From Ovis canadensis (Eukaryota; Chordata; Mammalia; Artiodactyla; Bovidae), in NCBI RefSeq assembly GCF_042477335.2, contig NC_091247.1:3122501-3186500 (forward strand): a stretch of 64,000 nt of DNA. The letters run 5' to 3'. The notes under the pieces were generated by a model. The model was given only the letters and a program-made list of their open reading frames with translations, did not search any database and was not told the DNA's origin. Of this stretch, positions 1 through 64,000 are shown piece after piece. Made by a program: the position numbers and the translations under genes. Numbering within the stretch: the stretch's first letter is position 1; the number at the start of each line of letters is the position of its first letter.

Positions 1-925
1 CCCCTTGGCTGCGGTGCTGTCATGAGGGGTCGGGCGTGGCGTATGGCCTCCTCTCACCCACTCCCCTCCCCGGCTCCACGCCCCTGCTTTCACTGCTGCC
101 CTGGGGCCGGCCCCCCTGTGCCCCGGGGTCTTGGCACTGCCAGCTGTCTGCCTGGCCCTGTCCTCTTCTCGTCTGCAAGGCCTGTCCCTCTCTCCATCCA
201 GCTCTGCTTGGCGATCCACTCCTCAGACACCCTCCCCAGCTGTTCTAAGACAGTATCCCTGTCCCGGGGCCTGGCCGTGCTCGTGGTGCCTGCCCTACCC
301 TGACACCTGACATTCGTCCGTGTGGGTCCGTTATCTCCCCCAGAACGTGAGCCCTTCGGGCAGGTGCAGGGTCCCCCGTGACCAAGCAGGCACAGCCTGA
401 TGGGTCTTCATGAACTGAGACTCGAGCCCAGGAGGACGTTTGCAGAAGCAAGAACTACAGCCTCTGAGCAGCGTGGACGTGCTGCGGGAGGTCCTTGGTC
501 CTGGAGTGGATGGATGAGGGCAGTGCACGGGGCCCTGGGTGGATGGGGACTGAGAGGGGCCGCCTGCACCAGGCCCACTCAGGCTCCAGGGTGTGTCCTC
601 CGCGTGGCCCTCCACAGACTGCAGGCGGGCAGCACGCCTCGTTCCTCCCCGCCTGGCCCCCCAAGGCAGCGCTGCGCCTTTGCCTTGCTGTCTGTGGGGT
701 CCGGTTGGGGTCAGAGCACCCTGTCACGAGGGTGTTCTTACGTTCTAGGACTGCCCAGGGCTTGCCAGCCGGTGCAGCTGACAGGCAGGGGGGCCCATGC
801 TGGACCTGGGTGAGCCCACCTCGGGGGTGGTTCCGCCAGCAGTCAGTGCGTTGTCCTAGCTCGGCTGGTCCCTGAAGGTATCCAGAATGCTGGAAGGAAT
901 AAAGAAATAGTCCTGTTCGTAACTA
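1..925 (+). other. SNAPC4: 3' end of an upstream gene (probably SNAPC4 3' UTR)
   Basis: No convincing coding exon is visible here. The stretch ends with an AATAAA signal at 898-903, as expected for the 3' end of a plus-strand transcript. In human 9q34.3 the gene immediately upstream of CARD9, in the same orientation, is SNAPC4, a subunit of the snRNA-activating complex. The assignment rests only on gene order and the poly(A) signal; I did not recognise SNAPC4 protein sequence. Part of the stretch could be an intron or a terminal coding exon. Confidence 0.4.
898..903 (+). terminator. Poly(A) signal of the upstream gene
   Basis: A canonical AATAAA hexamer lies about 2.9 kb before the CARD9 start codon. 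Cleavage would be expected about 15-25 bases downstream. It is the best mark of the 3' end of the gene before CARD9. Confidence 0.55.
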
Positions 926-3761
926 AAAGCAATCCATGGACTCTTTATGATCTCATCCGGTTCTGCACATGCCAGCTGGGCCCTGGGGTCCACAGAGCAG
1001 AGCCCCTGCCCCCAGGGCCTCTGGGGCCTGGGATGGGGAAGAACAGGTCTTCCTGCTCCTGGCTCCAGGCAGAGGGCAGCCCACACCCACCCAGGGGCTC
1101 AGGGCTCTCCTGGTGCCACCGTGGGCGGGGCAAGCCCACTTCCTCCGCTGTTCAGACCGCACAGGCGGGTCCCAGAACCTGTGGCTGCCCGGCTGCCCAC
1201 AGACCCCCCTGGCAGCCTACACGGTGGCCACGAGCCAGCGCTCCTGTGATTTCGTGCAGGCGTTTCTTTGGTAGGAGCCTCGCGCCCTCTCTGCTACTCT
1301 GTCTGAAGGAGCTCGGGTTTGGGGGTCTGGTTACACCCTCCGAGGCTCTGGTTTCTCCCGGGGACTCTGTTCTCACACGCCACTTCCTTTTGCTTTCACT
1401 TATCACGGGAGGTTCCCACGTAGAGGAACAGGGCACGCGCCCAGCGTGTGTCCTGCCCCCGCCCCCCAGACAGCAGTCCCCGGGGTCACCTGACTCCCCT
1501 TTCTCCGCGCCCAGACCCCATGGGTGGCGTGGCCATGGGCTGACTCGCCCACCCAGCTGTGTGTGTGGGTGCCCGGTCCTCAAGTCACCGATTCCACTTT
1601 TCCTTGTGACTTTCTCTGACCTGGGGGTTAAGACATTTGTTATTTGATTCCCAGATAGTAATTTTCAAGCACACCGTGAAGATCCCTCCACAGCCTCATT
1701 GCATAGAGTGGGAACACTAGCTCACGGAGGGCCTAGGCCCGGCACTCTGCCTGCCTGCCGGGTGTGCAGGGCCAGGGCCGCAGCTGGCGCCTCTCCTACA
1801 CCAGGAGGACCCTCCACCCCCTCCCAAGGGGAGCCCACCAGGACTTCCAGGGATTAGCCTGCTCAGCCAGGAGGCAGAGGAAACCCCGGAGGCTGAGGCT
1901 CAGGACCCCCAGGAATCGAGCACAGGAAGCCAGTAGCCATGGTCAGGCTGCTGCCCACCAGCTGTGGCCCCTTCCCGAAGTCGGCGTTCAGCCCGGCAGC
2001 GGGCAGCTCTCGGTTCAACCAGTAGGGCCGGCCTGGTGGGGCGGGGGTCCGGGCTCCGCGTCCCAGGGCCTGGCTGTCACCGCCCCCCGTGTTGTGGAGA
2101 AGGGCTGCTCCCGGGAGTGGACGAGGCTGCCCAGGGGCTGGTGGGGATGCGTGGCAAGCACAGCAGCCCCAGCCCCGTCCGTGCCCACCACAGACGCCAG
2201 GCTGCAGTCCTCACGGGAACACCGTGGGCTGGACGGTGGCTTGGCCTCATCCAGCCCCGGGGAGAACCTTGGCTCACTCGCTCCCCCACCCGAGGCTCCC
2301 AGCAGCTTCCACTTCCCTGTCCCCGCCTCCCGGGGCCGCCCTGCTTAGGGCGAATCAGGAGGCTGCGGAGGGGATGGTCACCCTTGCATCTGGGGTGAGC
2401 CAGGCCCGTCAGGAAGTACAGCCTGGGCTCTCCCCGCAGCTCCGCCCGCCTCCATCCTGGCAGCCAGTACATCCTACCCGGCACTGAATCAGGCAGACAG
2501 GCGTGCAGGTGCCCCCCAGGCGGATGCGTGGTAGGCTGACCCAATGCCCTTCCTTCAGGTGGCGCCCCAGCTCGGGCCTGGGGCAGGGGACGGGGTGTGG
2601 GGCAGAGACCCAGCAGGGCACCAGGGGGTCTTGGCTCTGTGGCCCTCCCTGCACCACGGCCACCCTGTGCCCACCTGTCGCTTCAACAGAGGGAGCCGTG
2701 GGGGGTCGGCAGGGGCAGGATGCGCGGACTTCAGGGTGGGCAGGCAGGGGCTGGCCCAGGGCTCCAGAGACCCCGACCTGCAGGTGCTTTCATTCAGCGC
2801 CTCCTCTGCCCTGGGCAGGCAGTGCAGCCCGAACCTGCCGCCACCCTCGTCCCTAGGAGTGTGGCCCAGCCCCTGCGAGCTGGAGGCTTGTCTTTCCCTC
2901 GCCACCACGGATCGGAAGCTTAGCGGGAGGTGGCAGGGTCAGGTCTCCATCCCCACCGCCGGGAGGAGGCAATCCACAGCTGCCCCTGGCTCAGCCCAGC
3001 CTGGAGAGAGGGGCTCCTGGACGCGGAGCAGGAGGGAGGAACAGTGGGCCGTTCCGGCGTAGGGGGCGTCTCCTGGTGGAGAGCTGGCTGGGCAGCCCCC
3101 AAGAGTGAGGCCTCTCCGGGAGGCGGAAAGGAGCCCAGATGGCTGGGGCCTGGGGCCTGGGGCCTGCCCCTCCCAGGACGCCCGGGCCTGCGCCCTCTAG
3201 CAGGCCGTCCACAGTCACCCTTCCCGGAGGGCACTGCGTCGCCAAGCCTGACCTGGGGTGGGAACGGCCCAGTAGCTGCTGGGCAACTGTTGCGTCACCA
3301 GCCGCCGGAAGAAGGGAGGCTGGGAGGATGGGATGTGAGGGCCCCTGTCCCGAGGGCAAGGAGGAAGTCCCGCAGCACAGCCTGGGGCCCGGGTGCCCTG
3401 GCACCGGCCCCCTCCCTCACGTGCCTCCCGCCAGCCCCCACAGCACTTGGGGTGTCCTGGGGGGTCGGGCGGGGCCAGAGGAGGGCTGCGGGACTGCCGA
3501 CTGTGTCCTCCTAGACACCACCCTGATCCTGGAGCGTCTCCACGCGTCCCCAACTCTTATCAGGGTCCTTTGGGAGAAAAAGCCCAGGGCACCTGAAGGG
3601 TCGGCAGCAGGGCCTGGGGAGGCAGGGGGAGACGCTGGGTGAGTGAGTGGCAGCAGGGGGCTTCTCCCTTCTTCGCACCCCTGGGCTGGGCTCCTGCGGC
3701 CGAGACGGCCGGCCTGGGCCCCACCGGGGCCCGCAGCTCAGCAGCGGCTGCCTCCTCCCAG
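926..3761. other. Gap between upstream gene and CARD9 coding start
   Basis: GC-rich DNA with no recognisable coding exon. Human CARD9 has a non-coding first exon, so the CARD9 promoter and leader exon should lie here, but I cannot place them from sequence alone. The only firm border is the acceptor at 3759-3761, where a pyrimidine-rich run ends in CAG two bases before the CARD9 ATG. The many overlapping open frames on both strands are a by-product of high GC content. Confidence 0.4.
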
Positions 3762-3763
3762 CC

Positions 3764-6700
3764 ATGTCCGACTACGAGAACGAGGACGCATGCTGGAGCG
3801 CCCTGGAGGGCTTCCGAGTGAAGCTCATCTCCGTCATCGACCCCGCCCGCATGACCCCCTACCTGCGCCAGTGCAAGGTGCTGAACCCCGACGACGAGGA
3901 GCAGGTGCTCAGCGATCCCAGCCTGGTCACCCGCAAACGGAAAGTGGGTCAGTGCCGCGGGCGGCCGCACTCTGCCCCCCACCCTGGTCCCCCGGGGGCC
4001 TAGCAGGCCCCCCAACCCCCACCCCGCCTCTGGCCCCGTGTGCTTGCCACTACGCCCACTCCCCGTGCGGCAGACGCCCCCGGGAGCGCCCCGAGGTGGG
4101 GCCAGGCTGGCCCCCGCTGCAGCCTCGTGGGCCATCACGTGCGTCCTCTCTGGGTCACAGGAGTGCTCCTGGACATCCTGCAGCGGACGGGCCACAAGGG
4201 CTACGTGGCCTTCCTCGAGAGCCTGGAGCTGTACTACCCGCAGCTCTACAGGAAGGTCACGGGCAAGGAGCCCACCCGCGTCTTCTCCATGATCATCGGT
4301 GAGCGGCGGCGCAGGCCTAGGGCGCGAGGGGCGGGGGAGCCTGGTCCCGATGGGTGAACTGCAGGTGAAAGGAAAGGAGTGAGCCTCACGTGGGAAGCTG
4401 CCAGCTTTCGTCCCCATGTGGGTGTCCTTCCCATCCCACCATCCTGAGCTCGTGGAGGGGCAGAGGCTGCAGGAAAGGGAGCCCAAGCCCCAGGTTGGGG
4501 CCTGTGGGAGGGGGAAGGCACAGGCTGATGCTCGGCCCAGAGCCCCTTCTGCCCAGAAGGCCCTCTGACCTCGCCGAAGCCCTGCCCAAGAAGCCAGCGG
4601 GGTGGCCCCGAGTCACGTCCTCCCACCTCTCAACCAAGACGACAACAGAATTAGAGAGGGGTGGACGCCCAGACCCCAGGCCATCCTGCCCTGGTGGGGT
4701 TGGCGGGGTGGGTGGGAACAGGGCGCGGAGGTGAGTCCGTCCCTCAGTTCACCCCCTGGGCGGGGAGCTGACCCCTTGGCCAAGCCACCCCAGAGCCGCT
4801 CGGTCCTCCAGTGGGGCCCCTGGGAGGGGCGCGCCGTCTGATCCTGCCCGCTCCGCAGATGCTTCCGGTGAGTCAGGCCTGACGCAGCTGCTGATGAGCG
4901 AGGTGATGAAGCTGCAGAAGAGGGTGCAGGAGCTGACGGCCCTGCTGAGCTCCAGAGACGACCTCGCCGAGGAGCTGCGCGTGAAGGACAGCCTGCTGCG
5001 CAAGCTCCAGGAGCGCGTGCAGCATCTCAAGGAGGCCTGCGAGGCGGGCAGCCGCGAGCTCCAGCGCTGCAAGGCCGAGAACTACGATTTGGCCCTGCGC
5101 CTGGCCCGCCAGAGCGAGGAGCGCGACGCAGCCCTCACGGGGCACCGCGGGCTGCTGCTGGAGGTGCCCGGGGCGGGGGGGGGGGGACGGGGGGCGGTGT
5201 GGGGCAGGGCCCCCCGGCCGACCCTGACGGCAACCCCCCACTCTCCTCAGATCGACCGGCTGAAGCACAGCCTCATGAAGGCGGAAGACGACTGCAGGGT
5301 GGAGCGCAAGCACACGCTGAAGCTCAGGCGCGCCATGGAGCTGCGGCCCAGCCAGGAGCTGCTCTGGGAGCTGCAGCAGGAGAAGGCGCTGCTGCAGGCG
5401 CGCGTGCAGGGCTTGGAGGCTTCGGTGCAGGTGGGCCCGCGGGGCTGGCGGCGGCGGCGCTTCGGTGCAGGTGGGCCGCTGGGGCTGGCGGCGGCAGGCT
5501 CGGAGGGAGCCTGGCCCGTGCCCTCCCACCCTCTTCCCCTGCACCCACAGGAGGGGAAGCCGGACCAGGGCCGCCCCCACGTCCAGGTGCCGGAGGAGGA
5601 CTGGCAGCGGGCGCAGCAGGACCTCCAGCAGCAGGCCGCCACCATCTTCTCCCTGCGCAGGGACCTGCGCCAGGCCGAGGCCCTACGCACTCGGGTAGGC
5701 GGCAGGGCCTCACGTGGGGGTGCTGTCGGGGGCCCAGCCGCGGCCGGGAGCTGCCCTCCAGCCCGGCCATTGGGGCCGCGGGCGGTGGGGCTAGCTGGCA
5801 TCTTCTGTAGAGCGCGGAGGAGAAGGAGACGTTCGAGCTGCAGTGCCTGGCCCTGCGGAGGGACTCCAAGATGTACAAGGACCGCATCGAGGCCATCCTG
5901 CGGCAGATGGAGGAGGTCGCCATTGAAAGGGACCAGGTAGGGCCACGCCAGCCTTTCGGGGGAGGCGGTCGTCTATGTAGCCTTCGATGAGCTCTGATAG
6001 AAGCAGTGCCTGCTCGTTCAAAGTCGTGAGCGCTGACACAGGGGTGTGTGGCTTAGCTTCCAGGACCGTCGCCGGAGACAGAGGCTGGCTTCCTCCAGGC
6101 CTTCCCGCAGCCACGGCCTCCCTGGCTGGTCGCTTCGGGCCGGCTGCCTGGGACCTCAGCGTCCCCACTGAGGAGGGCGGGCGTGAGAAAGCGTGGGGTG
6201 TTCGCTCTGAAGAACATCACATGGCTGTCCACGATCGTGTTCTCAGTGTCAAGCGCGCCCGTGAAACAGGAAACACGGGGGCAGGGTGGCCGGGGGCCCT
6301 TCGTGGGGAGGCAGTCATCTCCTGCATGTTTTCTGAACGGCCCACACTTCCTGTCGTGAGCCTGGGGTCATGTTTAACACGCCCCAAACATGAGAGCTAT
6401 CCTCAGGGGAGAAAGGGGAAGGGGCCGCCGCTGGCCCCTCCGCAGCCTTGTTGCTGGAAGTCCTCCCGGGAGCGTTGCTAGAAATCAACTGCTGAGAAGT
6501 GAGAGATGAGGAGGGGAAATGAAAGCCAGGCGGGGTGTGCGCTGTGTGTGTGTCCTGGGGCATGGGGCCAGGCCACGCTCACAAGCAGGCTCAGCAAGGA
6601 TCCCCCTCCTGACACCTGCCCTGCCCCTCTGCCCCGCAGGCCACCCTGATGCGGGGGGAGCTGCACGCGCAGCACGCACGCAGCCTGCAGGACAAGGACG

Positions 6701-9579
6701 CGCTGCGGAAGCAGGTGCGCGAGCTGAGCGAGAAGGTGGATGAGCTCCAGCTGCAGCTGTTCCAGCGTGAGGGCCAGCTGCTGACCCTGGAGGGCGAGCT
6801 CCGGCGGCGGCGGCTGGACGCGCTCGTCCTGGTGGGCCTCCCCGGGGGCCTCCGCGGGGTTGACCCTGCCGCGGGGGGGGGGGGGCGGGGGGGCGGGGGG
6901 GGGGGCGCCACGCAGGAGCAGGTGTGTCCTGGAGGCCACAGAGCCCCGGGGAGGAGCCGCCAGAGGCCCCTGGCCCTTCCTGAGCCCCGCCTCCCTCCGG
7001 AAGGTTGGCTCCTCGCTGAGCCCCCCTGGAGGGTTGCTGCAGGGCTGGCGAAGCTCAGGGCCAGGCACGGTAAGTGGGGCAGGAGACGCGTTCTGGCCAG
7101 GCCCAGCTGGGAGGGGCTTCCTTGGTGGGGGGCCCGGCTCGGGACCCCACCCCACGCCCAGGAGTGGCTTGGTTCCCTCACAGCCTGCTGATGGACCCCT
7201 ATTCTGTGACTGCAGAGCTCCGACGTGGAGGACAGCTCACCCAGGAATTCCGAGGAGGTGAGCGTGACTCTGCAGGTCAGGCCCAGGCGGGCTTCACTGG
7301 ACGCTGCGGGCCACAGCCTCCGCCAGACCACAGTCCTGTATGCGAAGCTCTGGGGACTTGGCCGTGCACTGCCTGCCCTCTGCCCCGTGCCCACCTGGGC
7401 AGCATAGGTCCCTCCCTGAGAGCCTGGCACCGGGGGACGGTGGTGGGGACAGCACCCCAGGGTGGGCAGCGTGGACGGTCAGGTCCACTCCCGGCAGGGC
7501 AGCGGTCTGATCGCCCCATGTCTCTTGGGAAGTTGTCGCCCCCTCAGGACCTGGAGGAGGATACCCAACTCTCAGACAAAGGTGAGGAGGCCCGCGGCCT
7601 GTCCCTGAGGAATCTGACCAAGGCCTCCTCGTGGTGGCAAGTTGGCTCCTGTCTCGACCTTCGGCACACACGCTGCGTGATGCTGGTGCCAGGGGGCGCG
7701 CACCCCAGCCCTGGCCCCAGGACCTTCATGCCTCACTACACAGATGAGCACACTGGGGCACAGAGGATGAGCAACCCCCAGAAAGCGGATAGGAGCCCCA
7801 TTTGAGCCTGGGGCCCAGGCTGTCAGCTTCCACTCGGGCCCGGGAATGCTGAGAAGGAGGGGCACCCGTCCTCCAGAGCAGGGAGCGGGGCGGTGGCCGC
7901 TGCCCAGGTGCAGCCTGCCAGGAAGTGGGAATAGACAGGGAAGGGGGTACAGCTCCGGGTGACCGCACTGGGGGCTTCAGGCGGCGGAGGCGGGATCACT
8001 CTGCCTGCCTGGACACAGGGTGTGGGGTGGCCCCGAGGAGATGATGAGGGGCTGGATCCGAAGCTGGGTGTCAGATGGGAATTTGGGAGGGTGGGGGCGG
8101 GGTGGGGGGAGGGGCGCTACCGCAGAGGTAGCCTGTGAAGCCAGACAGACTTCCTCAGCGTCAGACGCCAGCTGCTGGGGGGCAACGAAAGAGGAAGAGG
8201 AGGCAGCAAATGGAGAAGTGAAGACTTGGTCCCTCCGCTGCCGCCCAAAGACGCAAGCTTGAAGCCACCGAGCCCCCACGTGGGGATGGGCAGGAAGGAC
8301 CCACAGGCCACGAGTGGGCAGTGAAGGCCGCTGGCCAGCCAGCCTGGGAGCCCCAACCCTGGGCTGGCATGGCCCCTTGCAGGAGGTGGGGCAGGCTGGG
8401 TCGGAGGCCAAGGAGGAGGGAAAGGTGTGAGCTTCAGGGGAAGACCTGGGCCTGGGCTGCTCCCACCATGTCCCTGAGACCTGGGATCCATACCCGGCCG
8501 CCACTGTGGCCAGCCCATCAGAGCATTTTTTCTGAGGGTCCTGAGCCTTGGGCCCTTCCAGATATGGAGGGAGCCCTAGGACCTCAGCCCCTGCTCCCAG
8601 GGCACCTGAGCCGTCTACTCGGGGGGTGAGAAGTGAACTTGAGTCCCCGTACCTACACAACGGGAATCCTGGCAGGTCCAAGTAAGGACCCAGGAGGTGG
8701 CACAGGGCTGGCCCAGGCTGAGGAGGTAAGAGGTACCTGGCAGCTGGGCAGGACGGACAGGCACTCTCCCTTCCAGGCAGCCTGGCCATCGGGGAGAGCC
8801 CGGAGCAGCCGTCTGTGGCTCCACAGGAGGAACAGCTATCGCTGACCCCAGAAGTAAGGCTGCCTGGGGTCCCTGGGAGGCCCCTGGGGAGGTTCTCAGC
8901 CTGGACCCCTGAGAGTGATTCCTCCACCTGGATGTCCCGGGCCTGAGCCCAGACTCTGCCCATGGGCTCCTGGGGTGTGGTGGGTGTTTGGAAGGTGAAG
9001 TGAAGCTGAGACTCCTCCATTTGTAGACAAAGTGGGGCAGGGAGCAGTCCAGTCTTCTGGACAGGGCTCAGCGTTAAGTGAGTGGAACTCGGCCTCCCTG
9101 TCCACTGCACCGAGCCTGACAACAAAAGGGGCCACCCCAGACACTGTAGTGGAAGGAACCCTGGCCTGGCGCCGAGGGTCCCCGGGCCTGTCGTGTCATC
9201 TGAAAAGAGGGACAGGGCACCCCGCCGACCTGGTCCCCAGTGCGCAGCCCCAGGGCCGGGAGTGGGGCCCACAGGGGCGCCGGCCGGAGTCCGAGCCTCG
9301 CCCCTCCTCCAGGACGCAGGACTGAACGGCCGGGAGCCCCCAGAGAAGGAGAAGGGCCGGCGGCGCCTCAAGGAGAGCTTCGAGAACTACCGCAGGTGGG
9401 CGCGCGGGCGGTGGGTGGGGCTGCGGGCGGGGGCCTCGTGCGAGCCCCCGCCCGCCTGCGCTGTCTGGGTCTCCCGCAGGAAGCGGGCCCTCCGGAAGAT
9501 GCAGCTCGGCGCGCGGCAGGGGGAGGCGGACGGAGAGAACACCACGGGCAGCGACAACACCGACACCGAGGGCGCCTAG
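3764..9579 (+). CDS. CARD9: CARD9, caspase recruitment domain adaptor
   Basis: CARD9 is the cytoplasmic adaptor that links Dectin-type receptors and SYK/PKC-delta to BCL10-MALT1 and NF-kB in myeloid cells. Coding exons: 3764-3947, 4161-4298, 4859-5163, 5251-5430, 5551-5694, 5811-5936, 6640-6831, 7216-7257, 7533-7581, 8777-8853, 9313-9395, 9480-9579. All have GT/AG borders and matching phases and sum to 1620 nt, or 539 residues (human 536). The start reads [20 protein letters not shown]. The CARD occupies about residues 6-98 (exons 2-3), and a long coiled coil runs from about 115 to 420 ([20 protein letters not shown], then [20 protein letters not shown]). The C-terminal tail ends [14 protein letters not shown]. 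The non-coding exon 1 was not located. The exon 5 donor is tandemly duplicated (see findings). Confidence 0.97.
5421..5500 (+). repeat. 40-bp tandem duplication over the CARD9 exon 5 donor
   Basis: Copies at 5421-5460 and 5461-5500 differ only at a few bases. Each copy starts TTCGGTGCAGGTGGGCC, the exon 5 end plus its GT donor. The exon is taken to end at 5430, because this gives a 60-codon exon in phase with exon 6; a second identical donor lies at 5471. Confidence 0.85.
5937..6639 (+). other. CARD9 intron 7
   Basis: A 703-bp intron between the exon ending at CAG (5936) and the exon starting GCCACCCTGATG (6640). I see no repeat, coding sequence or RNA gene in it. Confidence 0.6.
6871..6906 (+). 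repeat. Long G-run in CARD9 intron 8
   Basis: About 36 bases made almost entirely of G, broken by single C residues, start 40 bases after the exon 8 donor. The layout of four or more G-runs fits a G-quadruplex on the RNA-like strand. It is a low-complexity tract and is probably length-variable. Confidence 0.8.
7725..7812 (-). repeat. Probable MIR fragment in CARD9 intron 10
   Basis: Contains ACAGATGAGCACACTGGGGC followed by CACAGAGGATGAGC. This resembles the 3' half of the ancient tRNA-derived MIR SINE in reverse orientation (consensus near ACAGATGAGGAAACTGAGGC). It is highly diverged. Confidence 0.5.
7813..8776 (+). other. Rest of CARD9 intron 10
   Basis: Ordinary GC-rich intron ending in TTCCAG at 8771-8776. 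I see no exon or repeat that I can name. The long minus-strand open frame crossing it is a shadow (see rejected). Confidence 0.5.
8854..9312 (+). other. CARD9 intron 11
   Basis: A 459-bp intron bounded by GTAAGG at 8854 and CTCCAG at 9312. No feature was recognised beyond weak MIR-like stretches near 9000-9060. Confidence 0.5.
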
Positions 9580-9704
9580 CCGGCCCACCGTCCAGCCCTC
9601 CCCGTCGCGGGAGCGGGGCGCGCCGCCCCCCCCGCCCCCAGGCCGCCTCTTCGTCGGCGAGCACGGGAGGGTTCTGTGTGGGCACCTTAAAGTGCAACTT
9701 TGTC

Positions 9705-9710
9705 AATAAA
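9705..9710 (+). terminator. CARD9: CARD9 poly(A) signal
   Basis: AATAAA lies 126 bases after the CARD9 stop codon (TAG, 9577-9579), giving a short 3' UTR. The next gene starts about 200 bases further on. Confidence 0.85.
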
Positions 9711-9766
9711 CTACCGCGGTCCGGACATGGCCGCCTCCAGTGGTCTCGGTCCAGCACGCGCCGCCG

Positions 9767-9816
9767 GTCGCCAGGGGGCAGCAGAGCTCACCGCCGCCCG
9801 CCAGGGGGCAGCAGAG
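9767..9816 (+). promoter_or_regulatory. Two tandem CTCF-like motifs between CARD9 and DNLZ
   Basis: Two copies of GCCAGGGGGCAGCAGAG lie 30 bases apart, at about 9770-9786 and 9800-9816. The core CCAGGGGGCAG matches the central CTCF consensus. The second copy, read as CCGCCAGGGGGCAG, matches at every position I can recall, and the first differs at one. Both point the same way and sit between the CARD9 poly(A) signal and the DNLZ start codon. Binding is inferred only. Confidence 0.5.
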
Positions 9817-9824
9817 CACTGCCC

Positions 9825-9911
9825 GCCCACTGGCGCCGGAAGCCGGGGAGGGTCGCTTCCGCCGCTGCCCGCTTCCAAGATGGCAGCGGGGCGGGGCAAC
9901 CGGAGGGCGGC
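9825..9911 (+). promoter_or_regulatory. DNLZ: DNLZ promoter / 5' UTR region
   Basis: A TATA-less, CpG-rich stretch directly before the DNLZ ATG. It holds an ETS/GABP-like CCGGAAG near 9836-9842, a YY1-like CAAGATGGCAGCGG near 9876-9889 and a GC box (GGGGCGGGGC) near 9888-9897. This combination is common in promoters of nuclear genes for mitochondrial proteins, which fits DNLZ. The transcription start is not defined. Confidence 0.5.
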
Positions 9912-11896
9912 ATGCTGCGGGCGGCGCTGAGCCACGTGCCGATACTGTTGAGCCGCGCGCGGCCCCGCGGGCCCGGCCCGAGGTGGCTATGGGGTCTCCG
10001 GGTCCGCCTGCAGGCCGCGGGGACAAGGCGGGCGTGGGGGTGGGGCTGGCGGCGCTTGAGCTCCGAGCCGGGACCCGGGCCGGCGCACTACCAGCTTGTC
10101 TACACCTGCAAGGTGGGCCCGTGGCGGGGGCGGTGCCGGGGGGGGAGGGGCCCGGGTCCGCATCTGGCGCGCGACGGTGCTGCGGAACGGCGGGGGAGGG
10201 CGGGGCCATCCACAGGGGGCGGGACCTCCCTGAAGGGGTGGGGCTATCATTCGAGGGTGGATCCATCTGGGAGAGGGCGGGGACGCGCGAAGAGGTGGGG
10301 CTACCAGTGGGGGCGGATCCTTCCGGAGGTAGGGCTAAGCTGGGGCGGGGCCTTCCAGGAGGGTGCGACTACCAGTGGGGGCGGATCCCTCCGGAGGTGG
10401 GGCCAGGCTGGGGCGGGGCCTTCCGGGAGAGGTGGGGCTATCACGGGTGACAGATCCTTCCGGAGGTGGAGCTAAGCCTTCCGGGAGGGGCGGGGCTATC
10501 CGTCCTGGGAGGGGCGGGGCTATCCGTCCTGGGAGGGGCGGGGCTATCCGTCCTGGGAGGGGCGGGGCTATCCGTCCTGGGAGGGGCGGGGCTATCCGTC
10601 CTGGGAGGGGCGGGGCTATCCGTCCTGGGAGGGGCGGGGCTATCCGTCCTGGGAGGGGCGGGGCTATCCGTCCTGGGAGGGGCGGGGCTATCCGTCCTGG
10701 GAGGGGCGGGGCTATCCGTCCTGGGAGGGGCGGGGCTATCCGTCCTGGGAGGGGCGGAGCTATCCGTCCTGGGAGGGGCGGGGCTATCCGTCCTGGGAGG
10801 GGCGGGGCCGTGTGGAGGGCCTCACTTTGGAGTCTCCCCAAGGTCTGTGGGACCAGGTCCTCGAAGCGCATCTCCAAGCTCGCTTATCACCAGGGTGTGG
10901 TCATTGTGACCTGCCCCGGCTGCCAGAACCATCACATCATCGCCGACAACCTGGGCTGGTTCTCGGACCTGGATGGGAAGAGGTGAGGCCTGCCTGGGCA
11001 GGGCTGAGGACAGAGGCCTGTATCCCAGGGCTAGCCTGGTCCCTCCTGAGTCTGCGGCCCCACCCACCGTCCCTGGGGCACCGCCCTTCTAATGAAGATT
11101 ACAGAGCCTATCTCTATAGCCCAGCTTCCTTGTCAAGAAATGCATCGTTGAGCTTGAAATTCAGATGAACCATGATAACTTTTTGGTGGAAGTATGCCCC
11201 AAGTATGCGATTTTCTGCCCTAGGCCATCCCCCCTTGGTCCTGCTTCACTGCCTGGCCTCTGCTCTCAGTACTAGCCTCAGGGGCAGCAGGACCTGGTGA
11301 CATGTCAGCCACCCCCCACCCCGTCCCCAACAGGAGGGATCAGACTATGTTGACAGCTTACCTTTTGCTTTGTGGTTCCTTCCTTCAGCCTACAAGGCGC
11401 TCCTTCCTAAGTATCTGCTATGGGGCCCGGGTCCTAGCATGCACCTTTCTGTCCTCTCTGAGGCTGGGGCAGGTGTGAGCTAGTGTGGTTGGGGGCTCTG
11501 GTCCTGCAGCGTCAGCCACGCCCCCTCGTGGAGGCAGTGTTCAGTGAGGGGCGGTGTTCAGTGAGGGGCGGCGCACAGTGAGGGATGGTGTTCAGGGGGC
11601 TCCTGACTGGGTGGACCTGGTGCCACACCAGTCTAGGACCCACACACTTGAGCTTGGCCTGGGGTGCCCTCGAGGGTCCAAGATGCAAAATGGCCAGGAA
11701 GCGTCACAGCACCTCTCTCTTTCTCAGGAATATTGAAGAAATCCTGGCAGCCAGAGGGGAGAAGGTACGCCGAGTGGCTGGCGAGGGGGCCCTGGAGCTC
11801 CTTTTAGAGGCTGCGGGGCCCCCCAGATCCACCACTGCTGCGGAAGGGGCTGAGGACCAGGATCCCACCCAGCCCTGCAAGACGGAGGCTAGCTGA
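9912..11896 (+). CDS. DNLZ: DNLZ, mitochondrial DNL-type zinc finger (Hep1/Zim17 family)
   Basis: DNLZ keeps the mitochondrial Hsp70 (HSPA9) soluble and active in the matrix. Exons: 9912-10112, 10843-10982 and 11728-11896, with consensus borders and consistent phases, coding for 169 residues. The N-terminus ([20 protein letters not shown]) is rich in Arg and hydrophobic residues without acidic ones, as expected of a mitochondrial presequence. The zinc finger uses Cys66/Cys69 (TCKVCG, split by intron 1) and Cys91/Cys94 (TCPGC), followed by [20 protein letters not shown], the family signature. Intron 1 carries a 24-bp GC-box minisatellite. The gene lies in tandem after CARD9 and converges with GPSM1. 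Confidence 0.96.
10190..10477 (+). repeat. Degenerate GC-rich tandem repeat in DNLZ intron 1
   Basis: Variants of a GGGGCGGGGCCTTCCGGGAG / GGATCCTTCCGGAGGTGGGG pattern recur with irregular spacing just before the regular 24-bp array. They look like older, diverged relatives of the array that follows. Confidence 0.7.
10478..10808 (+). repeat. 24-bp minisatellite, about 13 copies, in DNLZ intron 1
   Basis: Units with the phrase CTATCCGTCCT followed by GGGAGGGGCGGGG start at 10501 and recur every 24 bases up to 10789. Nearly all copies are identical; the one after 10741 reads GGAGC for GGGGC. Each unit carries a GC box (GGGGCGGGGC). The uniformity points to recent expansion or homogenisation. 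The array ends 34 bases before the exon 2 acceptor (10842). Both strands are open in several frames only because 24 is a multiple of 3. Confidence 0.95.
11536..11600 (+). repeat. Short tandem repeat in DNLZ intron 2
   Basis: Three imperfect ~20-bp units built on GTGTTCAGTGAGGGGCGG. Minor low-complexity feature; the rest of this 745-bp intron shows nothing I can name. Confidence 0.6.
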
Positions 11897-11962
11897 CCCG
11901 TCTTCTGCCTTGGAGAAGGGTGCTCCAGCCCTGGGCCGCTCTGGACGCGCCTGTTTTCTATC

Positions 11963-11968
11963 AATAAA
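11963..11968 (+). terminator. DNLZ: DNLZ poly(A) signal
   Basis: AATAAA lies 67 bases after the DNLZ stop codon (TGA, 11894-11896), so the 3' UTR is short. Confidence 0.85.
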
Positions 11969-12147
11969 CAGACTTCACTGCAGACGCTGGGACCTGGGGT
12001 TCTCCTGTCATCCCTGCCTCTGCAGTCAGAGTGAGTCACAAGCACGCCCTCCAGGCTGTGCACTGGGGCCTTCTGCGGCTGGAGGCTGCATCTGAGTGGG
12101 GAGGGGCTGGATGTTGCAGTTTGAGCCCTTCCCCTCCCCGCCACAGG

Positions 12148-12245
12148 GCTGTGGCTGTGTGGCCTTGGGCAGGTCGCTTTGTCTCTCTGAGCCTCTGTCT
12201 TCCTGTCTTCTGGTGAAGATGCTCACAGTGCCACCTTGTCAGGAG
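12148..12245 (+). repeat. MIR SINE fragment
   Basis: Reads TGTGTGGCCTTGGGCAGGTC, then CTCTCTGAGCCTCTGTCTTCC. This is close to the well-known MIR core (TGTGTGACCTTGGGCAAGT... CTCTGTGCCTCAGTTTCC) in forward orientation. Confidence 0.75.
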
Positions 12246-13530
12246 TTACAGACAGAAAGATGGGACTCAGGCACAGGGTGGCTCAGCCTTGCCCCAAATG
12301 TCAGGCCCCGACTTTGATGGCCAGTCAGCCGCTGTTCTTGCTGAGGGGCGAAAGCCCCACGGTGGGTCCTGCCCCTCTGGCCACGCACAAGAAGGCCCCA
12401 CACGTCCTGTGCCGCCTGGACGCATCTGTGAGCTGGTGCCAACGTCGGCCTTGACCCTTGGCCATCAGCCAAAGTCAGCCAACCAGGCTGCTCACCGTGC
12501 TGCAGATGAGCCGGGCAGCTGCAGTGGCGAGCGGTATGGGGGCTGGGGCTGCCGTGTGCGTGTCCCCCACCCCCAGGCTGTGCAATTTGTCTCCCAGCCT
12601 AGCTTGACTACCTTCTCAGGATGTTCGTGTGTTTATGAAAGCGTGTTTATTTCCAGAAGTGTTCTGGGCTGTGTGACCTTCAGCATTAATCACCAGTCAC
12701 AGTCTTGCAGGATCCGAGCTCCTGACAGCCGCCCCCATGGGCACGGGCCTGGGCATTGTTCTCTGGGAGCTGGCAGCCCGTGCTCTGCCTTGATTACCCG
12801 CCCCGTCCTTCCCGTGGCTAACAACCCCCTATTATCCCGCCCAGAACCTCCTGTGACATTTGCAGAGTCAGTCCTGGAGGCTGAGCCAGCCCCCAGGCCT
12901 GCTTCTCCACGAACGCCCTGAGGGACCTCTGGCCTTGGAGCAGCAGCGTGAGGGCAGGACTTCGCTGCCCGCGGAGGGTTGGGGGCCGGTCTGGGGAGGC
13001 CCAGGGAGCCGACTGGACTGTGAGAGCGCAGAGCAGACCCCACGAGTGCCCCCAGCGCAGACCTTCCTTTCCTGGGCGGTTTGGACACGTTTACTCGCCA
13101 TGTCCTTTCCTGTCTGTCTTCCAACCCTGAGCTCGTCGGTCTGAGCCTGGAGGGCAGGTCAGGTCCTGGGGACAGTAGGGCGAGTGTACCCAGGGCAGGC
13201 TCCAGACAACTCGGGGTGGCCCCCGCGCCCAGAGCCACTGAAAGCCTCCGCACTGGCGGGGCAAGCGTGTTGGTCCTGTCTCACTGTGCTTCCCCCTGGA
13301 AACCCCAGAAAAGGCCCCTGCCCTTTTCCTCCCCCTGCCTCCTGACTGACCCCGGCACCCCCCGCTCCCGGGTTGCCTGTGAGGTCAGTGGCTCCGAGCG
13401 GCCTTGTCCCCGGTCGCTGGCCTCCCCACAGTCTGGCCACTGCCACCCTGCTGCCCCTTCGAAAGGCGCCTGGCTCTCCTCCCCCCCTCACCCCAGGCCA
13501 GGACCCTCTCCAAAGCCTCAGTTAGGTCTC

Positions 13531-13578
13531 CCGTCTTGGCAGGCCGATTCTGTACCAGCTGAGCCACCAGGGAAGCCC
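13531..13578 (-). repeat. Bov-tA SINE fragment (tRNA-like head)
   Basis: Contains CCGATTCTGTACCAGCTGAG, then CCACCAGGGAAGCCC. This is the reverse complement of the Bov-tA 5' head seen complete at 63193-63402. Only about 48 bases remain. Confidence 0.75.
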
Positions 13579-15702
13579 CAGAGCGTCACACTAGGGAGTC
13601 GAGTGTCTGGCCAACCTCGGGTGGTCCTGTAATCCTCCAGGTGTGGTCTGGATGTAGAAAGCCTCTGAGGACAGCTGGCTTGGGAATGCTGGCTTCCAGG
13701 CCGTCAGACAACTTCTTCCTGCAGGACTGCCCAGAGCCTTTAGCATCCTGACCTGGCTGGGAGCCGCTGAGACTCGGTGCCCCTGTGTTCCTGCCAGCTG
13801 AGTGCCAGGCTTCCTGGGCGCTGAGAATTCTCTGGGAGTTGGGGAGGGCTCGCTTTTCCCCGTGGGGGCCTCTCTCCCTCCCTCTCCCTGCCTTTTCTCC
13901 TCCATCAGAGCGTTCTGACCCCACCCTGCAGGCTCTGCCCACACTTTCCCCTCCAGCCCGGTTCCTCCTAGCCGTCTCCAGCCTCCCCACCCCCTGTGGG
14001 TGCCCCCCTCGCTGTCTGGCCTGCTGTGGCCAGCATTGGGGGCCAGGGAGCAGCGGGTCATTGAGCTGAGGGGAGAGGCCTCTCGTGCCCGCTCCCCTGT
14101 CCCCAGGCTGGTTTCCTCAGTGGCGCCTTCCCAGGCCGCTTCGCCGGGCTGGCCGCCGCGGTGGGGGGGCGTGGCATCAGGTCTGCTGATCTCCCTTGCT
14201 CTGAGGTGGCCGTCGGGTGTCAGGCAGGCGGGCCACAGCTCTGCGGGCTGCTGGAGCCTGCCTGGGAGCAGTCAAGATGGGGCCGCAGCACCTGGCAGGC
14301 TGGCTGGTGCCCCCGAGGCTCGGCTGGGCACTGTACTGCTGGCGTCCGTGGCTGGAGTGCTTTGGTGAGTGGGCAGTCTGACTGGGCCCACCTGCCCGTC
14401 TGCCCACCATGCAGGTGGGCACTGGGGTGGCTGCACCAGGCTGGCGCCACCTGGTGGTCTGGGGCCCTGTTCTGGGGTAGGGCCTCCTGCTGGTGCCCTC
14501 TGATGCTGCTGCTGCACACTGAGCCACCGAGCGGGTGGCTGGGCAGGCCTGCTGCTGTGGCTGTGCCCGTGGAGAGAGGGTTCCTCTCTCCGTGAGGCTG
14601 GAGTGCAGGACTGTCCTATCCCAGCTCCCTCCTCCTGTAGTCCTGGCACCCACGGCTTCGGATGCGGCCAGACGGATGGACGCTGTGCCAGGGCCCTGCT
14701 GGTGCCCCTCTGAGTGCTGGGCTCCAGTGCCCGGGGGTCTGGTGAGCCCCACTCCCGCGAGGCCTCCTGGACGCAGCCTGGGACCCCTTGGGCTCCCCTG
14801 CCCCCGGGGGACCCCATCGCTGGAGCACTGTCAGGACCCCTGGGGCAGGGGGTGCCCTGCGTTCCAGGCGGCTCTGCCTGTCCCAGAGGGCTCCTCTGGG
14901 CAGAAGCCTCCTGTTGCTCCCGGCCTCCTGCTCAACCCCCCGGGGGGCCCTCGGCCTTGGCCTAGTAGACCCCCGCCCTGGCTCTGGGAACACTTTCTCC
15001 CTCTGAACGCCAGAGGAGCCCACGTGTTTATCTCCCAGGCAAGGTCCCGGAGTAGACCAAGGTCTCAGCCGGGGGAGTGGGCTCTAGTCAGCCTGGCCTG
15101 AGGCCTGGGTGCTGAAGGCTCCAGAACACCACGTCTGTGGCCAAGACTTAGGGCCCAGAGATGCAGGCAGGGAGCCAGGCGGGTCCCCGTTTCCATCTGC
15201 CCTTGGTCAGCACCCCTTCCTGCAAGTGGGGAGGTGGTGGGGCTCCCAGCAGGGTGCTGGGCCAAGGCCGGGGGTGCAGCACACACCCCGACCGCCTGCC
15301 ACGCTGTCCCCAAGACCTCTCCCCGTCCCCTGGTGGCACAGAAGCCCCAGGGCTTCACCGTGTGGACCCACCAGACCGTCTGGTCAAAATGGCCTCCTGG
15401 AATGAAGCCTTCCGGGCAGGGCCCGGGCTGGCTCAGCCCAGGAGAGGCCCGGAGACACCTGGGCTCCAACCCCAGCGTCCTCGCCAGCCGTGTGTCCCTG
15501 GGGCTGCCGCTTCACCCCCCGAGCCCTGGCCCCTCAGTGATGGGCACAACAGGGACAGAACCCATGGCAGGGGTGGACGGGAGGAGGGGCAGCCTGGGTG
15601 GGCCGGTTGGCTGACCCGGGTGAGGCCGCCACTGGGCCCCCAGGAGGACAGAGACCCTCACCAGCTCTCATCCCGACACAGATGACATCCACTTGGCAGA
15701 CT

Positions 15703-15708
15703 TTTATT
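15703..15708 (-). terminator. GPSM1: GPSM1 poly(A) signal
   Basis: TTTATT on the plus strand is AATAAA on the minus strand. It lies 1.2 kb after the GPSM1 stop codon and is the first canonical signal downstream in the direction of transcription that I noted. Confidence 0.65.
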
Positions 15709-16905
15709 TTTTCAGGAAAAACAAGAACAAATGTACCTCTTGGGCTGGAAAGGACCCACTGACAACATGGCAAACACGTGTGAGCAATAAATACACATCG
15801 CCCTCAGGCACGAGGCTGGTCGAGCCCTGCCCCCCGGCCCCACGCCCACCACCCCACCTCACCGGAGGCCCCCGAGCTCCCCAGGCTGTACAGAGGGGCA
15901 GGGGTGCAGTGGCCTCCTTGCACTTGCCGAGCAGGACCCTGGGGCTGGGCAGAGTGCCACCCAAGAGGAGGGGCCCCCTTGTGCCTGTGATGGTGGCGGT
16001 CTCCCAAGGGGCCTGTCTTCTGCCCGACCCCTAGGGCGGCTCACCCCGCAGGAGAAGGGGGTGATGTCATTCGCCCCGCGGGGTGGGGGGGCTGGCTGCT
16101 CCACCCGCCCTGCTGATGGCCAGTGGGGTGGACCTTTGCCAGCTGGTATGCCCAGAACCAGGCCGGCTCAGTTCCTGGGCTCCTGGGCTTGGAGTTGAGG
16201 AAGGTGGCAGGCCTCCCAACCCTGTGGGCTCATGACGACATGCCTGGTGGGGCCCAGAGACCCTCGTTGGGGGGGCATTGCCCTCTCAGGCTGCAGGCTT
16301 GCCAAGTCTCCGTGTGTCCTCGTCCTCCAGCCCCGGCAGGAAGCGGGACAGGGCCTGGGAGGGGCCCTCCCAGGGGTGAGGCTGAGTTGGGGCGGGCACG
16401 CCTGTGCTCAGCACACCGGGGCCAGCTTCCGGAGAACAGAAATGCCCGTCACTGGTGGCCCCAGAGAGGAGGCTTCAGAGACGCCTCTGGGGGTGGGGGG
16501 GGGGGGGTGGGCAGCGGGGCTTCACATTTGGCCGGGCAGTGGGCAGGGAGAGAGTGGAGAGGATCCAGACAGCACCTGGGCTTCGGAGCCGACATGCTGA
16601 AGGCCGGCCTGGGGCAGGGCGAGGGCGAGGGCAGGGCTGCGGGAAGCCACGTACCGCATGGGGAGGGCGCAGGACAGGAGCGAGCCCCGGCCTGAGCCTG
16701 CTGCCCTGGGAGGGGGCGCAGAGGGGGCTGGGTGCCCGGCGTCCGGCGCAGTGGGCGGGGCCGCATGGCTCAGAGCCTGCCCTCAGCCGCAGCCTAGGGA
16801 GGCTTCTTGGTGGGGAGGGGGCCGTGAGCATCCTGTTGGTGAGCACACCCCACCCCAGCCCCGTCCAGGACTGGGGGGTGGGGGGCAGGCCTGGCTGCGG
16901 GCGCC
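15709..16905 (-). other. GPSM1: GPSM1 3' UTR
   Basis: Between the GPSM1 stop codon (minus strand, 16906-16908) and the likely poly(A) signal. GC-rich, with a long G-run at 16491-16508 (C-run in the mRNA). No microRNA site or RNA structure could be judged by eye. Confidence 0.55.
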
Positions 16906-19900
16906 TTAGCTGGCACCGGGCTGGCACTGCTGCCGGGACTCCGGGGGCCCGCCCACCTCCTGCTCCGGGCTCCCGGCGAGGTCCACCCGCTGCTCATCCA
17001 TCCGCTTGGCCTGGACCCTCTGGATGAGGCTGAAGAAGTCCTCGTCGGGCATGGTGGGGCCGCGGGGTGGCACATCGGGGGGCGGGCAGCGCTGGTCATC
17101 GATTCTGGAGGACTGGGCAGATATAGACACGCAGGTTGGCGCCTCCTGTCCCCAGCCTTCGGGGCCCCGGCCCAGGGCTCAGGCACCTCAGGGACCACTC
17201 CGAGCAGGGGCCGCCATCCGGTGGCAGTGCCCGCTCAAGCCTGAGAGCCGCTCGGGCCACCTTGGGCCTCCCTGGGCATCAGCTCCAGAGGCAGACCTGG
17301 GAGCCAGGACCCAGAACGGCCCTTGCAGGGAGCCTCAGGGTGTGGCAGGGCTGGACATGGGGCTGTGCAGGCAGCCTCCCAGGTTTGCTCCTGAGGCCCC
17401 CAGGCCTGGGGTGTTCTCGAGCCACAGGGACAGGGTAGGGCAGCACGGAGCTCCCCAGGGCCCCGTGGAGTCAGGGGGCCCAGGGGGCAGCAGGGCTTCT
17501 CTGCAGGGTCTGGCGCAGAAGGGCTGGGAGCCGGTGCAGTCCCCGGAGCGCACGTGCATGTGGGCGGGGGGCTCGGGGGTTCTCGGAAGGGGCTGGTTTG
17601 GAGGCTCCGCGGACTCGCCCAGGGCGGCGCTGTCCTCTCCTCTGTGGGATTGAATGTCACATCTGGAAACTCCCCAGCTTCCTGCATGGGTGGGGCGGAC
17701 GGGCGCTGGGGCTGCCCCCTCCCCATCCACTTCCCTGGGGGTTGCCAAACCCCTGCCTGGAGCCGTGGGTGGCCGGACCCCTCATGTCCTCCGCACTCAG
17801 GCACAGCCTGGTCCTCAGTTTTCTCCATCCAGAGGTGGATGGCTGGTGGGGTACCCCAGGCCACAACCCCGGGGGCCCGGTGATTCCCTCCAGCTCGACT
17901 CCTGAGCCCTTGGTGACCTTCTCAGGGGGCCCAGGAAGGGCCCACAGGGCTGAGCACCCACGGGCACCTGGTAACACTGGCTGAGCCAGCCAGGGGGGGC
18001 TGCTCCCTCAAAACACCCTGAGACAGAGGGACCAGGGCCCCAGCCAGGAGGGGGCCTGGGCTAACCCCGGCAGGGGGCACAGATGGGGCGGGGGCAGACC
18101 CCGGCTGCAGGCCCACCTGGCACTTGATGAGCATGTTGAAGAACTCGTCCCCTGGCTCCTGGGGGTCCCCATCACCACGCAGGTGGCCCAGGTTGTTGTG
18201 GGTGATGCGCAGGCCGGGCAGGCTGCCCACACTGGCACGCTGGTCATCCAGCCGGCGGCTCTGGGAGCTGGCGATGAGGTCAAAGAACTCCTCGGTCTGT
18301 GGGGAGGCCGTCAGCGAGGGCTGGGCTGCAGGGCGCCAGAGGTCAGGCTAGGGAGGCAGGGACCCCGCCCAGGGGCCCCCGAGAGCGCCTCTGCCAACCC
18401 CAGACCCCGGCTGCTCTCAGTCAGCTCTGCCAGGGCCCCCCCAGGGAGGGGAAACCGCAAAGCCCAGCCTCCCACGCCCACTCCCTACACGACCCGGCGA
18501 GTTCCAGGGGACGGGAGGATGACAGGTTTCAAAGGACTGCAGCCTGGGGCTCCCGGTGACATGGGGCGCTTTGCAGCTGGCCTGCCCCGCCCTCGGAGCC
18601 TGCAGCAGGGTGGGGGCCGACTCACCGACCCGACCCTCCAGGGTGGGGGTGGCTGTGGCTTCGGCGGCCGCGGGCTGGCCGTCCTCCAGGGGGCAGCGCT
18701 GGTCGTCCATGCGGCTGCTCTGGAACTTGCTCAGCAGGTCGAAGAAACACTCCTCGTCGGAGGACGGGGCCCGGGGGATGCTCTGCGGGCCGGGCGGGCA
18801 GTCAGCGTTGGCTCCAGGCCAGCCACAGGGTGGTCCTGCCGTCCCGCGTGGACCCCCGGACACGGCCGGGGGGCTGCTCGACTCGGACCAAGGTCCGGAC
18901 CCTCCTCTCTTGCCCGCCCCGTGCCCCCAGCACCGTTCTCCCCCACCTCTCCCCTCCCTCAGCCGCCGCTCCGTCTGGGTCTCCCTCAGCCTCCCCAGAC
19001 GCGACATTGGTGTGCCTCCCCGCACTGGCGGTCACTGCCACCTGCCAGCAGCCTCCCTGTGCCCCAGGCCCCCTCAGGCACTCATGTCTGTCCCCTGCAG
19101 TGAGCGCCACCTGTGCCTGTGTGCCTCTGGAGCCCTGGCGCCCAGCCTGGTGCTCACCACTGTCCACTAAACGAACAGACAAGCAAGTGGGTGAGCGACT
19201 AGACCCCTTGGCAGGTAGGGAGCCTTCACGGCCGCTCCACACACTCCAGGTGCCAGGGCCCTGCCAGTGACCCAGGAGGTGCCAGCCCCAAAGGCAAGGA
19301 ACCCGACCTGGAGGAGCTGAGGGCGTGTGTGTTCCACCCCAGCTGCACTCTGGACCCGTTTATAAAATCCCCGATCGGTGGGCATGCCCAGAGGACAGCT
19401 CAGGTGGGGGCCAGGACCCTGGGCTGGGGCTGAGGTCAGGCTAGGGGGGTGGTGCCCTCATCCCTGAGCCCCCTCCTCCGAGCACTGGCCAAGGGGTGCA
19501 TGCAGTGGCCCAGGGTCTGCTCTGGGTTGTTGGGGCAGGGCAAGAGCCGGGATGCCAGGCTGGAGTCCTGGGGGAGATGCCCGCGGTGGGCATCACTGTG
19601 CACCGGTGAGCGCCAACGCTGGGGCGAGAAGGCCCCCTGGTGGGGTCGGGATGGGAGGGCCGGGGCCATGGCTCTGGGCTTGGGGTGGGACGAGATGGAC
19701 AGGCGTGAGACCAGGTCACTGAGGCAGGCTGAGTCCCACCTGGCAGGGGGCCTTGGGCAAGCCCACTTCCACTGGCCTCAGTTTACTCTGTGGAGGGCAT
19801 GTTGGAAATGGAGGACCCCCGGCGCTCTGGACAGCCCATCGCCCGCCCCTCTCACGGGGAGGAAGTTCAGTCCTGGAGCGCAGCCTGCTGAGACCCAGGC

Positions 19901-22900
19901 TCGTCCACTGGCCGACGTGGGCGCGGTGGGGCGGGGCGGGAGCCAAGCGGGTGGCTCTCAAGGAGACCTTGCTGAGGCTCAGGCTCTCAGGTTACCCCCT
20001 TCCTTACCCCCTGCTTGATCAGGGCAGGCCCAGAGCTAAGGCTGGGGGTACAGTTTGGAGTCCTGCCTTGCAGGGATCTGCTCTCCTGCGGGTGCCCATG
20101 GAGCCTGGAGGGAAGGGACAGCTCACGCCGACCGGCCCAGAAGGGCCCTGGCTGGGGGACTGGCTTCACCCTGTCAGGGCCTTGGGGACCTGCAGAGAGC
20201 GGCCAGGGGCTGGGGTCCAAACGTGAACTGAAAAGGGCTCCGCACAGGGCTCTGCTTGCAGGGGTGGGGGAGCCCAGGCTGATGGGTGAGGGTTGAGCAC
20301 AGCCCCGCCCCACCGCAGGGGACAGCTGGTGCTCCCAACCCCCACCCCGGCCTCTGGCCCCGGCTGGGGTCTCCCAGGTGAACCACGGCCCGGGTGAACG
20401 ATGACAGGCCCCTCCCAGGAGAGGGGTGACCCGGGGGGTCTACATCACTGGACACGTGTGCCCCCAACGCTCCTCCAGCCTCCCACAGGCTGAAGCTCAG
20501 ACTCCAGGGAGGCACCTGAAGGGGGCAGGTTGCTGAAGGCTCCTCCATTTCGGCCAGGGCTGGGCTGAGAGGGGGCCCCTCCCGGCTGTTCCACGGGACC
20601 ATCCCAAGCCGGGCTCCCCAGGCACCACGCCAGAGACACCTCTGCCCAGAACCCGGGACCAGCCCAGGGCCTGGCAGCTGTCCTCCCCCAGAGCCCAGGA
20701 GCACTTGTGAAGGGCAGGCACCTCTTGTGCTGGGCACTGCTGGACTGAGGCCACAGGCGGAGGGGGAGGCCCATGCCCTTCCCTCAGGACAGAGCCTTGC
20801 TCCCCAGCAGGACGCACCTGGAGACCTGGGCGCCCCCCACGCTCTCCTTAGCCCGACTTGGTCTTTCTATCCAGGAGTCAGGCCTGCTTGAGCCCCACTC
20901 CAGCCCCTCCTGCAGAAGCGTCAGCCCACCTCCGGGAGCCAGCCCTGGTGGCGGGAACCCTCCCCACCCCTGGCCCGGGGCCCCTCCCACTGGGCCAGCT
21001 GCCCAGGACGGAGGGCGGGGGCCAGATGCCCTGGACTTGCCCCACGGCGCCGGCCCCCCAGGGAACTGCACTGGCTGACCATCCACCCACCCCGGCCCCC
21101 AGGCGGGGATCGCTTGGCCACCTGAGTCCAGTTCCCGGAGGCCATGAGCCTCCACCGCGCTGGGGACCCCACACTCACGTGGATCCACAGCTGCTCCAGT
21201 GGCAGCCAGATGGACTGGGGCGCGGGACCACGTGGAGCCCGGGCAGGAAGCCAGGGTCCCTGCTGGGCAGCCCTGCCTGCAGAACCCAGTGCTGCCTCTC
21301 TGCCCAGACCCACCCGGCCCTGTCAGCCTGATGCTTAAATAGGCCCCAGGGCGAGGGCACCTCCCCATCCCCGCCCACCCCCGCTGCACGCACACACAGA
21401 CACAGACACTCTCTCCGTAAAAACTGAGATGGGGCGCGCGCGCACACACACACACACGCACACTCTCTCTCTCCGTAAACACTCAGAAATGGGCCACACG
21501 CACATCCACACACACACACACGCACACTCTCTCTCTCCGTAAACACTCAGAAATGGGCCACACGCACATCCACACACACACACACGCACACTCTCTCTCT
21601 CCGTAAACACTCAGAAATGGGCCACACGCACATCCACACACACACGCATGTACACACACACACATGCACACACTGTCCGTAAACACTCAGAAATGGATCT
21701 CCCTGAGCTTGGAGCCTCGGGCGGTCACTGCAGCGGGGTGGGGGTGGGACTTGTCAGGAGCACCTTCCCGCGGACAGCAGCCCCTGCTTCCTGCCTGAGC
21801 CGGCCCAGCGCAGGGAAGAGACAGAGGGTGGGGCCCTTCCCTGTCCTGGGCCTCGGGGGGGGGGCCCTGCCCAGTCGCCTCCCCACGCAGCAGTCCCCTC
21901 ACCCTCTGCCCAGCCTCAGACTAAGACTCAGCCAGAGCAGCCTCCTGCTGCCCTGGCGGGGAGGGCATCCCTTTCTGCTCTTGGAGGACTCTGGGGTCAG
22001 TGTCCGCCTGGTCTGGGGTCGACCACCCAAGGCCTCTTGGGGAGGCAGCCATGAGCCCCGAAGGAGAGGCGAGGACGGGATGGGCACAGCAGAACGCCCT
22101 CCTGGGCCCCTCTGTCCGGCCCCCTCCACTGAGGGCTCAGAGCTGCCGCGCAGATCGGCCCTCCAAGGCTGCCTATTTTCGGGTGCCTGCTGGACACGAG
22201 GCTCAGCCTATCGGGGTCCGGGCCTCCAGCCCAAGAAGCCAAGCTCTGAACTTCGTGTCGTGGGATCTTTCTTCAGGGGCACTGCCTCGGCCTGCAGCCC
22301 CACCTTCTCCTCTACACAGCCCCACCAGGGGGTGTCGGGGGCTGACCCTGGCTCAGAATCCCAGCCCACCATTCCCCGCTGGAAGCCCTCAGGCCATCTC
22401 CTTCCCTCCCAGGGGCTTAGGTCCCCTCCAGGGCTGCGGTGAACAGGCACCCGTGACACCCTGCCCCTCAGCGGCCACCTGTCTGGCAGAAGGGGTCCCA
22501 GGACTGCAGGTGCGTGGAGCGGCTGGACCAGTGGACAGGCAGGTCGGCCGGGCTGTGACTGGGCGGCCTGTGCTCGCCTCCTCAGGTCCTGCCTTTGGGG
22601 CCCAAGGCTCTGGGGCCCCCACATGGGAGGGTGGGGTGTATGGCTTTGGCTCAGATGCCTCTTGGGGACACCTTCCAAAACTGCCTTTGTGTAGGGAGGT
22701 AGGTGTGGCTGAAGGGTTCTCGAGAGTCAGACTAGTTTCTGCACTTCCTGCTGTGGGGGCAGGGGTGCTGCCAAGCAGCTGGGGTGCAGGCTCTGCCCCC
22801 GCCCTCAGCCCCCGTCTCACAGCCCGGACAACCATCGGCTGGTACGTGCAGTCCTGCGTGAAGCCAGGCGGTGGGGCAATGAGCGTAGGCCAGGGCTTCC

Positions 22901-25900
22901 TGCTCCAGAGCCCACTGTGGCTCCCCGACCGGGTCCTGTCCTGCCCACCCCCTCTGGGTGGGCTACTCCAAAATGCCCCCGACCTTCAGGGCTGACACGG
23001 CCCTGCTCCCAAAACCCTGCCCCAGGACAAATACTCGGGCCTCTCAGACCACACACAGCCACACCTAGTCAGACCCCGAAGTCACTGCTGCGCCAGGGAC
23101 AACGTCCTTGCCCCAGGGGCCGAGGGGGGTGCCAGGGCCGGCCCCTTTCCCACAGGCAGCGCCAGCAGCAAGCAGGCCCTCTCACCTGGGGCCTGACGGA
23201 GCCCCACGCAGGGGTCCCAGCACCTTCCTCGGCCCTGCGCCCTTCCCTCATCCCACTCCACGGACACAGACTGTGGCCGTCGGCCAGCCGCCCAGTGGGG
23301 CTGGGGTGAGGTAGGGTCAGCGGAGGCCGCCCCAGGCGTGTGGGAAGATGGCTGCAAAGCATCTAAGAATACCCAACACAGCACCCACAGCCTGCGGAGG
23401 CTGGGAGGTGCTGACTAAACCCCTGAAGGAACTATTTTTAGACTAATTCTCAGAGATTTGGACCTAGCGGTTCTGCGTAGGGGGAGGGCTCCAGGCTGAC
23501 CTCTGAACCTGCACGCTTCGGGGCATGTGCCCCTCTGTGCCTCCTGCACCTTGAACAGACCCCGAGGGCCTGGAGAGGCCAACTAGGTGCCCAGGCACAG
23601 CGGGACGCCTGCCCGGCAGCAAGGAGCCTGCCCCTCCCCCCGCACCCCCGTCTGTCCCCGTCCATCTGTCCACCCGGCCCCTGTCCATCCATCTCTGCAC
23701 GCTGTGTCCCCAGGACAGGGCTGCTGACTGGGCCCGAGGACCTGAGCGGCATCCCAAGCTGTCCTGAAGACCCCTCCTGGGCTGCCTGTGGTCCCTGTAA
23801 TGAGGCTTCCGTCCGGCCAGTGAGTCAACACCGCACTGAGTGCCCTGGCCTTTCAGCAGGACCTGTGTCCACCAGGAGCCAGGAGTCAGCAAAGACCCAC
23901 AACCTCCTCAGCCCCTGGAGAGACCCCGGCCCGGCCTCCAGGAGGGTGGATCAGGGTGGACAGTGGAGCCCCCCCAGGGGCTCCGTCAGCGCCTGGGGAG
24001 GGGTCACCTACCGTGCGAGGCAGCTGCACCCGGACGTCCGCGCTGTCCAGTGGGGAGTGGCCGCCCTCCCGCGGCCTCCTCTCAGCCGAGTCGGGCCCTT
24101 CCTGGTACTTCCTGCTCCTCACGGGGAGAGGGAGCAAGTCCCTGCCGGGCCCCCGCCAGTCCCCCGAGTGGTGGCTGTCTCCATTTTGCTCCTGGAGGGG
24201 GGAAGGCTGGGCATGGCCAGTGGTTCGAACCAGCGCTCCCCAGCGCGGGGGGCAGAGGGTCGCCGACCCCGGCGGAGGCGCTCGGGTGCCCAAGGGAAGA
24301 GAACACGAGGGGCCCAGGTGGCCAGGGGGCAAGGAGAGGCAGGGCGGTGCTGCAGGAGTTCAGACTCCCCCCACCAACGCCCACCTTCCCGGGCTGAATG
24401 CTGGGTGACCGTGGGAGGCCCTGAGCCTTGTCCATAATGGAGACCAGCGTCCAGTCCACTGTGGGAACCAGAGGCTCCGAGAGGGCAGGCCACGGCTCCA
24501 GGGCCACACAGCACCCTCCCCTGGGGGTCCAGAGCGCCAGGGCCCACTGTTCTACCTGCGAGCAGACGGGGCGGGGGCTGGCCAGGCCGCGGGGGTTCTG
24601 CCACGTTTAGGGACCGCGGCTTGACCCTGGGTGGGTCGAGCCTTGCTGGCGGGACCGAGGGGGTGGTGAAGGGAGCCCATGGAAGCCATGGGGCCTCCAG
24701 GGGCCCCTCTGGGCAGGGGTGGGGCCTGTGCAGGGTCCTGAGCCACAGAGGGCGCGTCGGCCTCCCCTGGCACGGACTGGATGCAGGCAGGAACCCCAGC
24801 GGCGTTTACAAGCTCCACACACACACCCGGGCTGGTCACACCCTGTCCCTCAGCTGCCTCAGGTCCCCACGCACCCGCTCCAGGGGTAGTCTCAGCAGGT
24901 CCCAGGTCTCCGCGCTCAGCCTCTGCGTCCTCTTGGGTCTGGCTCCTGCAAGAGAGCAGGCCCGATCAGCTGGCACCAGGCCCAGGCTTTGAGGTCAGCC
25001 GGCCCGGGGGCTAGGGACCAACAGCTCCCACCTCCTGACCCACGTGGGGGCCAGCACAATGTCCACACAACTTCCGTGCCCCACCTGGACAAGTACCCAG
25101 GTGTCCAGAGGGCGCTGACCGCACAGGGGCCAGGCAGAGTCTGGCTTGCTGGGCCCCAACCCCGCACTCCAGCTTCCCACCGAGTTCTGGGCCTGGCTCT
25201 TCCCCACCAGCCTTTGTGTCCACTGTTCCCTCCCCCGGGACGCCCCTCCTACGTCTGCACGGCCGCGGGCCTCAGCCTCTGCTCTGCGGTTCCCTCGTCC
25301 TGCACCCTCCCCATACCTTAGACAGCCCAGGTCCTCCCGGGGGGCCAAGCAAGCTCGCCTCTGAGGGCTGGGCCGGATGAGCCCAGGAAGTACAGGGCGA
25401 GGGGCAAGCAAGGCCTCGGGTGTTGGTGGACACTCTGGGGGTCTCGTCTCAGGCCTTGGACCTGTTAACACCCTGCGGAGCTGGGCGCCCTCCTCCTCCT
25501 CCACAGTCAGACAGGCAGGCTGGCGTGTTGCCCAGCCCCAGTGCAGGGGAACCATCTCAGATGCCCACTGAGCCGCAGTCACAGATGTGGTGGGCTGCCC
25601 TCCGAACCCCACAGCACCCGGCTCCCTGTGAAGCTGAGCTGCCCTGCGGACACCTGTGGCAAGGCGAGGCGAGCTGGACTCGGAGGCCGCGCCATCCAGC
25701 CCCTCGCTGCGGCCAGGCATGCACGCCACGGCTCATGGCCACGGGGGGCAGAGCGGGAGCCCCCAGCCTGGCACCCCCGACCCCAAGCCTGGGCCTGTCT
25801 CCTGCACTTGCACCCTCCGTGGGAGACACGGTACCCAGAGGGGAGCCGACTCTGGCGGCCAGTCTTCCAGACCAGTCCAGACTGAACAAACGGAACGTCT

Positions 25901-28900
25901 GGAGCCTCACGAGGAAGGGGCAGGCGTCCCGAAGCAGCTGGAGGCGGCGGCTGGACTGCCGTGCCCTCCTCCCCACCCTGGCCCCCAGGGGTGAAAGGAG
26001 CCACCCTGACCCCCATACCGCCGCTCCCCAAAGGCCAAGAAACATGCCAGCCGGGCTGGTGATGCCAGGGGTCCTTGGAGGGGCATCTGTGGCCACCGTC
26101 CCAGAGCTGGGGAGGGAGCGGCCGCCACGGCCTGACCAGCTGTGCCAAGGTGTCCGCAGGCCTAGGACCAGGCCAGCTGCCAGCCCCCAGCCCTGCTGCC
26201 CAGCCCCCTTGGTCAGGCCAGGCCCGCTGTTGCCCCCACAGAAAACAGCCGCTGGACGGTGGGCTTCAGCCAGGCCCCGAGCCAGAGGGGCACAGCCTCG
26301 GCCCACGGCTGAAGGAGAGGAGCAGAAAGAGGGGAACCCCGCTGCCCACCACGCCCACACAAGGAGTGAACAGAGCCAGAGGGACCCCCGTCCCAAGGCG
26401 CCTACTCACCCCAGCTGGCGGGGCCTGCTCTCAGCTGCCCTCACCGGACTCCCTCGAGGCCCCACGCGGCTTCCCCATCCTGGACACCGGGCCCCAGCCC
26501 CGCACAGCTGCTCCCGTCCCGCCCCGGCCCCCACCACCAACGGCCCCTCTGAGCCACGCCCGGCTCCGGGGCAGGCCCCCTCATGGCCCTTGCGGATGGC
26601 GGGCAGAAGGCCCTCCGGCTGGGCTGGGCTAAATGCACCCTCTGTCTGCACGGCACATTCTGAACCCGGCACTTCCAACGGTCCTAGGGCTGAGCCGGCC
26701 CTGACTGGGGGCATTCAGGCGCCGCTGGCTGGCTTTCTGCCCTGCCCACCCGGGGGTCGGGCCTGGAAAACTTCCTGAGGACTGCCCACCGCCACCCAGT
26801 CTGAGCCCCTCACCCTCATTCCTGTCCCTACCGGGCATCTCGACACTCCTTGTTCCAACTCGCAGGTCTTTTAGCTGCCCAGCCCAGGGCCCCTGGCTCC
26901 GTGCTTGCATCCACTCCCCGCTCCTGGCGGCTCCACCTTCAGAGTCCGCCCTGAACCGCCCTCCCAGCCCTGCCCTGTGGTCCCTCCTCCATGCCAGGGC
27001 CCGAGAGAAGCCCCAGAGTTCTGGGGACTCATATGAGGTCCACGAGACCCCCACCCCCTCCCCTGCCCCGGGGCCTTTGCACGGCTGTTCCCTCACCCAG
27101 GCTGCGGTTCCTCCCCGAGCTCCGGGCACCCTCCCTGCCCTCCTTCACGTCTTCACTCAAATGTCATGTACAGATTGAAAGTTTGGGTCCCCCAGATTTC
27201 ATATGCTGAAGCCCCAGACTCCTAGGCGATGGTCCAGGCAGCAGGGCCTGGGAGGTAGTGAGGGTGACTGAGGCTCACAGCAGACAGACAGGCCCCCGGG
27301 GGGCACAGCCCCTCCACACTCTCAGCTCCACCCGTACCCCATCTGCGCTGCAGGACAAGGCCCCCCCACAGAACCCCACCGCGTGGACACCTCATTGCTG
27401 GACGCCCAACCCCCAGAACCTTGAGGACTAAGTGTCTGCTGGCAGGCCACCCTGTCTGTGGGCTTCCTTACAAGGCTCAAGCTGGCCGTGACCGCGGCCT
27501 GTGCGTGGCTCACCTACTGCTGTACTCACAGCTGCCTCCACCCCACCCCAGACCCCAGCCAGCTCCCAGAGCACCTGAAGCATGACTGCCTTTCTGCACG
27601 GGTCGCTTTTTATCGCTGCTGCGGCCCGCAGACTCGGAAAGGACCCAGCACGTAGCAGGTACTTTAAGAATAGAACAAGTAGCCAGCGTTTACTGAGCGC
27701 CTACTGTGTGAGGCCACGTGCAGCTTCATGCGCTGTCCCCTCCGGGCCGTCCCCGGCAAAGAAGGTCCCAGCCACCCTCCAGGACCATGGACACGGGGGC
27801 TCAAGACAAGGCAACAGCCTGGAGAAGGCCGCAGAGCCCCGGGGGACGAGCCAGAGCGGGATGGGCTGTTGGGTCGCAGGCGGGCCCACGTGGGGTGGGT
27901 GACAGGGCAGGCTCACCTGGAGAGCCCTGGAGGCCAGGCTGAGAGGAGCCAGAGAGGAGACAGACACGGGGACAGGCAGGCGCCCGTGGCCCACGGCCCT
28001 GGTCTGTCCATCGCGGGAGCCTGCGTGGGCTGCAGGCCACTTGCTGAACGCCGACAGACAGAGGGCTGGTCTTCAGCCCTCCCGGGGCGTGAGTCGTGCC
28101 CTTGTCCCCGCCCACCACCTTCCCAGGATGACCAGCCAGCCCGCTTCTCAGACATGGACACGGTGGCTCAGCGAGGTAACCTGGTCAGCCAGGGCCAGAG
28201 CCCTCAGCCTAAGCAGTCACTTAGGTGTGACACCAACATACACCCCGCCTCCAGAAATGGCTGGGCGTGGTGTCCAGGGACTCCTGGGGCTCTGGGGCCA
28301 GGGCACCACGAGCAGGGCCCAGAGGGTGAGGGGACTGTGGCAGGCACAAGCTAGGGCGGTGGGGCGGATGGGCGTCCCGCAGAGGGGCCGGATGGGCAGC
28401 CCCCCAGGGCTCGGGACTGATTCCCTCGTCCTGTGCACCAACCATGCCGCCGGGGGTGCAGGAAACTGTCCACCGCGCCCCGCCCCCGGGGCACCCTGCT
28501 GAGACGGGCAGGGGTGGGCACACCAGGCACCTGGGGAGGACAGACCCTAACCCGGGGCATTGGCGGCAAGGCGGAGCCCCGCCCACCCAGACCGGCTCTG
28601 GGGCCTCTTTGCTGGGGTGGGGGCAGAGAGGGCCGTGTGGGTCACACGGACTGAACCCAGCTGGCCCTGGGGCCTGCAGCTGCACACTGCCCGTCTTCAT
28701 CGAGGCTGGGAGGAGAGGCCCTGAGGCCTGGGGCCCAGCCGGCCAGTGACCACCAGGCCCGGCACCACCACAGGCCTCACCGGTGCCACGAGGCAACGCC
28801 CACCGCAAGGGCCGTGGCCGGCCCCCCCGACCCAGGCCAGGGTCTCCCTCTTCCTGTGAGGACACCCCTCCACCAGGGCTGGTTGCACCCCTCCCACTAC

Positions 28901-31900
28901 CAAGCTCTGGGTTTGCAGCTGTCCCCCCCCAGCACTCCCCGCGCCCAAGACAGTTCCCAGAAGACGGCCTCCCAGCTTTCCGGAAACTGGGCCAGACCAC
29001 CGCCGGCGCTCAGCGTGCCCCGGAATGCACCGGTGAATGAGTAAATGAGCACACGATGCCACTCCTGCAGACAGCCCTGCTGCGGCCCCCGCCCCCCAAC
29101 CAGTCTCACCGGATCCGGGGTCTCCTCCAGGGCTGCCTAGACTCAGGGTGCTGGCCTGCCTCCTGCAGTGGCATCCCCGGGCCCCTTGATCTGCCTCCGC
29201 AGGCCTGGGCCCTGCTGCCGTCCGCCCAGGAGGACGGCCTCATCCAGCGTCTGCTGGCGGCCAGGAGCTGGCGGCCTGGGGGGAGGAGACTTCCGGGGGC
29301 CCTGGCGGGGAAGGGTCTGGCCCCGGGCAGAGCAGAGGAGCAGGCTCGGGGAGGACAGAGGCCGCCTTGTTCCCGCCCCACCCCGTGGCCCCCTCTCCTC
29401 TGCCCGCCCGGAGAAGGAAAACACCAGGAGAGCGGATGGCCACTGGGCCGCGCCTCCGGGGGAGTCCTTCAAGATGCTGGGCCCGGCCCTGCCCCCACCC
29501 GCCGCTGGGGTTCCCAGAGGGCGGTTTTGTAGGGCCAAGCGTGCCAGGGGGTCCTGGACAGAGCTGCCACCCTGGGGAGACCTCGCCTGCAGGGCAGACG
29601 TCAGCGTGCACAGGTTGGGATGGGGTGGGGAGCGAGGGGAGGGGGGCCACACTGCTCCCCACCCTCACCGGCCACAGCACCCCCAGAACGAGGGCGGCAG
29701 AGGGTCCCAGAGCCTCTGCTGCCTCCCTTCCATCACAGAGGGCAATGCGTGTCCCTGGCTTCCAGACTGGCCACTGTCACGAACCCCCCAGTGTTACAGC
29801 CCAAAACCCCAGAGACCCAGTACCGCAGCCAGACGGGCCAGGGAGCTTCAGAGGCCAGGGCAGGCAGGCACCTGGGGAGCCCAGCCACGAGGGACCGGGG
29901 GCCGGACTCCCCGGAAACTTGAGAGCCACCTCTCCCCCTGCCTTTCCCCTCCTCTCTCCCCTTCCTGACCCCCCTGCCCTCTGCCCCCCAACACACACTC
30001 ACTAATCTCTGCCTGGGGGAGTGTCACTGACCTACACGGGGCGAGCCCGCCAGTGAGATTACAGGCTCTGTGGCCATCAGCTGGCCTCAGGTGATTGGCA
30101 TCCAGCCTCTGGCTGGTTGGGCCCCCCTCCCTCCTTCCAGCAGCCCTGTCCCCACTATGTCCCTACAAGAAGCCCTCCCCCAGGCCCAGCCCCCTGCCTG
30201 GAGACATTCCTCAGTCTCAGGGAAGGGGGGCAGCCAGGGAGAAGCCCCCCTCCCCATCCTCATATCTGCCCTGGTGATAAACCTGAGGGGCTCACTCAGA
30301 GTGACCCCAGGCCCTCGCTGCCTGAGAGGCAGAAAGGACCGGCCCCGGGCCCCCTGGCCCCGCAGAGACCCCGTCTGTCCGTCACCACTTTCCATCTCTG
30401 GATCCAACTTGCCCCCGGCACCCCGTCGTTCGCCCACCCCCCACTGAGCTCCGTAACAGGCAGGTAATGGGCCTCAGAGGCTGACACCCCGGGGACAGGG
30501 GCTCAACACCTTCTGAGGGACCCCGTCGCTAACCTGGCAGCTCCGTTAAACGTTCTCCAGTCTGGGGGCAGACCCCACCGAGCCCCCCAGCATGAGCCAG
30601 TGTCCACCAACTGCTGGCAGCCCACCTGCCAATCCCTGCCCTCCCAGGCCCCTGCACCCGAGCTGAGGTCAGAGCCTGGGGCGGGGGCCGTGGGACCTCC
30701 CGCTCCGGCCCGTAACTCACCTTGGGCCTCATAGCCGGCCAGGTCTGGCTTCTCTGCGGCTGCCGGGCTGGCCAGCCGGCCCAGAGCCAGCTGCAGCTGC
30801 GCCACGTTCATGCGGGCCGTGAGCTCCCCGCTGCGGTCCCCGACCTGCGGCCAGGGGGGCCGGGTCAGCAGGCCCCTACAGGACCGCCGCCACCCCGGGG
30901 CTCCAAGGGCACCGGGCCCCACCACGCCCAGAGGGGTGGTCTCCCAGGGTGCGTACAGCCCCCCACAGCCCAGTCCAGCTGTGCCACGTGGAGCCCTCCG
31001 GTGGGCAGGCGGCCTTTCTCAGCCTCACATCCCCCGGAGCCCTGGCGAGCACCCTCGTGGCAGGGAGGTCTTGTGCTTACCCGCAAGCAGGACACAGGAA
31101 GGGCGGGCGGGGGACCCAAGTGGAGCTCCAGGGACCCCCACCCAGGCCCTCCCCTGACCCAAGCTCCCCTGCCCACCCCCCACCTCCTGGACACCTAAGG
31201 GCCTTGCCCGTCCCTGGACATGGGGCGGTGGTGGGTTTGGGCAGCCCTGGGGAGGGAGGGGACCTGGCTCTGTACCTGGGGCTGCTTCCCAGGGGAAGGG
31301 TGGGGGCCAAGGACCGGGAGGGGTGAGGCGAGGCGGGGCCAGCCAGGAGCCAGGGCCCACCCATGCCCACCAACCCAGAGGCGACCCTGGCCACGGTGGG
31401 AGGGCCTGCGTGGACAGGCCCACTTCCCTAGGAAGGTGCCTGGTTGAGCAGTCCCAGGGGAAGACCCTCCCCGCGGAGTGGCTGTGCCTTCGTGCCCAGG
31501 ACTGCCCCTGGCAGGTTATTTCCACTCAGGTGTTGGGTGCAGGCATGCCGAGGCCCAGCCTGGTGCAGCTCTGGCAGGGACAGACGCAGCGGAGGGTGGC
31601 TTTCCAAAGGCAACACTGACACTTGGAGGGGTGAGAATGAGCCCCTGCTGCCCCTCCCGACCGTCTGGCTGCAGGAAAGGAGGGGCCGCTAGGCCCTTGA
31701 AGTCACGGAGTGGCGGGGCCCCTTCGCAGGAGATGGTGACCACCAGGAAAAAGTTCAGGGCACACAGAGGCACATGGCCCAGATGTCTGCAGGCAATGCC
31801 AGGAAGGGCCAGGGGAGGGCTCCAACACTGGTGAAGGGCAGGCTTGGGGGCTGAGGGCAGGGCAGGCCCGGCTCACCTCCTGGGAGATCTCCAGGTGCTT

Positions 31901-34900
31901 CTTAGCAAAGGTCAGGGCCTGGGCTGGGCTCCCCATGGATACGTAGGCATTCCCCAGGCTCCAGCACGCCCGGCCCTCGCCCACTCTGCCAGGGAGGGAA
32001 ACTGAGTCCATATCTGCCTGCCAGGCCTGCCAGCCTGCCCACTCAGTCCCACCGTCCCGAGCCCCCAGCCTCCAGGTGGTCAGGCCCCCTACCATGGGAG
32101 GTGGTAAAGGATGGGGAGGGTGGGTGGTCCAGGTGTGGCCTCGACCACCCCCAGGTGGCCGGTGAGGCTCTCACCCTGGTGGTGACAGCGACTTCATTTC
32201 CTTGGCTCATTAATTTTTAAATTGAGGGAAAAGTAATATAACCTCAACCTCCATAAAGTGCACAATTCAGCGGCCCTATGTACATTTACAATCTACAGCC
32301 CTTGCCTCGGACTGCCTCCAAGACATCGTCACCCAAAAGAAAAACCACGGCCCCTTGTGAAGCCTCCCGGCAGGGCGGCTCTTTGGGAGACCCCTCCTCT
32401 CCTCTAGCCACGAGGGGCTCTGGCCTGTGGACTCCGAGCTTTCTTGCTGTGGCCGCTACCCCCACCCCAGACCTGCACGAGCAGCTGTGAGCTTAGGGGT
32501 CTTGTCAGTCGGTCTGTCTCTTTGCACACAGGTGTGGAAAGAGGGAGGCGGGAGGGGAGCGGGTGTTGTTCAAGGGGGCAACGGGCCAGGGACTGGGGCC
32601 CAGCCGGCCCAGCACCCAGGGGTCTCCCCAGTGCCTCCCGGTGAGCGGCGCGGCTGACCTATGGAAGAAGGCTGAGCCCTAGGCGGGTGGGTCCCCTGGT
32701 GGTCAGAGGCAGAGCGGGGCTCAGACCCAGACCAGCGGGCCAACAGGCTGCTGTGGTTGGCCTGGGGCCCGAGGGGGCGGTCGGAGCCCCCGAGGGCCTG
32801 CACCGCCCGCGTCCCCGCCGCACACCTGTCGGCCAGCTCCTGGGCGATGAGCAGGTGCCGGAGGTGGTACTCCGCCGCGCGCTCGTAGTCCTGCAGCAGC
32901 GTGTATGTGTTGCCCAGGCTGTAGCAGGCCTGCGCCTCCACCGCCTGGTCCTTGAGCTGCCGGGACAGCTGCAGCGTCTTCCTGGGGAGGGGGGGCGGCG
33001 TGGGGCAGCAGGGGGTCACCCAGGAAGGGAGGAGGGTTTCAGGATTCCCCTCCGCCGGGGGCCAGCGCATTGCTTGCGCTCCCCAAGCCCCCTTCCAAGG
33101 GGTAGACAGGGATGCGGGGGTCGTGGATCCAGCCCCAGGATCCCACGGGGGCCTCTCTGGGCTCTACCAGTTGCCCCTCTGGGGCAACACAGAGCACTGC
33201 CCCCCTCAACCCATGGCCCCAGGGAGGTCAGGCAGGCAGGCCTTGTGGCGGGGGCTGGGTGGGGGGGGGGGTGCCTCCCTGGCCTGGTGTCCAGGCGCCC
33301 TCGCCCACGCCCTCCTAGGGCCCACCGGCTGGGCAGGCAGGCCTTGACGGGGGCCAGGCGGGCAGGCCCTGGGAGAGGCCAGGCGGGTAGGCCCCGGGGG
33401 GGGCACTGAGTGGGCAGGCCTTGGGAGGAACAGGTGGGCAGGCCTTGTGGTGGGGGGTGGGGAGTGGGACGCCTCCCTGGTCTGCTGTCCAGGCGCCCTT
33501 GCCCAGCCCACCCTCTCCCTGGCCGGGCAGTGGGGGGCTGCCTACTTGTAGTACTCGGCGGCCACGTCAAAGCGCCCCAGGAATATGTGGGCGTTGCCCA
33601 GGTTGCTGTAGGCTCTCCTCTCCGCTGCTTTGTCTCCAAATTCCTTAGCGATGGCCAGGCGCTGAGGACACAGACGCAAGGCCTGAGGTGGTCACGGGGC
33701 AACCCAGGACCTGCTACCGGTGGCAGGCGCTGCCCCCCTACCCAGCATAGCCAGCCCAACATCCGCGTGCCCAGGGTGCAACCCAGGAGCCCAGACACCC
33801 AGCCCAGACGAAGCAAGGGGGCTGGGGGCAGCCCCGCCGTTCCGCTCACCTCCTTGTGGAAGGTCGTGGCCTCCGTGAAGCTCCCCAGCAGGTAGTGGGT
33901 GTTGCCCAGGTTGCCGTAGGCCCTGCCCTGGGCCGCCCGGTCACCCAGCTCCTTCACCAGGGACAGGTTCCTCCTGGACGCCAAGTGCGTGTGAGCCATA
34001 TCCCCGCCAGCAACGCCCTGCCGCCCGTCTAGGCTAGAGGATGCTGAGCCCGTGGCCCCCGGGGGTCATGCCCCCTAATGGGAGCGTCTCAGTGCTGAGC
34101 TCGAGGACTCTGGTTTTCGGGCGCCAAGGAGGCCAGGGGTGGGTGCTGTGGGGAGGGGAGCCACCCGGGGCCCCGCCCGTTCTGCTTACTCGTAGAACTC
34201 GGAAGCCCGGCGCAGTGTCTCGCGGACAGCAGGTGGCAGGTGCCCCGGGTCCTGTGCAGCGCTCCAGGACAGCTGCTTGCCCTTGGCGTGGTACACGTTG
34301 CCAATGTTGTACAGAGCCCTCGCCTCCCCGACCTGGGGGTGACACCGAGACCGGGGCTGCCTCCAAAGCCGCAGTCCCAAGGAGCCGGGCGCCCAGACCC
34401 TGCGCGCAGAGCTGGTATTCCCACGGCCTGGTTTGTGGTCCTCCCTGCCCCTGGGGCTACGAGCGCAAGGGCATCCCCTTGTCCAAACACTAAGGCAGGG
34501 GTCATAAGGAGGGGTCTGTCCCTCCTGGATCACCCCTCTAACACCCCGGGTAAGGACTCCAGCTCTGCCACCTCCAAGGGGGACCGGGCCAAGTCGGTGC
34601 CCTCTCCGCAGTGGAGCCCTCCCGAGGCAGTGACGTCATCCGTACAGAGGCAGGGACGCTGACCCCACAAGGTCACCGGGAGGACACTGAGCAGCCATCA
34701 GGGGCTCAGCAGAGCCTCTCTGCCCAGGCTTCCTCCCAGAGCCACCTCCACCCCCGCCGCCCCCTGGCCCAGGAGCGATGGGGACTATCGCTGGACTCAG
34801 CGGGGAGGTCGGTGAGAGGGGAGCAGACAGGGAAAACGGGGGCCCAGGACTCAGCCCCACGGCCTCCACGTGAGCCAGAAGCGCCCTTGTTTCTGAACAG

Positions 34901-37900
34901 GGACCATCCCCCATCTTCCTCCCAGCCGGGGCGCCTGGGGCCCTGGGTGGTATCCTCTGGGGCCCAGTCCCAGCTGGGGCGCCCAGCCAGTGCTGCCTGC
35001 CCACCTTGTCCCCCTGTTCCTGGGCGATGTCCAGGTGCCGCTGGCAGCAGACGACGGCCTCATCAAAGCGGCCCAGCACCTTAAGCGTGTTGCCCAGGTT
35101 CCCACTGGCCTTGGCCTCCCCCATGCGGTCACCGATGGTCCTGGAGGGCAGAAAGGAGTGAGGGGCCGAACTCAGGACTGAGCCCAGCATAGACCCAGGT
35201 GAGGGCCTCTGAGGACCAGGGGCGCCCATAGTCCCTGGGATGGTGCTGGGCGGGGGTCCCCAGGCGGGTGGGCCCAGCCCAGGATCGCCCGTCAGCCAGG
35301 TCAGGTCTCGGGGAGGCTCTGGTGAAGCCCAGTTTCAAGGCTGGGAACGCCAGGGAGCACAGCTCAGGGCTGGAGGGGGAGGCCTGTGGCCAAGGTGCTC
35401 AGAACGGAGAAGCCCGGCCCTGCCTGGGAGGTCTGGGGACTGGGGTTGGGAGTGGACAGGGAGGGGCAGCAGGCGAGGGGAAGCTCTGGAGACCAGAGGA
35501 GACTGGAGACCTTGGGAAAGGGGGGCTTGTGGGAGGGCGGGGGTGGGGCAAGGGACTGAATGGGCGGGGGTCCGCGGTGGAGCGGGGCGGGGTGTGGCCG
35601 GGGGCTGAATGGGTGGGGGTTCGCGGGGGCGCGGGGCGAGGGCGGGGCCTGAGTGGGCGGGGCAGGCCGCTCGGGGTGGGCAGGGGGCAGGACCAGGGGC
35701 TGAATGGGCGGGGTCCGCGGTGGAGCGGGCGGGGGCGGGGCCTGAGTGGGCGGGGCAGGCTGCTCGGCGCGGGCCGGGGGCGGGGCGGGGGCTGAATGGG
35801 CGGGGTCCGCGGTGGCGCGGGGCGGGCCCCGGGGCAGGCCGCTCGGCGCGGGGCGGGCGGGGTCGGGCCGCTCACCGGGCCAGCAGCAGATCGTGCTTGT
35901 GGTACTCCAGCGCCCGCGCGTACTCCTTCAGGTAGAAATAGGCGTTGCCCAGCTGGCTGTAGATGGCACTCAGCGTCTTCAGGTCCTCGGTGCCCACCTG
36001 CACGGCGGCCTCAAAGAAGGCCACGCCCGCCTTGAAGTCGCCCGCCTTGCACAGCCGCTCACCCTCCAGGGCCAGCTCTAGGCACGAGGCCTCCATCCTG
36101 GGCAGAGAGGACGGGTCAGGGGTCTCAGCGGCCCGGTAACACCATCAGGCCTGGGGCCCTGGCTCCTCCTCGCCACCGCGGGCCCCCCCCCCCGGACGGC
36201 TGGGGCCCGGCTCCCTTTGGATGAACGAACAGAGGCAGCTCTGAGTTGGGCGGCGAGCCTACCCCCCCAGGCCGGCACGCTGTGTGGCTCACTGTGCCAG
36301 AGCCTCACTGTCTGTCCCCACCTGCCCCCGCCACCAAGCCCAGGACCCCAACTGCCGGGCGACCGCATGAGCACAGCTGCAGCCACCCCTGCAACTGGAG
36401 GACACAGCCTCCGGCCCGGCTCCTGGCTGCTGGGCAGAGGGGCTGCCCCTGGGCCAGGCGCCGCCCGCCACCCTCCAGAGGGGCCACAGCGGCCTGGGGC
36501 GGGCCCGATGCCCGCTGAGGACAGGAGGCTCATGGGGTCACGAGACAGTCGGGGCCACATTGGTGAAAGCCGATACCAGCCCCTTCCCTGTCCTGTGTCC
36601 TAGAGTGGTGGGGCCCAACCTCCAAGCTCTTGAACCTCCTAACCTCTGGGGGCAAGGCTGCATCTGAGCCGATGTCCTGCCCTGGAGCCAGAGGGGGACA
36701 GGAGGGTGGCAGGCACAGAAGGAGTCTTGGCGGGGGCCTAAAGAGAGGGCGGGGGCTCCTGCCACCCCACCCCACTGAGACAGCCCGCAAAAGTGCGCCC
36801 CGGAAAGGTGGGAGGCGGCTCAAGACCCCGTCCGCATCCCCTTACTCCCACTGCCTTCACGTGTCACCAGAGCTCGTGGAAGAGTAACTTAAAGTGTGCT
36901 CGCCAAACGGCCCGCTGCACCCCCGAACTCATTCCCACCTTGTTAGGACTGAGCAACGCCAGGAGTTACCGGGGAGTCAACGTATTTCCCTAAGAAACAG
37001 GCAACGTTTTCTAGGTCAGTGCTTCTCAACCGCCCTATCCAAAGGCCCCTCTGAGACAGATCACAGTGTCCATTCGTGCTGCCCCTGAGTCGTTGAGAAA
37101 ACCAGGTGACACCTCGAGAACAGGCCGGGACGCAGCTGCGAACCCCCAGAGAAGCTGAGCCCTGTGCCCTGCACCCCACAGGCTCAAGGCATTCCCCGGG
37201 ACCCCCCCACGTCGGGGTCACTGATCCTCTCCTCCTGGAGGGTGCAGGGCCTGCGCCTGGGGACCCAGCCCTCTCCCAGCCTCCCCGAGACTCAACCAGA
37301 GGCCCGCAGCCTCTGAGAGCCGGAGGTCAGGGACCCGGCCTTGAGACTCGGCCGTCAGACCTGTCAGCGGGACCGCTGACAACACACCCGCCTCGCCGAG
37401 CACCCTGCCCTCCAGACGCCACATCACTGCCCACGGGCAGCAGTACCCCAACCGCCAGGGCCATGCATGGGGCTCCTTAATTAAGGCCTGCTTGTCCCTG
37501 CCCAGCTGCTTGCCACATGGCCAGCTGCCCTCTCCTTCCCGGGGACTCAGGGTCTAAAACGTGGGCGTTTCCGGAGCCCCACGGGCACTGACCCTGACCT
37601 GATCGCAGGAGCCGCCCCCTCCCTGCCCAGACACACGGCAGCAGTAGCTCAGAGGTTTCTGGAGCGGGCAGGGCCCTGGACCTAGACGTCAAGGGCACAG
37701 GGGTGCGATGCCAGGGTGTGTGGCCGTCTCCGGGAGTGCCAATGGGGGGAGGCCTCCTCCTGGGGGGGGCGCCAGGCAGGGGGGTCCCGGGAACCCCACC
37801 CCCGCCCCTGCAGGTTGCCCACCCACCCGCCTGCCCGCCACACCTCTTCCCCCGCAGGTCTCGCATCTTCTGCACATACAGCCACAGCTCCAGGCCCACA

Positions 37901-40900
37901 GGCAGCAGCAGCGGGCGCGGGCGCGGGGCGCCGTACACCACCTTGCACACGGCCTTTTCGGCCAAGCTCAGGGCCGCGGGTGGGCCCTCGGGGACAGCAG
38001 CCGGCATGCCGGGGGGGGCTCTGACCTCCTCCCCGGCCAGCTGGTCCTGGCTGTGTGCCGGCCGCGGGGTCCCGTGCCCCCGCCCCCCACCCTCGCCCCC
38101 GGGGCAGCGGGCTCCTACAGACCCCCCAGGTCTCTGGCAGGTTCTCCACAGCCTCCCAGGGCCTGTGGCGGATCAGAGGATCAAGGGCGGCTCAGAGCTG
38201 GGATCAGCACCGTCAGCAGGGCGGGCGGGCAGGAGCCCCAGGGGAGCCTGTCCACATGCTCCCCTCAGGGGCTGGCACACAGCCAGCAGGGGGAGCACAG
38301 CACCAGCACCCCCCGCCCCCAGACTCTTACTGCCCCCCAGCCCTGTGGCGGTTCGGGGCCAGAACCCGGCCACACAGCACAAAGGAGCCTGGAGCACCTG
38401 GTCGGTTTGTGGGAGCAGCGAGGACCCAGTGCAAGTGGCCCCCCACCCCCACCCCCAGAGCTGGGATGGACAGGGTCTTCACCTGGCCCTGCCCCGTCCT
38501 CCTGGACCCCTGCCGTGTCCGCCCCTGCGCCCAGCCTGGCCTGCAGCAGGGTCAACGGGGGCACAGGGTCCAAGTCACCCTGTTAGTCCCCTGAGCCTCC
38601 GGGACGCTGCTGGGTGACCAGTGCCTGACCATCGAGTGAGCTCCAGGCCTCGAGTGTCACCTGGGGGCAGGGCCTGGAGGAACCCAGGGCTGGGGCCTTG
38701 AGATGAGCAGACACCCTCCAGCCACCCCAGCGCCTTTCCTGAAACCCGCCAGCCCCTGGGCCACCTTCACAGCCCGCTCCCAGCTCCTCCAGCGCTGTGG
38801 CTGATGAGGAGGCTAGAGTGACCCTCTCTGGGCAAAGGGCAGAGCCTCTGGAGGAGCAGAGGTGGTGGGGGTGCTCAGTGCTGAAGCCCAGCCCCGGGGC
38901 TCGGTCTGGCAGAGCAGCGGGGAGAAGCCCAAGGCCCCTCGGGGCACCTCAGTGACCCACCCCTGCTGGGCGCTCTGTCCGCCCACCGCCCCCACGGCCC
39001 CGTGGGCAGCCCCTCCTGCCAGGTCGCTCGCCTGTCTCAATCACGGGCCTCGGCCAGGGAGGAGGCCCAGCGAGGCTGCAGCAGGAACCCGGGACAGGGA
39101 GGGAGAGGCTCATGGGTAGTGAGAGCCAGGGTGGGCCCTGACCCCCAAGACCACCTGGGTCTGAGCAGAGACAGGATGGCGGGGGGGCGGTGGGAGGCCT
39201 GGGGCAAAGCCGCCCGGGATACTGATCCAGGCCAGCATCAGCTTACCAGGGTCGGCAGACGCTGCTGCTCTGGCCGGGGCAGGGGTGTCTGGGAGGGCAC
39301 TGGGTGGGCAGATCAAGGGTGTGAGGATGAGGACCGAGGCCAGCCGCACCCACATCCACCACCGGGCCCTGCTTCTCAGGGGGTCCAGGACAGGGCACCC
39401 TCCTCCAGTCCCTGAGGCCTCTGTCCACCCCCGGGACGGCTCAGCTGAGGGGCAGGACAGGGCCTGGACCATCTCCTCCTTGCCCAGCTCCTGCCAATAA
39501 ACTGAACCCCCAGACTCTGCACCCTCATGTCAACCCCAGGTCCTTCCTCCGCCTCCCGGGGCAGCAGCCCCCCAACACCAGCACTGCAGGCCATCCTCTC
39601 CCCTCCCCCGCGAGACGGCCCCGCCTGGCCAGGCCCACTTCCTCGCTCAGTGAAGGTTCTGGAAGTCTGATCTCCACACCACCTCCACAGGCCTGGAGGA
39701 ATCTGTCGGAGCCGTGTCCACTGGGGACGCGCTAGAGCTGTGGCACCCCGAGGCCACCGCTTCAGTATTGGCCTGTCGAGCCGGCCTGCCTGTCCCTGTC
39801 CACTGCCCAGGACACCACGCTGCAGGACGGCAGGGCCCCCAGCAGGCCTGTCCACCCAGAGGCCGCTGGGGCACGAGACAGGGGCTCCCTGGGGCTCTGG
39901 GCCAGACTGGCCAGGGCTTTTAGGGCCCAGGACTGCGGTCTCAGCTCCCCCTTCACCAGCCTCACCCCTCAAACCCAGAGAGGGGCGTACACCTGGGATT
40001 TGCCACGTGGGCTAAACGGGTGCCTAACTGTTAACCAACAGTCCCCTACAGCCTAGGGCGAGACTGGGCCCACAGCCTCAGAGGCCTCAGGGACCACACT
40101 GCCTGCTCCAGCAGGGCCCAGTCCACCCGTGAGATTGTGAAGTCCGCTCTCCAGCACCAGCACGGCCCGGAACACCTCTCCTTCAAAGTGGTTGACCAGG
40201 GTCAGCCTTCCCAGCAGCCAGACCACAGTGGCCGGGAGGCAGGGCACTGTCTGCCAAGCTCCCGCCACCTGCCCACTGGCTCACCAGTTAATGAAGTGCT
40301 TATTGACCGCCCAGCGGCCGACCTGACTGCTCTGGTCACCAAGTCACCCCTGGTACCCCTCCCACCCGTCCTCAGCGTCCGAGAGTAGCCGTCAGCCCTG
40401 GCCCCTACTGCCCTGCCCTCTGCCCACACAGGCCCCCACCTGCCTGTCTCCCCAGACGGCCCAGTGTCCCCTGGGCACCATCGCAGAGGCTCACCGGCGG
40501 GGGGCTGGGTCCCCATCGACCCCTCTCTGCTAAAGGCAGTCAGTCCTGTCCAAGGCTGTCACCCACACTCTGGGTGCCTGGGCAGCCGCCCCAGGGCCCC
40601 CACGTGACCCCTTCCTGCCGTCCCCAGAGTGTAGCCACACTGACTCCCCTTTAGTGTTGGGGATGCTCAGAACAGCAGGGACAGGCGGCCTGGTGGAGGC
40701 AGCAAGCACTGAAGGGGAGACGCGTGTCTGCCACCAGCTTCAGAAAGCGCCTGAGGGTCACACGTCCAGGGAGCCCAGTGGCATGGCATCCCCATCCGGG
40801 AACCTGCTGGTGGGGGCACCTCTAATGAGCCCCTTACCCAAGTCTCCTCTCCCAGCCCCTGCCAGGAGCACTCAGCTGCTGGCCTCACAGAAGGCAGGAG

Positions 40901-43149
40901 TTCAGAAGAGGACGGCCCACGGCTCCCCCACTGTGGGGGCTTCTTGGCTACCTGCCCATTCCCCCGGGCCCTCCGCCCCACACCTCTGCCCCAGCGAAAC
41001 AGGCCCAGGGGCAGTGCACCAGGGTTCTCAGTGTTAATCGCTCCGGTGAGACCCCACCCACTTCTGCCTACGTGACCTGGTCCCCTCTCCAGGGCCCCTG
41101 CGGGACATGGTGGGCTCGTGGACACACTCACGCTCAGTCCCTTCTCAGTGCCAGTGCGAAGCCCAAATGCAGGACCCACTTTGTAAGAACCGGACTCATC
41201 TCCCCAGGCAGGAATGTTGGTATGGGAAGGGGAGCCACCAGGTTGCAGGGGCCAGGGGGCAGGGACAAGGCAGAGGAGACCTGACCTGGCCCCAGGGAGC
41301 CCCCCACACGCTGGGGTTTCTGGGACAGCCACCCGTGAAGTGCTCAGACCCAGTGGCTCCTGTCTGTGGGGCATCCAGGTGCCGGGCTGAGGGCAGCCCT
41401 GGGCTCCCACACCACAGCGGGGCTCCCTGGACACTCAGGCTCCAAGGGGACAGCTTTATGGCGGCCTCTGGAAGCTAGTTCCGAGCAGAAAGGACCCTGC
41501 GCATACCCAGCCACGCTCAGGTCCGACCCCCATCCCCATGGGCCTCCTCACAGGCCCTGAAAGCAGGCTCCTGCCCATGAGCTCGGAATCTCTGCCAGGT
41601 ATACCCCCCAACCTCTGCCAGGTATGCCCCCCCTCAGCCTGCAAGAAGTCCAGGCAGGACCCGGGGCCTCTTGGGGTTCGCTTTGAGCTCTGCTGCCCTG
41701 CCCACAGACGGCTCCCCGAGGCCATGGTCCTTGTGCTTGTACCCACCCACACATCAGGCTCCCGGGTCAAGCCTAGTGGGGAGGCTAGCACAACGCGGAC
41801 CACACGCTCCACCGCGCAGGGTTTCCCAAGGCTAAAGTGCCCAGGGGCCCCCTCCACCCGCAGCTCCCCTGCACACACACCCACAGCCAGATCAACGCCT
41901 GCCATTCTTCCAGAACGTGGCCTCCACCCTGGGCAGACGAGGCCCGCAGAGGGCCCCATTCCCACAGGGGCAGGGGGTTGGGGGGTTTGCCGTGCAGGAG
42001 TCCTCAAGGACAGGCCTCTGGGGTCAGCTGCCAGTAAACCCACTGGCACGCTCCTCCCCCTGCGTGGGGCCCGGGAGTCAGGCTGGGGGCTCAGCGCTCC
42101 ATCCCAAGACCACACAATGGGGGCTGTGTCTCCAGCCAGCAGCACAGACCAGACAGAGGTGGGAGGGGCCGCCAGGGCCTCATTCCACAGGTCAGGGTGT
42201 GGAGGGGGTGACAGAGGGGCGGTGGGGCACCCGGCAGAGGTTTGCGGCTGGGCTGGAGAATCCTTGTAGCCCATGCTAGGCCCCTTGAAGACTCAGAAGC
42301 CCCCCAGGTCTTAAGGATGGCTGGGGGAACTAGATGAGGTCACTCCAAGGCAGGGGCCTGTCCAGACCATGAGGAGCCAGGCCTGCCTCCGGGAGCCGCA
42401 GCCAGGAAGCAGGCCCTGCCCAGCACTCGTGCCGGCCCCGCTCTGCCAGACACCTGCACACGAAGGCAAGCCCTCAGAGGCCTGTGCCCTCCCCATCCCA
42501 GGCCAGGCCCAGGGCATCACCTGTAGCACGCCCTCGACCAGCAGGGAGTCACCAAGCAGGCATGCGGCCCAGGGGCAGGGCCACGCCGTCATCCCCGATG
42601 GGCACAGGGCACAGGGCCCGGACCACTGGCATCACCCGGGAACCCGCCCCAGGCAGGTGCCTTTTCAGGCAGGCACACACCCACCCAGCTGCCTGGCTCT
42701 GTAACCCCAGCCCAGCTGCAATCTGCTGAAGCAGGGGCATCTGGTGGGTGGGTGGGGAGTGATGGGCCCCACCCGTGACACACCCGTGGTCCCCTCCCCA
42801 CAAGTGCTGTGGCAGTGGGAAGGAGGTGCCAGGCTGGGGAGGGCAGTCCTGGCAGCCCCCACCACACACCTGCTGTGCTAGAGGCCAGCTGCTGGCAGGG
42901 CAGGGCTGGAGAAGGGGCCCCTCTCCCAGCCCTGGACACTGTGTCGAGAAGGGCCCATCTTACCCACCCCCTAGACGCCCCTCCCTTGCCGGTTTCCAGA
43001 GGGTGGTCAGTGGCAGGCCCAGCGCCCCCACCCTCGGACTCCCCTTCCTCCGCCCTGGGGCACCCTGACCCCGACACCCTCCTTCGGCACCCCGCGTCCC
43101 CCCACCCCCGCCGGCCGGCTGGGAGGGGCATCCCCGCCACGTTGCGCGC

Positions 43150-43181
<32 letters not shown>

Positions 43182-43333
43182 TTTGTTCCGGGCCGGCCAC
43201 TCGCGCCTCCTGCGTCCACGGCCCCCGCCGCCCGGTCCCCGCGCGTCCCCGCCGCCCGCCCAGCCCACCTGGAGTAGAGGCGCCGGGCCGGGCCGGGCAG
43301 CTCGTCGGCGGCGGGAGGCGCCGGGCCCGCCAT
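16906..43333 (-). CDS. GPSM1: GPSM1 (AGS3), TPR and GoLoco G-protein modulator
   Basis: GPSM1 binds GDP-bound Gi alpha through GoLoco motifs and acts as a GDI in receptor-independent G-protein signalling and spindle orientation. Coding exons in transcript order (minus strand): 43269-43333, 35876-36097, 35005-35140, 34190-34332, 33850-33973, 33546-33661, 32826-32981, 31877-31985, 30721-30844, 24875-24945, 24012-24191, 18626-18782, 18117-18325, 16906-17112. All borders are GT/AG, all phases agree, and the total is 2019 nt or 672 residues (human 675). The N-terminus is MAGPAPPAADELPGPARRLY. TPR repeats fill exons 2-9 (MEASCLELALEGERLCKAGD; GNLGNTHYLLG). Four GoLoco motifs end in DDQR/DEQR: EECFFDLLSKFQSSRMDDQR, EEFFDLIASSQSRRLDDQR, DEFFNMLIKCQSSRIDDQR, DEDFFSLIQ..MDEQR. 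Met507 (18708-18710) starts a 166-residue tail, the reported length of the heart isoform AGS3-SHORT. Confidence 0.96.
19720..19815 (+). repeat. MIR SINE fragment
   Basis: GGGGGCCTTGGGCAAGCCCA, then CTGGCCTCAGTTTACTCTGT resembles the MIR core in forward orientation, well diverged. Confidence 0.6.
21384..21690. repeat. CA/CT microsatellite with a 64-bp higher-order unit
   Basis: A block of CACACA runs, CTCTCTCT and the unique phrase CCGTAAACACTCAGAAATGG recurs with a 64-base spacing (CCGT at 21537 and 21601), with about four units in all; the first and last are diverged. It lies inside a GPSM1 intron. The open frames through it are artefacts. Confidence 0.9.
27160..27450 (+). repeat. Ancient interspersed repeat, family uncertain
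   Basis: The phrase AGATTGAAAGTTTGGGTCCC, then CAGATTTCATATGCTGAAGC resembles the start of a common old mammalian repeat, possibly an MaLR-type LTR. It is heavily diverged and I cannot fix its family or ends by eye. Confidence 0.3.
27675..27760 (-). repeat. MIR SINE fragment
   Basis: AGCGTTTACTGAGCGCCTAC, then TGTGTGAGGC is close to the MIR 3' phrase (ATTTATTGAGCGCTTACTATG) in reverse orientation. Confidence 0.65.
30845..31876 (-). other. GPSM1 intron between exons 8 and 9
   Basis: A 1.0-kb intron with no recognised repeat or coding sequence. Confidence 0.5.
32200..32305. repeat. Probable old L1-type fragment in a GPSM1 intron
   Basis: An AT-richer island in GC-rich surroundings reads TAATTTTTAAATTGAGGGAA ... 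AAAGTGCACAATTCAGCGGC ... TGTACATTTACAATC. This resembles a piece of an old L1 3' region commonly seen in placental genomes. The assignment is from memory. Confidence 0.35.
33231..33525. repeat. Tandem ~200-bp duplication in a GPSM1 intron
   Basis: CAGGCCTTGTGG recurs at 33237 and 33439, and the following GCCTCCCTGG...TCCAGGCGCCCT recurs at 33273 and 33471, so a ~200-base block is duplicated. Shorter GGGCAGGC units lie between the copies. The whole array sits between GPSM1 exons 6 and 7. Confidence 0.75.
34333..35004 (-). other. GPSM1 intron between exons 3 and 4
   Basis: A 672-bp intron with no recognised feature. Confidence 0.5.
35530..35872. repeat. GC-box minisatellite beside GPSM1 exon 2
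   Basis: Phrases CTGAATGGGCGGGG and CCTGAGTGGGCGGGGCAGGC recur: CTGAATGGG at 35556, 35604, 35700 and 35792, and CCTGAG at 35648 and 35741. Spacing is about 48 or 92-96 bases. Units contain GC boxes. The array ends within a few bases of the exon 2 splice donor (35874-35875 on the minus strand). Confidence 0.85.
36098..37843 (-). other. GPSM1 intron 1, proximal part
   Basis: No repeat I can name and no exon. It separates exon 2 from the candidate alternative first exon at 37844-38007. Confidence 0.5.
37844..38007 (-). CDS. Candidate alternative first coding exon of GPSM1
   Basis: On the minus strand, an ATG at 38005-38007 opens 54 codons plus two bases, then a GT donor (AAGAG|GTGTGG, 37842-37843). 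Joining to GPSM1 exon 2 (G|ATGGAG) completes an Arg codon and continues MEASCLEL, the same phase used by the standard exon 1. The peptide begins MPAAVPEGPPAALSLAEKAV and contains VCKVVYGAPRPRPLLLPVG and LELWLYVQKMRDLRGK. This mix of charged, aromatic and hydrophobic residues is unlike the Pro/Gly/Arg-rich shadow frames around it. The frame also stays open for at least 25 codons upstream of the ATG, so it could be a longer exon. I do not recognise the peptide; it is inferred only from phase and composition. Confidence 0.45.
38008..43268 (-). other. GPSM1 intron 1, distal part
   Basis: About 5.3 kb of GC-rich DNA. A plus-strand AATAAA occurs near 39496, and a CCG trinucleotide run lies at 43149-43181 close to exon 1. 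No other coding exon or clear interspersed repeat was recognised. Confidence 0.5.
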
Positions 43334-43700
43334 GGGGCCGGGGGAGCCGAGGGCCGCGAACCCCACGCTCGCGCCGGCCCCTCGCGCCCGTCCGCGGGCC
43401 GCGGGCCGCTGTCCACCGCCCGCCCGTCGTCCGTCCGTCCGTCCTCGCGGGCGGGAGGCGCCGAGGAAGTGATGCGCGCGACGCCGCCCCTCCCGCCGTG
43501 GCCGTGATGTCACCGCCGCCCGCGGGGGAGGGGGCGCGGGCCGAGCAGCCAGTCCCTCCTGCGTTCGCTCGGGTGGGGGAGGGGAGACGGCGCCGGGGGT
43601 GGGGGCCCCCCGCGGGGCGGGCGCGGGGCGGAGCCTTCGGGGGTTCCTCTGGCACAGGCCCAGCCCGGAGGGTGCGCCCCCAACGCCCCCCGCCACGGTG
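43100..43700 (-). promoter_or_regulatory. GPSM1: GPSM1 CpG island promoter
   Basis: Dense CpG around GPSM1 exon 1 (start codon at 43331-43333, minus strand) with many GC boxes upstream. A CRE-like TGATGTCAC lies near 43505-43513, one base off the ATF/CREB consensus. No TATA box was seen. The transcription start is not resolved. Confidence 0.75.
43149..43181. repeat. CCG/CGG trinucleotide run
   Basis: About ten uninterrupted CCG units lie in GPSM1 intron 1, about 90 bases after the exon 1 donor and inside the CpG island. In the GPSM1 transcript the run reads CGG. Confidence 0.9.
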
Positions 43701-43984
43701 AGTGCGGGGGAGGGGCTGGGCGTCAGCCTCGCTTTGGGGGCTTCTGGGGCCTGGCAGGCCCCTTCTTCCACCTGGTTGGAGGCCCTCCCGCCTTTGTTTG
43801 GCAGGTGACCCCTCTTCCCTTCGGTGGTCTTCTGCCTTTTCTCTGGGCCAGCCCCAAGGTGCCTCGGCCACTTCTCCAAATGGGCAGTGGGTGCAGGCAC
43901 CCCGGGGGTGCCCCTCCACCCACTTTGGCAAGGCCACCCCCCCACGTGAATTGAGGCAAGTGGGAGGGTGAACAGCTTCAGGCA

Positions 43985-44050
43985 AGGCCTGAGTGTGTGT
44001 GTGTGTTGGGGGTTGGCTGTGCGTGTGTGTGCGTGTGTGTGCTGGGGGTC
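43985..44050. repeat. Short TG microsatellite
   Basis: TG runs interrupted by GGGGGTTGGC, just upstream of the GPSM1 CpG island. No gene was seen here. Confidence 0.8.
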
Positions 44051-44612
44051 GGCCAGCCTGGGAAGGCAAAGATTCTGCAAGCCTGCCCACCCCTCTGCAT
44101 TTCTCCCTTCTGAGACCGTGGTCTCAGCCTCCCCACAGCCAAGCTTGGTCTTCTCAGCTGTCTGTGAAAACCGTGGAAGGCTGCAAGAAGAGTGGCCGGG
44201 CTGTGCCCACCCACCCAAGTCCAGCGTCTCAGCACCCGGCCGCCTCCTCTCCTAGGGATTCCTGGGGGCCCTGACGGGTGACGTGACCTCGCCTCCACCC
44301 CCTGGGTTCTGACTGCTCTGGCGGGGTGGTCTCACAGGTTCTGTCCTGGACCCTTCTCAATCTCCGCCCTCCCAGTGCAGCCAGAGAACTCCAATCCTGG
44401 AAAAGTTGCTGCAACCCAACGGGCAGGGACGAGTCTGGGGACGGGAAATGGGCTGGTTTCCCCTGGGGGCACGCTGGCCCCTTCCCGGAGCACTGCCCTA
44501 AGGTCAGGAAGATGCCAGCCAGCCAGGCCGCCCCAGCCAGACCCTCCACCCCAGCCAGGACCCCCGGCAGAGTGCAGCCCACAGGACCCTGGCTTCAGGC
44601 AAAGGCAGCGTA

Positions 44613-44618
44613 AATAAA
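44613..44618 (+). terminator. Isolated plus-strand AATAAA
   Basis: An AATAAA in a short A-rich context, about 0.9 kb from a consensus donor (GTGAGTG) at 43697 in the GPSM1 CpG island. It could end a short divergent transcript or be chance. Confidence 0.25.
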
Positions 44619-44639
44619 CATGAGATTAAAAAAGGGCTC

Positions 44640-47265
44640 TTGGCCCCGAGCTGGTCTGTTTTTCCTGCGGAAGAGGCAGCGAGGATGAGAACCATCTGTG
44701 CCCAGAGCGCAGCGGCCGGTGGCTCAGCCCACACACCCTCCCCCAGGGACCACAGGAGCCAGGCAGGGCCTTGTTCTCAGACCTAGCCATGGCCCCCAGC
44801 TGGCCTGTACAGAGCGTGGGGTGCTGAGGGCAGCCCCAGGCCTGCCTCCTTGGGGCACCCCTGGGCTGGCATCAGAAGACGGGGGCCACTGTGGGCCCCC
44901 CACCTGTGACAGGCCTGGGCTCAGCATCCCCAGGAGGTCACCACTGTGGGCCCCCTACGGTCCCCTGGGTGCGCGGCCCAGTGCCTTGTGTCAGGAAGGC
45001 AGCCCTTGTGGTGATATGCCGTGGGTGGCAGAAAGGGGGCGGTCCCTGCAGAGGGATGGAGGGGGTGGGCGTCTTCTCTCTTCCTTCCTGGGAGTAAGGA
45101 GACCGGTTGGGAGCTGGAGTCCCTGGGCTGGAAGGGTCTTCTATCAGAGCTTCCCCAGGGGAGCTAGGACCATCTTGGGGGTGCTGGGCAACGGGCCAGG
45201 CTCAAGCTGGCCTGAGTCAGGCCCTGACCACCCCAACCCTGCTGGGTGCCTGGCACAAGTTGCTTTCCCTGTCTTGAGTTTCCATTCTGCCCCTCAGAGG
45301 TTCAGCAGCCCGGTGCCGCTGGGGTTGGGAAGGATCGTGGGGTCGGGAAGAATCGGGGGTCCAGATAGTGATGGTCACCGTGCTGGGTGGGCAGTCAGAG
45401 CTCAGGGTGCCTACCGTTGGGACTGTGCTTCCTCCCCACTGGGCCCCTGCAGGCAGTCCTCGCCACAGGGCATGGAGGTGTGTCTTCTCCCATCCAGAGA
45501 CCTGAACGACTCCCGTGGAGAGGACCCAGGAAGGAGGGTGGAGTGTGGACAGGCAGCACGTGGCCACCCAGGTGTGAAACTAAGTGTGCCTCAGCTCCAC
45601 GGAGAGCAGGGGGCTGCCGGGAGGCAGGTCTAGGGGAGGAGGGGTCCCGGGGGCAGTGGACCTGGCTCACCACCCTCCCATCTGTTCTGCTCACCCTCGG
45701 GGCTGCTCCTCCTTCCCCTAGGCCTCCCAGGGGGTTGGGGGGGCAGAGACCTACTACCCACACACACCTGCGCTCTGCGTGTCCTATCGTGTAAATTCTC
45801 CCCTGTGACTCTCGGTGCGCCTGCCCTGGCAGAGTGTTCCGATGGGAGGCCGTGAGCACACCCCCTCCATCCATTCCCGAAGGAGTGTTGGGAAGAAAAA
45901 CAGTTTCCCGCCTGGATCCTCCTTCCAGCCCCAGTTAACAGGCGGCAAGAGGATGCCGTGGGTGGCACAGGCAGCGATGCTGGACCTTGTCCCCAGAGGC
46001 ACCACCTCCCTCGAGCCACGCCCCCCTCCCGCTGCACTCAGAGTACCAACCCTGCTGCTGGCAGCTGCCAGCAGCGCCGCCTCCACCGGGGGGCAACTGC
46101 CGCGTGCCTGCCGCCAACACTCAGCCCTCCCTGGCATCCGCTTCATCAGCACGCCCTTCCCCTTGGTGAGCACACTGGACAGTGATGCCCTAGGTCACTG
46201 GGCTGGGCCTCGGGAGAGCTGAGGTCAAGCCTGGTTCCCTAACTGACCCCTTCCTGGGCCTGTCCCCCAGACAGGCCAGCAGGAGGTGGCACTGGACAGT
46301 TGCAGGGGTCTGGCTGAGCCTTTCGGGGTGGAGAGGCCTTGGGCCTCTGGAGAGAGGCAGGCACTTAAGGCTGACACGGGCCCCAGGTGAGGACCAGGCT
46401 GGAAGAGGGTGGTCAGGCTGCCCGGGGCCATCCCTGCGCAAAGAACCAGCTCCGAGGCTCAGGCAGGACATGCGACCTCTGAGACACAGCCCCACCCAGG
46501 TGTTTGCTGGGGCGGGGGGCAAGCTGAGGATGACCTGGTGGCCGGCAGGACAGCTCCCAGACCCTGCCTCCTCCCACCCCTCCATGCCCCCCTTCCCCAG
46601 GGGGAAGCCTGCTCCTGCAGGGCCCAGGGGGGCCGGGGTCACCCCCAGGTGCCACCAGCAGAGGTGCCCAATCTGGGACCCGAGGCAAGAGGTAGACGGG
46701 GAGAGGGGAGAGACCCAAACTCACAAATGCATGCACACGTGTGCTTAGGTAAAAAGAACACACATTTTTGCCATCATTTCTGATCATCTCATAACCCTGA
46801 GAAAGAACTCGCTCTACTGCACAGCTCTGGGGTACAAGCCACCCATTGCCCCGAGGCCCCCAAGACACCACCCACCGCCACTTCCTCTCCTTGAGGCCTT
46901 GATGTCCCTGGAGTGGGAGCTCTGGGTGGGCAGTGGGTTTTTGCAAGAAGCCCGGAAGGAAACGATCTGCCCACCCTGAGATCCTGAGTGCCTCCCGGGG
47001 AGATGACACGCCCAGGAAATAGCTGGAGGTGTGCTCGGAGCTACACGCCACCGCGTCGTCATCCAGTGACACCCGGCCACACGGCATTCCTGGGCCACTG
47101 GCTGGCAGGTTGTCACCGGGTTTGTGTCCCCGGGCCCTGTGGGGAGGAGGCAGGTGCCCATGGGGCAGGCCCGTGCTCAATTGTCCACAGCGGGCTCACC
47201 CCCGGTTGATGGGACCGAAACTCCTGCCCCCTGCCAGTCTGTGCCCCCAGGCCTGGCAGACACTG
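44640..47265. other. Intergenic, GPSM1 to CCDC187, first part
   Basis: No gene supported. A MIR-like phrase lies near 46180-46260. The rest is unique GC-rich sequence without a recognisable signature. Confidence 0.45.
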
Positions 47266-47269
47266 TGAG

Positions 47270-47388
47270 TGCTGGAGAGAGACAGAGGGACAGAAAGGGA
47301 GAATCAGAGACAGACAGAGACGGAGAGATGGAGAGACAGAGACACAGAGAGAGAGTCAGGGAAAGAGATGGAGACAGAGAGAGAGGAG
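47270..47388. repeat. Purine-rich GA/CAGA low-complexity tract
   Basis: About 120 bases of GAGAGACAGAG-type repeats on the plus strand. The Ser/Leu-rich minus-strand frames through it are artefacts. Confidence 0.85.
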
Positions 47389-47480
47389 TGTATTTGGGCT
47401 CCAGGTTCACCGGGTGGCTCCAAGCCCCCCCGGCCTTGGGTGTGGGGTGGAAGGGGACATCTTTTATCATCAGCCCAAGT

Positions 47481-47660
47481 GCGTTAGTTGTTCAGTCATA
47501 TCTGACTCTGCAACCCTTCTGTCCATGGAATTCTCTAGGCAAGAATACTGGAGTGGGTTGCCATTCCCTTCTCCTGAGAATCTTCCCAACCCAGGGATCA
47601 AACCTGGGTCTCCCACAGTGCAGGCAGATTCTTTGCCATCTGAGCCACCAGAGAAGCCCA
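47481..47660 (-). repeat. Bov-tA SINE
   Basis: Reads GTTCAGTCATATCTGACTCT ... CTGGAGTGGGTTGCCATTCC ... TGAGCCACCAGAGAAGCCC, a near-complete ruminant Bov-tA element in reverse orientation. No clear target-site duplication was found. Confidence 0.92.
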
Positions 47661-47999
47661 CCCACATCCTCGTAAAAGAAACAGAATTAGGAGGTCAAAT
47701 CCGCTGCTTCAAATAAATGCTCTGAGACCCCCGGGGCGAACAGGAAGTGCAGTGGGTTTCTTCTGTCGGGGGGGAGGGGGTGGTTCTATGCCCACCAGCA
47801 TCTCCCCATTCCAGCAGCGTGACGGTGGGTGGTGGCCCCAGACCCTCTGGGGAAGGGAAGCCAGCCCAGGCTGAGTTTTAACAGCCCGGATGCCTGGGTT
47901 CACTTTGGACCAGGGCCCGTCTCTCTGATCCTTACCTCCCGCATTGGGACAGTGACGGAGGCCAGTCAGTGCTGGGTAAACACGACCTTATGGGGCGTG

Positions 48000-48400
48000 G
48001 CCTCTGTGTAGTCTCCCAGGACTGCAGTGACGAATGACCACAGCTGGGTGGCTTCACGTGGCAGAAATTGTTCTCTCAGCTCTGGAAACCGGAAGAATTC
48101 AGGTGCTGGTGGGGTCCCGCTCTGTGTGGAGGGTCCAGCAGGGGTGCCCCCTGCCGCTTCCAGCTCCTGGAGCTCCAGGCGTCCCTTGGCTTGTGGCTGA
48201 GTCCCTCCCCTCGCTGCTTCCATCTTCACGTGCCACCCCGCTTCCCCTGTGTCTGTGCTCTCTGTCTTTCCTCCTGAAAGGACTTGCATGGGATTTAGGA
48301 TCTCAGTTTCACCTGCAAGGACCCTTTCTCCCAAGCGCGGTCACACGCACCACTGTAGGTGGGTGTCTCCTTGGGGCCACCCTTTACCCCACTGCACTCA
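48000..48400 (+). repeat. Ancient placental repeat, family unresolved (copy 1)
   Basis: Contains GGTGGCTTCACGTGGCAGAA, CTTCCAGCTCCTGGAGCTCC, TCCCTTGGCTTGTGGCTGAG and CAAGGACCCTTTCTCCCAAG. I recall this layout as a widespread old mammalian repeat but cannot name the family with certainty. A second relative lies at 52165-52445. Confidence 0.5.
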
Positions 48401-48959
48401 CATCCCAGAATTGCACTTACAAGCCTCACGCACACGTGGGTCATGTAACATGCAGTTCTGTAGTTTTCTGCTCTCAATTAACATTATACTGTGAGCATCA
48501 TGCGGACATCACAGATACAGTCAGAGGCGGAGGCTGAGTGACATTCACCTTGTGGCCGTATCACTGCCGTGTAACCAGGTCCTTACCCACGGACAGGAGG
48601 CCGGGCAACGTGCCTGTGTGCTCCAGGCAGGCAGGAACCCGCCGCGATTGCTGCAGCTCCCGGCGCGGGGCTGACGCTCAGATGGTCACTGATCGAGAAG
48701 AGGCCTCTCTGTGCTGGAACCCCGCCCAGCTACAGCGCAGGGCGACGCGGGGCTTGGGACACAGCAGGGCTGCTCACGAGCTGGGCCCCAGCCCTCCTCT
48801 GGGCCTCTCTCTTCTCCCTCAGACGGGAGCCCGGTGAATGAGGTCTTGCTGCAAAGCCCTCGGCACAGCCCTGGAGCATGGCAGACAAGAGTCTCGTACA
48901 TGGAGCCCATGGGCTGAGAGTTTGCCGGCCCCTCTGGGACAGCAAATCCTTAAAAAGAC

Positions 48960-49985
48960 AAAAACCTTCTTCAAGAGATGGGGATACCAAACCACCTTAC
49001 CTGCCTCCTGAGAAACCTGTATGCAGGTCAAGAAGCAACAGCTAAAGCTGGACATGGAACAACAGACTGATTCCAAATTGGGGAAGGGGTACCACAAGGC
49101 TGTATATTGTCACCCTGCTTATTTAACTTCTATGCAGAGTACATCATATGAAATGCCGGGCTAGATGAAGCACAAGCTGGAATCAAGATTGCTGGGAGAA
49201 ATATCAATAACATCATATATGCAGATGATACCACTCTAATGGCAAAAAGCAAAGAGGAACTAAAGAGCCTCTTGATGAAAATGAAAGAGGAGAGTGAAAA
49301 TGTTGGCTTAAAATTCAACATTCAATAAACTAAGATCATGGCATCTGGTCCCATCACTTTATGGCAAATAGAAGGGGGAAAAAATGGAAACAGTGACAGA
49401 CTTTATTTTCTTAGGCTCTAAAATCACTGTGGACAGTGACTGCCGCCATGAAATTAAAAGATGTTTTCTCCTTGGAAGGAAAGCTATGACAAACCTAGAT
49501 AGTGTATTAAAAAACAGAGACATCACTTTGCTGACAAAGGTCCATATAGTCAAAACTATGGTTTTTCTAGTAGTGTATGGATGTGAGACATTAAAAAAGG
49601 CTGAGCACTGAAGAATAAATGCTTCTGAGCTGTGGTGTTGGAGAAGACTCTTGAGAGTCTCTTGGACAGCACGGAGATCCAACCGGCCCATCCTAAAGGA
49701 AATCAGCCCTGAATATTCATTGAAAGGACTGATGTTGCAGCTCCAATACTCTGGGCACCTGATGTGAGGAGCCAACTCATTGGAAAAGACCCTGAAGCTG
49801 GGAAAGATTGAAGGCAGGAGGAGAAGGAGGCGACAGAGGATGAGATGGTCGGATGGCATCCTTGACTCAATGGACACGAGTTTGAGTAAGCTCCGGGAGT
49901 TGGTGGTGGACAGGGAGGCCTGGCGGGCTGCGGTCCATGAGGTCACAGAGTCGGACACCACTGAGTGACTGAACAGCGACTGGGC
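48960..49985 (+). repeat. 5'-truncated BovB (RTE) LINE
   Basis: About 1.0 kb from the 3' end of the ruminant BovB retrotransposon in forward orientation. The reverse-transcriptase box IIYADDTTLMAKSKEEL is at 49212-49260, with YADD at 49218-49229. Downstream comes TGGTGTTGGAGAAGACTCTTGAGAG and the tail phrase GTCACAGAGTCGGACACCAC. The coding frame is broken by several stops and shifts, and the 5' part of the element, including the endonuclease, is absent. It is a dead copy, strikingly AT-richer than its surroundings. Confidence 0.96.
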
Positions 49986-51522
49986 GGATGCTCCATTTGG
50001 CAGCAAGGCCAGGTGCCCCTGGGGCCACCAGGCTGCAGGACAGGAGCTGGCCTGCTGGCTGGGAACATGGAAAAGCAGCTGGAGCTAGAGAAAGGTCTCT
50101 GAGCCCTGGGCCCTGCAGCAGGGGCCCTCAGCCTTCAGCACCCCTGCCCACGTTCTCATTTCCCTTGATTTTCGCCCCTGAGCACTGGTGCTCCTCACCT
50201 ATGTGCCACATGCTATGCCAAGAGTGTGGTCACAGAGGCTGGAGGACGCCTGGTTCCCATGATACCCGCTCACCTCTCAAGAGCCCCCTCATCCACCTGC
50301 CTGAAGGCCCTGCCCACCGCCAGGTGTGGAGGAGGCGAGGCCCAGCCCCCACCCTTCCCCGCCCTCAGACACTGTCACTCTGGGGCAGGTCTGGGCTGCC
50401 AGGCCAGCTGGAGGGGGAGCGTGCCACCCCAGATCTGGGCCAGAGCCACAGCAAGGGAGAGCCGAGGCGCTCAGGGGACACGTGGCGGCTTCCCGGGGAG
50501 GAGGGGAGGGCGGGGTGGGGAGCAGGCAGGGCTCTGGGCTCGCACCCAGCCCTGGGGGCGCAGAACTCTGGGCAGAGCGGGGCGGCGGCCAGCTGCTCAG
50601 GACACCCCTGGCTCCGGGAGCTCTTCACAGGTGTTCTCAAGAGGTGCTGATCGCCCCTCGCCCGTCCCTGGCCACCCAGGAGGCGGGTGAGGCCTGAGGC
50701 AGGCGTGCGGTGTTGGAGGAGCTGCTGCCCTCAATGGAGTCCTCGGGCAACGTTCGTCTGTCTGTCCCAGCAGCGATGAAACAGACGGAAAGCAGGAGAG
50801 TGGAACCACACCCTTGCCGTTCCCCACCCCCCACAGAGCCTCTCCGGGGCTCCAGCCCAGGCAGCTCATGGTTACCATGGAAACCCCGCAGCCTGGCTTT
50901 CTGCTCCTCTCCTAACCCCGAGCGCCCTCAGCCCAGGGTTAAGCAGTAAGCAGGGAGGGCACTAGGGACCTTTCTCATGAGTTGATTCATCATGGGGGCC
51001 CTGGGACAAGGACAGTAGGTCCTGTTCCTGATATCCGGGTCATCTGGTCAGGACCCCGGGGCGGCGGGGAGAGGGAAGGACCCCGGGGACGCCGAGCCCT
51101 GCGGCCATGCATGGTTTTCAGGTTGCCCTGGGGGTAGGGCCTCCGTATCTGTGGCCCTAAGGAGTCCAGGGCTGACAGCTCACGTGTACGGGGGCAGCCG
51201 TCCGTGGAGCAGAGCCAGCGGCTGCCGCGTGAAGCCCTAGGAGCCCCCGGCGGGAACAGCACGTGGTCCTGCCACCCACCCCCCTCCCTGCGGTTGGCAC
51301 AGCCCTCCTTCCTTCAGACCACAAACCTCTCAGGACAAGAGCTTTCCTCAGAGAACCGCATCAGGCCCGGGGCAGCTAGGTGGGCAAGCTGCAGGAAGGA
51401 AGGAGAGGCGGGGGCCAGGGCCTCTCCCCCCAGGGCCCAGCGTCCCTCCCTCTCTCTGCAGGGCTGGTCAGAGCTCAGAATTAGGGCAAGGAGCTGCTGT
51501 GAACCGTCAGAAAGCCCCCTTG

Positions 51523-51745
51523 TGGGCTTACCTGGTGGTCCAGTGGCTGGGAGGCCACTTTGCAATGCAGGGGACGCAGGGTCGATCCCTGGTCTGGGAG
51601 GATCCCACATGCGGCAGACCAACTAAGTCCGTGTGCCGCCGCCACTGGGCCTGGGCCCCGGAGCCTGGGCACGGCAGCTACTGCAGCCCACGGGCCGCGA
51701 GCCTGCGCTCCGTAACAGGAGAACCCAGCGCCCCGAGAAGCCCAT
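51523..51745 (+). repeat. CHR-type cetartiodactyl SINE
   Basis: GGGCTTACCTGGTGGTCCAG, CGATCCCTGGTCTGGGAGGA and TCCCACATGCGGCAGACCAA match the tRNA-Glu-derived CHR SINE pattern shared by ruminants and whales. It directly abuts a BovB-derived fragment. Confidence 0.8.
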
Positions 51746-51746
51746 T

Positions 51747-51970
51747 GCTGTTCAGTCACTCAGTCATGTTCACCTCTGAGCAACCCCGTGGGCTGCAGCA
51801 TGCCGTCCTTTACCATCTCCCCAGCTTGCTCACTCACTGAGTCCATCGAGTCGGTGATGCCACCCCACCATCTCACCCTCTGCCGTCCCCTTCTCCTCCC
51901 ACCCGCAATCTTTCCCGGCATCAGGGTCTTTTCCAGTGAGTCAGCTCTCACATCAGGTGGCCAAAGGACT
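51747..51970 (-). repeat. BovB 3'-end-derived fragment
   Basis: Reverse complement of the BovB tail. It holds TCAGTCACTCAGTCATGTTC, CATCGAGTCGGTGATGCCAC, CCGGCATCAGGGTCTTTTCC and TCAGGTGGCCAAAGGACTGG. It matches, in the opposite orientation, the end of the LINE at 48960-49985. It may be a BovB copy or a BovB-derived (ART2A-like) SINE. Confidence 0.88.
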
Positions 51971-52164
51971 GGGCCAAGAGTAGCCCCTGCTTGCTGCTAC
52001 TAGAGAAAGCCTCTGTAGGGATGAAGGCTGAGCACAGCCAAAACCCAAAGTAAATGTTAAAAGAAAAAAGCCCTCTTGGGCCTGCCTGGGTGGGCGCACT
52101 GGGCCCGGCTCCTGAGGGCTTGGAGCCTGGCCCGGTGTCTGTGTCAGGGCCCAGTAAGCGTGTC

Positions 52165-52445
52165 TCTTAGTCAGCCCGAGCTGTGTAACGAAACATCACA
52201 GAGTCTCAGATCGAGGCCCAGGCAGGCTCGGCTCACGGTGAGGACCCTCTGGCTGTATCCTCCCGCAACCTTTCCTCTGGGTGTGCGCATGGGGGCAAGG
52301 AGAGAGTGGGAGCCCTGGGGTCTCCTCTTGTAAGGACGCTGGATCCTGTAGGACCAGCCACTGCTTCCCCATGACCTCGCTTAACCTCAGTTCCTTCCTT
52401 ATCCAGACACAGTACCCAGGGCCACGGGGAGGACGCAGACCTTCG
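52165..52445 (+). repeat. Ancient placental repeat, family unresolved (copy 2)
   Basis: TAGTCAGCCCGAGCTGTGTA, then CGAAACATCACAGAGTC, then TCTCCTCTTGTAAGGACGCT matches the same old repeat type as 48000-48400. Its family name is uncertain. Confidence 0.45.
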
Positions 52446-52449
52446 GGCC

Positions 52450-55400
52450 CAGGCTGGTGGAGCCCCTCCTCCAGCGGCATGTCAGCGTGCTGAGCCCCGG
52501 GTTGGGCCATGGCTCTCCTCCTGGCTGCGTCCCCACCCCACAACCGTTGCCCATCGTGGACTCGGGCAACACCAGCCCGCCAGCTGGGGCCCCTTTCCCG
52601 TTCTGGACCGCCCTCCAGGCCAGCGGCCTTCGCACCACCTGGGAAAGGACCAGAGTGCCTCCCTGGAGGTGTGCCCTGCTTTCTCCAGAAGCCGAGAGGG
52701 TGGCAGCAGGAAGTGTGAGATGTAACCACTGGGCCTGGGTTTCGAGGGCACGCCCGGGAACGCCGCCCTTCCCTGGACCTCTGGGACGTTCACGGTCTTG
52801 TGGTCTTCCCAAGTCCTGGGTGTCGTATCCCCTTCTGCCCGAGGCCCACCTCTAGGGTGTGCGTGTTGCCTGGGGTCTGATCAGCCAGCCCGGCATCATC
52901 GCACCCCCAAGAGGACAGGTGGATGTGACACGTGTGGCTCAGGGAAGAGGAGACAGACAGCCCTGGGCAGGCCTGCAGCGGGCGCTGTGTGCCTCCCACG
53001 TAGACCACGCCGTCCGCCTCTGATGGGGACGGAGACCGCCCCGCGCCGCGGGGCCCTGTGTCCCTGGGGCCGTGTCACCCTGCCCCGGAGACTGTGGTCA
53101 GCATCCTGGGTCCACTGCATTTCATCAGGGACTGGACTAGTGAATGAAATGGAGGTACAGGGACCAGCCTGCGTCCTTCAAACCCTCCAGGAGGGCACCA
53201 GGAGGCAACGCTGGTTTTGTTTCACTCTCTGGACTGCAGAGGGGAGACTTTTCATGCCCTTGACCTTCCCACCACGATCACAGCAATAGCTCCTAGCCCA
53301 CGGTACATGGATCCAACGTGGGGGTGTCCAGCTCTACATCCACAGACTGAGGAGGGGGCTGATCACAGGGATCTGTGACCCCGCAAGCCCACTGTCAGCT
53401 GGGCCTCGGGCAGCACCCTGGTAATGGCCTGACGGGGGACTGGGGGCATCAGTGTCGACCCGGCCTTGTGTCCTGACGTCCTGACGGTGGCTGTCATCCC
53501 CCTGCCCACCACACTCACTGCGGGTGCCTCTGGGGAAGGCCGCTCACAGGTCAGAGCCGATGAAGACAGATGACAGAGAGGCCCAGGGTGGCTGCCCTGA
53601 TTAAAAAAAAAAAAAAAAGCCACAGTCGCTGGCAGGGGTTTTGGCCCTGAGCCGGTTCTCAGACCTGGAATCCGTACACTGAAGAGGTGGCCTGCTGGCT
53701 GGGAGACTTGTCTCAGCATAGGAACCAGAGCGTTTCCTTTCAATAAGGGGAAAAAAGTGATTTGTTTCCACTGGTGGTGATCTGAGCTCTGCATCTCAGA
53801 ACCCCAGGGGAGGTGCTCTGCGCAGGCTGGTGTGGCCGCTCAGGGCAGCGACTGGCCTGGGCAGCCCCAGGCGGGGCCAGAAGCCCGGGGGCAGAGTCTG
53901 GACAGCGGTCTGCCCCCCGCCAACCCCCCCCCAGGTAGTGTCGGGGTCTCTTTGCTTAACTTGGGTTTGGGGGGAATGTTCCAGAAACTCTGAAGGAGGA
54001 ACTTTGGCTCCCTGCAGGCTCCAGCCCCAGGGTCCAGCCCTGGGGCCAGGTGGCTTCTCCCTGTCTCTCTGACACTGATGGACAGAGCCCACCTGCATGG
54101 ATACACCTGAGCCCATCCGTCTTCTGGGGCTGGGCTCCTGGGGCCTGAGGAGGCCCAGGCACGGCTGCAGGGCTCTCGCTCCACACCCACCGACCGCGGG
54201 GTCAGCCCCTTTGGACCCTGCGGCCCAGGGACACGGCCACCTCCAGGGCGGTCTTTCCGGGAGGGTCCAGCTCCAGTCCGAGCTGGTCTTCCTCGGTGTC
54301 CCGCTCTGCTCAGGGGCTGAGCGGCTGCGGCTCCCATATGCCACCTCCAGGGACGGCAAGGGGGCACGCATGCCCCTGAGTTTGTAAGAGGCCAGACTGC
54401 TGCACGTTCCTGTCCTCTAAATCCAACTTTCCCGAACACCAAGAGGCTTTCTTGGCAAAAGACTGTTTTCTAGAGTTTTCTGGGTGGGGAGAAACATATC
54501 TGTGGGGGTGGGGTGTGGCAGGAACAGCAAAGCCCTGTGGGACACCCCCCACCCCTGTTACCCCCACTATGATGGGAGAGGGCGCCACCTGCTGGCACTG
54601 CCACATAGCCAGCCAAGTTGTCCGCAGGGAGACGTGGACGTTCACCGGGCAGCCCCCAGGACCCTTGGGCACCATCCTGCCCCCACAGGCCCTCGACTGG
54701 AACTAGACAGGGTATGGATGGGGGGATGGACACACCTCCCCCTCCACTCACCAGCGCCCCTAGTTGGAAAACCAGCATGAAGGCCACAGGAAAGCGTCAG
54801 ATCCCAGCCCAGCCACCCAGACCCCAAGACCCATCTGCCCGTGGGTCCATCTGGTACAGGTACCCAGCAACCCCCACCACCTCCCGCCATTCCAGCGGGG
54901 CTGCCATGGTGACCCCAAGGCCGTGAGGGGCTTTGAGGGCGGTGAGTGTGGTGTGTTGGGACCTCCCCTCCCCCCACCCCCCTGGTCTCCAGGCCTGGAG
55001 GCGTAAGCTGCCCGGGGACCCACACCTGGTGTCCTAGGTCGGAAGGGAGGGCACCCGTCCACCTCCAGGGCCCCTGCTCCCAGAGCTCTGCGTGGGGGGT
55101 GGGGGCTCTGGGGAGGAGGGAGACAGCAGGCTGGATGGGCCCGCAGCCACGGAGGCGGGGCTTGGGCAGTTCCGGGCCATGGGGAGGCTGTCCTGCAGGC
55201 CTGCCTGCCTCTGCCCAGGCAGGGCGCTGGCCCAGGTGAGGCCCCTGGCGCCTGGCACAGGTCCCCAGGCTCTGCGCCTAGAGGAGGAGTCCCAGTATCA
55301 GACGGACGCCAGGGTTTCTCTGGCAACATCAGGGCGGCTTCCCTCCCAGCCTGGCGCCCGGCCTCCCGAGGGCCCAGAGGCCAGGGAGCCCTGGTCCCCG

Positions 55401-55765
55401 CGCTCCGCTTGCTGCCCGCCTCCGGGCCACGGCCGCTGCCCGGTGCCCCCCCAGCCTTCCAGCAGGTGAGTCCTTGGGGGGCTCTTCCTGAGCCCCGCCC
55501 GGCCTCCCCAGGCCCTTCTTCCTGGGCTGGGCCCAGTGCAGACCAGCCTCCCTCCTCTGCCTGCCCCCAGGAGGGGTCTGCGTGCTGCGGCCCCGCCGAG
55601 GCCGGAGCCAGGCCGGCAAGTCGCGTGCACAGCCTCCTGTCTGGCGTCGCTGGTGCTCCTAGTCTGGGAGGGAGGTGGTCTCAGGGCAGGCCTCTGGGCT
55701 GTGCGGCTGTGGGCAAGGTGACAACGCCAGCTCACCTGGGGGCACACTGGGCCTGTGCGGGTCGT
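52450..55765. other. Intergenic, middle part
   Basis: No gene supported. A 16-base A-run occurs near 53600-53617. The remainder is GC-rich sequence with many shadow frames and no recognisable family. Confidence 0.45.
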
Positions 55766-55769
55766 GTGT

Positions 55770-57250
55770 GTGCCACGCAGGGTGTGTTGTGTGTCTGTTG
55801 TGTGTCTGTGTATGGTTGTGTGGTGTGTCTATGTATGTATAGTGTGTTGTCTGTGTGTTATGTTGCTTGTGTGTGTCTGTGTCCCTTGTGTGTGTTTGGT
55901 GTGTGTGTGTGTGGTGTGTCCATGTGTGGTGTATGGTGTGTGCTGTGTATCTGTGTGTGAGGTGTATGTATTATGTGTCTGTATTGAGGTGTGTGTGTTG
56001 TCTGTCTGTGTGTGATGTGTCTGTGTGTGAGATATATGTGTTGTGCGTCCATGTGTGTGTTGTGTGTTGTGTGTCTGTATGTAAGGTGTGTGTATTGTGT
56101 GTGTGTGGTGTGTGTATTGTGTGTGTGTGGTGTGTGTATTGTGTGTGTGTGGTGTGTGTCTGTGTGAGGTGTGTGTGTTGTCTGTGTGTGAGATGTGTGT
56201 GTTGTGTGTCTGTGTGTGAGGTGTGTGTCTGTATGAGGTGTGTGTGTTGTCTGTGTGTGGTGTGTGTCTGTATGAGGTGTGTGTGTTGTCTGTGTGTGAG
56301 GTGTGTGTTGTTTGTCTGTATGGGAGGTGTGTGTGTTGTGTATCCATGTATGTGGTGTGTGGTGTGTGTCTGTGTGAGATGTGTGTGGTGTGTGCCTGTG
56401 TGTCTGTGTGAGATGTGTGTGGTGTGTGCTGTGTGTCTGTGTGTGTTGTCTGTATGTGAGGTGTGTGTGTTTTGTGTCTGTGTGTGAGGTATGTGTATTG
56501 TGTGTGGTGTGTGGTGTGTGTCTGTGTGAGATGTGTGTGGTATGTGCTGTGTGTGCTGTGTGTCTCTGTGTGAGGTGTGTGTGTGAGATGTGTGTGTTGT
56601 CTGTGTGTGAGATGTGTGTGTTGTGTGTGTGTGTGGTGTGTGTCTGTGTGAGGTGTGTGTGTGTTGTCTGTATGTGAGGTGTGTGTGTTGTGTGTCCATG
56701 TGTGTGCTCTGTGTCTGTGTGTGTTGTCTGTATATGAAGTGTGTGTGTTGTGTGTCTGTGGTGTGTGTCTGTGTGTGAGGTATGTGTATTGTGTGTGGTA
56801 TGTGGTGTGTGTCTGTGTGAGATGTGTGTGGTGTGTACTGTGTGTCTGTGTGTGTTGTCTGTATGTGAGGTGTGTGTGTTGTGTGTCTGTGTGTGCTGTG
56901 TGTCTTTGTGTGTTGTCTGTATATGAAGTGTGTGTGTTGTGTGTCTGTGTGTGAGGTGTGTGTCGTGTGTCTGTATGTGAGGTGTGTGTGTTGTGTGTCC
57001 GTGTGTGCTGTGTGTCTGTGTGTGTTGTCTGTATATGAAGTGTGTGTGTTGTGTGTCTGTGTGTGAGGTATGTGTATTGTGTGTGGTATGTGGTGTGTGT
57101 CTGTGTGAGATGTGTGTGGTGTGTGCTGTGTGTCTGTGTGTGTTGTCTGTATGTGAGGTGTGTGTGTTGTGTGTCTATGGTGTGTGTGTGCCTGTGTGTG
57201 GTGTGTGGCTGTGTGTGTGCTGTGTGTCCGTCCGTGGGTATGGTGTTTGT
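55770..57250. repeat. 1.5-kb TG-rich array with ~290-bp higher-order period
   Basis: Almost pure TG/CA with scattered CT, GA and TA steps. The phrase GAGGTATGTGTATTGTGTGTGG begins at 56486, 56777 and 57065, spacings of 291 and 288, showing a higher-order unit. The first half is less regular. Long Cys/Val and Thr/His frames (up to 477 codons) are artefacts of the repeat. Confidence 0.95.
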
Positions 57251-57879
57251 CCGAGGGGACACGAGTGTCTCTGAGCCTCAGGGCAGGCTGTCTGCAGGTC
57301 ACTTCCCGCTGGGCCCGGGGCCGGGCTCAGCCTCGGGCCGGCCCCCTGCAGCCTCTTGGCCCCTTGGCCCTCAGCCCCCCAGCCTGCTTCTGTGGAGCCT
57401 CTCAGGGCCTCGTCCGCAGGGCTGGGCCGGCAGGCCATGTCGGGTGCTGTGGCGATGTGCAGGGCCGGGTCCTCTGCTACCGCTGCTGCACCTCCTCTGG
57501 GGTCTCTGCCTGGGGCCCTGGGGGCTGTGGGCGTGGTGGGCCGCAGGCCACAGCCTGCTTGGGCTTGCTCGGGCCGGCAGTCCTGGGGACACGGCGGGGA
57601 CAGTAAACAGTGCAGCTGTTTGGAGCAGAGCCAGGCTGGCTTCCAGGAGACAGCACCTGCCCGCCCTCTGCCAGCCGGTGGGGCTGCTTCTCACACTACA
57701 GCGGGCTGCAGGGGCAATGACCCCGGCCAGGGACAGCCCCTGGTGGCAGCGAGGGACGAAACCAGCTGCTAGGGCGGGGCACCGCTTTCTGGCCTGGCTG
57801 CAGGGGTCGGGCACGGCAGGGGGCCTGGGCTGGCCCAAGTGCAGACAGAGGCTTCCAGCTCTCATTTCTCAGTGGGTGC

Positions 57880-58035
57880 CAGGCCTGGGGTGGGCACTGA
57901 GTGCCAGGTGTCTTCTGACACTCATGAGACCCCCACCGAATGAAGTTGCTGTTGTGCCCCTTTCCTGATGAGCAAACTGAACGCCCTATCCGAGGTCACC
58001 AGAGGGTACCTGGCGAGCCTGGAGTCAGGGCCCCA
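57880..58035 (-). repeat. MIR SINE fragment
   Basis: GGGCACTGAGTGCCAGGTGT ... TGATGAGCAAACTGAACGCC ... GAGGTCACCAGAGGGTACCT ... GAGTCAGG follows the reverse MIR consensus through most of its length, with divergence typical of this old family. Confidence 0.65.
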
Positions 58036-58925
58036 CCACAGCACCCCCAGGAGCCAGGCAAGGGGACCCGGGGACAATGGGCTTGCTCTTTGCACCAGCA
58101 CCTCCCAGCCAAGAACCCCGTCCTTCGTGAGCCCACCCAGCTCTGATCAGACTCAGCGTGGCCCTGGGGACCCATAGGTGCTGTCTCTCCCAGCTCCAGG
58201 GGAGCGGCAGGCCGTAGAGACTCCTGCCCGGCTTGTCTGAGCCACCAGAGTGGGGCTCCCCTCAAGGGACCCTCAGTGGGACAGCTGAAATGGGACCCCC
58301 ATGCCTCCACACAGGGCCCGTCTGGGCTAGGGGCTCCCGCAGCCATCTACATCTGCATTCAGGTCACCCACCCTGTAGTCGTCCCTGGCCCAGGGGAGGG
58401 GAAGCAGACACAAGGGGGCCTGGGAGCTGGAGGGATCTTCCTCTGAGAGAGTGCATCAGGCCGGCAGGAGGCGGAGAGTGTTTAGGAGGCCGGGCTGTGG
58501 GCCCCACACCCGCTGGAGGGGCTCAGCTGAGATGCTGCAGGCACGCCTGCCGGGGGGAGGGCAGCTGTCTGCCCCCCACCACCACCTCTGCCCAGCAGCC
58601 TTCTTGGAGCCATGCACAATGTGACCCCAGGGGGACCCGACACTGCCGCTGGTGGCCATCCAGCTGCAGCCCAGCGCAGAGCCCGGGGGCCACCCCTGTG
58701 GGAATGGACAGTGTGGTGTGCAGGGATGGCAAGAGCAGGGGGCCCTGGGCAGGGAGCGGCCTGACTCCCCGGGTGAAGGGCTGTATCTGGAAGGGGCTCC
58801 ACAGCTGGGTGGGCAGGAGGAGAGGGAACCCGCTCGGGGCTTGTCAGAGCTCATAGGGCTACAGAAGCCACTGGGTTTGATTCCAAGTGCGCCCCGCATT
58901 CATGTCCAGGATTGTGCTTTTATCG

Positions 58926-59138
58926 CCAGTAGCCCCGGTGGCTCGAGAAGTAAAGACTGCCTGCGAAGCAGGAGGTGCAGGAAATTCGATCCCTGGGTGG
59001 AGAAGATTCCCCTGGGGAAGGAAGTGGCAACCCACTCCCGTGTTCCTGCCTGGAGAATCCCGGGGAAGGAGGAATCTGGCGGGCTGCAGCCCGTGGGGTC
59101 TCACGGAGTCGGACGCGACTGAGCACGCGCACGCATGT
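58926..59138 (+). repeat. Bov-tA SINE
   Basis: CCCCGGTGGCTCGAGAAGTA, GCAGGAAATTCGATCCCTGG, GGAAGTGGCAACCCACTCCC and GGAGTCGGACGCGACTGAGC give a complete Bov-tA in forward orientation. CpG-rich tail, so probably fairly young. Confidence 0.92.
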
Positions 59139-59164
59139 AGCATGCACACGGAGGGTTTGAAGTG

Positions 59165-61735
59165 ACTGCCCCGCCGTGCTTATGGCCCAGCTTCTTCCTG
59201 GAGAAGTAGGTCTCCGCTGACCAATGGGGGCAGCTTAGTCCCTGCTGAGAACAAAGGGTCACCCGGCTCATGTTAGGAGAAACTTCTTGTGTTGGGGCTC
59301 CTTCCACTTCCCCTCAGAGTGACCCTTTCTCTCTGCCCTCCGGAGGGGGCTGGGAGTCCGGAGGATGCTGGGAGGACGCCCGCCGCCCCAAGGACCCCAA
59401 CTGATGGGGAAGCCTGAGGGCCTGGCGGAGGGAAGTCGTTCAGAGGCCTGGGGCCAGGCCTCTGCTCGGGTGTGTGATCCTGCGGCCAGAGCGAAGGGAG
59501 GCCGGGAAGGGCTTTCATTCTCACCAAGGTCACAGGGGGATTTGCCGAGGGGGGGGGGCTCTTTGGAAATGAGGATGGAGCAGTCTGGGGGGTCCTCTCA
59601 GCTGTCCAGGCTCCAGGGGCTGTGTGCGGGACACTGTGGTCATTCCTGATGGTGTCCCCCAACCACCCGAACTTGCAGCCACATCCTAAGACCTTCCGCC
59701 CCTCCTGCATGTCGGGCACCGTGCCAAGACACACCACGGCCTGCAGCCCTCCTGGAAGGGCCTGCTGTCCTGTGCAGACCCGGGTCAGTGTCCTGGGGCC
59801 CCAGCCACTTGCAAACATCCTGAACCTATTTCAGCTTCACCAGGCGACGTCCCCAGTGGAGCGGGCCAGCCTGGGCAGGGTGGGACTCCAGGCCAGGGGC
59901 ACAGGGCCGAGCTGACCCCATGGGGCTGCCGGCTAGGGAACCTGGCTGTAGAGAGATGCCGTCTTTCTGGGCCACCAGTGTGCTTGAGGACCCCAGGGCC
60001 GGAGGCTGGATCTGGGGTCCGGGCAGCTCTGTACCTGCCCCAACCCGGTGCCAACGGCAGGGGAGGTTGAGTCGGGGCAGAGCGGGACACCAGGCAGGGT
60101 CCATCCCGGGCCACTCCCGTGCCTACTGGCAGCGCGAGCTGGGGCTGTGTCCCGGTGACCAGAGCCCCGCCCTGCGTCCTGCCCAGAGGGCAGTGCCTCC
60201 AAGCGTCCCTGGCTCCCCAGGAGGGGTCACTTAGAGAGAACCTCTAGGACGCTCTCCATTCTCCATGCCTGCCTGGAATTAGGGAGTCTGGGGGTCTTTT
60301 GATGCAGAGCCCCCAACTGTCTCAGGGACCATTCTAGAAGGAGTACCTTCAGGGCTATTGCTAACGCTGATAAATATTGTAGCCCCTCAGCCATTCCCGG
60401 ACGGACTGCTGGTGAGTGCTGGCCACTCTGCAGGGCTCTTCTGCAGGGGTGAACTCACCAGAGCTCACAATACCCAGGGCAGGGGTGGGGTCCCTGGTCG
60501 CCCAAGGTTACCCTGCTGGCTGGGGCGGAGCTGGAATGAACCAGCTCTCCTCCTGGGGGACAATGCCGAGCCCAGGGCCAGCGGACTGCAGAGCCCACGT
60601 CCTCCCCACTGTGCTGCCCTGCTGGGCTCGTCAAGCAGGTGACGGGAAGCCCGCTGGAGGTGGCCAGGTGGGGACACTCAAGCCTCCGCAGAGACCATTT
60701 CTGTGGTCAAAGGGATGTGCTGAGCCTGTGCCGGAGAGCGGGATGCCAGGCCCGCTTCCCTGGACCAGTTCGCAGAAGCCGAAATATCAGGACCAGAGTT
60801 CTCAGCCCCTCGTCCAGCTGCTGGCAACGTGCCCTGGGCTGGCTCCTTTCCTGTGCCCAGACCCTCATGCTGACCCCAACCCTGAGCTGACCCTTGAGCC
60901 CAATACCAGCATGTGGCTGAGCCCATGCCTGCCCCTGCCCAGCCCTAGCCCCTCACATCGTCCCCACTCTGGCCCAGGCTGAGCCTGACCCCAGCCCAGG
61001 CCAACTTACCACGTACAGCAGCCGCTGGCCCCGGAGCCCTAGGAGGACTGGGGTGGGCGTGCTGCCTGGGGGCCCAGCAAGAGCTGCAGGCCCAGCTCGC
61101 TATTCCTGCGTGACACGGGGTTATTATGCAGTCATGAGGTCACCCGGAATTCTCACCCTCTACTGAGGGTCAGTGCAGTGGGAAGCCCTCCCACCCCAGG
61201 CTTTTGCCAGTCCAGGGCCTGGCAGCCCACGGTGCCCACCCTGTTTCCATGACTGTCCTGAGAATTTCCAGCATGGGCCAGGGGACCAGGATAGGCCAGC
61301 ACCGGGAGCCAGGCAGCGGCCAGCTCACCTTGAGCTGGGGAGGACGCCAGGTGGCCGAGCATGAGGCTGTGGGCCCGGGGCTGCCCCGTGAAGGCACCAT
61401 CTGGGCCCAGGGCAGGCGGTGACGGAGGCTCACCGGCTCCATCTTCGCTCCCAGCCCTGCTGCCATGTCGGCCTCGGTCATGGTGATGCTGCCCGCTTGC
61501 TGGGGGAACATGATCCTGCCCCACCTCAAAGAGAGCCAGAGGCAGCGTCCCGTCTCCCTCGGGGCCCCAGGGGGTTGGGCGTTCCGGAGGGCCAGTGCCA
61601 AGTCCGGGCCGTGTTTGTGCCGACTTAGGTGCGCATGTCAGCTCGCGGGTGTTGAGGTGCCGTCAGGGAGGTGGCCACGCCTTCTTGGAGGGCAGCTGAG
61701 GTGGTGTGGGGAGCGGGGTCAAGGGCCAGGGTGCT
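59165..61735. other. Intergenic, last part before CCDC187
   Basis: No gene supported. If the CCDC187 promoter and first exons lie in the window, they are probably here, but I could not identify them. Confidence 0.4.
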
Positions 61736-61800
61736 TCTGTGTGCCGTCTCCCTGAGTCTGTAAATTGGGCTGACGGTGGTGCCCGCCTGAAAGGGGTGTG
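61735..61800 (+). repeat. MIR SINE fragment
   Basis: GCCGTCTCCCTGAGTCTGTA, then AATTGGGCTGACGGTGGTGC follows the MIR phrase CTCAGTTTCCTCATCTGTAAAATGGG. Confidence 0.5.
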
Positions 61801-61866
61801 GTTGGGATCCAAGTCAGAACATCGCTGCACTGCCGCCCACCGAGGGGGCTGCGTTTTATTGGCCCC

Positions 61867-62086
61867 TCATCCCTTTCTCCAGGGACCTAACCCCTGGTGG
61901 CTTAGATGGTAAAGTGTCTGCCCACAGTGCGGGAAACCTGGGTTCGATCCCAGGGTTGGGAATGGCAACCCACTCCAGTACTCTTGCCTGGAAAATCCCA
62001 CAGACGGATTTTCCGTTACAGTCCATGGGGTCGCAGAGAGTTGGACACGACTGAGCGAGTTCACTTCCACCTTTCATCCCTTTCTC
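61867..62086 (+). mobile_element. Bov-tA SINE with 13-bp target-site duplication
   Basis: The SINE body (61880-62073) carries CCCTGGTGGCTTAGATGGTA, TGGGTTCGATCCCAGGGTTG and GTTGGACACGACTGAGCGAG. It is flanked by identical TCATCCCTTTCTC copies at 61867-61879 and 62074-62086, a clean target-site duplication. It lies about 120 bases before the next exon. Confidence 0.93.
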
Positions 62087-62207
62087 AGTCTGAGACAGGA
62101 GAACGGAGTCCTGGAGACAGTGTGTGGGGCGGGGGACATGGAGACGGGTGGCTCCGCACCTCCACGTGTCTGCGCCTGACAGGTTCTGTCTGCCTCTCTC
62201 CCCCAAG

Positions 62208-62713
62208 GGAAGACAGGCTCTGCCCACTGGCGGCCGAAGATGACGCCAGGACGGCTGTGAGGTGGCCCGAGCCCCGCCGGCAGGCAGGTGCCCTGCAGGG
62301 ATCTCCCCCCGCGGCCTGGTCCGACTACACTGAGGAGCCTGACCGCCAGAGGCAGGCCTGCAGCATCCCCATGTGGTTGACCGACGAGGAGGCCAAGGAT
62401 GGGGACAGCTCCGTGTCGTCGGGCCGCCTCTCTGGCTCCTCGGGGGGCCACGAGTCGGGCACCCCTCCCCATAGGACTTGGACCGAGAGGGCCCCCCAGG
62501 TGCCAAGGCCACCGCGGCAGCCGAGAGAGAGCAACCCCCGGCTGGAGCAGCTGAGGGACAAGATCCGGGCCCAAGCCCAGCGGCAGGCAAGCTGCGCCTC
62601 GCTGGGCACCTCGACACCCTCCAGTGCCTCACACCTCTACAAAGCTTTCTCACCAGCACCCCGGAGGAAGGCCCGAAAGCCTTCAAACCCCCTACCAGCC
62701 CCGGCCTACCCAG
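62208..62713 (+). CDS. CCDC187: Internal exon, probably CCDC187
   Basis: A 506-base open exon between CTCTCCCCCAAG (acceptor) and CCCAG|GTCAGT (donor). It enters with two bases borrowed from the previous exon and leaves with one. The product is polar and Ser-rich (WLTDEEAKDGDSSVSSGRLS) and then carries a helical basic stretch (NPRLEQLRDKIRAQAQRQAS) and HLYKAFSPAPRRKARKPSNP. I assign CCDC187 because it is the head-to-head neighbour of GPSM1 in human and the orientation fits. Family recognition is by context, not by a known domain. Upstream exons and the start codon were not found. Confidence 0.6.
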
Positions 62714-63190
62714 GTCAGTGGGGCAGCTCTCCCCAGAGAGGGACAGGCAGGGAGGGGGAGAAACTGATGAGACTGGGCCGCCACAGGCCAGGCCCCGCCT
62801 GGGCTGGTGGCCCCCTGGGAGGCTGGGGCAGTGCGCCCCACAGCCCTGGAGGGTCTCAGAGCCTGGGAAGCTGAGTGGAGATAGAGCCCTCCCCGGGCTG
62901 CGTGCGGGCTGGGTTTAAGCACGAGGAACCATTGACTCATCCAGGACATGGAGACCACCTGGTGGAAACAACGGGGAGGGGGGGTGCAAGGCAGATATGG
63001 GGAGGCTGGAGGGTGTGTGAGGGGCGTGGACGGGAGGAAGGCCTGCAGAAGGCCCCCGAGAGGAGACTGCGCCCTCAGAGCAGGGGCTTTTGAGCGGCGG
63101 CCGAAGGAGGACCTTTCGTTGGACATTTCCTCATGGGCTCCCGGTCCGCACGATGCCCCTTCTCCTGCTGCACCAGCCTCAGGCATCCTG

Positions 63191-63484
63191 TCTGTGCCGT
63201 GCTTAGTCGCTCAGTCGTGTCTGACTCTTTGTGACCCCATAGGCTGCAGCCCTCCAGGCTCCTCTGTCCATAGGAATTCTCCAGGCAACAGTACTGGAGT
63301 GGGTTGCCATGCCCTCCTCCAGGGCATCTTTCCAACCCAGGGACTGAACCCACGTCTTTCGCATTGCAGGCGGATTCTTTACCAGCTAAGCCACCAGGGA
63401 AGCCAAGGCCTTGGACATGGACTCTACAGTCCACGGGGTCTCAAAGAGTCAGATGTGAATGAGTGACTCACTTTTACTTTCACT
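63191..63484 (-). mobile_element. Composite Bov-tA insertion at a CCDC187 splice acceptor
   Basis: The insertion is flanked by identical 12-base copies TCAGGCATCCTG at 63179-63190 and 63485-63496. It consists of a reverse Bov-tA (63193-63402: CTTAGTCGCTCAGTCGTGTC to CCACCAGGGAAGCC) and then a forward Bov-tA tail (63412-63484: GGGTCTCAAAGAGTCAGATG). The two tails therefore face each other as an inverted repeat. Confidence 0.92.
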
Positions 63485-63488
63485 TCAG

Positions 63489-63581
63489 GCATCCTGAGTG
63501 GAACTGAAAGTGGAGCTGAAGAGAAGGCAACCCCTGGCCAGGGGCGTGAGGCCTCCAGGATCTCCCAGCACCAAGTCTCAG
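63489..63581 (+). CDS. CCDC187: Internal exon, probably CCDC187
   Basis: A 93-base exon between CTTTCACTTCAG and TCTCAG|GTGAGT. It starts in the phase left by the 62208-62713 exon and leaves in the same phase. The joined protein reads ...APAYPGILSGTESGAEEKAT, then PGQGREASRISQHQVS, with no stop. Its acceptor lies inside the duplicated target site of the SINE insertion just upstream. The call depends on phase agreement and the strong donor. Confidence 0.55.
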
Positions 63582-63699
63582 GTGAGTGGCCCTATGGCCA
63601 GCCATCCCAGCACCCCCAACCCCCCTGGACACTCAGACCAGGTGTGGGCAGCATGGTTGTGGAGCCAGCAGTCTCCAGGCAGCCTCCCTCTCACTCTGT

Positions 63700-63810
63700 G
63701 GGATTGGCTCTGTTACCTCCCCACTCACCGAGGAGGATACTGAGGGTCAGAGAGGACCCCAGCTGTGAAGGGGCCAAGCAGGGATTTGCTCTCAGCCCGC
63801 CATTCTCTGG
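63700..63810 (-). repeat. MIR SINE fragment
   Basis: GAGGAGGATACTGAGGGTCA, then GAGAGGACCCCAGCTGTGAA, then GATTTGCTCTCAGCC follows the reverse MIR consensus (GAGGAAACTGAGGCTCAGAGAGG). Confidence 0.6.
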
Positions 63811-64000
63811 AGCCCGCTTTCCAGTCACCAGGGAAGGAATCCAGATGGTCTCTGCAGGGCAGGCTGGGGCTCAAAGCACAGGGGCCCCGGGCAAGGACAT
63901 CCGCTGGCTGAGCTGCTCTGCACAGCATGACCACAGGCCGGCCACAGTCTGGGCTTGAGGCCGTTCAGCTCCCATCAGCTCCTGGGCTTGCTGGCCCGTT

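Follow-up and report, generated by a model that had tools for sequence, protein, structure and literature searches.

Alternative first exons are common, and the kind of feature considered here is therefore ordinary. An excerpt of PMC3526503 describes an HMGCR variant in which an alternative exon 1 is joined to the common exons, and an excerpt of PMC4714884 describes MTP-B, whose alternative N-terminus comes from an alternative first exon in mammals. In both excerpts the transcripts are reported as observed, whereas the GPSM1 candidate analyzed below is known from sequence alone.

Within the gene family, the GPSM2 (LGN) paralogue carries an exon homologous to GPSM1 exon 2, with 88% identity over 73 aa. 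The sequence preceding its Met reads ..ATAG/A ATG (here and below, a slash marks an exon boundary), which suggests that GPSM2 shares the phase-2 boundary that precedes MEASCLEL. No convincing counterpart of the candidate exon was found in approximately 30 kb upstream of the homologous GPSM2 exon. Apart from the shared RMEASCLEL, the strongest match had an E-value of 0.52 over 19 residues, and a paralogous exon in GPSM2 was rejected on this basis.

A literature search for GPSM1 together with an alternative first exon gave no match, and the candidate exon is absent from the GPSM1/AGS3 passages available from PMC12528612, PMC9581579, PMC4528294, PMC3842979, and PMC13053314. In the available text of PMC12528612, Gpsm1 occurs a single time, among listed genes that lie near ATAC peaks, and that of PMC13053314 mentions GPSM1 once, in a pathway table. 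String matching of the exon and junction peptides against the literature was uninformative, since none was found but AGS3 control strings were not found either.

Structure of the Candidate Exon

The original prediction placed in intron 1 of GPSM1, the gene of a G-protein regulator, a 54-codon frame that starts at an ATG and ends in AAGAG/GTGTGG. This frame is present as described: the ATG occupies positions 38007-38005 of the minus strand and opens 54 codons (MPAAVPEGPPAALSLAEKAVCKVVYGAPRPRPLLLPVGLELWLYVQKMRDLRGK), which are followed by AG at 37845-37844 and then by GTGTGG (Table 1).

Table 1. Features at the GPSM1 locus discussed in the text.
Feature	Positions	Strand	Remarks
Standard GPSM1 exon 1, coding part (MAGPAPPAADELPGPARRLYS + AG)	43269..43333	minus	within strong CpG-rich block
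Open in-frame stretch 5' of ATG, candidate 5' UTR	38008..38172	minus	not coding-like overall
Fair acceptor CCACAG/GCCC, exon start 38162	38161..38164	minus	1.1 bits; not in frame with exon 1
Candidate alternative first coding exon, GPSM1 intron 1	37844..38007	minus	54 codons + AG; phase-2 intron after
Candidate-exon 5' splice donor GTGTGG after ..AAGAG	37838..37843	minus	2.41 bits
GPSM1 exon 2, shared acceptor exon	35876..36097	minus	G/ATGGAG.., MEASCLEL.., first TPR

The 3' boundary of standard exon 1 is TCCAG/GTGGGC at 43269/43268, and exon 2 begins at CCCAG/G ATG (36097/36096). Both possible junctions yield AGG (Arg) followed by MEA..., and hence the introns after the candidate exon and after exon 1 are both of phase 2. 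The candidate frame would thus join exon 2 in phase, restoring the Arg codon and the in-frame MEASCLEL just as the standard exon does. This splice would exchange 22 N-terminal residues from exon 1 (21 plus the split Arg) for 55 from the candidate exon (54 plus Arg). The two exons share strand, splice phase, and acceptor exon, and their donors are of equal strength; their peptides look unlike each other by eye, a comparison made without alignment.

Splice donors were scored with an approximate matrix. The candidate donor (2.41 bits) matches that of standard exon 1 (2.40 bits), and a donor at 32825 (cag/GTGTGC) scores 2.95 bits. With this approximate matrix, the 11 scored GPSM1 donors ranged from 1.13 to 9.31 bits (two more exon ends had no GT in the stretch examined), so that the candidate exon has a usable 5' splice site within the donor range of the gene. 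The site is only moderate, as 19 of the 398 GTs in intron 1, itself included, score at least 2.41 bits.

Codon Content

The frame was correctly predicted to stay open 5' of the ATG, where the upstream stop is reached only at 38175-38173. It is also open 3' of the donor, as far as 37477, and the window (the whole 64-kb stretch of GC-rich DNA that was analyzed) contains 177 stop-to-stop frames that are 150 codons or longer. With long open frames this abundant, openness alone is no evidence here, and codon content was therefore tested. Codon log-likelihoods were calculated under a GC-tilted human codon model, with GPSM1 left out of training.

The candidate frame scored +13.4 bits over its 54 codons, against a mean of -24.8 (sd 9.6) for 32,502 stop-free null windows, only seven of which scored as high, all at 62293-62475(+). 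For its last 42 codons (17.2 bits), 3 of 40,549 null windows were equal; two of these belong to that cluster, and the third falls within a retrotransposon-like frame at 49200(+). The last 30 codons were less exceptional: between 39 and 95 of 50,671 windows scored as high, depending on the setting. None of 20,000 dinucleotide shuffles, of which 3,824 were open, reached the candidate score. The signal stops at the donor, the 54 codons past it scoring -32.6 bits. The 30-codon peak within the candidate reaches 14.7, the antisense frames there do not exceed 3.8, and the two remaining sense frames are either closed or score negatively. Position-specific GC content is 0.78/0.48/0.87. Twelve known GPSM1 exons span 1.5 to 37.6 per 54 codons, a range that includes the candidate. 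When 3245 ATG-to-donor frames were ranked, the candidate was 16th and standard exon 1 was 36th; all 15 frames placed above the candidate overlap GPSM1 exons.

As a separate observation, the cluster of high-scoring windows at 62293-62475(+) is itself coding-looking.

It was considered whether the frame arose by chance in GC-rich intron DNA and ends by luck at an in-phase GT. The abundance of long open frames in the window speaks for such an origin, as does a second phase-2 ATG frame in intron 1, of 79 codons and with an equally good donor. In addition, a plain human codon table without the GC tilt puts the candidate only near the 95th percentile, 1138 of 22,564 null windows being equal or higher, so that the confinement of coding-like codon content to the candidate exon is much less clear with this table. 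However, the 79-codon frame scores -42.4 bits and ranks 2472nd among the 3245, far below the candidate, and both the composition-matched scores and the shuffles set the candidate outside the noncoding distribution. A chance frame is thus considered unlikely.

The first 12 codons of the candidate (MPAAVPEGPPAA) score -3.8, and the translation start is therefore not fixed by the coding signal. Taken as a whole, the predicted coding nature and splice compatibility with exon 2 are supported by the main sequence tests, with exceptions such as the first 12 codons and the less clear result of the plain codon table.

Genome Copies and Peptide Features

In a search of the own genome of this sheep-like mammal, the candidate peptide and its DNA matched a single location, which points to neither a retrocopy nor a repeat. 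Two weak protein matches elsewhere (E-values of 1.2 and 6) were chance-like. With no further copies in the genome, a processed pseudogene, a repeat fragment, and a retrocopy were all rejected. No match to the candidate peptide was found in Pfam or PDB, nor to the longer frame in Pfam, and Rfam gave no match in the window at gathering scores. Bacterial, archaeal, and viral contigs contained no relative of the peptide or of exon 2; these sets, which by design include no mammals, are silent on conservation.

The amphipathicity of the GLELWLYVQKMRDLRGKR segment was at chance level (4632 of 5000 shuffles were as high), giving no support to a packed helix. That of the shorter LSLAEKAVCKVVY was borderline (266 of 5000). 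An amphipathic helix extending into TPR1 is accordingly not supported by the shuffle test.

Upstream Region

The cumulative codon score drops from 0.4 to -24.2 over the open stretch upstream of the ATG, and no second in-frame ATG lies between the upstream stop and 38007. The sole ATG within 593 bases upstream of the candidate opens just 14 codons. No TATA or CCAAT motif is present in 38400-37950; GC-box hexamers occur as GGGCGG at 38318 and 38085 and as CCGCCC at 38228, 38224, and 38190. The observed/expected CpG ratio is 0.67 over 37800-38000, compared with 0.40 and 0.47 in the neighbouring bins. This bin (GC 0.72) barely satisfies a loose classical CpG-island measure, and so do 36000-36200 and 36800-37000. 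CpG density at the candidate exon is far lower than around exon 1: the ratio is 0.86 to 1.09 over 43000-43600, a block outside which the candidate lies, with its 0.67 in one 200-base bin.

In 38400-37881, the single in-frame acceptor above -8 bits is at 38197 (-5.1 bits), and an exon starting there would read the stop at 38175-38173. The acceptor at 38162 outscores 6 of the 13 known GPSM1 acceptors, but inclusion between exons 1 and 2 from this site is out of frame. These findings led to the rejection of a cassette exon spliced in frame between exon 1 and exon 2. Together with the lone upstream ATG that opens 14 codons, they suggest that the candidate would be a first exon, presumably with its own promoter.

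The 38162 acceptor would matter only if a noncoding exon lay upstream. Such an exon, either an unknown one or the untranslated 5' part of a different transcript, could splice to approximately 38162 with translation from 38007, making the candidate a coding exon that is not the first. The score of the acceptor favours this arrangement, yet nothing indicates a noncoding exon upstream and the frame relations given above stand against it, so that it seems very improbable.

The numbering of rat AGS3 begins at the exon 2 Met. This was counted, with the in-frame ATG at the start of exon 2, in favour of a transcribed alternative 5' exon that acts mainly as 5' UTR, the protein starting at MEASCLEL. Since the ATG at 38007 lies in frame upstream with G at -3, and the codon content of the exon is coding-like, this appears the least probable of the alternatives, with hardly any weight.

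Proposed Isoform and Its Significance

The open frame, its phase, the fair donor, the coding-like codon content, and the single genome copy were observed directly. From them, the minus-strand segment 38007-37844 is probably a true coding exon belonging to GPSM1 (AGS3) and most likely opens a transcript, as its first exon, from a start within intron 1. Such a transcript would begin shortly 5' of 38007, presumably at an intron-1 promoter, and translation would start at the 38007 ATG. Splicing to exon 2 would exchange the N-terminus and keep the downstream exons, and the protein would retain both the partner-binding TPR domain and the G-alpha-binding GoLoco/GPR motifs. The new tail would abut TPR1 and might affect partner choice or localisation.

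TPR partners of AGS3 include those of the Insc, NuMA, and Frmpd1 class. A more speculative proposal, held only tentatively, is that an undescribed, tissue-restricted GPSM1 isoform arises from an intron-1 promoter and that its 55-residue tail changes the TPR partners or membranes used by AGS3; some AGS3 functions would then belong to a protein that has not been assayed. An excerpt of PMC4528294 describes a mouse line that carries a deletion within exon 2, which would remove both N-termini, and this line would therefore be unable to tell them apart.

Use of the candidate exon would show that codon content and splice phase alone suffice to find coding sequence concealed within an intron. It would also give GPSM1 two separately controlled N-termini, one of which would escape knock-outs, antibodies, or constructs based on exon 1.

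A candidate alternative first coding exon in GPSM1 intron 1

According to an alignment with the human GPSM1 protein sequence, used to place the exon blocks, GPSM1 lies on the minus strand, its exon-sized blocks running from 43333 to 16909. Within intron 1 (7,170 bases), the original prediction had put an alternative first coding exon, whose start, end and donor were found exactly as described (see the table). Its splice phase also proved correct: at the exon 2 junction, the standard exon 1 and the candidate exon alike complete an AGG (Arg) codon, after which the frame continues with MEA... As likewise claimed, the frame stays open before the ATG, back to a stop at 38175. Immediately downstream of exon 2, the stretch 35601-35826 consists of 2.4 tandem copies of a GC-rich unit of 93 bases.

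The candidate was rightly singled out as a feature. It is very probably a coding exon of some kind, and the narrower reading as an alternative first coding exon is itself probable; the feature is of an ordinary kind. No description of it was found in the literature consulted on GPSM1/AGS3, and searches with peptide strings were uninformative, control strings likewise having no match. RefSeq, Ensembl or UniProt may well already contain a predicted isoform that includes the candidate exon.

Coordinates of the GPSM1 features, GC-box hexamers and high-scoring null windows
Feature	Strand	Position	Details
Standard GPSM1 exon 1	minus	43269-43333 (coding part)	encodes MAGPAPPAADELPGPARRLYS; terminates ..TCCAG, then donor GTGGGC
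GPSM1 exon 2 start	minus	36097	..CCCAG, then G ATG GAG
Candidate exon	minus	ATG 38007; AG 37845-37844	54 codons; donor GTGTGG; in GPSM1 intron 1
GC-box hexamers		38318, 38228, 38224, 38190, 38085	within 38400-37950
Windows equalling candidate, setting with 13	plus	from 49152, 49372, 62302	clusters
Windows equalling candidate, setting with 7	plus	from 62293	cluster
Windows equalling candidate, setting with 9	plus	from 62290	cluster

Codon content and limits of the coding signal

The open frame is in itself no evidence in this window, since 177 stop-to-stop frames of at least 150 codons occur there and the candidate frame continues past its donor to 37477; codon content was therefore scored. The main model combined average human amino-acid frequencies with codon choice tilted to ~86% GC3, took local noncoding trinucleotides as reference and did not include GPSM1 in training. 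For the null set, both strands right of 17200 were cut into 84,555 windows, each 54 codons long, leaving out the known GPSM1 exons and the candidate exon; the region further left was excluded because other genes probably lie there.

The candidate exon scored +13.4 bits, within the range of 12 known GPSM1 exons (1.5 to 37.6 per 54 codons). The 32,502 stop-free null windows had a mean of -24.8 (sd 9.6), and only seven matched or exceeded the candidate, all at 62293-62475 (+). At three settings of the GC3 tilt, 13, 7 and 9 of these windows equalled it. None of the dinucleotide-preserving shuffles of the exon reached its score (3,824 of 20,000 were open), and with a model partly trained on GPSM1 exons it surpassed every one of the 22,564 null windows used there. 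In a weaker test, restricted to the last 30 codons, 39 to 95 of 50,671 windows were as high. Against a coding signal speaks a human codon table to which no GC tilt was applied, by which 1,138 of 22,564 windows scored at least as high; this table also scores several known GPSM1 exons low.

In 30-codon sliding windows, the candidate frame peaked at 14.7 (37977-37888); the other sense frames were never positive across 38307-37498, and the antisense frames reached 3.8 at most. Windows crossing the donor dropped to -5.2, -13.4 and -19.8, and the 54 codons beyond it scored -32.6. The stretch from the ATG upstream to the stop is overall not coding-like, and the first 12 codons of the exon score -3.8, the signal being borne by the last 42 (17.2). 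Thus, the coding boundary falls at the donor, and the position of the ATG is less sharply set.

Several other blocks were conspicuous in the window. The segment 62293-62475 (+), inside an open frame at 61906-62871, has strong coding-like codon content (SPPAAWSDYTEEPDRQRQACSIPMWLTDEEAKDGDSS.., further on ..SNPRLEQLRDKIRAQAQRQAS..); by its reading it is probably a real coding exon of a neighbouring gene, which we guess to be CCDC187, and the block gave no Pfam match. A fragment at ~49000-49700 (+) containing ..NIIYADDTTLMAKSKEELKSLLMKMKEESENVGLKFNI stood out in codon scoring, and we take it to be a retrotransposon reverse-transcriptase-like frame. A short minus-strand block at 61425, with a GT at 61433, also has a coding-like score.

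Splice sites

With an approximate donor matrix, the candidate donor scored 2.41 versus 2.40 for exon 1; 19 of the 398 GTs in intron 1, the candidate included, score at least as high. Frames of at least 40 codons in this intron that start at an ATG and end in phase 2 at a donor this good number two in sense, counting the candidate, and one in antisense; the second sense frame has a codon score of -42.4. Among 3,245 ATG-to-GT candidates of at least 20 codons, taken right of 17200 from both strands irrespective of phase and ranked by coding plus donor score, the candidate exon was 16th, the 15 higher ones all overlapping known GPSM1 exons, and the standard exon 1 was 36th.

As an internal exon, the candidate fits poorly: splicing exon 1 to the fair acceptor at 38162 (1.1 bits) would break the frame, and within 38400-37881 just one acceptor in frame exceeds -8 bits, at 38197, from which an exon would include a stop.

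Genomic origin and promoter region

Searches of the animal's own genome, which comprises 42 contigs (2.97 Gb) and carries the window at C3:3122501-3186500, located the candidate peptide and DNA at a single place. Two further protein matches, with E values of 1.2 and 6, are weak and appear to be due to chance, and nothing in the 42 contigs pointed to a repeat, a retrocopy or a segmental duplicate. In the paralogue GPSM2, the exon homologous to GPSM1 exon 2 is 88% identical and the phase-2 boundary before it seems the same; no convincing counterpart of the candidate exon was found in ~30 kb upstream.

The CpG observed/expected ratio is 0.67 at 37800-38000, with flanking bins at 0.40 and 0.47, and 0.86 to 1.09 around exon 1 (43000-43600). 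The bin 37800-38000 barely reaches a loose classical CpG-island measure, as 36000-36200 and 36800-37000 also do. Neither a TATA nor a CCAAT motif occurs within 38400-37950. Over the 593 bases preceding the candidate start, an ATG occurs only at 38257, where it opens 14 codons. A putative tissue-restricted promoter would fit this region.

Predicted effect on the protein

The candidate exon would exchange the N-terminus and keep the rest of GPSM1. Deposited LGN (GPSM2) constructs with E < 1e-45 start from 12 residues before to 2 after the exon 2 Met, as judged from their sequences rather than from which residues are ordered; with starts so close to this Met, the new tail would sit where TPR1 begins. 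Hydrophobic moments compared with 5,000 shuffles gave no support for a helix continuing into TPR1: 4,632 shuffles were as high for GLELWLYVQKMRDLRGKR, 2,762 for the tail plus the start of exon 2, and 266, a borderline value, for LSLAEKAVCKVVY. The tail might have a role, for example, in partner choice or targeting.
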